Shown piece by piece: positions 1-64,000 of a DNA stretch of 64,000 nt (positions are counted from its first letter, which is position 1; every line of letters begins with the position of its first letter). The DNA lies in the NCBI GenBank assembly GCA_000611775.1, contig KK106983.1:561542-625541 (forward strand), in the 5' to 3' direction. A program made the translations under genes and the position numbers. The notes beneath the pieces are model-generated. The model saw nothing but the letters and a program-made list of their open reading frames with translations, had not been told where the DNA came from and ran no database searches. Origin of the DNA: Umbilicaria muhlenbergii (lineage: Eukaryota > Ascomycota > Lecanoromycetes > Umbilicariales > Umbilicariaceae).

Positions 1-567
1 CATGAAACATCTTGAGCTTAAGGTTAACAAAAGAAGTCTTCATGATGCTTAAAAATTAACATCACCCTTCTGATCTCATTCACATTATACAGGTGTCTCA
101 CTGTCATGATGTAAGTATCTTCAGAGTTGATAATCAGGGTTACACAAATGTATTTAAGTTGATGATACAGCTGTTCTGATATGTTGAGCCTTCACTATAC
201 CACTATAGGGTGAAATGCATAAAGGATAAAGTAGAAACTCAGAGTTTCTGCAGGATGATGATCAATCTCTTTTTTCATTAATGTGCAATGTGAATATCTG
301 TGAGTTGAGAGACACTTCAACTCTTCAAATCTCTTTCAATGACATTACAGCTTTCCTTGCCCGCATGATTTCAACAGATAGCATATACTAATGTAGCAGA
401 ACCTCAATCAAGATAATGTGTCATGATCAAAATTGTTGAAGAAGCACACACCCTTGATGTGTTCTTTTCATTCAATTCAATGAATGTGAGTTTGATTCAA
501 TGAACACATTTATCATTCATTGAACATGCTTACAAGTGTTGCAGAACAGTGATTCAGATACTTTTCA

Positions 568-877
568 TCATTCATCAATTTGTTATCATCAGCAGCACTG
601 CATTCTCTTATGACTCACTGCATCAACACTCTCCTTGCCCCTCACTACCCTCTTCATTGAACACTTTTTTTAATCTTCATGACATCATCTTCTGCTACTC
701 TCATCAACATTCTCATCATGACTCATTCATTAATCTGTTATCATCAGCAGTGCTGCATCACTTCACAACTCACTTCATCAACACTCTTCTTGCCCCTCAC
801 TATCCTCTTCATTGAACACTTTTTTTAATCTTCATGACATCACCTTCTGTTTCTCTCAGCAACACTCTCATCATGAT
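568..877. repeat. Tandem duplication, two units of 155 bp
   Basis: The sequence from 568 recurs at 723 with a constant offset of 155 bases. Shared words include the ATCATCAGCAG stretch (585/740) and the run AACACTTTTTTTAATC (660/815). The copies differ mostly by C/T changes, as expected if a tandem pair was mutated after duplication. No protein is inferred. Confidence 0.8.
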
Positions 878-1242
878 GATACATTGTAGCAATAGCTCAT
901 CATCTGGCAGTCACTTTAGAATTTACAGTGAAAGATGAAGTCCTCAAATGAGCAGGAGTGAGACATAGTGTTTATCAGTCAGATGCATGAAACTTCTTCA
1001 CAATCTTTCATTCAACCTTGAAAGCACTCAGAGCTGCTGAGTGAATTTAACAGATGAATTCAAGACCTCTTCTCCTTTACATCATTCATACTGTCAGTGA
1101 ACATAAAGGACTTTGTGATCAGAGTGCAACTGTTGAATGAGATAAAACCCCTTACTGTCATTTTACATCAGTGTGAGTGATGTTATACTGATCAGTTTGA
1201 CTTCATGTCACACAAGTTCATTAAATTCAACTTCCTGCTCAG

Positions 1243-4040
1243 GTGATGAAACCTCATTTTAAGCTTACTAGGTCACTTTGTTTGCATGTGCATGAATATT
1301 ATCATCAATTCACAATACTCAACACCCGTGAGAAGGATACAACATCAGAGTCATACAACATGAGTTTAAACCTCAGAGGACTTTTCATGAAGAGTGAGAT
1401 TTTAAATGACCTGCCTGATTTAAGCACGCTCTATGACGCAGTGAGAGCTGAAAAGCTGAAGTATGCACATGCAACTGAGCATGAAATCCTTCAAATGATA
1501 GAGGATTACTGAGGCAACTGAATAATCCCTCTTATGTCATCATATCAACTGCTACTCTATGATCTATATCACTTCCTGAGTGACGCTGAGAAGGAGTGCA
1601 TTCAGCATCAGATTTCATCAAATCTGAGGGTCAAATTGTCTGAGGTGCATGACCTGAATATTTACTGAGTGAGGAGTGATGACCTTTTTGAACCTTTCAA
1701 ACCAGTCTCAGCAGTCACATGAGGAGGCGTGACTGATTATGATTTTAAATTCAGAGCAGCTAGAGCTTTATATGATAAGTGAAAGAGAGAGCTGAACTCA
1801 GAACCTGATCTCATTGAACTCACTGAAGCATTTAAGAACATGACAGTGAGTGAAGAGGTTAAAGAGCTGACAGACAGAAGTGACAAAGAGAACAGCAGCA
1901 AGAAATCAGCTACTGAATCTCAAAGGAAGGATTCAGATGAGCTCAAGGATCAGAACATCACTGTGAAGAGAGTGAATACAATCAGTCAAGGTGAAACTAC
2001 TCAAAGTCAGGTCAATTCTGATATCATGCACACAGCTACCTTATCAAGATCAACCTCAATGAATGATTTAACTTCATCTGTCATTCAACCTCACCTGTTA
2101 ACCTCCGGTTACCAGTTTTTGCAAATAGCGGCTCATCAGAAAAGACAGTTCAAGCTCACATGTCAAAACTCACCTCATGACAGCTCACTCACTCAACACC
2201 CTCTGTTACATTTTGATTCACCTCACTCAGTGAGTGAGACATCAGATCATGCTGAGTTGATTATATCATCTCTGTCATGAGATCACCTGCCTCACTCAGC
2301 TCAGTTAATCAAGTTTAACAACTTAGTCAATACACCTCACCTGATGAGTCATTTCACGTCAAAAGAACTGTGATCATTACTCATACTCAATCAGCCCTCA
2401 TTAATCAAGGAATACCTTGCGTTGACCTCACTGACATTAAGGAAAGATGAGTTTAACTTCATTAAGCCTGTGTTACACATGACCTCATTGAGAATGAAAC
2501 TCAGTGCATTAAACTTTATCATCAACAATCACTCACCTGCTCAGACACATTTAAAGCCTGAAACTTGATCAAGAATCCTTTCATCACAACTCATAAGCCC
2601 TCATACACCTCATGATGTAACATCAGACATCATTCATCTCACAGCATCTCAGCTGACTGACATCACAAAGTGAGCTTCTACCTCAGAGCCTACCCGCACC
2701 TCAAGAGAAGCAAGGTTGAGGTCAGGTCTTCAGCTTAATTCAATGAAACTTAAGATGTTGAAGAAGGATGATCATCTCAATCCTGTGTCAACTGAGGTTC
2801 CTGAACTGAAGAGAGTGAAAACAATCATTAAAGAAAGCAATCAGAAAGATAAGATCAAGATCTTAAGCTCACCTCATGTTCTGAAGGTATACAAGGAGGG
2901 AGGATCAGTCAGAAGAAACATCATCATAAGTTATAAGAAAGCTCTGATTAATGCAGACTTTGCAGACTGATCAGTCTATTATCATGAGTTCAATTGAAGT
3001 TCATATGACATGAAAGACATAGACACAGCTCTGTCAGTGAATGTGAAGCTCATTAATCATCTGATGCAACAAGTGATGAAACAGCTCATTATCAATGATC
3101 AGGTGACTCAATACAAGGCAGACTTTAATGTAAATGAAGCTTCTAAGATCATACAATACAGTCTGAGCTCAGTCATCAAGCTCAAAGTTCAGTCTGATGA
3201 AGAAAACTGAGGGGCTGAATGATACAATCAGATCTGATGAGGCCAATATGAGTTCATCAGTGAGGCAGAAGCAAGGAAAGGGGATTTAATGATATTAAAG
3301 AAAGATGCAGAAAAGAAGGTAAAGAAGTGAAAAGCAAGTGAGTGAAGTTTGAGTGAGAGGTCATTCATTCAAGGAGACCTTAAATTTGATTACACAGTCA
3401 TCATCATGAGGTCTCTAAGGTCAGATAAGCATCTAGAACTCATACAACTCATGAAGTCTTCACTGCTAATTGAAAGACCTGCTCAACTGAAGACCTCATG
3501 ACTGATCATGTGAGAATCAGCATTACTGAGCTTGATGAGAGTAGATCAACCCTCAGAGATGAAGCTGAAGCTGTTGAGCATGAGCGTCAGGTCAGAAGGA
3601 CAATCTTTAAGTAATACACTTAAAAATCATGATGTGACAGAGAAGAAGGCAATCAGGAAGGTAATGAGTGAAGAGGTGACACAGATGAAAAACAAGTTGA
3701 AAAAGATCATGCATCAGATGCTCATGATTAATGAAGCACTTCAGCAGGCTTATGATGACAACTGAGACCTCCTCAACATCATTATTTTTTTAAAGCAAAT
3801 TCAGGCAGACCTGATTGACTTCATCAATGAGTTCATCATCAACCTCAGTGCTCATCTTGAGGATGAAAGCAAGTCTAGGTTCAACAAGGTGTGATTTATG
3901 AACATGTGAAAAAAAGCTCTTGACAGGCATGATTACTCAGGTTTCATCATTAAAGATGACTGAGAAGAGGTTAGAAAACTGAATGTCTTGATGAAAAAGA
4001 ATGAAGGGGATAGTCCTTTATCAGAAGAATATAAGAAATA
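1243..4040 (+). pseudogene. Unidentified degenerate coding-like stretch (mobile-element remnant?)
   Basis: Several open stretches follow each other on the + strand (1,243-1,512; 1,840-2,280, 146 codons; 2,716-2,970; 3,010-3,210; 3,532-3,765). They are separated by TGA stops that often sit where Arg or Trp would fit. The conceptual products are Ser/Lys/Glu-rich and helix-prone, with a coiled-coil look around 3,590-3,900. I do not recognise a family. Its position just upstream of a gypsy element suggests a gag-like or other element-encoded protein, but this is inference. Base composition and mutation pattern match the rest of the block. Confidence 0.35.
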
Positions 4041-4169
4041 AGAAGCAGAAGCAAGTCATCTGAGAGTTGACTTTATTGAGGAAGAGAGATGTTGATTGAA
4101 GCTTTTAAATGTAGAATAAGTAGCCTAGTATAGATCAATGATGAGCAGGATGACTGACTGAGGGAAATA
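4041..4169. other. AT-rich spacer before the gypsy element
   Basis: Short mutated stretch between the unidentified coding-like remnant and the presumed left LTR. No features are seen. Confidence 0.3.
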
Positions 4170-4306
4170 TTAATTATGTATATGTGATGAATGTGCGCTC
4201 ATGACAACAACAAGTTGCTAAATGAGTGCTCAGATTTAGAATATAAGCGCTAAAACTGTATCTCTTTAAGTGAAAATATCTGAGCGGGCTGCCACTTTGT
4301 GAATGA
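4170..4306 (+). repeat. Candidate left LTR remnant of the gypsy element
   Basis: It shares with 9,430-9,541 a GTGCTC word, a TAAGCGC/GAGCGCATAA-like segment, and the terminal TGAGCGGGCTG(C/T)CA..TTGTG(A/G)ATG. It is much shorter than the right-hand sequence, so it would be truncated or partly replaced. No primer-binding site could be recognised in the mutated sequence that follows. Confidence 0.4.
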
Positions 4307-4399
4307 ATGAATAAACAATACCTCACTGAGCAGATAAAAATAACATACATGAAAATAAAAGTTGAAGATGACTCTGTTAAACACATAAGACCTTGAATG

Positions 4400-7300
4400 A
4401 ATCTGACATCTTGAACAGTTTATTTGAATATTATTAAACTGCTAGAACATTTGACCTGAATTTACAGAAACTCAGATTGAAAACATATTATCACTGATGA
4501 ATTTTATAAGCTTTATTAAGAATTCAAAGACTTCTCATTCTTCTGAGTTGATTTTCAGTGATATGTTACTGAACTGAATGAGTTTCTTAACTCATACTGA
4601 ATAGGAGAACTTCTGAACAAGGTGAACAACATTATTCAATGATAATTAAACACTGATGATGACAGACTTAAAGATTTTTATGAACTCATCAAGTGCTGTC
4701 AGTGAATTGATCAGATCTTATGACTGCTTAATGCAAAGAAGATCAGCAAATCTTAATTGAATTAAACATTCTTCTTCACAAGTTAAACTCATACAAGGAC
4801 TGAACATTTTATTGAGACCTTAAAATCAACTACTCAAATGATCACTGAGTCAGTCCCCTGAACACTGAACTGAACATCACACTCAGACGCTGTCAAAGAA
4901 CAACAGATGAAGAAAGAATGATGTTTTAAATGCAATAAACAGAGACACCTTGCCTTAAACTGTTTAAACAAGAACAAAAAGAAAGAGACTTCAACATTAA
5001 GATGTGTGTAATGAATCACATTCAACTTTGATTCTGATTTTGAATCAGATTCAGGAAAAGGCGTTCTCTTATTAAAGTCATGATAAAGATCAATGATAAT
5101 TCTCTTGTGATATTAATGTTAATGATTAATGAAGATATTCTGTTCACCTGAACATTATTCAAAGTGAATTGCAAGCTCACTCTGAATGAGGTTAAGCTAC
5201 AAGTCAAGACTCTACTTGATACTGAGTCAACTGAATATGCATTCATTAATGTTAATTTGACAAAGACTCTGATTGAATGATCTGAAATTGAGGCAGTATT
5301 ATTGCCAAAGCCCTGAACTTTACATGATTTTCAGAAGAAGACAGTGAAATGAGTTATATACATAATTTATTCAATTATGAAGGTCTGTAATCATTCTCAG
5401 TGACTCACCCTCATGATGATTGTAGACATGAAAGATCTCAGCATTATATTAAAACTCTTCTGAATGAATCACATCTGAATTCTAATCAACCCTGTGAACT
5501 GAGTAGTGATTTTCTCACTGAATAAAGAACTGAACACTGAATGAATGAAATCAAATGAAAGAACTGAACCAAAGAACTGAACACTGAATGAATAAACAAA
5601 ACTGAACAAATGAACTGAACTGAAGAACTGAACACTGAATGAATAAACAAATTGAATGATTGAACCTGAATCACTGAAAACCTATCAGATCCTGAAGAAA
5701 TTCATTATAAAAGTAGATTCTGAATCAGCCTCTGCATTAAAAAGTAATAACCCCTCACATGCAATTAATATCAAGATGATTAACACAGCACTGTTCACAT
5801 CAAATATGAAGAAAAGTAATGAGATCTTTGTTATCTTTATTCAACAGATTAAGAAAGTATTGAATCTTGAATTAAAATTAAGTGAATCAGATATCAAAGT
5901 AATTTTCTTTTTTAAATATCATGACCTGATTGATGTCTTTTTCAAAAAAGCTGCAAATAAACTCCCTCTACATTAACTTTATGATCACAAGATTGTCTTA
6001 AAGAGTGAGTAAAAGCTAAAATACACACTTCTTTATAATATGTCACATGAAGAACTGGTAGTGATGAAGAACTACATAAAAGATAACTTGCAAAAGAGTT
6101 TCATTGAAGTCAATTAATCATCAGTAGCCTCACTGATTCTGTTCATATGAAAGAAAGATGAGTCTTTATGACTGTGTGTTGACTACTGAAAGCTGAATTT
6201 GATTATGAAGAAAGACTGATACTCATTGTCTTTAATTGAGGAAATCTTGACTCAGATTTCAAAGACAAAATACTTCATCAAGATTAATATACAACAGACA
6301 TTTCATCACATATGAATGAATCCTGAATCTGAAGACCTGACAATCTTTCAAACAAGGCATGAGTTTTACAAATATAAGATCTTGCCTTTCAGACTCATTA
6401 ACAGATCAATCACCTTTCAGTATTTTATTAATGATGTATTATTCAATTTATTAAACACCTGTTGTACAACATATTTAAATGATATCTTGATCTATTCAGA
6501 GTCTCTGTCTGAACATTAAACTCATGTTTGAACTGTTCTAGAATGACTGAGAAAGGTGAATTTGCAAGCTGAAATCAAGAAGTGTGAATTTCACAAGATT
6601 AAAACTTAATACTTAAAACTGATCATAGAACGTCATGACATCTAAGTAAACTTAAAAAAGATCACAGTTATAAAGACTTGAAAAGTGCTCATTAATTTAA
6701 AACAGCTGCAGGTATTCTTAAGTTTTTGTAACTTTTACTGATGATTCATAGAGAGATATTCTAAAATCACAAAACCTTTAATCAGACTGACAGGCAAGAA
6801 CATATCCTTTAATATGTAAATTGAATAATGTCTTCAAGTGTTTAATGAACTAAAAAACTGACTGATTAACACATTAATATTACAATGCTTCAACTGAACT
6901 TGAATATGTTATTTTAAATGTGACTCATCTGATCTGATATCCGCAGAAGTACTATCTCAGAAAGATGATTAAAAATTAATGCATTCAATGATATTTTTCT
7001 TTAAGAAACTCATATCAGCTGAATGTAATTATGAGATCTATGACAAAGAATTGTTGATCATCATTTAAAGTTTAAAGGAATGACGTGCTGAATTAACAGA
7101 AACAGAGGATTTGATTTAAATCTTAACAGATCATAAAGCCCTGAAGTACTTTATAATGATCAAGAAATTAACTCACAGACAAGTCAGATGAGTTGAATTT
7201 TTTTCACAATTCAACTTTATGATCACCTACTGAACAGGCAAGGAAAATGAAAAGGTGAATGCACTCATTAAACACTCAAGTGATCAACTAAAGAAGAATG

Positions 7301-8670
7301 AGAATGATGAATAATTATGATATTAATCTTAAATCATGCTATCAAGCTGCTGCTTAAACTCATGCATTATTATTAAATAAAAGAAAAGAGCTCCTCATCT
7401 TTTAAAATCAGCTGAATGAACTTTGAATAAATCAGCTGAACAGACCTTGAATAAAACTTTAAATGAGTTGATTACCTGTTATGTGAAAGCAGATGATTTC
7501 TGTCAGGAAATTCTAAGCTTATTATGAATCAAGGCAAGACATTCAATAAAGATTTTCCTTAATGATTGCACTGAGGACACAGGCTGACTTCTTTATTAAA
7601 AATATGTATGAATCTCAGGCATTGATAATGATCTGAATCAGAACAAATTATGATGATGATTAATTCAAGAAGCTCATGAACAGCTGACAGTAAAACACAT
7701 TGAATATTAAAAAACTTTGAAACTACTTGCATAATTCTACTATTAACTCTGAATGAACTGAATGATTAATTATTTTGTTTAAAATTATCACATCTGCTGC
7801 TGAACAAAGAACATGAATGAGCAGTATCAAGAAGCCCTGAAATCACTTTCAATTTCAAGTCATTCATGACAAGATATTTCACTCAACTTGATTATCAAGT
7901 TACTTGAAAGTGAAGAATTTAACACAATCTTGATAATCATTTGTAGATTAATCAAGGAGAGACATTATATTCCTTATTCAACAGATAAGAATGAGGAAAC
8001 ATTAATTAAATATATTATTAAACTCTTGCTTCAAAATGTATGAAGATTTCATGAATTATCACAGATAATTACATCAGACTGAGGATCACAATTTGTAGTA
8101 TTACTCTGAAAATATTTATGTGAATGACTTTAAATCAGATTGAAACCTTCAACTGCTTTTCATTCAGAGACAGACAGGCAGTTTGAAAATGCAAATATGA
8201 ATATTAAACACTACCTCAGAGTGTTTGTGAATTATCAGCAAGATGACTGAGCTAAATGATTATTAATGACTGAGTTTACAGCCAACAATGCAGATTCTGA
8301 CTTCATTAAAGTTTCATTATTTTTTACAAATAAAGAATATCACTCCTGAATGAGCTTTAATCTTAAACATTCAATCACTTCACCTCTGCTGACAAGAGAA
8401 TAAATTCTGAAAGAAAAAGCTGATTTCATAATAAATCATATGAAGGTTTTACATGTGATGTTACAAGAGAACATGACTGCAACACAACTTCAGCAAGAAG
8501 ATTTCACAAACAAAACTTAAATATTAACCTCAGTATATAAAGTGAGAGACCTGATATGATTGTCAATGAAAAATATTCAAACAACTCACTCATTTAAAAA
8601 GCTGAATCACAAGAATGAAGGACCTTTTCAAATCAAGAAGAAAGTTTTCATCAGCAATTTAGCAAGTTAA
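4400..8670 (+). pseudogene. Mutated gag-pol of the Ty3/gypsy element
   Basis: Gag zinc knuckle CX2CX4HX4C at 4,922-4,963. Protease-like LLDTEST at 5,212-5,250. RT from about 6,040: DESL-stop-LCVDY-stop-KLN near 6,157, then LPFRLINRSITFQ, and YLND where YxDD is expected (near 6,470). RNase H about 6,890-7,300 (CDSSD, then NYEIYDKELL). Integrase about 7,660-8,420 (ITSD-stop-GSQF at 8,068, then PSTAFHSETDRQ). C-terminal KLNHKNEGPF at 8,599. From protease to the C-terminus every landmark lies in the same frame over about 3.4 kb, with no net indel, while the zinc knuckle is in the -1-related frame. The damage is therefore point mutation, mainly CGA or TGG to TGA. The protein cannot be made. Confidence 0.85.
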
Positions 8671-9541
8671 CTTTGAGTTAATTTTTAGCACTTTGAGCGC
8701 TCTGAGCTTCTGATCTCATGTCTCAGCTAACAGCCGCTCTTAGCATTCTCTGAGCACTTTGAGCTCAACCTTAAATCTTGAGCAGAACATCAAAATTTTG
8801 TGATAAAAAAACAATTATTAAAACAATTGTTTAAACAAGTACACACACAGTGTTATAATAACAGTAAAACTTATAATAATCTTCATATCTGCTGTTGTTG
8901 TTAAGTTATATTTAATTCAAGTTTTTAATAGCGAAAAATCTTTCAAAAAAAGTCATATACTTTGAATAACTATTGCGCTTTTATACTTCTGATATAACTT
9001 TCAGTTTATAAGTTGTAGAAGAAGCTATTAAACAGTTTTATAATTTAAAGTTTTTTTATAACTGTTGTTGTTAAAAAGTTACATTGATTTCAAACTTTCA
9101 GTGACGAAAATTACAACATTAATAAACAGACTTTTAATGACTTTTTGAATAACTCAACAACAACAACACATAAAAAGAAAGTTTGTATAAGAAAACTCTT
9201 AAACAGCTTATTCTCTACAACTTATAAACTGAAAGTTATATTATAAGTATAAAAGCGCAATAGTTATTCAATATGCTAATATATTTATAATTAGTTAAAA
9301 GTTTTTTAATTCATAACTATTGCAAATTAAAACTTATGAAGAAATCTTTAGTTTGTAAAGTGTACAGAATAAAGAGATTTAAAACTTTTCAATAAAAAGT
9401 TTCTTATTATTCATGAATGTATAATAGTTATTTAAAGTGTAAGATTTGTATGAGCTCATTTACTGCTCAGAGAGTGCTCTGAGCGCATAAAGTACTATTA
9501 ACTAAAACCTTATTTTTGAGCGGGCTGTCAAGTTGTGGATG
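8671..9541 (+). repeat. Candidate right LTR with a large fold-back structure
   Basis: It begins directly after the pol reading frame ends. The outer parts look inverted: AGCACTTTGAGCGCTCTGAGC near 8,690 against the reverse complement of the 9,455-9,490 region. Inside, 8,961-9,040 and 9,191-9,271 form a long near-perfect inverted repeat. Both arms keep CG dinucleotides, which is rare in this block. It may instead be a separate fold-back element inserted into the LTR. Confidence 0.5.
8961..9271. repeat. Inverted repeat, arms of about 80 bp
   Basis: Arm 1 (8,961-9,040) contains GAATAACTATTGCGCTTTTA and then ACTTTCAGTTTATAAGTTGT. The reverse complement of arm 2 (9,191-9,271) contains the same words in the same order. 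The loop is about 150 bases and carries a further GTTGTTGTT / AACAACAAC pair. The structure could fold into a long hairpin as RNA or single-stranded DNA. Confidence 0.85.
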
Positions 9542-11100
9542 TCAACTCAAGCATATAAACTTGAATTGCTTGAGTCAATGAAAATATACTCTGTATTTCA
9601 CATCTTTTTACTACAACTCACTGTGAATGATTCTTTACTTGAATAAATTGAGTCATCATCATCACCTGTAATAACTGAACAGGTTGAACTGAAATGAGAA
9701 GTTAAACAAATTAATGACAGCTGTTGATGAAAAAACAGGCTACAGTACTGAGTGACATGAAAAAATTACTCACTTGACAAGACCTGATATAATGTTGATG
9801 AATTCAAACACTCACCTGAACTGAAAGAGGTGTTTCATAAAAGCTACTCAAATAAGCTGACTGAGTCACTGAATACATCAATGACAAAGCAGAAAAGTAG
9901 ATGATCAGCTCATGAAACTCATTAAACAGAGGAAAGAGTAGTGTCAGATTTACATCTGAATGTTAAACTGAACTGATTGATCTGAATGATCTGAATGATG
10001 TATCAAACTAAATAACTGAATGAGTTAGCGCTGAATGACTGAACAGGTTAGCAATGATTTAGATTAATGAATTTAATGTGCACATAAAGATTTTAATCTT
10101 CATGCTTTTTCTTCTTCTTGCTTTTTAGATTAAAATTCTTCTCTGTAGCTAAATGTCAGCTGTTAAAATATATGCATTAATTCATAATCTGCATAATTCT
10201 GATAAGTATAATTCAGCATACATCACACTCTGCTCAACTTGCATGTAAACAGTCTTTAAAATACTTTAAATCTTAAATGAGTTATCTGTGTTTTTTATGT
10301 TCTTGAACAGTTCATTATTTATTTCTCTCTTGATAATCTCAGCTGCTTCAGCAGTGTCTCAGTTAAAATTAATGATTGCTGTCATCATGATCTTGATCAT
10401 ATAAACATCAGTGATTATATCTTAATACCTCTTCTTCTTAAGATTTAATGTTGTCATGTTAAATCATCTTGATCAGTTTTTTACTTCTTTCAACTTCTCT
10501 TCTCATCACACTGAGTCTTGATGATCATTGTTGACCATGATGATTTAAGAGTATGAGGGGTGAGCAGTCAAGCATAATTTTTATATGACAGAGATGATTC
10601 TTTCATGATTATGTTATTGCTTAACAGTAGTGCTCCCCAGGCTTATAATTTAATAAATATGCTAAATAGATAAATAGATAAAAGGCATTTAAGCATATGA
10701 TAAATGTCATATGACACTTTTGTGAGTAAGTGATGCAAACTCTGCATGCTATGTGACCTCATCAGTCATCACTAATGATAACTTATTAAGTTGTTTTAAC
10801 TTTACACTTGAGCCCTAGATTGAGCCCTAGATGCATATTTATACATGAAGTGAAAACTGTCAACCCTCAGCTGAGAAACTTCTCAATCAGTCAACAATTA
10901 AAACAGATATTTAAAATTAATTAACACAGTAATAACAGAAGTCATGAATCTCTTTTATTTATTTTTCAACAGCTTTAATATGTCACTTTCATTATTATAA
11001 TATTCAGAGAGGCCTCAGCTAAGATTGTCATTTATAATGATACTTAAAACTTCACAGCAGCTCATTAAGAGATTTGCTTTAAAAATTTCTCTTTATACAT
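9542..11100. other. AT-rich degenerate sequence, no feature identified
   Basis: It has the same mutated composition as the gypsy element, without a readable protein domain. It contains the direct duplication TGAGCCCTAGA (near 10,810-10,830). No gene, tRNA or clear terminal repeat was seen. Confidence 0.5.
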
Positions 11101-11788
11101 GACAGTCTTCAACTGAGGCCTCACTCAACATCACAACAGAGAAAGTAATGTATTTATTTTCTGAAGTAGAATGTTGTGAAATGTTGTAAAAATGTTCATG
11201 TTTTTATCATCTTTACATCAGTCTGTCCTTAAAATCAGTCTTGAATTTCAGGTGTTTAAGAGGATTTACAGCTGATGAATATCACTTGTTCTGTTCATAC
11301 ACCTGTTAATTATTTTTCCTTTATTCATGATTTATGCTCAGTACTCTTACATGCCAAGCTGAAAGATGATGATTCACTCATGTTCACAACATATCAACTC
11401 ATGCTTCTCAAGATATCTGCTTGTGACTGTAAAAAGTGGCAGTCATCTGCATCAGAGATTCAACTTTCACTCATACTGAAGTATGATAGATTAAGTATCT
11501 CAGGAACACCTTTGAAGTGTTTACCTGCTTATTTAAAGTCACAGACTCAAGTGAAGCTCCTTAAGTGATTGTGTTTGAGGAGATGTCATCAAGAGGTCTT
11601 CAGTCATCAAAAGATGATGTTTTACTGTATTCATCTCTGTGAGGAGTGAGGGTGATTACAGATGCATTCAAGATGAGGTCATTCAGACCTGATGTTGTGC
11701 AGGAATTGTCTTCACAAGGAATAGCAGTGGATACGGATGCATTTGAGATGAGGTCATCAAGATATGATGTGGTGCATGATTCATCGTT
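11101..11788 (+). repeat. Repeat copy A (heavily mutated)
   Basis: It aligns in direct orientation to 19,209-19,890 over about 690 bp, starting at GACAGTCTTCA in both copies. Differences are overwhelmingly C-to-T or G-to-A in this copy relative to copy B. It contains a 97-codon open stretch (11,275-11,568) and, toward the end, units of the 75-bp tandem repeat. I cannot assign an element family; it may be a fragment of a larger transposon. Confidence 0.85.
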
Positions 11789-11841
11789 ATCCAATGGTTC
11801 CCTTTTCACTAAGGGGTAAAGACGTCCGCTTCCAAGGGCTA

Positions 11842-12356
11842 TAAGTGAAACGGCTGACATATTGTTTCAGATAGAAAATACTCCTTCTGCTGCTCAAACA
11901 ACCTGGCGCTGAAATTGAAGAATTTGTCCGGTGCGAGACGCAGCACTGCGGCGCCGGCTTCATGGACGAGTGTTGAGGAGGGGTGCCAGGGTTGGATTTG
12001 TTGGCGGAAGATTAAGCGGANNNNNNNNNNNNNNNNNNNNNNNNNNNNNNNNNNNNNNNNNNNNNNNNNNNNNNNNNNNNNNNNNNNNNNNNNNNNNNNN
12101 NNNNNNNNNNNNNNNNNNNGGGGGGGTGTATAGGGTTGGTGAGAAGGAGGGGAGCGGAGCGGGCGTGAGGGGCGAAAGGGGGGCATACGGGGCGGACGTA
12201 GTTGAGGTCTAGAGAGGGAGGGTTAGTGGTACGTGGTGAGTGAGAGGGGAGACGAGGGAGAGGAAGGGGGGGGGGGTTATTACAGAGCGTGTGAATTGCT
12301 TTTGAGAAGACGCCGAGGGAGAAGGCTTGGCCGTCGAATTTGGGGGCCAGAGCCAT
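11842..12356 (-). pseudogene. DsbA-like thioredoxin-fold protein, 3' truncated and interrupted by a gap
   Basis: Start at 12,356. Exon 1 (12,284-12,356) encodes MALAPKFDGQAFSLG and ends IHTL; then a 75-nt intron (12,209-12,283); then YLNYVRPVCPPF, which fits the conserved Tyr-Cys-Pro-Phe active-site region of fungal DsbA-like/thioredoxin_4 proteins. The 99-base gap interrupts it. Beyond the gap the frame reads IFRQQIQPWHPSSTLVHEAG, a signature of the same family, and continues to KEYF. After that the frame runs only a few codons to a stop at 11,842, next to repeat copy A. The C-terminal half is missing. Either a repeat insertion truncated the gene or the assembly joins unrelated contigs here. 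Confidence 0.65.
12021..12119. other. Assembly gap, 99 N
   Basis: Unknown bases. The gap lies within the DsbA-like remnant and close to the change from AT-rich repeat to GC-balanced sequence, so the true gap length and the join itself are uncertain. Confidence 1.
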
Positions 12357-14053
12357 GGTTGAGGTGTGGAATTTTGGAGATAATGTACGGAGTAGAGAGG
12401 GGTGACAATTGAGATGGGGGTTGAGAGAGGGCAAGTGGATGCGTCTATCTTATCATAGTTGGGGGTGTATGTACGGAGTAGTAGGATGCGTAAACAATGC
12501 GGGGGCGGATCATGGCGGGGGTCGGGGGCTTTTCCTCTCGGCCAATTGGATTCTTCAACGGCAGGCTTGCAGGGTGCATCATTACGAATGCAAGCTGGGA
12601 TGCGTTCCCGTGAACACAACCGGGCGATTACACCGTCAAAGAGAGAGAAAGAATCAATAATTTGGGCGATGCCGCGACTGCTCGATGCGTTGGATATTAG
12701 TGGATTGAGAACGTTTGCTGCCAAGATAGGGCGGAAAGAGTTCCGCCCAACTCCCATTTGATTGTGTGTGATATTCACTGCGGAATTGCCCTTCATGATC
12801 CACAACCTAATCCACGATTGCATTGGTTACCATCGCATTTCTGTCAGAAATACCGAAAAGCGCGACGTACAGCTTCCAGAGCGGTACAGCACTCGAGAGT
12901 GGACTTGCATAATGCACAGCTTCGTCAAAGGCTCCGTTGATGGTGGTGTTCTCGATCATGACGCACTCTGCTTAATAGGTTTGATCGCAGCCTCGAGAGC
13001 GTGAGCAAGAGTCGCGACGTCAATTAAGCGGTTGGCGCCATTGACATAACCTTTTGTTAACAGTCGGAAAGGCCGCGGAAGCTGACAACGGTGCCGCTGA
13101 CAAGAACGAGATTGCGGGGCATTCTGATCGTTGATTCGCCGCAAGTGCGACGTATAAAGTATAAGACCCTTGTAGCATCTTCATGGTAAGACGACAGTCA
13201 AATAGTGTACCGCAGAATACTATAGACATGTATTGTTCATGAAGTGAAAGGTCGCAGACACCGGCAGGAGTCAAGATTCTGGCACATTGTCAGAAGGAGT
13301 GGTAAATCACAGATCGGCTTCGAGCTTTGCAGGATGCGTGGCACCCGCCAGCAATTCAGCCCTTGAATAGCTTCATCCATCAGGAGGAGCAACATTCGGA
13401 AACTCACAAGCTTGCACGGAGATCTGCAATATGCTTCATCACATGAATAAGGTCGGACCGGAAGCACCATGTTCAGGACAGTCTCCAACGTGCGGTCCTT
13501 GTTCACAAACCTGGGACATCTTTGATCTTCACACCTCGCTCCCTGCATTGTTATACTGGGTAGAACAGAACTTTCAGAACCGGGCTTTCGTTTTGCCTGA
13601 GATTACTCTTGGAAAGCGCATCAGTCTATTCTGTTATTAACTCCGTCACGCATTCGGGTCAGGTCAATTATTGTGTTGCCTCGTCTGTTCTGTGGCGCAA
13701 TCATCGATGTGAAACGAGGCGGAAGCCGATATGGACGGCGTAGTGAGAGTGGACCCTTATGCAAGTATTGGTTCTGCTTTGCTGGATCCTGGCGATAGGG
13801 CCCTATAATAGGTTGTGTGCATGTAGGTGATTGGTTTCACTTGCGGTGATAGTATTATTGCAAGCACTTGGGCTCCTAAACGCGCTCTGCAATATGCGGC
13901 TGAGAGTGCCTAGATCGAGAGACGAGGCTGTCGGGCGCACTCTACATAAGTCAAGCAGGTAACCCATTTGTTAAGCAATACAATCATTACGCAGGCAGAG
14001 TCACCTTTCTGTTGTATTTTTGCTCCAACGCATCCTGCTCTAAGCTTGTCCGC
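12357..14053. other. Intergenic region without recognised gene
   Basis: Composition is normal for the gene regions (not RIP-mutated). Open stretches are short, overlap on both strands and show no domain. It presumably holds the promoters of the DsbA-like gene (-) and the patatin gene (+). Confidence 0.5.
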
Positions 14054-17000
14054 ATGGCTGACCCCCAACGTTCCCCTATCCCCGGGGCATCAAGTCCATA
14101 TCGGGACCTGGCTCATTTCGAGGAACCGCTGATTTCGCTATCAGTAACGCCGTGTGGGTCACCACCAGAGGTCTGCTCTCTTGGAGAACTCGATGCTTTT
14201 ATTGCAACTAACTTAGATCGCAGGGCCCTAACTGGCGCCGAGATGAACTTCCACAATACGAACAACTACATCCTCACCAGGCAGTGACACGATCGCGGCG
14301 GAATTCAACGAAGAAATCAGACTATGAGATTGCGTTAGAGCTAGCCAGGGAGGATAGCCTGATGGATATTGAGGATCCGGGATCTCAACAGTGGGTATAT
14401 CTTGACTGGTGAAGATCCTCTGTTGACTCCTGTTTGTGCAAAGTCAGCTTTTCCAAGAACAGCTTCTTGTGGCATCTGGAAGGTCGAATTTCCAGCCCAT
14501 TCACAACAGTTTCCCGCGTTTAGTAGGGGAGAATGAGTCAACTACCGATACCAGCGGTCCAAGCAATCCCGATCGAAGCCATCCGTACCACGTCCAACGA
14601 CAAAGATCTCCCAACCCCTTTAGTCGAAACCGTGACGGAGGATCAGGAAGAGCCCCGAAGGAACTCTGCCTCGACTGTCAGAAGCTCGGCGAGGGCCGCT
14701 CTCTCTGCAACGTTTGCAATCTTACACTGTGCGACGGCTGCTGGAATCGTCAAATACCTCATCGTCTAGGCACCCGAGGCCCTGACAACGTGCCGCATGA
14801 GAAAACTAATCATGAAGTCGCACAAAAGATCCAAGCCGTGCTGGAGCCAAATATTACTAACGAGGAGCGGAAGGATCTCCACAAAAAAGACGAGAACACA
14901 ACTTGGTTCGGAGTAGCAAAAGATGAGATGGATGAAATCATTTTTCAAGATTGCGGGAAATACGCTTCCCTAATGGCAGAGTGCTCGTCTGGTCGGAAAA
15001 GTCGTCAGTATCCTGGATTAGTCTCTTTCGTAGGTCAAATAGGTAAGCCTTCATACTTCTATTCATGCCCCTCAGTTAACACTGTAACAGGCGCTGGAAA
15101 GAGTACTTTAATCAAGATGCTCATTGACCTTAGGAGCAATGCAAGGCGGGAAGCAGTCCCTGTCGTTGGCTCTGTCAATCATACTGTTCCAACCTCTGGG
15201 GATGTCCACCTCTACGTCGATCCTTGCACCCACTTTACGGACTACCCGATCTTGTACGCCGATTGCGAAGGTCTAGAGGGCGGAGAACAGGAACCAATGG
15301 CACTCCAGGCAAGATGGGTTGAGAACTCTAGTAAGCACGGCTAGCCGGGTAAGAGGACGCCGTTATTTTAGAGGAGATTGCGGAAGAAGCATCACAGCTC
15401 TCAAAGGGAAATCACCTGGGCAACTACAGCTGACAAGAGGACTCGTCAGTTTGTGGTTAAGAATTTATACCCTCGTCTGCTCTACACATTCTCTGACGTC
15501 GTTGTCTTTGTGCTCAAAAATCCGAGGTATTGAGTCTGCACATCAGTTTGGAGGATCCCCAGGTGCTGACAAGCGCGGTAGAGTCATTGAAAACGCTGTG
15601 GAGCAACTCATTATCTGGGCTTCTGCAGCGGTGGAGAAATCTACGAATCAGCCCGTCCTGCCCCACCTAATCATCGCACTCAACGCCACCGAGAACGCGA
15701 TAGATCCAGATGAGTGGGACGTCGATATTGCCACCAAGTATCTGATGAAATCGATCACAGAAGCGATTTTTACCACCCCGAGATTCATGGATTATGTCCA
15801 AAAGGGCAAGCAGCGGAAGCAGGTCATTCACAACGCCCTTGATCTGCTATGTTCTTACTATTCGACTGTCCGTGTGGTTCGAATTCCAACGAAAGGGCGT
15901 CCCCAACTCATCAGTGATCAATTGGGCAAGCTTTATCAAGAGATCTCCAAAGACTGCACGGAGTCACGGGGTAGTAAACGAAGAGTGAGGATGCTGTTAG
16001 ACTCAGATGAGCTGCAACCATACCTTCAATACGCATTCGATCACTTCTCGAATCACTTAGAAACACCCTTCGATTTTGTCAAAGCGAGTTTCTTGAATAA
16101 CCCAATACCGCGAGACTTCGGTGGTAACATATTGAAGACGGCCATAAATGTCATGCTTTGGGAGAATAGGCTTGATGGATTTAGTATCTTCAAGGAGTTG
16201 AGTCCCTTAGTTGCCTCCTGCATCATGTTGGATTCTGCTCGACATAAAACAAAGGGTGAGGCTGAGGAGCCCCTAGGTATTGCATTGACTGACTTTGATA
16301 GGGACCGCCGAGAGCATCTTTCGAGAGCATTATATTTTCCATTGCGATGACGCAATAGAAGATTTCTGTGATCGCCACTGGCCGTGTGAGTACAGTAACA
16401 GTGCTGGCCGGTGTGTCAACGTCAGGAGTGGACATAGCGCCAAAGGTCATCAGCTGGAAAGCGGTCGTGCCTTCGGCTCTGGAGCATATGTGTCGAGATT
16501 CTCAGCTGAGATATTTGCTAACAAGTGGAAAAATATGATCCACCACGATCTTGAGCTGCTTCTCCAGAGGCTCCGCGAAGCGAGCAGCGATGATGAATAT
16601 CAGGAGCAAACGGCAGCGAACATCCACAGAACCGCAATCCTGGATCCCTTTTATAGACATGTTGGGTTTTCGGAGAGATATGTCAGTCATTCCACATGTT
16701 TTGCATGCTTGATAGCATCTCCACAACATGCACTGCCTTGCGGTCATGTGCTCTGCACACAGTGCTTGCAAGCCTTTGCGACCTCAAGGAAAAAATGGGT
16801 CGTCGGGATAGACACATGTCCACTGTTGCATAGACGCCCTCAGATCTGGACCAAGCCATGGCAGATTGCCTTCAAGCCGGTTGCGGCGGGAGTCCGCATC
16901 TTGACACTTGATGGGTAAGGTAACCCGCATGTCGCAAATATTTTCCTGGCAGGCGTTTGCTCATACACATATGCGTCACAGCGGTGGGATACGGGGGATT

Positions 17001-19090
17001 GTCGAGCTCGAGATACTGAGGCTTATACAAAGGGCTCTCGGCGCAAAGATTCCCATCCAAGACTTTTTCGACCTTATTGTGGGCACGAGGTAACTTTCCC
17101 AGTCAACGTGCTCGACTGTTATTTCTCCCATGCACAGCGTTGATTTAAAGCTACTGTGTTAATGACTGACTGATGACGACAGCACGGGAGGAATAATTGC
17201 TCTTGGACTTGGTGTTGAAGCTTGGCCCGTCGATGAGTGCATCGGCAAATTCACTTCGCTTTGTGAACAAGCTTTTACACACCGGAAGGGTCATAGAATC
17301 CCGGGGCTCGCCCAGATGATTGTAGCCCACCATGGCAGCATTTACGAAACCAGGCCCCTTCAGGATGCTCTGATGAGTACATTTACGGATGGCTATTTGT
17401 TCGGTGGCCTACGCTACGACGACACACCGCAAACCAAGGTCGCTGTGACTGCCGCATCGGCGGCCGGATTACAGCCTGTTGTCCTTTCGAACTACAATCG
17501 GTTGGGTGGAGATGAAGAGCAGCGTCCGTCTCCCCGTGAAACCGCGTAGCCGAGCTTCGTGACTGACGTAGTGCAGGAGACTATCTCTTCCAGCGGCCCG
17601 AAGAGCCTCAACATGAATTCAAGATATGGGAAGCGTGAGTTATCATCGTGGCGACCCCCGGTATACTATTACTTATCCCCTTCTATAGTGCTCGAGCCAC
17701 CTCTGCGGCACCAACGTATTACAAGCATTTTTCGCACGAGCCCTCCGGGCAAGTCTTCATCGACGGCGGTATATGGCACAACAATCCCGTTGTCATTGCC
17801 GATTCCGAGCGGAAGTTAATGTGGCCGGACGTGGCTGATTTACCCCCGGACATTCTACTTTCTATCGGTTCTGGATGTTGCGGCAAATTAAAAGGCCCAA
17901 GACGTCCGTTGAGAACAGCCCGCAAAACGGGTATCGGTTCTCATGTTAAGGCCTTTTACCGGATTGCGGTAGATCATATTGAGAGCAGTCTTGATTCAGA
18001 GAAGGCCTGGCGAGATTACCTTGCTCTGGTTTCTCCAGAAAAAGACCAGCGCTGGCGTTATAGACGCTTGAACGTAAAGCTCGATAATGCACCACCAAAG
18101 CTGGACGAGGTGGACAGCATGTCAGACCTACAAGCCATGGCAAGACATCAATGGAGAGTGGACGATGACCATATCACATCTATTGCACAGCAGCTTGTGG
18201 CTTCAAGCTTCTTCTTCGAAAAGGACAGGCTTGAGATCTCAGAAGATGAATCCATTGTTTGCTCCGGTATTTTCTGAACCGCACCTCCAAATCCATTTGC
18301 TGACATACTGTTAGGGACTATACAATGTCGGTTTGCTCAAGGATCGCAAAACATTCGAGAACTTGGAGCGTACCTTCAACGATGCCAAGTCGGCAATCAC
18401 TCGTCGTACTTCGTAATTCAGGAGAGATACAGGGAACGTCTTGCACAGCAAGTCCCCATTCCTCAGGACATCATTGACAACATGACACATTATGGGAGCT
18501 TCGCGATGAAGCTGAATATCACGACTTCGGCCCAGCTGTTCCCCACAGATGTGCTACTATGCCTGGCTCGCAATGGGAGCTGGTTCTCTATCAGTGGCTT
18601 TCCAAGGCTTCTCCAAGATGAAGATAGCCCGAGAGGTGCGACATATTTGTTACCGTGCAGTGTTCAGTGCCAAGCAGCTAACTCCCGAACAGTCATGCGC
18701 AAACTAGGAGGTATGTCGAATAGGTGGCGGACTCCGTCACAGATCCATCGTCGTGGACACTGGCCCGGTCCACAATCGTCTGACCTCCGTGATCGAGACG
18801 ACGACACTATTTCCAATTACTCGAACCCAGATTACGTCGCCGGCAACTCGAATCCAGCTGCGCTCGACATGCTTCCTGCGCAATTCCAACAAACGACCCT
18901 GGAACTCGACGCGTCAAGTCGCGTCGAACTTGACGTCGGTCGTGAGAATTTACGTTACGAGCTGCCTGACACCTCAATAGGAATCGCTGAGCTTCCGGCT
19001 CGCACATGGCCGGATCACTTGACTCAACACGCCGAACCTGATGACCATTCCTATGATCACGATGAAGATTCAGGGGAAAGCTGGAACTAA
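14054..19090 (+). CDS. Zinc finger - GTPase-like - RING - patatin phospholipase, about 1,474 aa
   Basis: Twelve exons: 14054-14170, 14224-14394, 14448-15042, 15091-15317, 15372-15526, 15582-16255, 16302-16914, 16982-17089, 17183-17535, 17577-17634, 17689-18266, 18315-19090. All phases join and the sum is 4,425 nt. Residues 1-165 look disordered. Cys pairs at 170/173, 183/186 and 191/194 with nearby His form a B-box-like finger. P-loop GAGKST at 295-300 and DCEG at 352-355 resemble GBP/dynamin-type GTPases. A RING-like finger spans 779-819 (Cys 779, 782, 793, His 795, Cys 798, 801, 819). The patatin domain has DGGGIRG at 850, GTSTG with nucleophile Ser887, and DGG with Asp1049, so the dyad is complete and lipid acyl hydrolysis is expected. 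The splice after exon 4 uses a weak GTTGAG donor. A further 57-nt intron in the last exon (18,636-18,692) is possible. A role in non-self or stress response is inference. Confidence 0.8.
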
Positions 19091-19208
19091 TTTTGACATA
19101 CCTTAGCCAGAAGGTAAAAGGACATTGTGGTGCTAAGCGTATTAAGAGTATGAGACATAAGTCAGGAATAGAGAGAGTACGGTGAGCAGGTGCATGAATA
19201 GAATAAGT

Positions 19209-19890
19209 GACAGTCTTCATCTGAGGAGGCCCCTCTCAATACTCCAGCAGTGAGAGTAATATTTTCAAAATCCTCACGTGAACATTGTAGAGATTCGTGC
19301 TTCTACCATCTCTACATCAACTCGTCCTCAAAACCAGTCTTGAATTTTAAGCGGTCGAGCGGACCCTCAGCTGATGAATATCACTTGTTCTGTCCACACG
19401 CCTGCTGGCTGTTTTCCCTCTATTCATGACTTATGCTCAGTACTCTTACGTGCCAAGCTGAAAGATGATGGTCCACTCACGTCCACAACTTATTGATTCA
19501 TGCTTCACAGGAGATCAGCTTGTGGCTGTAAGGAGTGGCGGCTATCTGCGCTAAAGATTCAACTTTCAATCACACTGAAGTATGATGGATTGACCATCTC
19601 ATGGACACCTTTGAAGCGTTTGCCTGCTTGCTTAAAGCCACAAACTCAGGTGAAGCTCCTTAGGTGATTGTGTTTGAGAAGGTGTCGTCAAGAGGTCTTC
19701 AGTCATTAAGAGATGATGTTTACAGTATTCATGTTTGTGAGGAGTGGGGGCGGTTACTGATGCACTCAAGATGGGGTCGTCCAGACCTGGTGTTGTGCAG
19801 GAATCGTCTTCGCGAGGAATGGCGGTGGATACGGATGCATTTGAGACGGGGTCGTCAAGATGTGGTGTGGTGCAGGATTCATCGTCGCGA
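19209..19890 (+). repeat. Repeat copy B (lightly mutated)
   Basis: Direct-orientation partner of copy A (11,101-11,788), keeping CG and CC where A has TG/CA and TC. It starts 119 bp after the stop codon of the patatin gene, so that gene's 3' UTR probably enters the repeat. No intact transposase or polymerase domain is visible, so it is probably a fragment. Confidence 0.85.
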
Positions 19891-19901
19891 GGAGTGGCGG
19901 C
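19739..19901. repeat. 75-bp tandem repeat (25 codons), two units plus a partial third
   Basis: Units start at 19,739, 19,814 and 19,889, each opening with GAGGA(G/A)TGG. The period of 75 keeps the frame on both strands. The + frame reads EEWGRLL / EEWRWIR / EEWRLGK. The - frame gives repeats of the type SCTTPGLDDPILSASV. The same units occur in mutated form at the end of copy A (about 11,641-11,788). A coding origin inside a transposon is plausible, but I see no complete gene. Confidence 0.8.
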
Positions 19902-19926
19902 TTGGGAAATGTGTTAGCATGTTGAG

Positions 19927-20430
19927 AGCGGAATTGCTTAGGACCACCCGATTCGACAGCCAGATTCAAATTCACCAAGTTCAGCTACAGGGCAACACTA
20001 CTCGCCATGACTCTCTATCGTATAACTACCATAGAACTTATTGCAAATACTGTTATTCTTACTGTTAAGAGGTCTGCTGTGCCCTCTATGACAGAAACAT
20101 ATAGAATCATACAAGAATTATGAAAATGTAGCCTCTGTGAACTCATTTTCCAGCATCATCTACCTCAATGTCCCTTGCGACTAGAGTATGCAGTGAGATT
20201 GAATAGCAGACATGTGAAAGGTTCTTAGTGAGAAGGGACATTCATGACTTCTAAGGACAAGAACGAGGGCAGTGACATCTATGACAGCAATGTGCTGATT
20301 GTTATAAAGACGATGAAGGCCTAAGTAGAGTTGCCGAACCGGGGTTGTCTGAGCCTATAAAGCTAACGCTAAGCAGAATTTGGTGAATCTGAATCTGGCC
20401 GTTGGATCTGGTGGTCCTGAGCCGTTCCGC
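19927..20430. repeat. Inverted repeat pair of about 60 bp, 384 bp apart
   Basis: 19,927-19,986 matches the reverse complement of 20,371-20,430 at about 49 of 59 positions by hand count; the shared core is CCAGATTCA(A/G)ATTCACCAA. It could be the terminal inverted repeats of a short non-autonomous element or opposed fragments of one repeat. The interval holds no gene. Confidence 0.7.
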
Positions 20431-21430
20431 TAAAGCGGGGAGTCGGTGGAATGCTTCGTTCTCCCCCACACCGCCTTGAGGAATCGAGGGAATCTCGAAT
20501 TTCTCCACTGCTCCCGGCATCAATCAACAGCTTCGCAAACGTGCATACCGGGAAAGGGTGAGCTTACTTGTGACCTGTCCCATGCGAAGTGTCAACACAC
20601 GTGCTAAGTTTCCGGGAATCTACTTCTCCACCGTTATGCTTGAGCAAACGCCTTTTATCTCGTCGGCTGGGACAGGGGAATCAGCCGAAATGGACTCTAC
20701 GTCTAGAGCGAATCCCCACTATAGCTATCATCTGAGCATTTCTATCTCCAGAATCGCACAGAGGCATCTTTCGTCGAGAATTCCTATATCTTTGTTATCG
20801 TTGATGCCTTTGTAGCTCTCCATGAGCTCTCCCTTGGCACGTGAACTTGTGCCTGGTCCCGTTGACAAGCACTATATGGCGGAAAAGCGCATACGAAGTA
20901 AACTGACGCCCACGCCATCAACCGAATTGAGTCTTGACAAGATTCAACACCACAACTAGGTCGATCGATCAGTTCCACATTGCTTGCATAACACCATTTG
21001 GCTGGCTGAATACTCGTTTGCCCCTTGGCAGATCGAGATCTCTCCAGATCTACCCAGGATGATAGACTCGAGACTCGTAGAAGATCTGCTAAGCTCCTAG
21101 CGCTGGGCGAGCTGTAATCTCTCAGGTGTCAATATGCCTACTCTCGTGATCAAGTCGTTTCGGCGAGTACGCGTGGTCTTTAACCAATGAATGCGGTTGT
21201 GAATGTTGACCTGAACAAAGAATGGTTTTTCTAATGCACGCCCCCATCGACCGCTTGTTCTCCCTTTGTCTGAAAAGCTGTCGTTGCCTTCTTTCTCCGC
21301 GCATCCAAGGCATTCACCTCTCAAGCTGATTGTTACTTTCTTTGACTCATAATCGTGATCGGGGACCTGTCTAACTAGAAGTTCTGTCAATACAAACCTT
21401 TCAACAACGCTACACCATTCAATCTCGGGA
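20431..21430. other. Intergenic region upstream of the first MFS gene
   Basis: No supported gene; open stretches are short and without domains. It presumably contains the promoter of the transporter at 21,431. Confidence 0.5.
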
Positions 21431-23293
21431 ATGGCCCTGAGCTTCGAATCACCCAGGAATCAACCCGAAGCTCCACGCAAGACCTCGACATTCCATGCGC
21501 ACAATGGACCAAGCCTGCCTTCTTTTACGAGCTCGACCGATCCTTCGCCATTGGAAGAGCGGCAACCAGAGTTCAAGCCTACTCTGAGGTTCTACTTCGC
21601 GTTTGGTACTCTGGCGGTTATTACCATGATGGTAGCTCTGGATGGGACTTCTCTATCAGTTGCATTACCGGTGAGTTACCCATCTTCACCATTAGCATTC
21701 TGAACCTGCTAACATCCCTGTAAGATCATTGCTCAGAAGCTCAATGGCACGGCTATCGAAGCGTTCTGGTCCGGAACCTCCTTCCTCCTCTGCGCCACAG
21801 TTTTTCAGCCCAGCTACGCGTCTTTCTCACATATTTTCGGTCGTAAGCCTATGATCTTGGTGGCATTGACCCTTTTCCTCATTGGTGCTGTCGTTGCGGC
21901 GGCAGCTAACGATTTCGCAACACTGCTGGTTGGTCGGTCGTTGCAGGGCGTCGGCGGTGGAGGGCTCATTGCCCTGGTCGAGATTGTCGTGACTGATTTG
22001 GTGCCGCTCAGGCTTCGGGGGAAGTGGATCGGTGTCGTTACGGGCACATGGTCACTAGGGTCAGTTACTGGACCCATCATAGGTGGAGCATTCGCTGAGA
22101 AGGTGTCTTGGGTATGTTACGTGACCAACTGCATTTTGTTGAGCGCGGCCATTGATAAGTTCTAGCGATGGATTTTCTGGATCAATCTGCCATTTATCGG
22201 CCTTGCTTTCGTCATCGTTCCCATCTTCCTCAGGCTACAGTTCAGACCGAGTCATTTTGCGGACAAATTGAGACGAGTGGATTGGATTGGATCTGTCTTG
22301 TTTATAGCATCCGCCACGAGTTTCCTCATCCCGATTACTTGGGTAAGCTCCTAATACTTTTACAGAACTAATCGTATACTTACAGTTCATTAGGGCGGAG
22401 TCTCTTATTCATGGCACTCATGGCGGACCCTTGTTCCACTCATCCTCGGTGTCTTCGGTCTCATAGCTTTCGTGCTCTTCGAAGGGTACATAGCCGCAGA
22501 GCCTCTGATTCCTTTGTCAATCTTCAAGAACCGGACCGCAGCTGTTTCATACATCGGCACGGTCATCCATGGGATGATATTGTGGTCAATGCTCTACTAC
22601 TTGCCACTATATTACGAGGCCGTCAAGGGACAAACACCGATCCTTGCAGGCGTTAGTCTGTTCCCCGAGACTTTCACCGTCGCACCCGCAGCGATGATCA
22701 CTGGCATTATCGTATCGAAAACAGGCCGCTACAGGTGGGCCACTTGGAGTGGATGGGTCCTCACAACCATCGGCACCGGCATTTTATACCTCCTCGATGT
22801 CAACACCTCCACAGTCGGCTGGGTATTCCTCAACCTCATCAGCGGCGTGGGCATGGGAATGCTCTTCACCAGCATGGCCCAAGCCATCCAAGCCTCGGTC
22901 GCCAACCCTGACCTCGCCTTCGCCGTAGCCATGTTCTGCTTCTTCCGCGCCTTTGGCCAAGCCATCGGTGTCGCCGTGGGCGGAACCGTCTTCCAGAACC
23001 AAATCAAGCATAAGTTACTGCACTTCCCGGCGCTAGCGCCAATGGCGGATGCGTACTCGAAAGATGCGTCGAGTTTGGTACAGATCATCCAGGCGATGCC
23101 GATGGGTGCCGATAAGATGGATTTGAAGCAGAGCTATGCCGACGCTTTGAAGATTGTCTGGGTGACGATGTGTGGGTTGAGCGCGCTGGCGATGGTGCTT
23201 AGTTTCTGGACGCGGGGACTGGCTTTAGATAGGCCGCTGGAGACGGACCAGGGGTTTAAGGAGAGACAGAGGAGTGGAGATGCGGAAAAGTAG
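21431..23293 (+). CDS. MFS transporter, 14-TM drug:H+ antiporter (DHA2) type, 567 aa
   Basis: Four exons (21431-21670, 21725-22111, 22166-22342, 22394-23293) sum to 1,704 nt. A Ser/Pro-rich cytoplasmic N-terminus of about 55 residues precedes the first membrane segment. Motif A is seen as FGRKPMI after TM2, and GRSLQGVGGGG is typical of DHA2 efflux pumps. RWIFWINLPFIG and the long hydrophobic second half fit 14 membrane segments. It is expected to export toxic compounds or a metabolite at the plasma membrane by proton antiport. No biosynthetic genes lie nearby, so a dedicated substrate cannot be named. It converges on a second MFS gene of the same class. The reading frame looks intact. Confidence 0.9.
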
Positions 23294-24193
23294 ATTTGCG
23301 TTGGGATGGGCGGGATGGCTTTCTGGAGGGTTACGCTTATGACGGCTGTACAGAAAAGCAACGACGGGATGACTTAGTTAACAGAAGACTGTGGCTGGAT
23401 AGAGCCTTGCTTTGGCTTCGCATGTTAGTTGTAGTTTGTTAGGACCATGCTCGGTAGCTTCGCTCATAGTAACTCTGCGCCTAGCTTGAGTAGTCTAGTC
23501 GGCGGTTCTCAAACACCTCATGGATTATCACCGCTCTCCCAGTGACTCAGCCCTAAACCCCAGCCCTATTGATCAGCCCTACACTCTAAGAACCTTAAGA
23601 ATGTTAGCGTTCTAAAAGCCCAAAGAATATACCGCAACCAGTACTCTAAGAACTCTCAGGAGTCCCGGGTCTTCTGCACCCTCTAGACCCTCTCTTCAAG
23701 CCAACAACACTCCAACCCTTCAATCACTCCAAGCTCTACACCCTCTTCTCACAAACCCCTCTCACTCTTCTCGAATCTTCCATCTCACAGGGCCGATCTC
23801 TATCATCATCCGCAGTGCCCCCTGTATGTTGCACTCACAATCCTGCACACCACCCGCAGAGTATTCGTGAACAAGTCGACAAGCTGTCAGCTCCCCCGGA
23901 GGACCCCCCGCACCCCTACATCCGTAACCAACGCACCGATTAGTCAACGGAGATACACGTACATGCGCGATAAGTAACTCAGATACGAAAAATGGTATCT
24001 GTCTCTCCCTCACTTTCCATTGACATAGCCTCGCCCGCCCGATGCTTTGAATAGACAAAACAAGCAAAAGATCCGCCAACACCATATCCGATGCCACCCC
24101 CCCCCCGGTCACAATGCAAATGCACCCATCGCTCGACATGCACCTCCAAACAGCCCCCTGAAAATGCACGGAAAAACGACCCCACACGCACCC
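23294..24193. other. Convergent intergenic region between the two MFS genes
   Basis: 3' flanks of both transporters. It contains short CT-rich and repeated CTCTAAGAAC words (near 23,584 and 23,643), but no gene is seen. Confidence 0.5.
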
Positions 24194-26317
24194 TCAAACC
24201 TCCTCCTTCCCCACTCTCCGCTCCGTCCCATCCCCACCGCTCCCCTCCTTCCCTTCCGTCTCCTCATCCGCCAACCCCGTCCGATGCACCTCATGCTTCT
24301 TACTAAGCGTATACTTGCCAATAAACAAACTCGCCACCAACCCCACCGCGCTCACACAGACATAAAAAATCCACATCGTCCGCAGCGAATCCGTATAAAC
24401 CCTCGTCGCCACCGCCCTCTGCGCCGCCGGCAACGACGCCACAACCGCCGTATTCGCCCCCGCCGACCCGCCGCTCAGCTGCGCGGCCACACGGGCCGGG
24501 AGGGCCGCAGCGAGCGTCGCCGCTCTTTTCTGCATGCCGTTTTGGAAAATCACGCCCCCGATGACGACGGAGATGGACGTGGCCAGATTCCGCGTGAACC
24601 CAAACGTCGCCGTCGCCGTCGCGATGTCCCGCGCTTCGACCAGCGACTGCAGCGCGATAAGCGGGGCTTGGAAGTTGGGCCCGACGCCCAGCCCCGCGAT
24701 GATTTGGTAGACGATGATGCGGGGCCAGGACGCGTGCGGGGGGAAGTCGATGTACAGGCCGAAGCCGAGCGTCATGGCGGCGAGGCCGAAATAGATGGGC
24801 GGGAGGTACTGGCCCGTTTTGCGGATGAAGATGCCGACGGCGGCGGAGGCGAGGGAGAGGGAGATGACGAAGGGAAAGAGATAGACGCCGCTGAGGATGG
24901 GGGTAGCTCCCAGCACGGCTTGGAAGTAAAGGGGGAGGAAATAACTGCCGGAGATAAAGGTCATGCCGTGGGAGAAGCAGACGACGAGGGCGGCGATGTT
25001 GGAGCGGCGTTTGAAGAGCCGGAGCGGCATGACGGGGTGGTTGGCGACTTTCCACTCGTTGAGGATGAAGAGGATCCAGATGACGACGCCGAAGATGAGG
25101 AGGCTGATGACGGTGGCGGAGGCCCAGGGGAAGGAGACGCCGCCGAATTCGAGGCCCAGGAGGAACATGACGGTGCCGCCGGCGATGGTGAGGGAGCCGA
25201 GCCAGTCGATGGCTTTGAGGCCGGCGACGATGGGGGTGGTGGGGGTTTCGATGTCGAGGAAGAAGAAGAGGACTATGAATGCGAGGCCGTCGCAGGGTAC
25301 TAGACTTGATGTTAGTATATGTCGGTCGGGGGCGTTGCTCAGCACATACGATTGATACTGAAAGGAGGCGTTAGCATGTACCGCGAGTTAGGGCTTGGCT
25401 ATGATGACTTACTAAAAACACCACCTCCATGACACTTTTTCTGTGAAGACACCGCCCAAGACGGGTCCTAGAGCGCTTGCCATTGCCCACACCATTCCGA
25501 TGATCCCGAAATACAGTCCTCGGCTCCTGTGACGTTTTCAATCAGTCTTGAACTACGGACATCATCCTGAGTTGCAGCAGTCGCATGTACGCACCTCATA
25601 CTGAACAAATCGCTAATACAGATATTGACCAGAATAATCAAGCCCCCACCTCCAATGCCCTGTATCACTCTTCCAGCGAGCAACATGTCGATACTATTGC
25701 TCACAGCGGCTATCAGCGAGCCCACGAAGAAAACAACATTGGCGACCAGTATGATTGGCTTGCGACCCCAAATGTCAGAGAGTTTGCCCCATACTGGCGT
25801 CGACGCTGCTGCGGCAAGGAGGTAGGCAGATCCGATCCATGTGTAGTCAGCGCTGGATGAGTGAAAGTAGGCAGAGATTGTCGGGAGAGCGGTTGTGATG
25901 ATCGTCTGTAGGGAAGGTATGAGTATGTGGCCGAGGGGTGCCAGGGAGATGATGGGAACTGACCGTGTCAATCGCAGCAAGGAACACAGCCATCTGAAGA
26001 AAAACATATCAGCAATCCTGCACCTCCATACGCCCTGAAGGCGACTCCATGGTACGTACGCATAGCGCTCCCATCAACAATGCGGTCTTGCCCTTACTGC
26101 GCTTCTGCTCCTCCTCCACCTTCTCTTTCTCAGGCACGGCCACCGCGTCCGACGAATCGGATGGCGATACAGGCTTGCCATTGCCATTGCCATTGCCATT
26201 CTCGGAGTCGACATTGCTCGCCAAGGTAGTTTCGTCGGCGCCAGCGCCTGCCTCGGCTTCTGCCTCGACCCTCTCCGCCTCTGAAGGTTGTGCCACCGTT
26301 GTTGCCATTGCTGTCAT
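24194..26317 (-). CDS. MFS transporter, 14-TM efflux type (AflT-like class), 608 aa, with an 8-nt microexon
   Basis: Exons on the - strand: 26060-26317, 25964-25993, 25595-25905, 25413-25526, 25350-25357, 24194-25299; sum 1,827 nt. The N-terminal 80 residues are Ala/Glu/Gly/Asn-rich and soluble. Motif A is [24 protein letters not shown] follows. The 30-nt exon 2 supplies [10 protein letters not shown] at the start of TM1. The 8-nt exon supplies the middle of WRWCFYINLPCDG, which is conserved in the family and so confirms it. The C-terminus is charged and cytosolic. Function is proton-driven export of small molecules at the plasma membrane. The paralogue at 21,431 shares architecture and the IFQN motif. 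A long opposite-strand open frame over the last exon is a by-product of GC-rich codon use. Confidence 0.9.
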
Positions 26318-27301
26318 TTTCCGGTGGTCCGAGAGGTATTAAAGTTACGATGAATGGTTACAAGTCGAACATGATAGTTGGAAGGATATGTATACCGGAA
26401 TGACGCAGGGAGGTGAGGGTGAATCATCGGACGAAGGCGATTGCCGCCAACGAAACCTGATGTTGATCTGAAGCGAGGCAGACGGAACGGGCAAAAGGTA
26501 CCAAGTGAGCAACGGCTATTCGGCATCGTCATCGGCACTACCACTTTTCTGTGGGGAAGCGGAACAAAGCTAAAGCTGCCAGCTGCCAGCTGCCAGCTGC
26601 CAGCTGCCGGCTGCAGGCTGCAGGCGGCCGGCGGCAGGGTGGCACGCACCCAGAGGCGAATCCAATTAGCGCTCGATGCTGGCGACGCAGTCATGCTGTC
26701 ATCCGCAGCGGCGGCATTAATAATTGTCCCGCCGTGCCCTCCACACATTTCATCCCAGCGCAAGAATGCGGCGAGAACGGTGCGAGAATGCTTTTTCGTG
26801 CTGCTCCTTTTCTTCTTTGCCCGCACCATCTTTCCCGTTCCTGTCCTCCCTCACCCAGGCGTGAAGGTAGCTTCGATCGCCCCCGCATGCCAACCTTTCC
26901 GCCCAAGCTTTCTCGCGTGCTCAAGCACCATCGGCAATCTTGACCCACATCGACGCTGAATTGCCGTCGAACGAAACTTTGGCACTCCACTCGAGAGGAG
27001 CTGAAAATGAAATATGTAGAATTCAATCACGCATCAAAAGTATCACAGCCGAACGGAATCGAGACTCTGGAAACTGTAAATTAAAATTTCCCAGACCTCA
27101 TCAAATCCCCTAAATCCCCTATGTAGATCTACAGAAATGCAAGAGGGAGCGCACACATAGCGAGCGTGGGACGCCATCAGGGTATCGGCCTAACGAACAG
27201 AGCAGTCGTCATACAAGTCGTGTCAGGATACCACCAGCGCCAGATCAAAGCAGTTCCCCTTTCCGGCAAAATCTCCGCCCCCAAAGGATGGAAAGGTCGC
27301 A
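26318..27301. other. Intergenic region with an AGCTGCC minisatellite
   Basis: It separates the start of the - strand MFS gene from the stop of the - strand MADS gene. At about 26,572-26,640 lies a tandem array of AGCTGCC/GGCTGCAGGC-type units (see separate entry). Otherwise no gene is seen; it should hold the MFS promoter and the MADS 3' UTR. Confidence 0.5.
26572..26640. repeat. Short tandem repeat of 7-bp AGCTGCC units
   Basis: About four exact AGCTGCC units are followed by diverged GGCTGC/AGGCGGC units. Each junction creates a CAGCTG palindrome (E-box-like). It lies about 255-320 bp upstream of the - strand MFS start codon. Slippage-prone; a regulatory effect is possible but unproven. Confidence 0.8.
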
Positions 27302-29222
27302 TCAAGTTTTAAGCCTCTTCAGATTGCCCACCTCCTGCCCGTCGCCCTCGGGGCTCTTCCTCTTCCTCTCCCCGTCTTCGTCCCGCAGGAAACTCGGCCC
27401 GTTGCTCATGACCGGCGTCTGGAAGTTCAGCGGGCTCGGCAGCATGTTGCTGTCCCCGCCCCCGCGGCCAAAACCCCACTCCGGATAGAACGCCGACGGT
27501 GACGGCAGTAACCCATCGGCCACGAAGCGCGACGGCAGCGCCGAGATCGGCGTTTCAATGTTGTTGCTGTTGTACGCTTGGCTGTTCTGATTCGTACTCG
27601 CCATGGGGAGATGGGGTCGGGCGAATGGATTGGGTGGGCCTTGCGCCCCGGCGCTGAGGAGAGCGCTCGCACTTGGCGACGGAGGGGGAAGGACGACACC
27701 GGATGAATGACTGGCGTCGGTGCTGGCTTTCGCCGGCGTATCTCCTGCCGTGCCGCCTGACCCTCGGGGTGACGATTCCGCCGTGGCACTCCCGCCGTCC
27801 GATTGTTCGCTGGGAATCTGCACCTTCAATCGGGGTCTCTTGGCTCCCAGTTGCGCGCTGGATGTGCGCGACGGCGGTTGGATGTCTCCGGAGCGCTGAG
27901 CTTGCTGATCGCCTCGTTGAGGTCTTGGAGGCGGTGGGTTTGGGCTAGATGCATTCTGTCGGTGGACGGTGCCAACATCGACGGACTGCGACCGGTTATC
28001 TTTCTCCTGTTTGATTGCGTCGCTTCTCGGCTCGTTCGTGGTCCCCATACCCCAATGCTGAGCCAGAAGTGATCGGCTGTCATCGATGGGTGTGAAAATA
28101 CTCCTAGATTTCGCGGGCATGGGCTTTGGCTGCTGTGGCTGAAGCTCTTGCGGACGTTGCTCGGGTTCAGGCTGTGGCGGGGATGAAGTAGCCTGCTGTT
28201 GTTGTTGTGGACCTTCCTGCTGTGGAAACGCTGGTGGCATTGAGCGACGCCTCTGTTCCTGCATGTATACCTGCTGGACCTGAGCATGCTGCGGCGGCTG
28301 TGCTTGTGGTTGAGAATACTGATATGGAGGTTGCGGACGCGGCTGGCCATGGTGAGGAGCTACGGGCATGCCATGGGCTGCGTGAGTATTATAGAGAGGC
28401 GGGTTCGGCATGTATGCAAAGCCGTTCTGGGTTGGAGGCCCCTGTGTTACTTGTTGAGGATGCTGGGGGAGTTGAGGAACCAAAGAGCTTTGACGTCGGA
28501 CATTGTTCCTTGACGATGGTCGCGACCCTACTTGAGGTTGAGGAGTATGCTGTCGATGGTGGAACGGCACTCCATTAGTCATAGGTGGTGATGCCGAGGG
28601 AGCGTGTCGCATGTGTTGGTAGCTCGATTGATTATGCAAATGCGGAGGCAGACCACTCATGTTGTGTTCCTGCGGTTGCTGGTCTTCTACTGGAGGCGTA
28701 CCCATATCGTCATCGTCATCATCGTCCATACCGCCCTTGCCATTGAAGTCGGCAGGTCCTTTGTGTTCGTGCGCAACACCATACTGCCTCATGGTTAGCT
28801 TCGAGCTTGATAGAGTGTGTTCCTGAACAACGCACGTATTGATGCCTCCCGATAATGTCATTGATATTACCGGACGAGAACTCGTATAGTTTCTTGTTGT
28901 GGCCGAAGATTATGACAGCAACATCCACTGAACAGAGGACGGATAGTTCGTGTGCCTTCTTGAAAAGACCGCCTTTGCGCTTCAGGAATGTTCTGCAAGG
29001 TCGCGATCAGTCAGCAGGAATTCATTTCACAGGCAGAACACCATTGTCCAAGGTATACTCGAAGAGTGACCACAGGTCTACAAGCTTGTGTGGACGGTGC
29101 TGGTTCTGCGACATCCTCTGCGATTTGCGCCACTGCGAGAACGGTCGCAATAAAAGAGGTACTTACACTGCGCGGTTCCTGTCATCCTTGATTGCCTTGA
29201 TCTCTATCTTGCGTCTGCCCAT
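27302..29222 (-). CDS. rlmA: MADS-box transcription factor, Rlm1/Mef2 type, 564 aa
   Basis: Three exons: 29167-29222, 28836-28992, 27302-28783. Exon 1 encodes [19 protein letters not shown]. Exon 2 completes the MADS/MEF2 domain with [19 protein letters not shown] and [16 protein letters not shown] (DNA binding and dimerisation, residues 1-75). A run of seven Asp follows near residue 95. The rest is long and Gln/Pro/Ser-rich, typical of the activation region; the basic RPRLKVQIP segment and KRLKT end resemble nuclear and docking elements of this family. In Aspergillus and yeast this factor acts downstream of the Mpk1/Slt2 cell-wall-integrity MAP kinase. Intron 1 (174 nt) is long for this window. 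Gene naming follows the Aspergillus orthologue and rests on the MADS domain. Confidence 0.92.
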
Positions 29223-31235
29223 AGCTGCGACAGGTGCAGACCTGATGAGAGAAGAAGTACCAATGCGTCGACAACGACGTCTGATGTCGAGAGCAGTGGG
29301 ACTCGACGAGGCTGGAGAGGGCGGGATGATCGCACAACGGTCCTAGCTGTCGGGTGATTGGGATGGGCCTGTGATGGGTCGGCGGAGCGGTCAGTATGAA
29401 GCGATCCGTTACGGTGGGATGCCACGAGTGATATATCTCAACTCAAGCTCGTACCCAAACACCGTCCGGAGCATCAGAGTGGGTTGACGTGCATTGTTCT
29501 ATTATTATAATGGAGTTGTCTGGGGCCTCTCTTCAGTCTAAGGTGACTTCGCCAAACCTCGTGCTTCTTTTCGCTCTCTCCAAATTGGCTATGCTGGATG
29601 AGGCAAAGCGTGCGTTTCAGATATTGCAAAAATAGAACTCGAAAGAGAAAGTAGGGCACATTGGCGCTTTCTGGACGTATCAACGGCTCCGATCATTGTC
29701 CGCTAATTGACCGTCTTCAGCTCGTTTTGGGGCACGACTACGCTACTTTCCGATTATCATCGGCAGCATACTCTGGAGTACTCCCAAGCTGCACATGGAT
29801 CTGTACGGAGTAAAAGGTAAGATATGCAGAACTATCAAACCCATCATAGACTGTGACAGGCTATGAGGGCCCTCAGTATACCGCCCCCTTTCCATGATCT
29901 GAACTTCCCATCTGGAATATGAGAGGGGATCGTAGATGTTCGGCTGGGCTTGTCGCACTCCGCCTTGTACGAGTGCTCGTCCACTCGGCCGCATCGCCAA
30001 GTACCAAGACGGCCCCCCAGGGTCCATCACTACGGCAATGGCAATAAAGTATTCACCGAATTACCCCACGCGGCCCAGGGTTCAGCTCCATTGAGATGAG
30101 ATGAGCTGCAAATGCAAGCAATACAAGGCTTCCCCCAGAGCTATTCTAAGACACGATGAAACGCATGTATCTGTGTTGTGGCTAAGGCGCTAAAGGAACC
30201 GCGCATGCGGCTCTTGTCGTCTTTACCTTAGATTAAGGTAAGGTGCGATGAACCACGAATTTCGATCCCGTCTATAGAGCAGCCAGCGGCATACAGACTG
30301 ACAGGAACTAGTAGCTAGCGGCTTTCAGTTTATGCTCTTCTCACCCTGCTGAGGGGCGCCCTAATTTGATTTAACGTGCTCTTGCATAATGTTCATATAA
30401 CTTATTTCATTGCTTCACAGAGAATGCATAATTAATGACCAGGAGGCCCTCCGTCATATCTGATTGCTGCTTGAACAAGCTGTCAATTGACAAGGCTTGT
30501 TATTCCTTAGGCAGCTGCAACATAGTGGGGTTCTGAATTCGGATCTCTTTCAGCTCTCATAAACTGATAGCCCACTAGTGGGTAGCTTCCACGCCGCTAA
30601 CGGTCTCATAAACGGGGCCACAATTTCGGCTGCGTGCCGGAAACAAATTTATTCTATTCATAGAACAACCACAAGGTCCCCAGCGCCATACCTTAGTCGA
30701 TGAAACCAACCAGGTCTCGAACCTCGCAACCCTCACCCCCTCAGCTACACCTTTCCGCTTCCGTGCATAGGGCTGGGTAATCAGCCCTCGACACGGCTGC
30801 CCGCAGAATACCGTGGCATCGATCCTTTCGAAAAATGGGAAGCGAAGCCCGCCGGCGGAAGACTTGCGCCCCGACTGGCCATTCCCCTCCGAGAGGAGGT
30901 GCAGACTCCAGAAGAGCTGCAGCCGCCCATGAGTTCTTCCAGTATGGCCATTAATTGGAGGCCTTATATGAACAGAGGGAAACCCCACCAGTGCGCCAAA
31001 CGCTTGAATATTAGTACGACCTCTGGGTTTCCTTTCCTGGTGGCTTTGCCCTGCATGCCCTCTGTTTGTTCCACGGCAGGCAAATGATACAGCTCGATAC
31101 TAGATCTACTGACTTCGATATTAAATGCTACCCCACAGGTGTTTGCTATACAAGCCTCCAATAGCGAAGACTGTTTACGCCCACGGCTCGCGGCGACCCT
31201 CGGCCGCTATCTTACGTCTTCCCTCGGCCGCTATG
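29223..31235. other. Intergenic region, about 2 kb, no gene recognised
   Basis: Contains the MADS gene promoter and the 3' side of the DUF3140-like gene. Near 31,198-31,244 a 23-bp tandem pair (CCCTCGGCCGCTAT followed by ACGTCTT) abuts and overlaps the downstream gene's end. Short open stretches show no domain. Confidence 0.5.
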
Positions 31236-31723
31236 CTACGTCTTTTGAGGGTCGTGACCCCAGTTCTTCAAGCTTCGAGCACTCTTACTCTCTGGGTCTT
31301 GCTTCGCCTTTCCTTCCTGGGCCAGATGTCGCTTGCAATACGCCACCACCTTCCTCATGTGTGTGATGTCCTTGTCCTCATATGCGTCTGGGTCCTTGTT
31401 CGGGTTCTTCTTGAGGATCTCGATGATCTTGCATCCACTGCCCAATACCATACGTTGTCAGAAGCCCCAGTGGATCAAGAAGGAAGGGAGGATGTGAGGG
31501 GAGGTTCATGGCGTGCCTTTCGTGGCCGATTGTCTCCCCAGAGTCATCGCCTTTGCTCCACCCGGAAGATTTGGAGGATTCTTCTTTGAGCCAGGCTCCG
31601 AGCTCTTGGGGAGTCATGTTGACGAGCTCATTGAACTCTCTACCGCCGAGTTAGCAGGGCTTTGGGTTTCCCGGGGCTTCAAGTGCTAGCATACTCGATG
31701 ACGGTCTCGTTATCTTTAACCAT
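31236..31723 (-). CDS. Small DUF3140-like protein, 117 aa, with a GC-AG intron
   Basis: Exons 31695-31723, 31517-31639, 31236-31437 sum to 354 nt. The protein begins MVKDNETVIEEFNELVNMT, continues PQELGAWLKEESS and SGWSKGDDSGETIGHESG, then KIIEILKKNP and HMRKVVAYCKRHLAQE. These are the conserved blocks of the small DUF3140-type proteins of fungi and bacteria, whose molecular role is unknown; it is probably soluble. Intron 1 is GT-AG (55 nt). The second (31,438-31,516) has GC at the donor (AG|GCACGC). No GT donor in reach restores the conserved ETIGHESG reading, so the GC donor is well supported. The neighbours are unrelated. Confidence 0.85.
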
Positions 31724-32532
31724 ATTGGGCAGAGGTGAGATTTGAAAGAGTACTATGCAGTGTCGAGAAAATATGTGCTTTGTGTAGTTGTACTGCAGAC
31801 AAATAGTAACGGTCAACAGCTATGAGTGGTACAGAGACCCTTTGTGTCAAGTAAGGTAGACTTTTAGACCCTATATTACGTCATGACTCCTTCCGCCTGA
31901 TAATCATGTGTTGTAGATTTGTATAGCCATCGGTAGCATGACTCGAAGGTCCAGTAATCTGGCAATGGGATCTTACTCCCATAAGGTAATCATTGATTCC
32001 TCAGCTTGCAGCTCGGTGGAACACGTAGTCGTTGGTGCAGATTCAATATCGGCTCTGGAATCATGAGCGGACGCTCAATGTCAACCCATTCCGGGGCTCT
32101 CCGTAGCACAGAGTTCTTTTCCGCGCTCTTCGATGTTCTACTGTGAAATGGAACACTTAACATAGGCCTGTGCGAGTCACAGTAATGTGAACAAACGGTG
32201 ATTCTTGGATATATGTCCTTTGGGAAAAGGTACATGGATATATCATTATCACACTATAAATACCTGTACGAGCGGGACGGCCCTCTCATTATTACACAAA
32301 TCGCCCATCCCTTATTACATCTACAGACAGGTTAGAACCCCATCAAAAAGGGAACCTCTGCGCTGGGACCAGATCAACGTTAAGATTCTGAAGAAGATCT
32401 GCGACGCCTTGCCTAAGCGCAACCTATGACTCCGTGTAAATCCATGAACATGCCTAAGAAGCGTCACCGCTGCCGTAGCATTTCTGTAAAACCTGGTCAG
32501 TAACGGCGCCATTGTATCTTCGAACTGCCCTT
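31724..32532. other. Intergenic region between the DUF3140-like and EF-hand genes
   Basis: No independent gene. If the alternative last intron of the EF-hand gene (32,533-32,591) is used, its coding sequence would continue through 32,321-32,532 (last codons then encode MAPLLTRFYRNAT and following). Confidence 0.45.
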
Positions 32533-33749
32533 CTACCGACAGACACGCCCCGTTGCTACCTCAGAAAAAGCTGACAAGCCGCAGAACTCACCCGTCAAGA
32601 ACTCTTCAAAACTCAGCATGATATAACCATCCCTATCCTTGTCGTATCCTTTGAATACGTCCGTCATCTTCTTGAGCGAGATACAACTCTGTACGAATAA
32701 ATCGAAACTCATGTTACCTCCCCCTTTGCTCTTGTCATACGTCCTAAACAAAAAGCCTACGAAAGACGGGGAGAGGTGGTATCCAAAGTCCGTGAGGGCG
32801 TTAGAAAACTCGTCCAGAGATATGTAGCCGCTACGATCCTCGTCAAACCGGTCGAAGAGATTGCGCCAGGCGGCCAAGAAAGACCACAGTTTGCTGTGTC
32901 AACCCTTCGTCAGCTGCCCATTCAATTCCGCACGTTCGTCGCGTGCTCCTTTAATTAGGCATATGTGGAAATTTACCAGAACTCGTCAAAGTTGATCGCC
33001 CCATCTCCATCACCGTCAAACATTCGCACCATCATCCTCACTGTGTGTGGATCAAACGTTGTAAAATCACCATTCACCAGCGCCGCTTCCAATTCTCTTG
33101 CGGTAAGCTGCCCATTTTGATCCTTGTCAACTGCTTGGAAGAGCGGGAACAGTGAGGGGTCTGTGGTCCCGCTTGGCAGGGCAGGCGTTCGTGGAGGGCG
33201 GGACATGGGCGGCGAGCGACGTGGGGGGTTTGAAGGTGGAGGGCCAAAGCCGTAACCTTGTTGTGGAGGGGATGATGCCGGACCGTAGGGACGAGTGTTG
33301 TAGGAGTTGTAGGAGATATTGGCGGAGGGGCGAGGGTAGGTTCTAGGTGGTGGATGTTCTTGCATCACAGGCTGGGGCATAGGAGGTGGAGGTCTGTTTT
33401 GATATGAGGCTTGAGGTGGTCTATTAGATGATGCAGGATTCGACTGGGAAGCTGGTCGCATGATCGCCGGCTTCTGTTGTTGTTGTTGCTGCTGCTGTTG
33501 CTGGTAGGAGAGCATTTGCGCGGCCTAGACAAAAAAGTCAGAGCCTGTTCGTACGTGGATAGTCCAAAGTTCAAAGGAGATATTGAATACCTGCTCTGGT
33601 TCAGCATGCCTGAAGAGGAGATTATTAGCATCATCCGGTTCAAGTGTACCTGAGCACGCTTGCCCTTCCACAGGCGGCTTCCAACTGTTCAGTGAGAAGT
33701 GTACTCACGCTGGGAGCGCGTCAGGATTATAGCCACTGTTGTATGCCAT
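32533..33749 (-). CDS. PEF1: Penta-EF-hand calcium protein (peflin/ALG-2 family), 322 aa
   Basis: Exons: 33709-33749, 33591-33609 (19 nt), 32977-33524, 32533-32893; sum 969 nt. N-terminal MAYNSGYNPDALP, then a run of ten Gln, then a Pro-rich tail of about 110 residues. EF-hand loops follow: DKDQNGQLTARE, DGDGDGAINFDE, DEDRSGYISLDE and, near the end, DKDRDGYIMLSFEE; a degenerate one lies at DKSKGGGNMSFD. The family dimerises through the last hand, binds calcium, and acts at membranes and ESCRT/ER exit sites. The stop at 32,533 coincides with a possible splice acceptor TAG: a GTGAGT donor at 32,591 would skip the stop and change the C-terminus to an extended version. Which end is real needs transcript data. 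Confidence 0.88.
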
Positions 33750-34258
33750 ATTAAAGTTCTGGAGCAAGACGATGTTCAACAAACAGCGTTTGTCCCAATA
33801 TATGAAGTATTGTAGCCTTGGAGGCTAAGCCCCGTCCGGGGTTGAGAGTCTTAGGCGTCCTGCTTCATGCAGTCACCGTGCTTGGAAACTTGCCCGAAAA
33901 GTCTTGTGATGTGTGGTCAGTTGTGAACGAAAGTAATGGATACGTCTGCGCATCGAGACAGCAAATCAAAGTGCGACACGATTCTTTGGGAGTGGTCGAG
34001 ATTGCTGGAGCCCTGGATGTAGCAAACCCCGGGGTACATTGTCGAAGTACGGAAGTACTCCGTCAGCTGTAGAGTATCTACCTTGACAGAATCGACGGAC
34101 GCCAAGCCTCCGAATCAGCATGGGCGGAATCTGCAGGTGGCAGCGATCGGACGAAGCAGAAAGCAGCTAATGACTCGAAGCCCCAGCCCCTTGCATCTCG
34201 GCCCGCTGTGTCCAGCAGCCGTTACCGCTCCGAAGATCAGAAAACTAGAATAACAATC
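33750..34258. promoter_or_regulatory. Divergent promoter region (EF-hand gene / ChaC gene)
   Basis: About 510 bp separate the two opposed start codons, so it should contain both promoters. No clear TATA box or known operator was recognised; a CATG/TCGAGA-rich segment is unremarkable. Confidence 0.4.
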
Positions 34259-35264
34259 ATGGGCGAGGCGTGGAGTAACAATGAAGAGTTCTGGCTCTTT
34301 GGATACGGGTACGAGCGCGATCTGGAGAGCAGCCAATAATGACCTAACCGTTACGTAGGAGTTTGATCTGGAAGCCCCCTCCGCATTTTGGTTTGTGTTC
34401 ACATCTGCAGTCTCCGTCTGCTGATGCACTTCAACTCATCCTGAAATGTGATCAGACAGCCGTGTGCCGGGCTATGTTGATGGATACGTCCGCCGCTTCT
34501 GGCAAGTATGTTAATTCGCTTTTCCACGAATTTCGAATAGAAGCTAAAAGTTCTGTTGGTAGGCAAGGTGAGTAATGCCACGGTAATCGAGGAGCACAGT
34601 GGCCAATCTAGCAGTGAGGACCATCGTGGCACACCGGCGGCGCCAGGCCGCGTTGTAACTCTCATTGAACGTTCTTTTTGGAAGACCTTGGTCGATCAAG
34701 TACGTTCAGGTGTTCAGGCGCGACATATGTGCACTCTTCTAATCAAGAGCACAGCATGCAACCACAGAAGATCACGTGTGGGGTGCTGCCTATCGCATTG
34801 AACCTTCAAAGGTTGAAGAAGTTATACAGTACCTCGATATACGAGAGATCAATGGGTACAGCATCCAGTACACGGAGTTTCACCCCGCTGACCAGTCATC
34901 ACCGTCAATCAAGTGCACCCTCTACATTGGCCTGCCGAACAACCCACAATTCATGGGAGCACAGGATCCGCAAGCTTTGGCAGAACATATCTCACGGAGT
35001 ACAGGGCCGAGTGGGGAAAACAAGGAGTATCTATTCATGCTCGAACAAGCCTTGGAGGGCCTCGGCGACGACAGTGCAGACGTCCATGTCACCGATTTGG
35101 CAAGGAGAGTAAGAGCAATTGAACAGTTGTCGTTGCGCAGCACCATGGATGAAGGGAGCACGGGGTACGAAGTTACTGATCATGCTCTGGCCAAGGAGAC
35201 AAGTCGAGTCGAAAGCGGCGAGAGTAAGCACCAGCATGAAGAAGTTGAGAAACCAGATCAGTAA
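34259..35264 (+). CDS. GCG1: ChaC-type glutathione gamma-glutamylcyclotransferase, about 240-249 aa
   Basis: Exons 34259-34308, 34359-34390, 34456-34505, then 34619-34699 (or 34592-34699), and 34755-35264. The protein reads EEFWLFGYG joined to SLIWKPPPHFD, the substrate-binding YGSL motif of the family, then RVPGYVDGYVRRFWQ, DHRGTPAAPGRVVTL, VWGAAYRI and the INGYSIQYTEFHP region containing the catalytic glutamate area. Expected reaction: glutathione to 5-oxoproline and Cys-Gly in the cytosol. The start of exon 4 is uncertain; both options keep the frame but give spacing unlike typical homologues, so a small error is likely there. The C-terminal tail after about residue 195 is acidic and variable. 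Confidence 0.87.
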
Positions 35265-35801
35265 CAGGGTGCTATCGTCTGAGTCCGCAATAGAGTCCTC
35301 GCACGCACGAGCCATCTTGGAAACGTGGGTTAAGCCCTTTCACCCAAGATTTCGACTGTCATGATGAGAGGTAACGTGCTTGCTCAAGACCGTGACAAAG
35401 CAAAAGAAACTGTGCTAATGGTGCTTTTGGGGTAGTGTTGTGCCAAGGAGACATGGTGCCAGGGTATCGAGTGGTGTGTGTAGATGTGAGTCAAGCTGAA
35501 GTCTGAAACAGATGAAGTCCACCGCGCCTGTGCCTATGCATGAGATCGCTAAGATCAAGAGCGACTTCGAGGTATCAAGAGACAAGACAAATCGAGGGTG
35601 CCACTCATCATGCGAACCCGTGTTGAACTATTGCCGAAGCAACGTCTTCGCCGGGTTTCCATCCAAATTGCAACCGATATCGTTTCGCACATTTCCGCCT
35701 TTCCGCCGCCGTTCGATTAAGCCATCTACCTCCCTGTCTGTCTTCCGTTCGTTCGACTGTGTGTACAGGGTCAGGCTTGCTGGGTTCTTGCAAGTCAGTC
35801 T
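35265..35801. other. Convergent intergenic region
   Basis: 3' flanks of the ChaC gene (+) and the RRM gene (-). No gene seen. Confidence 0.5.
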
Positions 35802-36585
35802 CTACCAGCGGCCACCGCCGCTGCCACCTCCGGACTGCTGCTCTGCGTATCCTCCACCGCCACTACCGTACGATTGCCCACCTCCGGAGTAATGCTGGCC
35901 GCCACCGTAGCCTGCATGCGAGTTGTCAGCCGTGGAACCACAAACAACGATATACTGGATGGAAGAGGGTAGCCTCTCACCACTACCACCTCCAGAGCGG
36001 CCTTGGTTGTAGTCTCCTCCACCGCCTGATAAATTTTAGTCCTGGGATTCGTTTGAGGATTGATGAAACGTACCATACGATCCTCCACCGTAGCCACCTC
36101 CGCCACCGCCACGAGGGTTGTTGTTGTATCCACCACGCCCGCCGAAGCCTCCTCCACCTCCTCCTCCACCACCGCCGGAGCCGCGCTCAGATGCTTTGTC
36201 AACACGAATGGTACGACCGTCGAACCTGATTTAGTCAGTACTGACCGCTCGCTTCATCTAAGATGCCGTTCGGCTTACTCAATGTTATTCATGGAGGCGA
36301 TGGCCTGCTCAGCATCGGATTCCTGACCATAGCGAACGAAGCCGAAGCCACGGCTACGACCAGTATCACGGTCCTTGACGACAATCTATAGAAGAGTTGT
36401 CAGTGGCATGTGTAATTGACGAAAAGATATGGTCTTACCGCCTCTTCGACTTGGCCAAATTCTTCAAACTTGGTACGGAGAGCGTTGTCGTCGGTGTGCC
36501 ATGCAAGGCCACTGTTACCGGTCAGTCTCTGTTGACAGTCGCGAAAGATCCCCAGGAGTTCTTACCCAATGAAGAGCTTCGACAT
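35802..36585 (-). CDS. Glycine-rich RNA-binding protein, single RRM, 168 aa
   Basis: Six exons: 36566-36585, 36439-36511, 36279-36385, 36074-36225, 35981-36025, 35802-35911; sum 507 nt. It starts [19 protein letters not shown] with RNP2 (KLFIGG-like). RNP1 is SRGFGFVRY. The RRM ends at [10 protein letters not shown] by about residue 82; the rest is Gly-rich with GGYGGG, SYG and RGG-type segments. This is the small cold-inducible/GRP architecture; such proteins bind RNA and shuttle in stress responses. The Gly-rich tail is split by short introns with phase-1 boundaries inside Gly codons, which may allow in-frame skipping of the 45-nt exon 35,981-36,025. Confidence 0.92.
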
Positions 36586-38609
36586 GGTGGTTGTTGGAAT
36601 CGTTCAGTTGTTTCGGTCTAGCAAAGGTCTCAACATTTCCACATTCTTTCACACCGCGTCGCACACGTCGGTGTAGAAGATGAAGGACATAGTCAGGGGA
36701 CAACACGGAAGTACAACGATGCAATACATGATTGGCGCAGAGGAGCAAGAGTGGTGATGGTAGATCAAGTTCACTATCAGCAACGGTGTAAGAGCAGCGG
36801 ACGAACTTCTCAAGATGTGGTCGACGGTGTTGGTGTTGGGTTGGACGGTGTCGGAGAGGCTGGTGAGCAGGATGAAGAAAGCTCTGATGTGAGATCAGAA
36901 CAGGTGGGGTTGAGGGTTGATGTGGTTATGGTTATGGTTGTGGATGAGGTAGGGTGGTGGGTGGAGATGGTTAAGTCGGAAGAGAGGTTTCTCTATTTCA
37001 ACAGCCCCTCAATGATGTTGCGCTAAGTCACTTAGGACACGCTTAGGCGAGATTCACCATTCCAGATTTCAAATGAAGTGGAAGTCAAATGGAAAAGAGA
37101 ACTGGTTATGACGTTTCCTTTGCAGCGCTCCAGCCACCAAAGGGCCTAACCGTGAGAGAAGCTTGTTGGGGGTGGGTCACGTTATCTAATCTCCAATGTG
37201 TTGGATGCTGTTCTTGCCTGGTCTTGTTTCGTCTCTACACGATACTCACGGCAGATGCCCGATGGCGCCGCGAAATAGGGCGCCAACACTCAACGAAACG
37301 AAGCAGAGAGGCAGGAAAGAACGTGGCGTCTGGCGCCTCCACCCGCACTATCTTGGAGGGTGCGTCCAGCCGTAGTGGAGTACCCTAATCTGTATGCTGC
37401 TTAGGGTCGATCACCTACTTTCGTCGTAACCCTACGGCTCTTGCTATTGTTTCCGGCAAGGCTTGGATGCAGTGTGTAATCGGCATGAGGTCACAGGGCT
37501 TTCTGGCGACCCTCTTCACATTTTCATTCGATCAAGGGGTTGGACGACACCCTCGGATGCCTGTAGTACTTGCGTGTCGCGTCTACTGATGTGGTGTGAG
37601 GCTTCCGCACGTCCAGCTGTTTGGCTGTTCTCTTTGACACAGTGGGGCAAGGGTCTTGCGCACCCATGAGATAAGCTTGGCACCGAGCACCGATTACCGA
37701 CAGGACCTAAAGGTTTTTCAAGATCTACATCAACATCAGCGATGAGCAACGCAGGGCGTCCGCACGATGATGCTATTGGAAAAGCAAGATAGGAGCAGTG
37801 TGGCGGTTGAGGTGGACAATTGCATTCCTGAGGACAGATTGATTGAACTGTAGAGGCAATCCCCGTTTAGCTTTCCCTTCCGACGAGAGGATTCACACGC
37901 GAGTGCGGTGTCGAACACGAGTACCGTATCATTAGCCGTCAACCGTGAACCGTGCCACGCTGCCGATCCTGCTCTGCAATTTCTGACAGCTTGCCCCCCA
38001 GCCCCCTCACCACGTGTTGTCGATCAGGGTCTAGCTTATGTAACATCTGATTAACGTTGACTTGATTCTGGCGCACCAGGCAGAGGGCCGACGTGGCGAA
38101 GTTGCACCGTCTGGAGCAGATGCACAACCAAACCAGGAAGGCTTGATTATCGTGGTGGCCTTCTGCAGTATCTGCACCAATAAGTGTAAGATGCAGTGAT
38201 ACTTTCTTCAGCCCGAGAAGTCGGATTGATCCATTGCCTTGATCTTGATTCCCAGGGTGCAGAACAACATGCTAAAGCAGATCTAAAACTGACCAGGCCG
38301 AATTCCATCTCTGTTCATTCAATTTCACTTCTTCATCCTTGGAATGGAAGGACAATGCGCTTTTCAAACTCGGTCTTTTGCATGAATGCTCAATATTGCT
38401 GTATCAAATAATGAAATGGAGTCTCCCATTCTCTTACCGTATGCGGCAATCGCAGCATTGACATTTATCATCATGGCACTGTCCGTATTGGGTTCAAGCA
38501 CAACCTAGCGCTACTGACTTCGGCTGACGTCAAACGTTGCATCTCGCAATATAAGCAAAAGTCATGCCAGCTCCTCTTACTCTCAGGCACTCAAAACTTT
38601 TAAATCGCT
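36586..38609. other. Intergenic region, about 2 kb, divergent promoters
   Basis: Lies between the start codons of the RRM gene (-) and the gene at 38,610 (+). It contains a GGTTATGGTTATGGTTGTGG stretch near 36,923-36,942. Open stretches are short with no domain. A tRNA was looked for by eye and not found. Confidence 0.45.
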
Positions 38610-41600
38610 ATGCAGACAGCTTCCGAGGAACTTGTGTCACCAAGAGATGTGATACGCCACTGGCTGTCGCGCACGAATGGTGGTGACAAGTCTTTCGTGA
38701 CAGAAAAGCGCCATGAGCATGATATAGAGGAGCATAGGCGCGGGACGTATCAACATCCACCAGGTCACCATTCTGGGACCCGAAAAGCGCCCCAGCAAGG
38801 AACTGGGTTTAATCTCGGGCAACATCGAGAAACTAAGGCAAAGGCGTTGCCAACAGATGCCGGTGCGTTGGCAAAGACGTTCAAGAATGGAATACAGACA
38901 GAAGACTTCTGAAAGAGGTTAAACGAGGTTAGACTTGCTGATTGGTGTATACAGGGTATGGAGGAAGAGACAGGTCAATCGACAAGCCTGGCCAAACTCT
39001 TGCCAGTCGGCTTGGTCTCCAAACGCCATTTCGACTTCTCGGGGATGAGGGCCACCCCCAAGGTCCGCAGAGACATGACAGGCACCACATGAAGAAGCGG
39101 AGGATCAGCGTATCTTCAGGCACTACTTATCTACAGCCTGCCGTGGCCGCTGTAAACAGAGATTCCGAGAGCGATAACCGCAACCGCTCTCGACGCCACC
39201 ATCCAAGAATTAGCCTGCACAACGTCGACGACGACGATTTGACACCTTCAACTGTTTCCTCGAGTAGCTACAGCGTTGACGGTCGCTCATTAACGAAGCC
39301 TACCAAAACCTATGAAAGGAGACCGAGACACAAAATACGAGACGATCGCTACGAGAAGAAGCTAGTTAAGAAGCTAGCAAAGGCAAGGGCTAAAAAGGCC
39401 GCCAAGGAAGATGGCAAACGTAAGCGTAAGGCAAAATCAGGAGCTGTGCCCGCGCATGAATTTACAGCAAAGAACGTAACGCAGGATCGGCTCACGGTGA
39501 GATTTCTTCTTCGCAACGCCATGGTGACGCAAGGGAATTTTGTGCCGTTGTTGAAGCGTATCTGATAATCACTGGCTATAGCTGAGGCCAGTACGAAAAG
39601 TTGGTCTCTTCAAGAAGGGCCGCGCATCATCTCCAGTGAGGAGGAGAGGATGTGAGTATCTCTGCTCCACAAGCCTTCAGTCTTTCTGATAGATGGTTGT
39701 AGTACCGGATCTCGCTTTCTCGGAAATGACTTTCCTGACCACGCGACGAGACAGAGATCGAGAAACTGACGAGGTAATCAACCGCAACAAGCGGCGCAAG
39801 AAAGATAGAGCCGCCGACGCCGAGGAGGAGATCTCCAGGTTTTTCACCTCTGCCAAAGTTCCCATAGCCGAAAGCGATGCTAGGATTGGTCTAACTCGCT
39901 CGCATGAGCAAGGGACGATCACGGGTCGAAGAAGCGAACACAAGAGACGTGCTTCATCGGTCAATTCTAGTGCGCTACCTGAGTCAATAGCGGCTGCTGA
40001 GCTACCAGGTAGACCTTTTCTAGGGTTTGGGAACCGTGGAGCACGGCCATTGTCCTCGGCCTCTGCACATGAAACCACTTCAGATACTTCAGCGCCGAAG
40101 TCGCCTGTGGCGGGGTTGAGTATATCGACAGTCGGAGCAAGGAGTCTCCTCACCTGGTCTAGGAGTGGTGCGGTATCGCATGGTTCTGGGACGGATGCAC
40201 CACCAGAATGCATGGAGAGTGATCCTCTGGGGAAGGAGAAGGGAGGTGGTGGTAATTTCGGAGAACCCATCTTGGATCTCGGCCGGCTAAACCCGAGCGG
40301 CCCGACCGTTTGCCGCTGTCATTTCCAAGCAGACGATGTATCCACACAGAAATCTCCGAAGGGAAACGGAATGAGGACCGGTGCAGCAATACCGGATGCA
40401 GACTCTGGCGAGAGCTTAAAACGTCCGGAACAAGATCAAAGCAACCAGCAAGGTATCAAAGAAGCCGAGCCCCAGGGTCAGAAGGACGAAGCACAACCCA
40501 TGGCAAACGTATCTAGCAATCAACAAATCGGCAAGTCTGGCGCAGCGGATGCCTCTGATGGTGGCTACTCGGCACTGAAGGATCCTCTGTTGTCAATTGA
40601 GGAGAGCACAGCCACGCAGGAAGAAGGGTTAGAAGCCTTCGATTTAGGCATCGATAGACTACTCCGTGAATGCAGAACCAAGGCCGCAGAGGTTGCTCTC
40701 GGACAGAACCAACATAATCAGCCCGCAAGCCCAGAGGAGCAGGAGAGGCCGAGCCCTTTTCAAATTCACCAACACAAGTCCCACACGGCGAACATCATTG
40801 AAACACAGGAGCCGATGGAAACGTGTGATCAGTATCTGCAACCGTGGGACTTCAATAACACCGTTCCTCATGATCAAGCAATTGGAGCTGGAATGATAGA
40901 TGACTGCACATCTGATTCAGAACCTGGACCACATCCGTATCGAAACGAGTGTGACGGTATCTCTGGGCGCAATATATCTATGGGCACCACGGAAGGCTAC
41001 TATGTGGTGCCACAAGGTCTTCAAAGCGTTGACAGAAATGCGGGGCAGGGAGCGAGGAGACTGCACGGCCCTCAGACCCCAGAGCAAGGTAGGCCAGTTA
41101 TTGAAAGTTCTGACGCTCTGATGCGAGATAGGAATACTGGTATCGTGTGTGGTAGCTGGCCACTCGCATACGACTACAAACTTGCTGGTCCTACCATTGA
41201 GCGCATGTCCCATCAAAATTTGTACGCTGCCCAGGACAGCGACCGGGACTACGATCCTCAGTCGTTTTATGATTACAACAAGCAGGGTCAGCAATTGGAC
41301 GGTCGCCCCGACGAGCTTGAAAATGACGTAGAGGGTTGGGGCTCATCATTCGACAGTGTGACAATGGCTCAAGACCTCAGACTCATCAGGGAATGCGGGT
41401 TCTCTGAAAGCTATCAACAGATGGATGAAGTTAGTCTTTTGCCTACCACAACCTCTTCCGTCAACGCCAGCAATTTTGGGCAGGTAGACACTTGTGGATA
41501 TCCCCACCACAGATACATAGGGTTGGGATACTCTGCCGCACTGTCCCCGTCTTCATTCCCGCGCCTTAGAGATTCGGGCACTCTCTTCTCGAGGTGCACA

Positions 41601-41666
41601 GCCGATCAAAGAAACACCAATAGTCCTCCAATGCCAGGATTTTGGCAGCCGCATAAGTTATATTAA
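38610..41666 (+). CDS. Fungal protein of unknown function, about 942 aa
   Basis: Model: 38610-38862, 38955-39496, 39582-39651, 39703-41666 (sum 2,829 nt, phases consistent). The last three exons are firm: the join gives VRKVGLFKKGRASSPVRRRG then LPDLAFSEMTFLTT without a break. The start is less sure; exon 1 could be wrong and translation could begin at the ATG near 39,087. Visible features: basic Lys/Ala-rich helix around DRYEKKLVKKLAKARAKK, an acidic/basic segment RKKDRAADAEEEISRFF, and otherwise low-complexity, Ser/Gln/Asp-rich, probably disordered sequence ending FWQPHKLY. No enzyme motif or membrane segment. The composition suggests a nuclear or scaffold protein; I do not recognise the family. 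Confidence 0.7.
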
Positions 41667-43408
41667 GTTGCTGTAATTGGCTCAATGTACATGTATTAGG
41701 TCAACGCAATTCGATCACAGCTAGTGCTTGATTCAATCTACAAGAGAAAGTGGATGCTCGTAGTTACTTGCAGCGTCAACGCCGTTTTTGGGTGTGCAGT
41801 TATCTTCAACAGCATACATGAGACTGGTTCTTTCCGTCAATAAAATCGTACATGCAACAGCAGGAAGCTGGGATGCTATTTCGACCGCTTCGTTTGTCCC
41901 ACGCATGGGCTTGTCTGGGCAACTGAGAAAACGGGCGAATGGCCACGAGAGTACAAGCTTGGCAATGCCCCAAACCCCATCCATTGTCGTCGAAGACATG
42001 CCACCAGCGCCCCCAAGCGCCAGCAGAGCGAACAGTCGAGTGGAATCAGCGGCTAGCAGTAGGCCGCAGTAGTTTCTTTTGTCGGTGGAGATGATTCCTC
42101 AAAATCCGATTCGTTTTCGGTGGCTTCAAAGCCATCGTTTTTGGCAGAGGGCAATTTCCCCAAGGCAATAGGGGCTTCTGCAGGCGAACGTTGGCATCAG
42201 GTACAAGTATAATTTGCAAGGGCCACCCGCGCGCTTTCCCATCAGGTACATGTCTTTCGGCTGCTTCGTTCTAGGGACCTGCGTAGCTTCATCATTCAAC
42301 TTTCAATGTAATGCGATGCGCTCTTCGGCGGGTCGATGCAGCCTGATATCGTGAGCATATCCGATCGTTTGTTGTGCGCAAGCTACCAGATTGGATGATG
42401 AAGACTTTCAAACCCAGCCTTATGCGGTTTCGGAAGCTTGCAGAGCGATTGAGCGTTAGGGAATTAGGGAGGGCGCCGAAACGTTTCAGGGTCCAATCAA
42501 CGTGAGTGAGCAAGAACTAAAGGAGGAGGGTCCATCTTAAGCATGATCGGCGTGGAGAATAGACTCCGACGAATGAGACAACTGCCTGGAGGTCCCCCCA
42601 AACTTGAAACCGAGACAGTACCAGAATACAGCTACAGTGCTGTATGGATGGCACTCCAGTGGCAACAAACAGCGACGGGTGAACAGCCAGAGTCAAGTGT
42701 CGTGGTGACATTCGCACACTTGCCCTGGCCCACTCATCGCGCTGTGGAGCCGGACAGTAGCACTCTTGCTGGAGGCGATGGCCAATGCCTGAATGGGCAG
42801 AGGGCGACAGATTGTGTCTGTGGCTCTTGGACGTGCTCGAGGTGACACAGCGTAAGCTTCCGGGGGGTGGCTAGTCGTTTGTTAGATCGGCCTAGTGATA
42901 TCGCCTGCCAACGCACCCCTGTCGCTAATCACCCAGCGACCCAGCGACCCAGCGACCCAGCGCGTTTCGCCTGGGCAGTAATCATTACCTACGGTACTGG
43001 GAGCACCGTTGCGACAGCCCTCACTCCTTTCACACCTTTCCCTCTTTCCCTCTTTCCCTCTCGGCCTCTTCAGGAGAATCATCCTCTCTCCGAATCCATG
43101 TACAGGACATCTTCATCTCTATCGCCAGCCCTTCAATTACGACCAACAATTCGTTGATATCCTGCATTGGACGCTTCTCCGCATCGACTTCGCTTCACCC
43201 GGGCGTGGTCCACTCATCGTTGCAGGGCTACCCACGTCACCAGCATCACAGACGAAAGTATTCCCCCAGATAAAACCCCACGCCAACTCCACGAACTACT
43301 CCGGAACATCTAGTCACCAAATAGTGAACCGAGCAGCTCACGGCGCTTTCACTCCACTGCGCCAATGATCCCACCATCAATACTATTCTAGAAGCCTGTT
43401 GTACCGCA
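41667..43408. other. Intergenic region with MSB1 promoter; two simple repeats
   Basis: An 8-bp repeat CAGCGACC in about four copies lies at 42,933-42,962, and a pyrimidine tract CTTTCCCT in three copies at 43,033-43,064, both upstream of the MSB1-like start. Pyrimidine tracts are usual in fungal promoters. A - strand open stretch (41,733-41,999, 88 codons) shows no domain. Confidence 0.5.
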
Positions 43409-46400
43409 ATGCCCTCTTTCTCGAGTATCTTCAAGCGTAAGGAGGCGGCCGGTACTCCTTCCAAGGCGAAAACGAAGAGAATCGTCGAGCAGAACGGTGC
43501 GGCTCCAGTACCACCGCAGAAGCCACAATGGGAAGACGCATGGCTGCGCAAGGATGTCGATCCAGACGAGGTGCAGGAGCTTTTGCAAGGTTGTACATAT
43601 GAAATCAAATCAAGAGGTGAATACTCAACATATGACAGACCTTAGAGGCTAGGGTATAGTCCATTGCGGACCTCAGCTCACTTCTACTACCATTCTAGCT
43701 CTGGACATGCCATTCTTGTTACTACCTTTTCGACCGGCCTCGGATCCTAGCGCAGCTCGTACCTTCGTACGGAACTACTTCAATCCCAGCTTCGATCCTG
43801 TCACCGAGAAGATGCGCCGGCTTGAAGGAGAAAATCTAAGTCAGGAACTACGTTTGACTGAGCCAATGGTAAGAGGGCAGAACTTCTCCCAGCTTGAACC
43901 CGAGCTCAGTACTTCAGGTCCTCTGCAGTGTCATGAAGTGGTGTTGGAGCAGACTCGCCGGTGGAGTTGTATCCTGGGACGCGTACGAGCTATTCAGAGT
44001 CGGAGAACAAGGTACTCTTATCACACTTCGAGTGAAGTGGATGGCGCACTGACACGATGGTATCTAGATTCAAATATGGCCCGTGACGCCTTTGCCACCT
44101 TCATTCCCATTAGCGTAGATTCCGAAGCGCGGACTAGGATCATCTTCGACTTCTTCGACTTGTTGGCTGCCATTGCGGCTCATGGTAAGACCAATGGCTT
44201 AGGCGGCCGAAAGTTGTCAAGATTGGCGGGCTGGTGGGCTTTTGAGCATGAAGATGCCAGCAACGGCTTCGATGGAGGCTATCGATCATGGGCTAGGTCA
44301 GTTCCCATCTCTATCTTGGAGCAGAATCTTCAGCTACTGATGCTTGCTCAAGCGCTGCCGACGCCACGAGCCATCTCTTCTTTGCCTATCTTCGTTCTCT
44401 TTCGCCAGATTCTGTTCGAGGCATCAATGGAATCTCGGCATTACCACTTTCATTGCAAGCATTGGCAGAGTCCACCGAATACCCACCGGTTAGACAGGAG
44501 AAGATGCAAACCAGGACGACAAAGGTAGCGATGATTGTCGATTCTGTCTCACCAACGCCATTCGCTCTACTGCGTCGGGCCAGGCACTTCCAATACCGAG
44601 ATGATGATCGGGCCTTACAGGAGTTCTCCGATTTTGAGGACCCAGTGCTGGCGCTGACTGATGAATGTCGCCGAGTACTCAAGTCCATATCGACGACAAA
44701 CCAATCGACAGTCTCTACGTCCAAGGTTTCCACAAGCCTGGGCGATGCTTCTTGGTCACGGTTCGAAGACATCGGGTTCGGTGACTTTGGAGACGAGTCA
44801 GAACATGATGACGAGATTGACGGGTCGGCGCTTCGAAGAAAACGGCAGGCACCCCATGGTCTGAGATCCTCCCCTCGTTCCGCAAACCAGGAAGGGGGCC
44901 GTCCTACGACTCCTTCCTGGGCCGACTTTTTGTCGTCTGGATTCGTCGATGATTCGGGTGGTCAAAGACCGGCTCCGCTGATTCTACCTCCGGACAAGAT
45001 CTTACCCCCAATAAATATCAGTAGTCCAACTGCACAATTGCGTAGATGCGGGCCTGACGACGAGTCTAAGCTAGAGCCTGGTGAGCTTGCGAGTATCACT
45101 ACATTCCAATTGGACGACGCATTCTGGTGGGTCTGGATCACCAGTCTTGCTGGCGAGGAGCCAACTCAACGCAAAGCAGTCTTCGGGAGATGCGCTCTGA
45201 TCGAGACGAAAATCAAAGGTGGTCGATGGCTTGTTATGGAAGAGATTGTCAAAGGTGCTGCACCTGAGCCAGAAAGTGGTGCTTACATTGCGGAGAAGAA
45301 GAGCCGTTTCGGTTTCAGTAAGAGAAGCCGAACGACGCGGAGCAAGTCCTCGGCCAGAGGCAAAACTCCAGTTCCCTCCACTCCCGAACCATACCTCAGA
45401 AGCAATCAGGCCTCCCCACTGAGCAAATCAAGCGTTGGGCCTGACCAGCATGCGCGGATACAAGCCGCGGCGGCGGCATTGCAGCAAAAGCAGAAGCAGC
45501 AAGACCTCGACTTTGTAGGCCTCAGAAGAGCAAGAACTGAGGATACGGCATCTACGAAGACTAACAGTGTGTTTACATTACAACCTGTCATCATGAGTGA
45601 AGCAGGTCCTGCCATGAAGTGGGCAAGCAGTTATGACAAGGACGCTGTTCGAACCGCCTACTTGGGAAACAACTTTGCTGGAAGAGGGTCAGACACAGAC
45701 ATACCCAGGAGTAAAGGAGGCCCTTATGGCAGTGTGAGGGGTACGAATGGATCAGCTGCCCCCGTGACGCCAGTTCAAGAACCGGCTTTACCTAGGAATG
45801 AATCTTATGGCTTCCCCAAGCAAGATGCTGCATTACCCAGGAGCGAATCTGGCCTGTCGAGTGCCCGATCAACGAAGAACAGGAATCTTCCAGCATTGCC
45901 GCAAGAAAAGCTCGAGCAGTTAGCACCAGAGACACCGCCACAAGACCGAATGCCGACTCCGTCTTCAGCGCCATTGCCGGCAGCACCAGCTCAAGAGATT
46001 CATGACTGGAACCAAGCAGTGACTCAGGCTGCAGAGGTACCTCTTCCGTTCGTGACCCCTATGGAGTATCCTGCTCAAGCGGGAACGAAGCCCTTGGTGT
46101 CCCCCCAGCAAGACCACTATCAACTTGCGGATGACACCACCCGTAGAATGAACCGGGAGCCAAACACAATTGAACAAACATCTAACGGCTATGGGTCCGC
46201 TGGCTCGTCACCCGAGAACAAGAAAAGCACCGGCAAGCTGAAGAAAAAGCAAGATGTGGGTGGTGGTTTCAAAGGGTTCTTTGGGAGGAAAAAGTCCTTC
46301 CAACCACCGGCAGGGTTCGGGCAAGCTACGAAGAGTAACGAAGAAGCAGTTGCGGCAGCTCGTGCAGCTTTGCAAGGTTTCCAGCCACCTCAGCGCATCC

Positions 46401-47266
46401 ACAAATCGAATCAGGCCGGCTTGGCTGCTTCGCAACAATCGACGGTCCGCCGACGGCTCTCTGGAATAGGGAGGAAGAGAGCGCCGCTAGTAGGCTCAGC
46501 TACAACGGAGCAACCAGTCTTTGTCGAGGAAAACAAGCCGCCTTTTGCAACTGAAGATGAGACACCGGTCGAATTAACTCAATCTGAACCTCCTCGTAAT
46601 AGATCCAGACCTCCTAATACCCATTTCGAACCAACTCAGCACCAGCATCAGGATTTGGAAGCTAGCAATAGTCGCAATGATACTATCGAGCAACGTGGCG
46701 CAGAGAGTGAGCTCTACAGGTTCAATCAGGGTCCTTTAGAGCAACCTGCTTTTGTACCGCAGGACTCGCCCCAGCAAGACTCGGCTGAGTTTGACACGCC
46801 AGCTACACCGCCCATACACCAGCATGAAGTATCTCAGAACGAGCAAACAGTGCAACAATGGGAAATGCCGCACAATGGACAAGGCATGCAACAAAGTGAG
46901 GCGACCTATGAGGAGCAAGCCATGAAAGAACGTCAGAGACTCTACCACCAGCAAGCAGACAATGCTTCCGAGGACTCAGTCGAGCTAGTAACCGGGCACA
47001 TGCCTGTGCAGGATAGATGGGCGCAGATTAGGAAGAATGCTATAGAGCGGGCGAAGAAGCAGAGCGAAGAAGCGTCAGAACAACCCCAAATGGATAGAAC
47101 TGATGATGGCGAGACGAGTGGCGAGGAAAGTAAGTTGTCCCACTTGCTGTACTCGCAAATATACCCTAATGACCTCCCAGCCATTGAATCTCGTGTTGCG
47201 CGCATCAAGGCCCGCGTTGCGGAGCTTACCGGCAACATGGAGGGCGCTGGATCCGCTCGCCGTTAG
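43409..47266 (+). CDS. MSB1: MSB1-like morphogenesis/Rho-signalling protein, 1,204 aa
   Basis: Five exons: 43409-43616, 43699-43868, 43918-44011, 44068-44296, 44353-47266; sum 3,615 nt. N-terminus MPSFSSIFKRKEAAG. The conserved MSB1 (RhoGAP-like fold) domain spans roughly residues 30-420, with DPDEVQELLQGCTYEIKSRA, MPFLLLPFRP, VLCSVMKWCWSRL, ARDAFATFIPISVDS and GGRKLSRLAGWWAFEH. The second half is long, disordered, Gln/Pro/Ser-rich, with a basic FKGFFGRKKSFQ patch and a predicted coiled coil at the end. In yeast Msb1 works with Bem1/Cdc42/Rho1 at sites of polarised growth; a hyphal-tip or septum role is expected. Upstream are two pyrimidine-rich simple repeats. Confidence 0.88.
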
Positions 47267-49108
47267 TGACAAGGAGCCGCATGGCTTCGCTCGTCCAACT
47301 TTCTATGCGCCTTTGCTCCAACGTCTATTTCACCTACACTTGGACCCAGAATTACCTCCTACTACTTCTCGACCACCAAAATCTTGCCAACAGAGTTCTT
47401 CCACCACTTCTAGGGACCACCACGGACCCTTTTCATATTAATTCGGTTTCACATGATACCATTTTCTCTCGCGTTTCCCGTTCTAGATTCACCCATATTG
47501 CACATATCCTCAGTGTATTCGAATGTACAGCTTACCTGCTTTGCGTCTCGTCGTTGACTTCGCTACTCAGTGCGATCAAGCGGGCGTTGGAGATACCACT
47601 GAACTTGCAGATCTTTTTTCTTTCAATATCCTTTTGCTGTACCTGACGACTGTTCATAATACCCAGGGGGAGGGGAGTTGAGCCTAATGTGATGGTGGTC
47701 GTGGGTACGGGGCTCGCGGGGAATAATCTTTGCAGGCAGGGTACATGGGATTGCAATTTATAGACTGGGGGGGAGGTTAGTACATGAAATGCAGATACCT
47801 TGCTGAGGCTACGAGCGCGTCCTGTGGTTGAGTGTGATATCACACGTGCACTGGTTGTGTGTGTAGAACTCACGGAAATAGCTGGTGGTTACCAAGGAGG
47901 GCCTCATCATCCAACTCTACTGTGTTTATGCAGAGACATCGAAGAACTTGTCAGCAGTATTCACTCACCCCTTCACGTCCCATAAATCGATTATTTACCA
48001 TTAGTATATCCCAAACACTATCAAGACCCGCTCCACAATCCTCACCACTCCGCACTGCGCCCCCCCTCCCCGCGCCCTCACAACCCAACACAGACCACAC
48101 CCCCCACCAGGTGGCTTGGCAAAAAAACCGAGGGTGCAGGCGCCAGTCTGGCGTACGGCCACCATCAATAGCTGTTCTGCGTAAAATGGGGATCTAGGCC
48201 GCCCTTAGGAACGCAATCCATGTCGGACTGCAAATTTCCAACGGTTTGTTAAAATGTACGGAACTCATAGATAGCCTTGAGGACTGAGTGAGGTCGGTGC
48301 TTTGATTGAGTGGGGGATCCCTCAAGAGGGTTGCAGCTTTTGTTTATTGTGAGACCTCACTCGACGAGTAGGCGCTGACGTGTGGATGAACATAAGTAAA
48401 CAGTCAGGCGTAGGGTCGGAATGAGTGGCAGTTGCGACAACAGGGGGTACGCCTACGCAGGGTAACGAAGCACCGACCGCAGGCCTCAAAGATATGAATC
48501 TCATAAAACCCTTGGAAGTGGTTTGAGCTGTGTAATACCTCACTGATTACGGGTCTTTCCTGATCTTGCGCTTTGGTGTTGATTCGATGCTGGGGAAGAA
48601 AGGCTGCCTGGATGCATTTTACTTGGAGCTGCCCACATATTTCGACCCGACGACGCCTGGGGGTCACCTCGACCATTTGACGGAAAAATTTGATGAGGAT
48701 CGGTTTGATTTACGTAGGGGTTTAGATACTTCATTTTCGCTTTTGTGGTATGGAGTGGGGTGCCAGATAAAGACTGCCAATTATTTTTGTCCTTGTGCCT
48801 GCTGGGGTGTTCCCCCACTACTCAGGGCTTTTTGTCCGATACCCTTACCTACCCTTCGCTGGCCCTGCCCGCGCCGGACTCGCGAGCCAATTACCGATTT
48901 CGATTCCCTTCGCGACCAACTCCATCATCAACATCACTTTTACAGATAGGTCGTCTGCTCGATAGCTTCGTATCAGGAGATTGTTTTGTGGTTGGGTCAC
49001 ATATAAGTCGCTGGTGAGCACGCGGTTGGGCTTCGGTGAGTTCTTTTTGATACAGGTGCAGGTTGAGATGAGGTGGATGCTGAGTATATTAGTGGTTGAA
49101 GTGATGCA
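47267..49108. other. Intergenic region, about 1.8 kb, nothing recognised
   Basis: 3' flank of the MSB1-like gene and 5' flank of the F-box-like gene. Short C-rich segments near 48,050-48,110. No gene or repeat of note. Confidence 0.5.
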
Positions 49109-50068
49109 ATGGTCACGATGAGCTCGTCCACTCGTACAACCAGGTCGAAGAAGCGCGAAACCACAGCCTCCAGCATGAGCTCATCCACCCGTGCCGTCAG
49201 ATCTAAGAAGTCGGAAGTCGCGTCCTCCAGGCCAAGCTCATTTGCCACAACAATCAGATCTGCGAAGCCGAAGGTCACAGCCTCCAGCATGAGCTCATCC
49301 ACGCCTTCGGTCGAATCCTCGAAGCTAAAACCCACAGCCTCCAGCACGAGTCCGTCCACACGTACCGTCCGATGGACCAAGCCAGAACCGGCGCCCTCCT
49401 CCGAGACTTTCCCCTTCCTCAAACTCCCCGTCGAGCTCCGCAATCGCATTTACCAACTCGTGCTCATCTTCCCCGTGCCGATCAAAGTCGATCGACACAT
49501 CCGCCAGCCTATTTTCAGAAGCGCGACCAGAAGCGGCAAGAACATACGAAAAAGGAACGACACTGGGGATGTAGAACGCGTGTTCGGCATCACCGCGCTC
49601 TCAATCGCTTCCACATGCCGGCAGATCTACCTCGAGTGTGTTTCGATCTACTACCGGGAAAACATCTTCGCCCCTTTCACAATGAGCAGTTTGCACCAGT
49701 TTCTCGCCGCCATCGGACCGACAAACCAAGACCTAATCGCCACGATATATATCTCGTCGTATACTGACTGGCATAGGGTCGCGACGTTCAGGAGTCTGGC
49801 GGGGCTGGAGGGGTTGAAGGTGATCAGGCAATGTCCCTGGTACTACTCTTTCTCCGCTTCCCCCCTGAAAACCTACACCATTCCCGCGGTGTCGTTGCAA
49901 GATTTTATGTTTACCGGCACAAATAAGATGGAGCGGCCGGACTGTTTCATTCTTTGTTGTCGAGGTCGGACGGTGGCGGATAGAGAGAAATGTGAGGCGA
50001 AGGATGGAAGCTTCGATTGTTGGGTCAATGACACTCCGGCAGATAAGCAATGTGCGAGGCGAGAGTAA
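49109..50068 (+). CDS. F-box-like (LPxELRxxIY) protein with five 19-residue repeats, 319 aa
   Basis: Single exon. Residues 5-99 are five tandem 19-residue units that each open with Ser-rich SSSTR-like sequence and end in TASSM/T-like sequence. Then comes FLKLPVELRNRIYQLVL, the F-box-like motif common in large families of filamentous ascomycetes, and later STCRQIYLECVSIYYREN, its usual companion block. Function is unknown; F-box-like proteins may bind Skp1 in ubiquitin ligases, but this is not shown for this group. The neighbouring gene at 50,560 shares the LPxELRxxIY and TCRQIYLE blocks and KSTTRSGRSVR-like linker, so the two are paralogues. Confidence 0.8.
   Translation: MVTMSSSTRTTRSKKRETTASSMSSSTRAVRSKKSEVASSRPSSFATTIRSAKPKVTASSMSSSTPSVESSKLKPTASSTSPSTRTVRWTKPEPAPSSETFPFLKLPVELRNRIYQLVLIFPVPIKVDRHIRQPIFRSATRSGKNIRKRNDTGDVERVFGITALSIASTCRQIYLECVSIYYRENIFAPFTMSSLHQFLAAIGPTNQDLIATIYISSYTDWHRVATFRSLAGLEGLKVIRQCPWYYSFSASPLKTYTIPAVSLQDFMFTGTNKMERPDCFILCCRGRTVADREKCEAKDGSFDCWVNDTPADKQCARRE
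49121..49405 (+). repeat. 57-bp coding tandem repeat, five units
   Basis: Five consecutive units of 57 bp (19 codons) encode the Ser/Thr/Lys-rich N-terminus of the F-box-like protein. Recurrent words are ATGAGCTCATCCAC and ACAGCCTCCAGC. Units have diverged, so this is not a very recent expansion. Confidence 0.85.
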
Positions 50069-50559
50069 GCTTAGGCATGGATGCGGCATGGGGGATTGAA
50101 GCGTATTGATCTGTTCGAAGGTGACCTGCTAGAAATGAAAAGTGGCAAGCTGTTAGTCTTCGTGGTCTTCACTCATGTAGCCCTCGTCTCCCGCGTACTT
50201 CGCTTAAGTCTGCTTCCTTCAATGACAGGCCCATCCAAAAAAGCGGCAGGCTCCAGCTGGGGCACCTCTCGGTATAACAACAGCGAGGTTGATATTTCTA
50301 AATTGTTGAAGTGAATACTGTAGGCACCCATGGCTTCATTCATCACTACATTAATCAGTCTTCGGAATTTGTCCTGATTCTTGAGTGGTTGGGGGGACCT
50401 CCAGCTGAGGACTGCCCCTTGTTTCGTCCACACGCATGATGACTTTGATCTTGATCTGATATCCACAACACCACTAGCCATCAACACAACGTAGACGCTG
50501 AGCTACGCACCACAATTTTGACAGCCAGTCGCAACAATCACAAGCCCGTCGAAGAGTCC
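50069..50559. other. Intergenic region between the two F-box-like paralogues
   Basis: About 490 bp; no gene seen. Holds the promoter of the second paralogue. Confidence 0.5.
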
Positions 50560-51361
50560 ATCATGGCGCGAACGAAGACTTCTTCAAGTAGCCAATCATC
50601 GTAAGTTACAAACTCACTATCAGCAGTGAGCAGAGTCCAGATTGATGTGTTGTAGTACGCTTCCAGCCATGACTTTTCATCCGTTTATGCGCCTTCCGGC
50701 AGAGCTGCGCGTTCGCATCTATGACATGGTCGTAGTGTTGGACAAGCCAATTTTGATGAAAAAGACGGACCGCCGCGTATGGCAATCGATGGGGAAGAGT
50801 ACCACTCGGAGCGGCAGGAGTGTACGACCGAAAGAGGAAGAGAACGAGAGACGCCGAAGCGCCGGACACACTGCGCTGGCCGTTGTCCATACTTGCCGCC
50901 AAATCTATCTCGAGGCCGCCCCACGCTACTATACCCTCAACACATTCTCCGTGGGCGCACGGCCGCGGAAACCAGCACCGATTCCGGCATTCTCTGCGGA
51001 TGTTGGACCCAAAATCAAAGATATGATAGCGAAGGTTGAAGTGGTTAACATTCCTAGATGGGAAGGCGTGCATCTTGAGGATCTCAAGGGCTGCAAGAGC
51101 TTGACCATCGTTCTGCCGATATGGACGGAGGTACCCTGCTTTAGGCCGGGATCTTTTATGGAACAGTGGACCAAATCGACCAAGAAGCTATGTAAGACTC
51201 TGGAGAAGCTGGAAAGGGTGAAAATTACGAGGGCTGGCCAAAACGGGAAAGTCGATCAACATTTGACCGGAACAGAAGAAGAGGACAAAGCCGTGGAGGC
51301 AGAACTCAACCTGGTGCTTAAGTACAGAAGCAAGTCCACGGGTGAAATATTGAAACTCTGA
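50560..51361 (+). CDS. F-box-like (LPxELRxxIY) protein, 248 aa
   Basis: Exons 50560-50600 and 50656-51361 (sum 747 nt). The start MARTKTSSSSQSS in exon 1 joins to TLPAMTFHPFMRLPAELRVR, followed by VHTCRQIYLEAAPRYYTLN. The C-terminus is Lys/Glu-rich (TGTEEEDKAVEAELN). It lacks the 19-residue repeats of its upstream paralogue. Cytosolic or nuclear; target unknown. Probably a local duplicate of the gene at 49,109, strongly diverged. Confidence 0.8.
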
Positions 51362-51550
51362 TGGACATGTCGTATTCCTGATCAGCATCTCCATCCACGC
51401 TCTCGAAGCGGCATCTCGTCTCGTTTCGTCGAACGCGAAATTTCGCAGACTCACCAGGCCATCACCCGGCATTTCCGTGGATCCTAAGGAAGCTGATAAT
51501 ACGCCTGTTAGTGCGTATAGGCGCTTTGAAAAACGGGCGAGGTTGTGCTA

Positions 51551-52643
51551 TCACTCTGGCTCCTGATCTTTCCACTTTTCTTTCAGAGCAGTAACATCAA
51601 ATCCACAAGCTTCAGCTTTGTGTACTACAGCCTTCGCCTTTCCCACAACAGGCACATCAATCATCTTGCCATCCAAAGTCCATGCTCCTCTGCCCTGTTT
51701 GTCTGCCTTCACATCGGCGATCACGACTCTTACAGCAAACTCAACTTCTTTTTCACTCGGTGCAAATGCTTTTTGTGCAATCTCTACTTGACTTGGGTGG
51801 ATGAGCTGCTTTCCGTTGAAGCCCAGTCCTTTCCCACCGATGCATTCTTCTTCTAGAGTCTTTTGCCCGGCTTCGCCTTTGTAGGCTGTGCACACCAAAT
51901 CAATCGTGGAGGGCAGATTATGTGCTCGACATGCTGTGGCTATTGCGGATCTAGCATAGAGGAATTCGGTCAGAGAAGGCGTGCGAGTTAGAGACATGTC
52001 TAGGGCGAAGTCCTCGGCGGCGAAGATAAGACCAGAAAGGTATGGTGTAGCTTTGCATATGCTGGAAAGGTCGGACAGGGCTTTGGCAGATTCAATCAGG
52101 GCGAGGAGTTTGATGGGCGGGGAATCTTGGGAAGCTGTAGATGCTGTTGTCGAATGTCGGTTGGGAAGAGAGTGTCTCATTACGTCTGTAACAAAATGCA
52201 AATCCGAAGCTGAGTTTACCTTGGGTATCACGATGGTATCAAGATTGCCGGCTTTCAGCTAGAACATATCAGTCCCTACTTCATACGAGTTTTTCAGTGC
52301 TAACGTACTACTTCCGTCAAATCGTCAAGAGCCAGGCCAGTTTCGACAGCATTGATACGGACAGCTTGCTCTCTTATCCCGTCTACGCGTGGCTGGTCCA
52401 GAAGTCTACGGATGTTTGAGCGAGCTTCCGCCTTCTTAGCTGGAGTGACAGAGTCTTCGAGGTCGTACGCCACACAGTCCACGCTGAGACCTCGGGACTT
52501 GTCCAGCATCTTTTGTGAGGACCCAGGAACTGTAAGTATAGTCAGTACGATTCGTAGAGTATCCGACGTGCAGGCCTCACGGCTTCAGGACGAGCCATAC
52601 CATAAAGCAGGGCCCGCCGGATGACGGACGCGGCGGAAGCCAT
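51551..52643 (-). CDS. HpcH/HpaI aldolase-citrate lyase beta-like (CitE family) protein, 323 aa
   Basis: Exons 52601-52643, 52309-52529, 51551-52258; sum 972 nt. Begins [14 protein letters not shown], basic and Ala-rich, which fits a mitochondrial presequence, then [12 protein letters not shown] and [16 protein letters not shown], the metal/CoA-site DLEDSV block of the family. Further blocks: [45 protein letters not shown] and [13 protein letters not shown]. The fold is a TIM barrel acting on acyl-CoA thioesters such as malyl-, citramalyl- or beta-methylmalyl-CoA; CLYBL-type citramalyl-CoA lyase is a likely equivalent. Substrate cannot be set from sequence. The opposite-strand gene TVP23 starts about 280 bp away, so they share a divergent promoter. 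Confidence 0.9.
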
Positions 52644-52921
52644 TGCAAGTCACTGGCGTAACGGAAAATGAGTGGACACCAAAGATAATTATATTGCAAA
52701 GTCCATACTGTTATGTGCAAAAAAGGAGACAACGACTATGTAACGTGACATTGAAAACAGCAAACCACTGGGGCCTCGATGAAGCTCGCTCCACAATCCG
52801 CGGCTCAACGGGGCGGAAAGCTCCGAACCCAAACCAGGGGGTGCAGCCTAATTCCTCGCGACAGAGCATACGTAGCCCTACCTCGAGCATCTCCCTTGAA
52901 ATTCCAATGCCCATCCCAACC

Positions 52922-53667
52922 ATGGACCAACAACCGCGACAAGGCGACCTGAGCTGGCGCCTAAGCTCGCACCCCATAACCCTCCTCTGTTTCCTCGGCT
53001 TCCGAATATGTGCGCAACCCCCCTTCCCCTTCGCTCCCGCTCTCACTCTCACCCATCCCTCCCCCCCAGTCAAGTCCCTCCAGCTAACCCCCCATAGCCT
53101 CCCTTCTAGTCTACCTCTTCGGCGTGCTCTTCACCAAAAATTTCGTCCTAATCTTCATAATAACCATCCTGCTCCTCGCCGCCGACTTCTACTACCTAAA
53201 AAACATCGCCGGCCGGCGCCTCGTCGGCTTGCGCTGGTGGAACGAAGTAAACACCGCGTCCGGGGACAGCCATTGGGTGTTTGAGAGCTCGGATCCGAAT
53301 GAGCGACAGGTGAATAAGACGGATAGTAGGTTTTTCTGGATGGCGCTGTATGTTCAGCCGGTGTGTTGGGTGGGGTTGGCGGTCGTGGCGATTACGCATC
53401 CGATGTGGTTGAGTTTGGTTGGTGAGTTTGTTTGTCTATTCTGGGGGTTACGGAGGGGAGAGAGGAAGGGGGGAGGGAGTGTAGTGGGCTGGGGCTAATG
53501 CGTGTGGGGTAGTTATTGCGTTGGTACTCACGATCACGAACACGCTGGCGTTTTCGCGGTGTGATAAGTTTAGTCAGGCGTCGAACCTTGCGTCGAGTGC
53601 GATGCACACTGGAGGATTCGCCAGCAACATCGCGGGTGGCTTGTTCAGCCGGTTGTTCAGGGGCTGA
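52922..53667 (+). CDS. TVP23: Golgi membrane protein TVP23, 188 aa
   Basis: Exons 52922-53009, 53098-53421, 53513-53667; sum 567 nt. Reads [54 protein letters not shown] and [20 protein letters not shown], all diagnostic. Four membrane segments. TVP23 sits in late Golgi vesicles with Yip4/Yip5 and takes part in trafficking. A second in-frame ATG five codons upstream (52,907) is possible. The gene starts about 280 bp from the divergent CitE-like gene. Confidence 0.93.
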
Positions 53668-53793
53668 GAAGGATAGTCATGGCTATATGTCACTGTTACG
53701 CAATAAAGGGCTTTTCGGTGACATTGCCTTCGCGATGAACGGGTATCTTGTTTGCTTGTTAACGATCGCTATTGACTGAAACCCCCATGAAGC

Positions 53794-55372
53794 TCATCTT
53801 GCCCCTAATGCTTCCAAAGCGCCTCTCAATTCTTTGACTGCAGTATTTACGTCCTCAAAATTCAGAGCAGAAATCGCCCATCGAGCATGCTTTTGTGCCT
53901 TTAGTACCGCTTCCTCGTCTGCCACGTAGTTCGCCTGGCTGTCTGCCCGGAGCGGGACGCTTGGCGGAAATGGAGCTGGTTTCGGTATTGGCGCTTGTTG
54001 AGGCTGGTAAGACTGTTGTGGTGGGCGGGTATCGTGGTTCGGCGCAGTGGGCGGTGGTGCAGAATAGAAAGATTGTGGAGGAGGTGGATGCGATGTGTAG
54101 AGATGAGATAGATCTGACGGCGTCCTTGGTTGGTTTACATTCGGTGGAGGAAATGATTGGAAGGAAGCTGTTGGTGGGAGATCTGGTTGTCGAGATATTG
54201 GCTGTATCGAAGGACTTGGTGGAGGAAACGGAGAGGCATCTGGGAGATCCATTACAGGAGGCGAGCCTGGATCTTGGGGTGGTGCTTCAGGTAAATTTAG
54301 ACTGCGCGTATCACGATCATCATCCGGTATCCTTGGAAAATAACCTCCATCTGACGCCTTACTATCCATGGGTGACGGGGCGAGGGGGGATACTTCGGCA
54401 GCAGATGTCGCGGTATGATAGAAGTTCTCTACACCAGCCTCTTGAGGAGACGGTGCTCCGTGGCTATCTGGAGAATATGGCACTTGTGATCGTGGCACCG
54501 AAGAAGCTCTCGAAGGGTGCAATGACTGGTCCAATGAAGAGTGCTGACCTAAGCGGGACTGAAGTCGATCATGCTCATCAGGTACATCCTCCACAAAAGG
54601 TTGTCGTGGGCCATTCCGAGCCACATCCGCTCTATCAGACCCGTTCAGCAACCGAACCTCGGGATCGTTGGGATCAAGCGGTGGTAGCTGCTCTAGGTTG
54701 TTGAAAGGTTCGTGTGTAGGGTTGGACAAGTTGGGATCTTCGCCGGCTTTCAGTGCCTTGGCAATGCGTAGAGCGTGATATTTCGCAAACTTGGTTTTCG
54801 AAGCTATGTCAGGGTTCAAAGGACCCCAGATATGGGACAACTCTAGGAAGGTCGCCGCGGCCAGAAACGTGTCTGCAGTTTGCCTGACATTATCCATCAG
54901 CGTGTCCAAGCATTGTTATTCACACCGCGCTCTCACCTAGAAGCTTTGTTTGCTCTTACTGCGTTGTCTGCTCTTTGGAATGTCTCTAGCCCGAACTGCT
55001 CGACATACGCTTGGCCCGCAACATCGTCGGCGATCGCATCATTAGATGGGTTATTTGCTTTCGTCTTGTTCTGCGTCAGTAGATGTCCGTCCTCAAAGTC
55101 AAGGAAGCTATTCGTACCTGCTCCAGCTTGTCCAGCAAACTGGTCAGATATGCTGCGCTCTCTCCATCTGAAGTGTGTAGGCCTTTCGATAGGATTTGGT
55201 TGGCAGCCCAATAGTTGCCTGGCAAACGGATCAGTGTTTATCATTCAGTAGGGTTTTAAGCACCCTCACACCAGTAGGATACCGCGGGTTTGGCCTTCTC
55301 AACTTGAGCAGCTCTCTGGACGAAGCGCAAGATGTCCGCTGTTTTCAAGGCGGCAGGAATAGGAGTTGCCAT
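53794..55372 (-). CDS. VTA1: Vta1/LIP5-like ESCRT cofactor, 475 aa
   Basis: Exons 55270-55372, 55118-55218, 54937-55070, 53794-54883; sum 1,428 nt. The N-terminal MIT-like domain is MATPIPAALKTADILRFVQR, then YWCNYWAANQ, LDKLEQ and ADTFLAAATFLELSHIWG (residues 1-165). A long Pro/Ser-rich linker is followed by a C-terminal domain, KAQKHARWAISALNFEDVNT, that dimerises and binds the Vps4 ATPase. Role: stimulates Vps4 to disassemble ESCRT-III on endosomes. Its stop is 127 bp from the TVP23 stop (convergent). Confidence 0.93.
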
Positions 55373-55725
55373 GGTGTGGATAGTTCGTGACCAGCTTGGC
55401 TGTTACTATAAATGCAAACGGAATGGCGAACCTGCTTGCGCGATGTTTGAAAAGAGCAGATGGTATATCAAGACGGCGGGCTTCATTCCTTAGGCGGCTC
55501 TTCGAGGCGTCCCTTGAGATTGCGGGATGCCGAAGCGGAGCCTAGAAGACCCCCTGTTGCCACGCTACGCTAAGCCCCACACCCTGAGACCTCCGATGCG
55601 ACTTTCCCGCAGGCGATCCTCCAGGGATGAGGACAGCTTTGCAACAACTGCTTGGGGCCCCTTGAGGTCATATAAAGCTGTCCGTTGCGCCGTATTGCAT
55701 ACTGCCCTTACAACATACATCCAAA

Positions 55726-57337
55726 ATGTTTACGCAGGCTTTTGTCACTGTCTGTGCCACGGCATTACTATTGTCACCAGCCGTTGTCGCCAACGGTATC
55801 TACTCCAAAAGCTCCCCAGTCCTGCAAGTTGATGCTGGGAGCTACGACAAGCTCATAGCAAAGTCGAGCCAAGTTTCGGTATGCTCTACTCCTCATCGCT
55901 TTTTCATGCATGCTAAACACTTACTGGTTTAGATCCTTGAGTAAGTCCTCTATAGCTGTCGATCACCACCCTGTTGCTCATCCACCACATAGGTTTTACG
56001 CCCCGTGGTGTGGCCACTGCCAGAACCTCAAACCGGCTTACGAAAAGGCCGCCAAGGGACTGGATGGTCTTGCCCAGGTGGCTGCAGTCAATTGCGATGA
56101 AGAGAGTAATAAGCAATTTTGCGGAAGCATGGGCGTCCAGGGCTTCCCGACACTGAAGCTCATCAAACCGTCTAAGAAACCGGGTAAACCAAGCGTTGAA
56201 GACTACCAAGGGCCCCGAACCGCGAAAGGAATAATTGAAGCTGTAAAATCTGGTATTCCCAACCACGTGAAGAGGGTTTCGGGCAAGGGGCTTGATGCTT
56301 GGTTGAAGGAAAGTAACGATACGAGTAAAGCGATACTGTTCAGCGACAAGGGGACCACAAGCGCACTCATCAAGGTGCTGGCGGTCGAGTTTGTGGGCCG
56401 GATGAACTTCGCCCAGATCCGAGACAAGGACACAACGGCTATCGAAATGTTTGGGATTACGGAGTTTCCAACCCTACTTGTACTGCCTGGAGGCGAGAGT
56501 CCGCCAGTCGGATACGATGGATTGTTCAGCAAGAAAGCAATGCTGGAATTCCTGAATCAGTACGCTTCAGCCGCACCTGAGCCGACGACGAAGAAATCCA
56601 AGCCATCGCCTAAGAAGTCGACGGAGACAGTCGAGGACGCCCAGAAGTCCGCGTCAGACGCATCTACTTTCTCTGAAGCATCTTCTTCACATGCCTCAGC
56701 AGAAGCCACCGAGGCAGCGGCTGGAGCCACTGCCGTGACACTGGAAGAAGGGAGTAATCCCACCGAATCTCCGGACCCCATCGCAACGTCCGCAGATGCT
56801 CCAACGCCAGTGGCTATGCCCGATCTACCTCCACCAATTCCCACACTCGTGACCTCTCAAGATCTGCAAACGATGTGTTTGGATGCCAAGACTTCCACCT
56901 GTATCTTAGCGCTCTTGCCTCCACTACCTGATGCTGAGACGACCCTTCCTGAGTCGGCATCGACGGCGCTGGCAAGCCTGGCAGAGCTTGCGAATAAGCA
57001 CGCGCAGCGTGGAGCCAAGCTTTTTCCCTTCTACTCCGTGCCTGCGACAAATCCTAGTGTCGCTACTTTGCGGAGCCTCTTGGGGCTGACGGATGAATCA
57101 GCGATAGAGCTTATAGCTGTGAACGCAAGGCGGTCATGGTGGAGGCACTACGGATCAGAGGATTATGGACTTCGCCACGTGGAAGACTGGATCGATGCAA
57201 TCAGACTTGGTGAGGGTCAAAGGAGCAAACTGCCTGAGGGATTGGTGCCTGAGGAGAAGGCAGCGGCTGAAGAGGCAACGCCTGAAGAGGCAGTGGCTGA
57301 AGAACAGCCAGCCGCTACAGAACATGATGAACTGTAA
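55726..57337 (+). CDS. ER protein disulfide isomerase-like, one CGHC site, HDEL end, 501 aa
   Basis: Exons 55726-55878, 55933-55940 (8 nt) and 55993-57337; sum 1,506 nt. Signal peptide MFTQAFVTVCATALLLSPAV. The microexon reads ILE and joins VS to FYAPWCGHC, the thioredoxin active site, giving the conserved ILEFYAPWCGHC. GFPTLKL carries the cis-Pro. A second thioredoxin-like domain follows without CxxC. After an Ala/Ser/Glu-rich linker (about residues 255-325) comes a third folded part with WWRHYGSEDYG. C-terminal EHDEL retains it in the ER. Closest to the MPD1/P5 group of fungal isomerases. It should form or reshuffle disulfides in secretory proteins. Confidence 0.92.
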
Positions 57338-58029
57338 AGGGATGAGTTACATAAGCTTCGAAATAAAGAAACGTTTCATATGCCAAGATCATAAGAATCC
57401 CTGGTTTCCAGGAACCAACTTGTATTTGACAGTGACCTGATATTTCCAAGTTATTTGACAGGTACAACATTAAGTACAAGTAACTGCCAATATGATTGGC
57501 GGGTTCCCTTGGTTCGGGTCTAATACGCCACATCGGGACCAAGGACACCGCACTTCTGAGCTTTGAGTCGAGAGGCAAGGGATAATCTCAGCCTTCACCT
57601 CCTCGCCGTCGTAACTTCTACTCAGAGATCCCAAAGGTTGGCCTGGTGAGCGGTGATATTGCTGGGACAAGCCTCTTTCACCGCAGTACTATTCTGTTCC
57701 GATATCTCAGGCTTTCTATTGGTGGCGCTGCGCATACACCAGGGCGTATTCGAACGCCGCCCGTCTGGAAGCCTTACTCTGAGACGCTTTGCGATCGAGA
57801 GACGAGACAAAGCCTTGAGGCCAAGCCTCAGAAGCGCGACATATCGAATATATCAACATCTCTAAAAGTCATATTGACTCTCCTATCTCATTCATTATTT
57901 ATCTCATTACACTAGTTTCCGACGTTTACTTGATTTCCGCCATTTCTGCGCAACATATCAGCGCCGTGTGAGTGCATTTGTTACGAACACGTTTGCAAAC
58001 CCAAGAATTCTCCAAAAGGCTATCTCAGT
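57338..58029. other. Intergenic region (isomerase 3' flank, RCR promoter)
   Basis: About 690 bp, no gene seen. A CT-rich stretch near 57,880-57,945 could be promoter. Confidence 0.5.
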
Positions 58030-58712
58030 ATGAGTCCCGTACTTGGCAGGAGGGAATCCACAGATGATGACGGGTGGTGGTGGTACTCGGATGTGCGTTC
58101 TGGCGGAACTACAACCGTAGCATCTCAAAGCTGACCGAAGCTCTTAGACTGCTGTCGCCGTCAAATGGGCCATTCTAGGCGCCATATTCCTACTTTTCAT
58201 TGCGTGGTTTGTTGGAGGGTACTATCATGCCAAGCGTCGAATGAGACGGGGTCTGCCTCCACTCGCATATCACAGAGTAAGTATCGATATAATCACAACC
58301 CCGAAGAGATTGTTGCTGACTGCTTGTAGTGGCTAGTGCCACATGCTCAACGTGCGCGCTTTCAGCATCACTTCGGGCAGCCGCAGAATGACTTCTCATT
58401 CTATCAAGCACATAATGGCAACGGCAACGGCGAGGGTTACGGCATGCAGGCTTTCCCCCCACCAGGTACGCTACCCTACTATTCAAAAAACTAATTTTTA
58501 CTGACAAATCAGCGTACAACCAAAACCACGAAACCCCTCCCTCATATCAACCACCGATGGGTGGGTCGAAAGTAAACCCTTCGCAAGACTACGCCGTCCC
58601 ACCACCTGGCGCTCCCCCAAATGGCGAGTCCTCTAGTTCAGGCCAACAAGACAGTCCAATCTATCGTTCCACCGAGTCGCATGGGATGAATAGGTTGAAT
58701 CCTTTCAGATGA
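58030..58712 (+). CDS. RCR-type membrane protein (chitin/Congo-red resistance family), 175 aa
   Basis: Exons 58030-58092, 58148-58276, 58330-58465, 58513-58712; sum 528 nt. Short lumenal N-terminus MSPVLGRRESTDDDGWWWYS, a single membrane segment WAILGAIFLLFIAWFVGGYY, then the basic KRRMRRGLPPLAYHRW block typical of the family. The tail is Gln/Asn/Pro-rich and contains PPSY, a PY-type motif that recruits Rsp5-family ubiquitin ligases. Yeast Rcr1/Rcr2 act in vacuolar/plasma-membrane protein sorting and chitin deposition. All introns are 50-55 nt. Confidence 0.88.
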
Positions 58713-58887
58713 CCGGTCGCAACAGCCTATCACCACGCGAGGGGCGATCGGTTTGCAGGGCAGGTGTGCACGTTCAGCTTTATACCGGTTACACAGGAGT
58801 TTTCATGGTCGATGGCGTACGGAAAAAATCGGAGTTATGAGATTTAAACAAACATGTTTTGATATAGCGTGGTGTTTCAGGGCACAT

Positions 58888-59598
58888 CTATCCTAGATCC
58901 ATAGCATCTACATCTTCGCCATCCGCAGCGGCAGCCGCTGGAGTGTAATACTGCCCGTTGACCACCCCACTCTGAATCCCATTTCCTATACCTGATGTGA
59001 CGCTACCATTTATCTGTGATGCTTGCGCCTCCTGTAATTGCCTTTCCCTCGCCCGCGCCCTTGTCTCAATGATTGCTTTCCGGACATTGTCCTGCTCCTC
59101 AGGTATAGATAACGAGGCAGGAACGTTGTAGAGTACCATCTCACTGGATGTCGTAGAAGGCTCGTGGCTCGTGAGAACGGACTTCGGAATCTTTGTCAAC
59201 CGCTTCTCAATGTCCGGCAAGAAGATAAGCTTCTCCTCCTCCGACTCGATGTCTGATAGTTCATCGTCAAGACTGTAAATGTAGACTTTGTCTTTTGTAT
59301 CGTCTAACTGCATGGAATCCGCAGCGCCATTGGTGCGAGGTTCTCGTTTCGGCGGAGAGTGCTGGACTGGGATGTAGAGCTTGTTAGTGAGTTCTGCGGC
59401 CATAGGTTAGCATTAATCGAGACTCAACGAGATAATCGTGGAAATCATACCAAGATTGAGAAGATTGAATCTCTTAGCGAAACGTTGCTCATCCTCAAGG
59501 CTGTCTTCGGCGTGACGTTTCTGGCCGTGCGGAACTGAAGCCCTTTCGATTGCACGGTTCTCCATCCTCCATCCCACCCTCAGACCCTCCAATCGCAA
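58888..59598 (-). CDS. Fungal protein of unknown function, 206-217 aa
   Basis: Exons 59451-59598 (or 59451-59565 if the second Met is used) and 58888-59393. Contains RHAEDSLEDEQRFAKRFNLL, ELTNKLYIPV, DDELSDIESEEEKLIFLPDI and EQDNVRKAIIETRARARERQ. The second start (MENRAIERA) seems more natural. The acidic DELSDIESEEEK stretch, basic RARARERQ and absence of membrane segments suggest a nuclear protein. I recognise the blocks as conserved-looking but cannot name the family. Its start is only about 107 bp from the upstream ATG of the alanyl-tRNA synthetase on the other strand. Confidence 0.8.
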
Positions 59599-59845
59599 AG
59601 TTAAGGCGCCTGCGGTGAATGCAAAGGAGCTGTCGAATACCTGATCACTCAGCCAAAGCGCGAACCAGCGTGTAGAGACTTCATCGTCTGCCGACGCCCA
59701 CTTGATGCGAGTGGTGAAGGTGTGGAAGAGTTGCGGAGTTGCTTTGAGTCACGAATATTCGAGGGCCTTCCACAGCGTCAACAAAGCATCCTGTTGTTTG
59801 CACAACACTACACAGGTACCACGCCAGCAAACAAGGCAAATCAGG

Positions 59846-62800
59846 ATGGCTACTACGGCCAATGGAGGAGAGCATTGGAGCGCTGTGCATGTACGAGATA
59901 CTTTCTTGGACTACTTTGAGAAAAATGGGCACACATTTGGTGAGTGCTTGAAGGGCACAAGATCAGATTTTTGATATTGAGGCTTACACTCCGTACAGTG
60001 CCCTCGTCTTCCGTCGTACCTCTTTCGGATCCTACTCTGCTCTTCACCAATGCCGGCATGAACCAGTACAAATCAATATTCCTTGGAACCGTTGATCCTC
60101 AATCCGACTTCGCCCAGCTCAAGCGTGCAGTAAACACCCAAAAGGTTCGATAGGTCTACGAGTGGCTATGGACCCCCGCTGATTGTGATAGTGCATACGT
60201 GCTGGAGGTAAACATAATGTGGGCGCTCTTTTTTCTACTATAAGATATCCTCTAATCTCCTCAGGACCTCGATGATGTGGGAAAGGACAGCTACCATCAC
60301 GTGAGTGCTTACTGCTTGTTTGAAATGAACGTTGACCTTATAGTATATGAATCAGACCTTCTTTGAGATGCTTGGGAACTGGAGTTTCGGCGACTACTTC
60401 AAGAAAGAGGCCATCCAATATTCATGGGAACTTCTTACTAAGGTCTATGGTTTGGAACCTGACAGGCTCTACGTCACTTACTTCGAAGGCGACAAGGCTG
60501 GAGGGCTGGAGCCAGATACCGAAGCAAAAGAACTATGGAAGTCTGTGGGAGTCGCTGATGATCACATTCTTCCTGGCAACATGAAGGACAACTTTTGGGA
60601 GATGGGCGATCAGGGCCCATGTGGTCCTTGCAGTGAGGTCCACTATGATCGTATCGGCGGCAGGAATGCCGCACACCTAGTCAACCAGGATGACCCAAAT
60701 GTTCTGGAAATTTGGAATAACGTCTTTATCCAGTACAACCGAGAGCCAGACAGGTCACTACGGCCGCTTCCCAACAAGCATGTCGATACCGGAATGGGCT
60801 ATGAGCGGTTAGTGTCAGTACTCCAGAACAAAATGTCGAACTACGATACAGATGTCTTCACACCACTTTTCGAAACGATACAGAAAATCACTGGTGCACG
60901 GGAGTACAGGGGCAAATTCGGCGAAGACGATCCGGACGGTATTGATACTGCTTACCGAGTTGTCGCTGACCATGTTCGAACATTGACATTTGCTATATCC
61001 GACGGCGGTGTACCTAACAACGAAGGTCGTGGCTACGTAGTGCGACGAGTGTTGCGAAGAGGGGCCCGCTATGCAAGGAAATACTTCAACACCGAGATTG
61101 GAGAGTTCTTCTCCAAGCTCGTACCCACATTGGTTCAGCAGATGGGCGATATGTTCCCGGAAATCAAGAGGAAAGAATCTGACGTTAAGGAAATACTCAA
61201 TGAAGAGGAAGAATCATTCTCCAAAACATTGGATCGAGGAGAGAGACAATTCGAGAATTATGCGCAACAGTCTAAACTGAAGGATTCCAAGAAGCTACAC
61301 GGTGCTGATGTATGGCGGCTGTACGATACTTTTGGCTTCCCCGTAGATCTAACAAGACTCATGGCCGAAGAGCGAGGCCTAGACATTGACGAGCAGGAAT
61401 TCGAAGATGCTCGACTAAAGGCAAAAGAAGCTAGTAAGGGCGAGAAGAAAGCAGCTTCAGATCTGGTGAAGCTTGATGTCCACGACTTGGGCAATTTGGC
61501 CAAGATGAACGATGTACTAAAGACAGACGATAGCGCTAAATTCGGCCGAGTCAACATCACATCTCAGATCAAGGCTATATATCACGCCAAGAACTTCCTG
61601 AAAGGCACGAAGGAGATACCGGAAGGCGAGCAATTAGGCCTTATTTTGGATCGGACCAACTTCTACGCTGAGCAGGGAGGTCAAGAGTACGACACGGGCA
61701 AGATCATTATAGACGGTGTAGCCGAGCTGGAAGTCCAGAACGTCCAAGTATACGCAGGCTATGTATTACACACGGGCTACATGAAGTACGGCTCCCTAGC
61801 CGTCGGCGACGAAGTTATCTGCGAATACGATGAACTCCGCCGCTGGCCCATCCGCAACAACCACACGGGCACCCACATTCTCAACTTCGCCTTACGGGAA
61901 GTCCTCGGCGACGGCATCGAACAAAAAGGCTCCCTCGTCGCCGCCGAAAAACTCCGCTTCGACTTCTCCCACAAATCCGGCATCTCCGACCCGGACCTGG
62001 AGAAAATCGAAGACATCTCCACCCGCTACATCCGCCAAAACTGCGCCGTCTACTCTCAAGATGTCCCCCTCGCCACCGCCCGCCAGATCGAAGGCGTGCG
62101 TGCCGTCTTCGGCGAAACTTACCCGGACCCTGTCCGCGTCGTCTCCGTCGGCGTCGAGGTGGAAGAACTCCTCAAGAACGTCCGCGACCCGGCCTGGCGC
62201 CAAGTCAGCGTCGAATTCTGCGGCGGCACCCACGTCGCCAAAACCTCCGACATCAAAGACCTCGTCATCCTCGAGGAAAGCGGTATCGCCAAGGGGATCC
62301 GTCGCATCATCGCCGTCACAGGGGAGGACGCCCACGCGGTGCAGCGCGTCGCGGACGACTTCAGCGAGCGCTTGGCCCGCCTCGAGAAGATGCCGCATGG
62401 AGCCGAGAAGGAAACCGAGGTCAAAACCACCACTGCCGATCTGAACCAACTCTCCATCTCAGCGCTCACGAAATCCGCGTTCCGAGACCGGTTCGCGAAG
62501 ATTCAGAAACAAGTTTTGGATGAGCAGAAGGCGCAGCAGAAGGCTGAGAGCAAGAAGGCTCTTGATGCGGTGACGGAATATTTCGCGCAGCCGGGGAACG
62601 AGGATAGGAAGGTGCTGGTGGTGAAATTACCGATTTCGTCCGCTAATGCGAAGGCGGTAAGTGAGGCGATTAACTTCGTTAAAGCGAAGAGGAGGGATAA
62701 GAGTGTTTATCTATTTGCGGCGGATGAGGGCGAGGGGGAGGGGAGGGTCGTGCATGGGTGTTATGTCTCGGAGGTATGCTCCCAATTCTTTTTCTCCCTT

Positions 62801-63026
62801 CTCCGAACTACCCTGTTCTGGACTGGAATGTTAAGGTTGACTATGCGAACAGGAAGCGAATCAAGCCGGTGCGTCTGCGTCCGAATGGGCGAATGCTGTC
62901 GCGGCCGTCGTGGGCGGGAAGGCGGGAGGGAAGGGGGCGACGAGTATTGGGAATGGGACGGATGCAGGGAAGGTGGATGAGGCGGTGGAGAGGGCGAGGG
63001 AGTATTTGGAGCGGTTGAAGTTGTGA
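59846..63026 (+). CDS. ALA1: Alanyl-tRNA synthetase, 964 aa (cytosolic start), possible mitochondrial extension
   Basis: Exons 59846-59939, 59999-60144, 60192-60218, 60265-60300, 60356-62773, 62853-63026; sum 2,895 nt. The class II core has [47 protein letters not shown] and [14 protein letters not shown] (motifs 1-3 region). The editing domain has the zinc-binding [12 protein letters not shown] and CGGTHV pieces. The C-terminal part ends [17 protein letters not shown] and a short helix. It charges tRNA-Ala with alanine and clears mis-acylated Ser/Gly. An in-frame ATG at 59,705 would add 47 residues rich in Arg, Ser and Lys, which resembles a mitochondrial presequence (yeast ALA1 makes both forms from one gene). 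Confidence 0.95.
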
Positions 63027-63800
63027 TGGGTTCGGGGAGATTGCCTGGTCCAAGCATTGGGGGGTTCTATTGTTGCTACCATAGTTGGGCTTGTACGCTT
63101 TCAGGTAGATGCTTGGAGAGAAGCTTTGTTGTGCAGCAACAAGAGCAGACTCTACTAGACCCTTTGGATGCTACTGCTCACATCGTGGGCCTTTGCTGCA
63201 GATCGGGTTCACTGTGCAATTACGGACAGTATAGTGGTGGAGAAAACTCTAAATCCGCGTAGGCCGTACACCCGCTCAGCCAACTGAGCAGAACGCACAG
63301 AAACAAACTTCGTACAGTTCCCTCAAGCATATGTACTCCCACAGTTCACGACAGAAAACCCCATTGAACTATTCCGTCCATCCATTCGTGAAAAAAGATC
63401 TCCACGAGGCGACATGATGCAGCAAATTCGCCCTTTACCAAACTTTAACAATCTTTCCTACACATCTGCACCGCAGACCCCCAGCTGTCCTAACATGAAA
63501 GAGATATCATCAGTACCACACTATCTAACGTGAAATAATCCCCCACTCCCCCTTCGCCAACGCTGCGTAAAATCATGCTGTGAAAATGAGCGTAAAACCA
63601 GGAACCGGAGACCGGAAGAGGCGCCTCCGGATGCCGTTGAGAATGCGTCCCCGCTGTACAAATATCCCTGAGGTTCAGTCGCGAATGTGAAGCCTGCGTA
63701 ACGCCGGACTCCCTTGGGAGATATGACCGCGGAGGAAGGCGCAAACAGGACACCAGCACTTTTGAGGAACGAAAGACTTCAAGCCTTAAGCCACGGGAAC
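63027..63800. other. Convergent intergenic region after ALA1
   Basis: 3' flanks of ALA1 (+) and of a presumed - strand gene ending at 63,801. A - strand open stretch (63,490-63,759) shows no domain. Confidence 0.45.
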
Positions 63801-64000
63801 TCAGTTCCCAGACTCCAATTGTCGAGGTGTACGACTATCTCCAGATGTGCTGATCTCCGGCGCCTGATTCGCCGCCGGAGCGTTTTCGTTTCTCCTCAAC
63901 CGACCCGGCAAGGACGTGAAAGTTTGCCTCATTCTCGACCTCCAGCCGCTTGGTGGAGTTGCCTCGGTCGTTGCCTCTGCAGGAGTTGCACGCCTTGGTG
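63801..64000 (-). CDS. C-terminal end of a gene running off the window (hypothetical)
   Basis: One - strand frame is open from the window edge to a TGA at 63,801-63,803, about 66 codons. It reads, among others, RRATPAEATTEATPP, RMRQTFTSLPGRLRR and STSGDSRTPRQLESGN: Pro/Thr/Ser-rich with basic stretches, like a disordered protein tail. No domain visible. It could also be chance. Confidence 0.4.
   Translation of the reverse strand, partial: PRRATPAEATTEATPPSGWRSRMRQTFTSLPGRLRRNENAPAANQAPEISTSGDSRTPRQLESGN

Follow-up and report, generated by a model that had tools for sequence, protein, structure and literature searches.

A fungal family joining a predicted GBP/atlastin-like GTPase to a patatin phospholipase domain, and a probably broken copy in Umbilicaria muhlenbergii

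Patatin effectors and GBP-like GTPases are each known in immunity. A locus of Umbilicaria muhlenbergii, on the forward strand at 14054-19090 of a 64,000-nucleotide stretch of DNA (hereafter the window), carries motifs of both, which raises the questions of whether they belong to one gene, whether this copy still yields its protein, and what such a protein would do. When the 12-exon model across 14054-19090 is joined in phase, it gives a stop-free translation of 1461 amino acids that contains GQIGAGKST, DCEG, a Cys/His set, DGGGIRG, GTSTG and DGG, and in which a zinc finger, a P-loop GTPase, a Cys/His knuckle, a RING-like finger and a patatin domain follow one another. A Pfam scan of this protein places the patatin domain (PF01734) at residues 838-1048 (E 3.5e-20), and the RING, B-box and P-loop models match it below threshold only. 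An ordinary intron of 57 nt with a CTAAC branch motif, absent from the 12-exon model, is present at 18636-18692, within the region 18630-18700 that an earlier reading of the letters (the sequence-only reading) had flagged; a paralogue has an intron at the matching position, and the sequence of the homologue P0002 is compatible with it. Over the whole gene region, splicing of 18636-18692 together with removal of 15318-15371 gives 13 exons; with 15318-15371 read as coding, there are 12 exons and two in-frame stops.

Homologs of this protein are found in many fungi. A protein search yielded 510 matches with E <= 1e-3, and the best 120 of these 510 are 40-63% identical to the window protein over the aligned part and are mostly named as hypothetical, PNPLA or FabD/lysophospholipase-like proteins. 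The organism-named proteins among the matches listed are, as we take it, Pezizomycotina. A regular-expression scan of the best 120 of 510 showed the same motif order with similar spacing, with some motifs missed and a few stray matches. The earlier guess of comparable fusions elsewhere among fungi was correct. For the conservation alignment, 107 homologues from the best 120 of 510 were used and 13 were left out. The nearest named relative among the matches listed is Candelina mexicana (P0002; Candelariomycetes), whose protein model is missing the RING motif. Pezizomycotina proteins annotated as 'FabD/lysophospholipase-like' or 'PNPLA domain-containing', such as P0002 and P0009 from Aspergillus, have the domain order and spacing of the window gene and belong to the same family; at the place of the two stops in the window copy, the relatives used for comparison read open. 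Some members carry additional domains: P0095 from the lichen fungus Icmadophila has ankyrin repeats and SPRY at its C-terminus, and the same Pfam families are listed for P0119 from the lichen fungus Cladonia. The ankyrin and SPRY parts of these two proteins resemble sensor parts of some fungal NLRs. PF07653, presumably SH3, is listed for P0026, and PF28431, precomputed for many homologues, was not found in local Pfam scans of three proteins bearing it. The family is widespread in fungi and apparently unstudied.

The GTPase-RING half and the patatin half are a single gene and not two, since a single frame runs unbroken through exon 7 (16302-16914), from the last part of the helical domain through the second zinc knuckle and the RING-like finger to the first patatin motif; the fusion proposed in the sequence-only reading is borne out by this exon. 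It is very improbable that the two halves are separate genes that were joined in error. Patatin annotation is indeed absent from most of the best 120 of 532 shorter homologous entries, but that search could return only proteins of approximately 250-800 amino acids, several of the entries resemble single exons or cut gene models, and full-length homologues repeat the same domain order. A frame of 357 amino acids in another reading frame, at window 15277-16350, runs open through the segment 15318-15371 and the next intron and is probably due to chance.

The state of the window copy turns on this 54-nt segment (15318-15371), which is an intron in the open model. When it is kept in frame, it contains two TAG codons, at 15342-15344 and 15369-15371; outside it, the gene model is free of stops. 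The segment aligns in frame with the paralogue and relatives, and the same place is contiguous coding sequence in six relatives, namely the paralogue (L021), P0001, P0002, P0121, P0197 and P0240. As the two stops fall shortly after the G3 motif, the window copy would no longer yield the full protein, and it is probably a recent pseudogene or a null allele. The alternative that the segment, located in a variable loop, has become an intron in this species and that the locus still gives a full protein would agree with its GT start and AG end, with its length, a multiple of three with both stops inside, and with the remaining model, which is clean and undecayed at conserved columns: the window copy deviates at 8 of 245 such highly conserved columns versus 3-20 in 31 homologues, one of the eight (T285I) being in the P-loop. 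Such intronisation is nevertheless unlikely, given the six relatives that are coding at this place, the weak donor GTTGAG, and a YTNAY branch motif that is not found near the 3' end of the segment but is present in every one of the gene's 11 other introns and in all nine introns modelled in the paralogue. In addition, the linker measures 40 residues with the segment kept and 22 with it removed, and 22 falls below the linkers of all relatives in which it was measurable (23-69 residues, median 38; 125 of 240 proteins). The little decay of conserved columns fits a recent loss, but also a functional gene that has gained an intron, and the two TAG codons may also be a sequencing error. The description of the locus as an open gene in which all phases join thus holds for the motifs and for the 1461 amino acids in phase, and needs 15318-15371 to be an intron; the further claim of all catalytic residues is contradicted for the window copy, as the parts after 15342 are probably untranslated. 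The locus also illustrates a trap in gene prediction, in which an annotation program may well create an intron that hides two stops.

The paralogue is located approximately 84 kb upstream of the window gene (C3:487143-491780) and, modelled from exon 3 on, gives 1292 amino acids to the stop, unbroken. A tree of 79 sequences places the window gene and the paralogue in different clades, and fragments from other sequenced sources group with each of them. The duplication therefore seems to predate U. muhlenbergii; the node joining the two clades is poorly supported (0.52). Three more AT-rich loci (L022-L024, at approximately positions 3800-5100) are decayed relics in which RING and patatin pieces can be recognised, and L022 additionally matches the helical domain. 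Over 3.6 kb, L023 and L024 share 90% identity, so that a related gene lies in a repeated segment and was multiplied before it decayed. Repeat-induced mutation of the whole window gene was considered and rejected, as the indices are ordinary (TA/AT 0.61, GC 50%).

A cluster of defence genes around the window gene was not seen in a Pfam scan of 20 of the 34 long ORFs, a scan that genes with short exons would escape. The neighbouring ORFs match MFS, EF-hand, Msb1/Mug8, DUF7730/2EXR, HpcH/HpaI aldolase, Vta1, PDIA6-like and alanyl-tRNA synthetase families, and the others match none; Rfam has no match in the window at the gathering threshold. Positions 1-12000 of the window are AT-rich (31-38% GC versus 49-58% elsewhere in the window), and this block stops close to 99 consecutive N (12021-12119). 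A tandem repeat of 75 bp in 2.2 copies lies just 3' of the gene (window 19739-19901), and two adjoining ORFs with DUF7730, one also with 2EXR, are found at window 49100-51358, the first of them with a 57-bp tandem repeat of 4.5 copies near its start.

The intron-interrupted GTPase domain has been placed, with approximate ends, at 14889-15963, using two AF2 homologue models, Foldseek and VIA-align 2. Its kinship to GBP and atlastin is read from predicted fold: the G domain is of the GBP/atlastin type in the AF2 models of the relatives P0084 and P0138 (models of these relatives and not of the window protein), which agrees with the GBP/dynamin fold for which the sequence-only reading had proposed to look. 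In the fold comparison, atlastin, RNF112 and Sey1p score nearly as high as GBPs. At the level of sequence, the Pfam GBP model (PF02263, as we take it) does not match the window protein up to E 5 or six homologues up to E 1, and a weak Dynamin_N match is present in two of the six homologues scanned (E 0.13 and 0.24). A profile search of PDB sequences returned, for the GTPase part, only chance-level P-loop matches and SMG-9 (E 0.054). NACHT and NB-ARC are not among the Pfam matches of the window protein up to E 5; fungal NLRs have these domains, whereas the nucleotide domain of this family is GBP-like in the models of relatives. A bacterial origin of the GTPase part was also considered and rejected: none of 26 pattern matches, obtained in one scan of genome contigs with a 12-member alignment and limited sensitivity, was confirmed.

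The nucleotide-binding motifs are highly conserved in the family. The G1/Walker A motif GQIGAGKST (15033-15107, split by the intron 15043-15090) and the G3 motif DCEG (15261-15272) are supported by model and alignment; 105 of 107 homologues retain Lys and Ser of Walker A, 104 the G2 Thr and all 107 the G3 Asp. At the G4 position, Asn is present in 107 of 107 homologues and is followed two residues later by Glu or Asp in 100, giving N-A-x-E/D, unlike the R-D type of GBPs. The P-loop of GBPs has the arginine-finger motif GxxRxGKS. In the window protein, which reads GQIGAGKS, no arginine finger was found in the P-loop, and 104 of 107 homologues have Gly at the corresponding position. The family therefore differs from GBP, atlastin and RNF112, and rapid dimer-stimulated hydrolysis is not expected of it. 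The available text of one study gives Arg195 as the arginine finger of RNF112 (PMC12012479). Unlike these three GTPases, that of the family is fused to a phospholipase, and its RING follows the GTPase, whereas in RNF112 it precedes it.

Three putative zinc-binding elements accompany these domains. The N-terminal finger (14667-14801; CxxC..CxxC..CxxC..H..H) is B-box-like, with B-box matches below the cut-off; of 107 homologues, 87 have its first Cys and 92 the last His that was tested, and most of the others have gaps there. The second zinc knuckle (16385-16450; C-x8-C-x6-H-x4-H) has each ligand conserved in 105-106 of 107 homologues. The RING-like finger (16697-16831; zf-RING_2 E 0.016, below the cut-off) has seven ligands that are each conserved in 102-106 of 107 homologues and a variable eighth, as the aligned column contains 60 His, 32 Glu, 5 Asp and 5 Cys among 107. 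The suggestion that the RING finger adds ubiquitin control is weakened by this variable ligand.

The patatin-like phospholipase domain (16901-17800, exons 7-11) resembles CapV, iPLA2-beta and patatin-17. It has the motifs DGGGxR, GxSxG and DG[GA] together with the Pfam match, and the patatin fold is present in models of relatives. By model and alignment, the nucleophile Ser of GTSTG lies at 17088-17183, its codon split by the intron 17090-17182, and the catalytic Asp of DGG lies at 17762-17764. The Asp is conserved in 107 of 107 homologues and the Ser in 96, with 4 gaps and 7 Gly; the Gly in these 7 (P0042, P0015 and others) suggests that some members are enzymatically dead. The closest solved structures by sequence are CapV (E 3.4e-15) and then iPLA2-beta (3.5e-12), and by fold iPLA2-beta and patatin-17 match the family patatin at least as well as CapV. 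The likeness to CapV noted earlier is thus confirmed by sequence and fold, with iPLA2-beta also close. PADLOC models of CBASS phospholipase effectors match three homologues with E 5e-36 to 2e-41; of two DUF3336 patatins from the same genome, used as controls, one gives 8e-4 and the other no match. Two further patatin exons of the same genome reach 5e-22 and 3e-17 with these effector models, so that a CapV-like patatin is common to several proteins of U. muhlenbergii and is not specific to the family. The patatin fold and the Ser/Asp dyad are shared with CapV/CapE of CBASS; unlike these, the family patatin sits in a large eukaryotic fusion. By title, the CapV structures in the PDB are an apo dimer and a ligand-bound filament. 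Transmembrane-like hydropathy is not reached anywhere in the window protein, and the best 19-residue mean (1.59) lies inside the patatin core.

Taken to the level of mechanism, our main reading, to which we give a probability of roughly 45%, is that nucleotide-switched assembly activates the patatin of this family against membranes and that the window copy, one of two old paralogues, is broken. Nucleotide binding would lead the GTPase heads to pair or assemble, and the patatin domains would thereby be brought together and activated, modelled on what is thought for CapV and the fungal NLR PLP-1. By cutting phospholipids of the membrane, the activated patatin would bring about cell death or a lipid signal, in response to a trigger for which the zinc fingers or the C-terminal region could be the sensor. 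The zinc fingers and variable C-terminus may serve for localisation, for sensing or as an input for ubiquitin. The leading candidate role, favoured by the effector type and by the ankyrin/SPRY variants, is defence or allorecognition, and membrane housekeeping comes close to it in likelihood. In its explicit form, a lipid-turnover or membrane-remodelling enzyme, for example of the ER or lipid droplets, in which the GTPase recruits to or shapes the membrane and the patatin trims lipids, the housekeeping proposal is a tentative but serious contender. It draws on the near-equal fold scores of the membrane-remodelling GTPases atlastin, RNF112 and Sey1p, on the equally good fold match of iPLA2-beta and patatin-17, and on the wide spread of the family and the ordinary scanned neighbours. 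It fits less well with the missing transmembrane-like segment and arginine finger, with the ankyrin/SPRY additions of two members, and with CBASS effector models that fit the family far better than they fit the DUF3336 patatins used as controls.

No characterised member and no description of a GTPase-patatin fusion was found in the available full-text literature, which covers few subscription journals. In fungal NLR surveys, as far as their available text goes, patatin is nearly always paired with NB-ARC (PMC12258605; PMC4986451). According to the available text on the fungal NLR PLP-1, its patatin and nucleotide-binding motif are required for cell death, and the protein binds itself (PMC12881547). 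PLP-1 thus joins a fungal patatin to a nucleotide-switch domain, as this family does, but with the patatin N-terminal and followed by NB-ARC and TPRs (PMC12881547), whereas in the family a GBP-like GTPase stands ahead of the patatin. Zymoseptoria Zt109795 and Trichoderma plp1 were considered as members, and the available text on them established no tie, because the label 'FabD/lysophospholipase-like' also covers NLR-type patatins.

The interest of these results lies in the family rather than in the window copy. If the GTPase gates the lipase as in the main reading, a killer enzyme of this kind, which NLR oligomerisation and cyclic-nucleotide signals also switch, would have a third switch in this family, and since many genomes encode the family, this can be tested in laboratory fungi. 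A bolder proposal, which we consider rather unlikely, is that immunity or allorecognition in filamentous ascomycetes involves an entire class of single-chain proteins. In these, a CapV-like phospholipase would be switched on directly by a GBP/atlastin-like GTPase, in place of an NLR ATPase or a cyclic-nucleotide signal, so as to kill the affected cell or to send a signal from it, and the window paralogue would be in the course of being lost. If this is true, the loss of one of two paralogues would be expected for a costly, turnover-prone defence gene.
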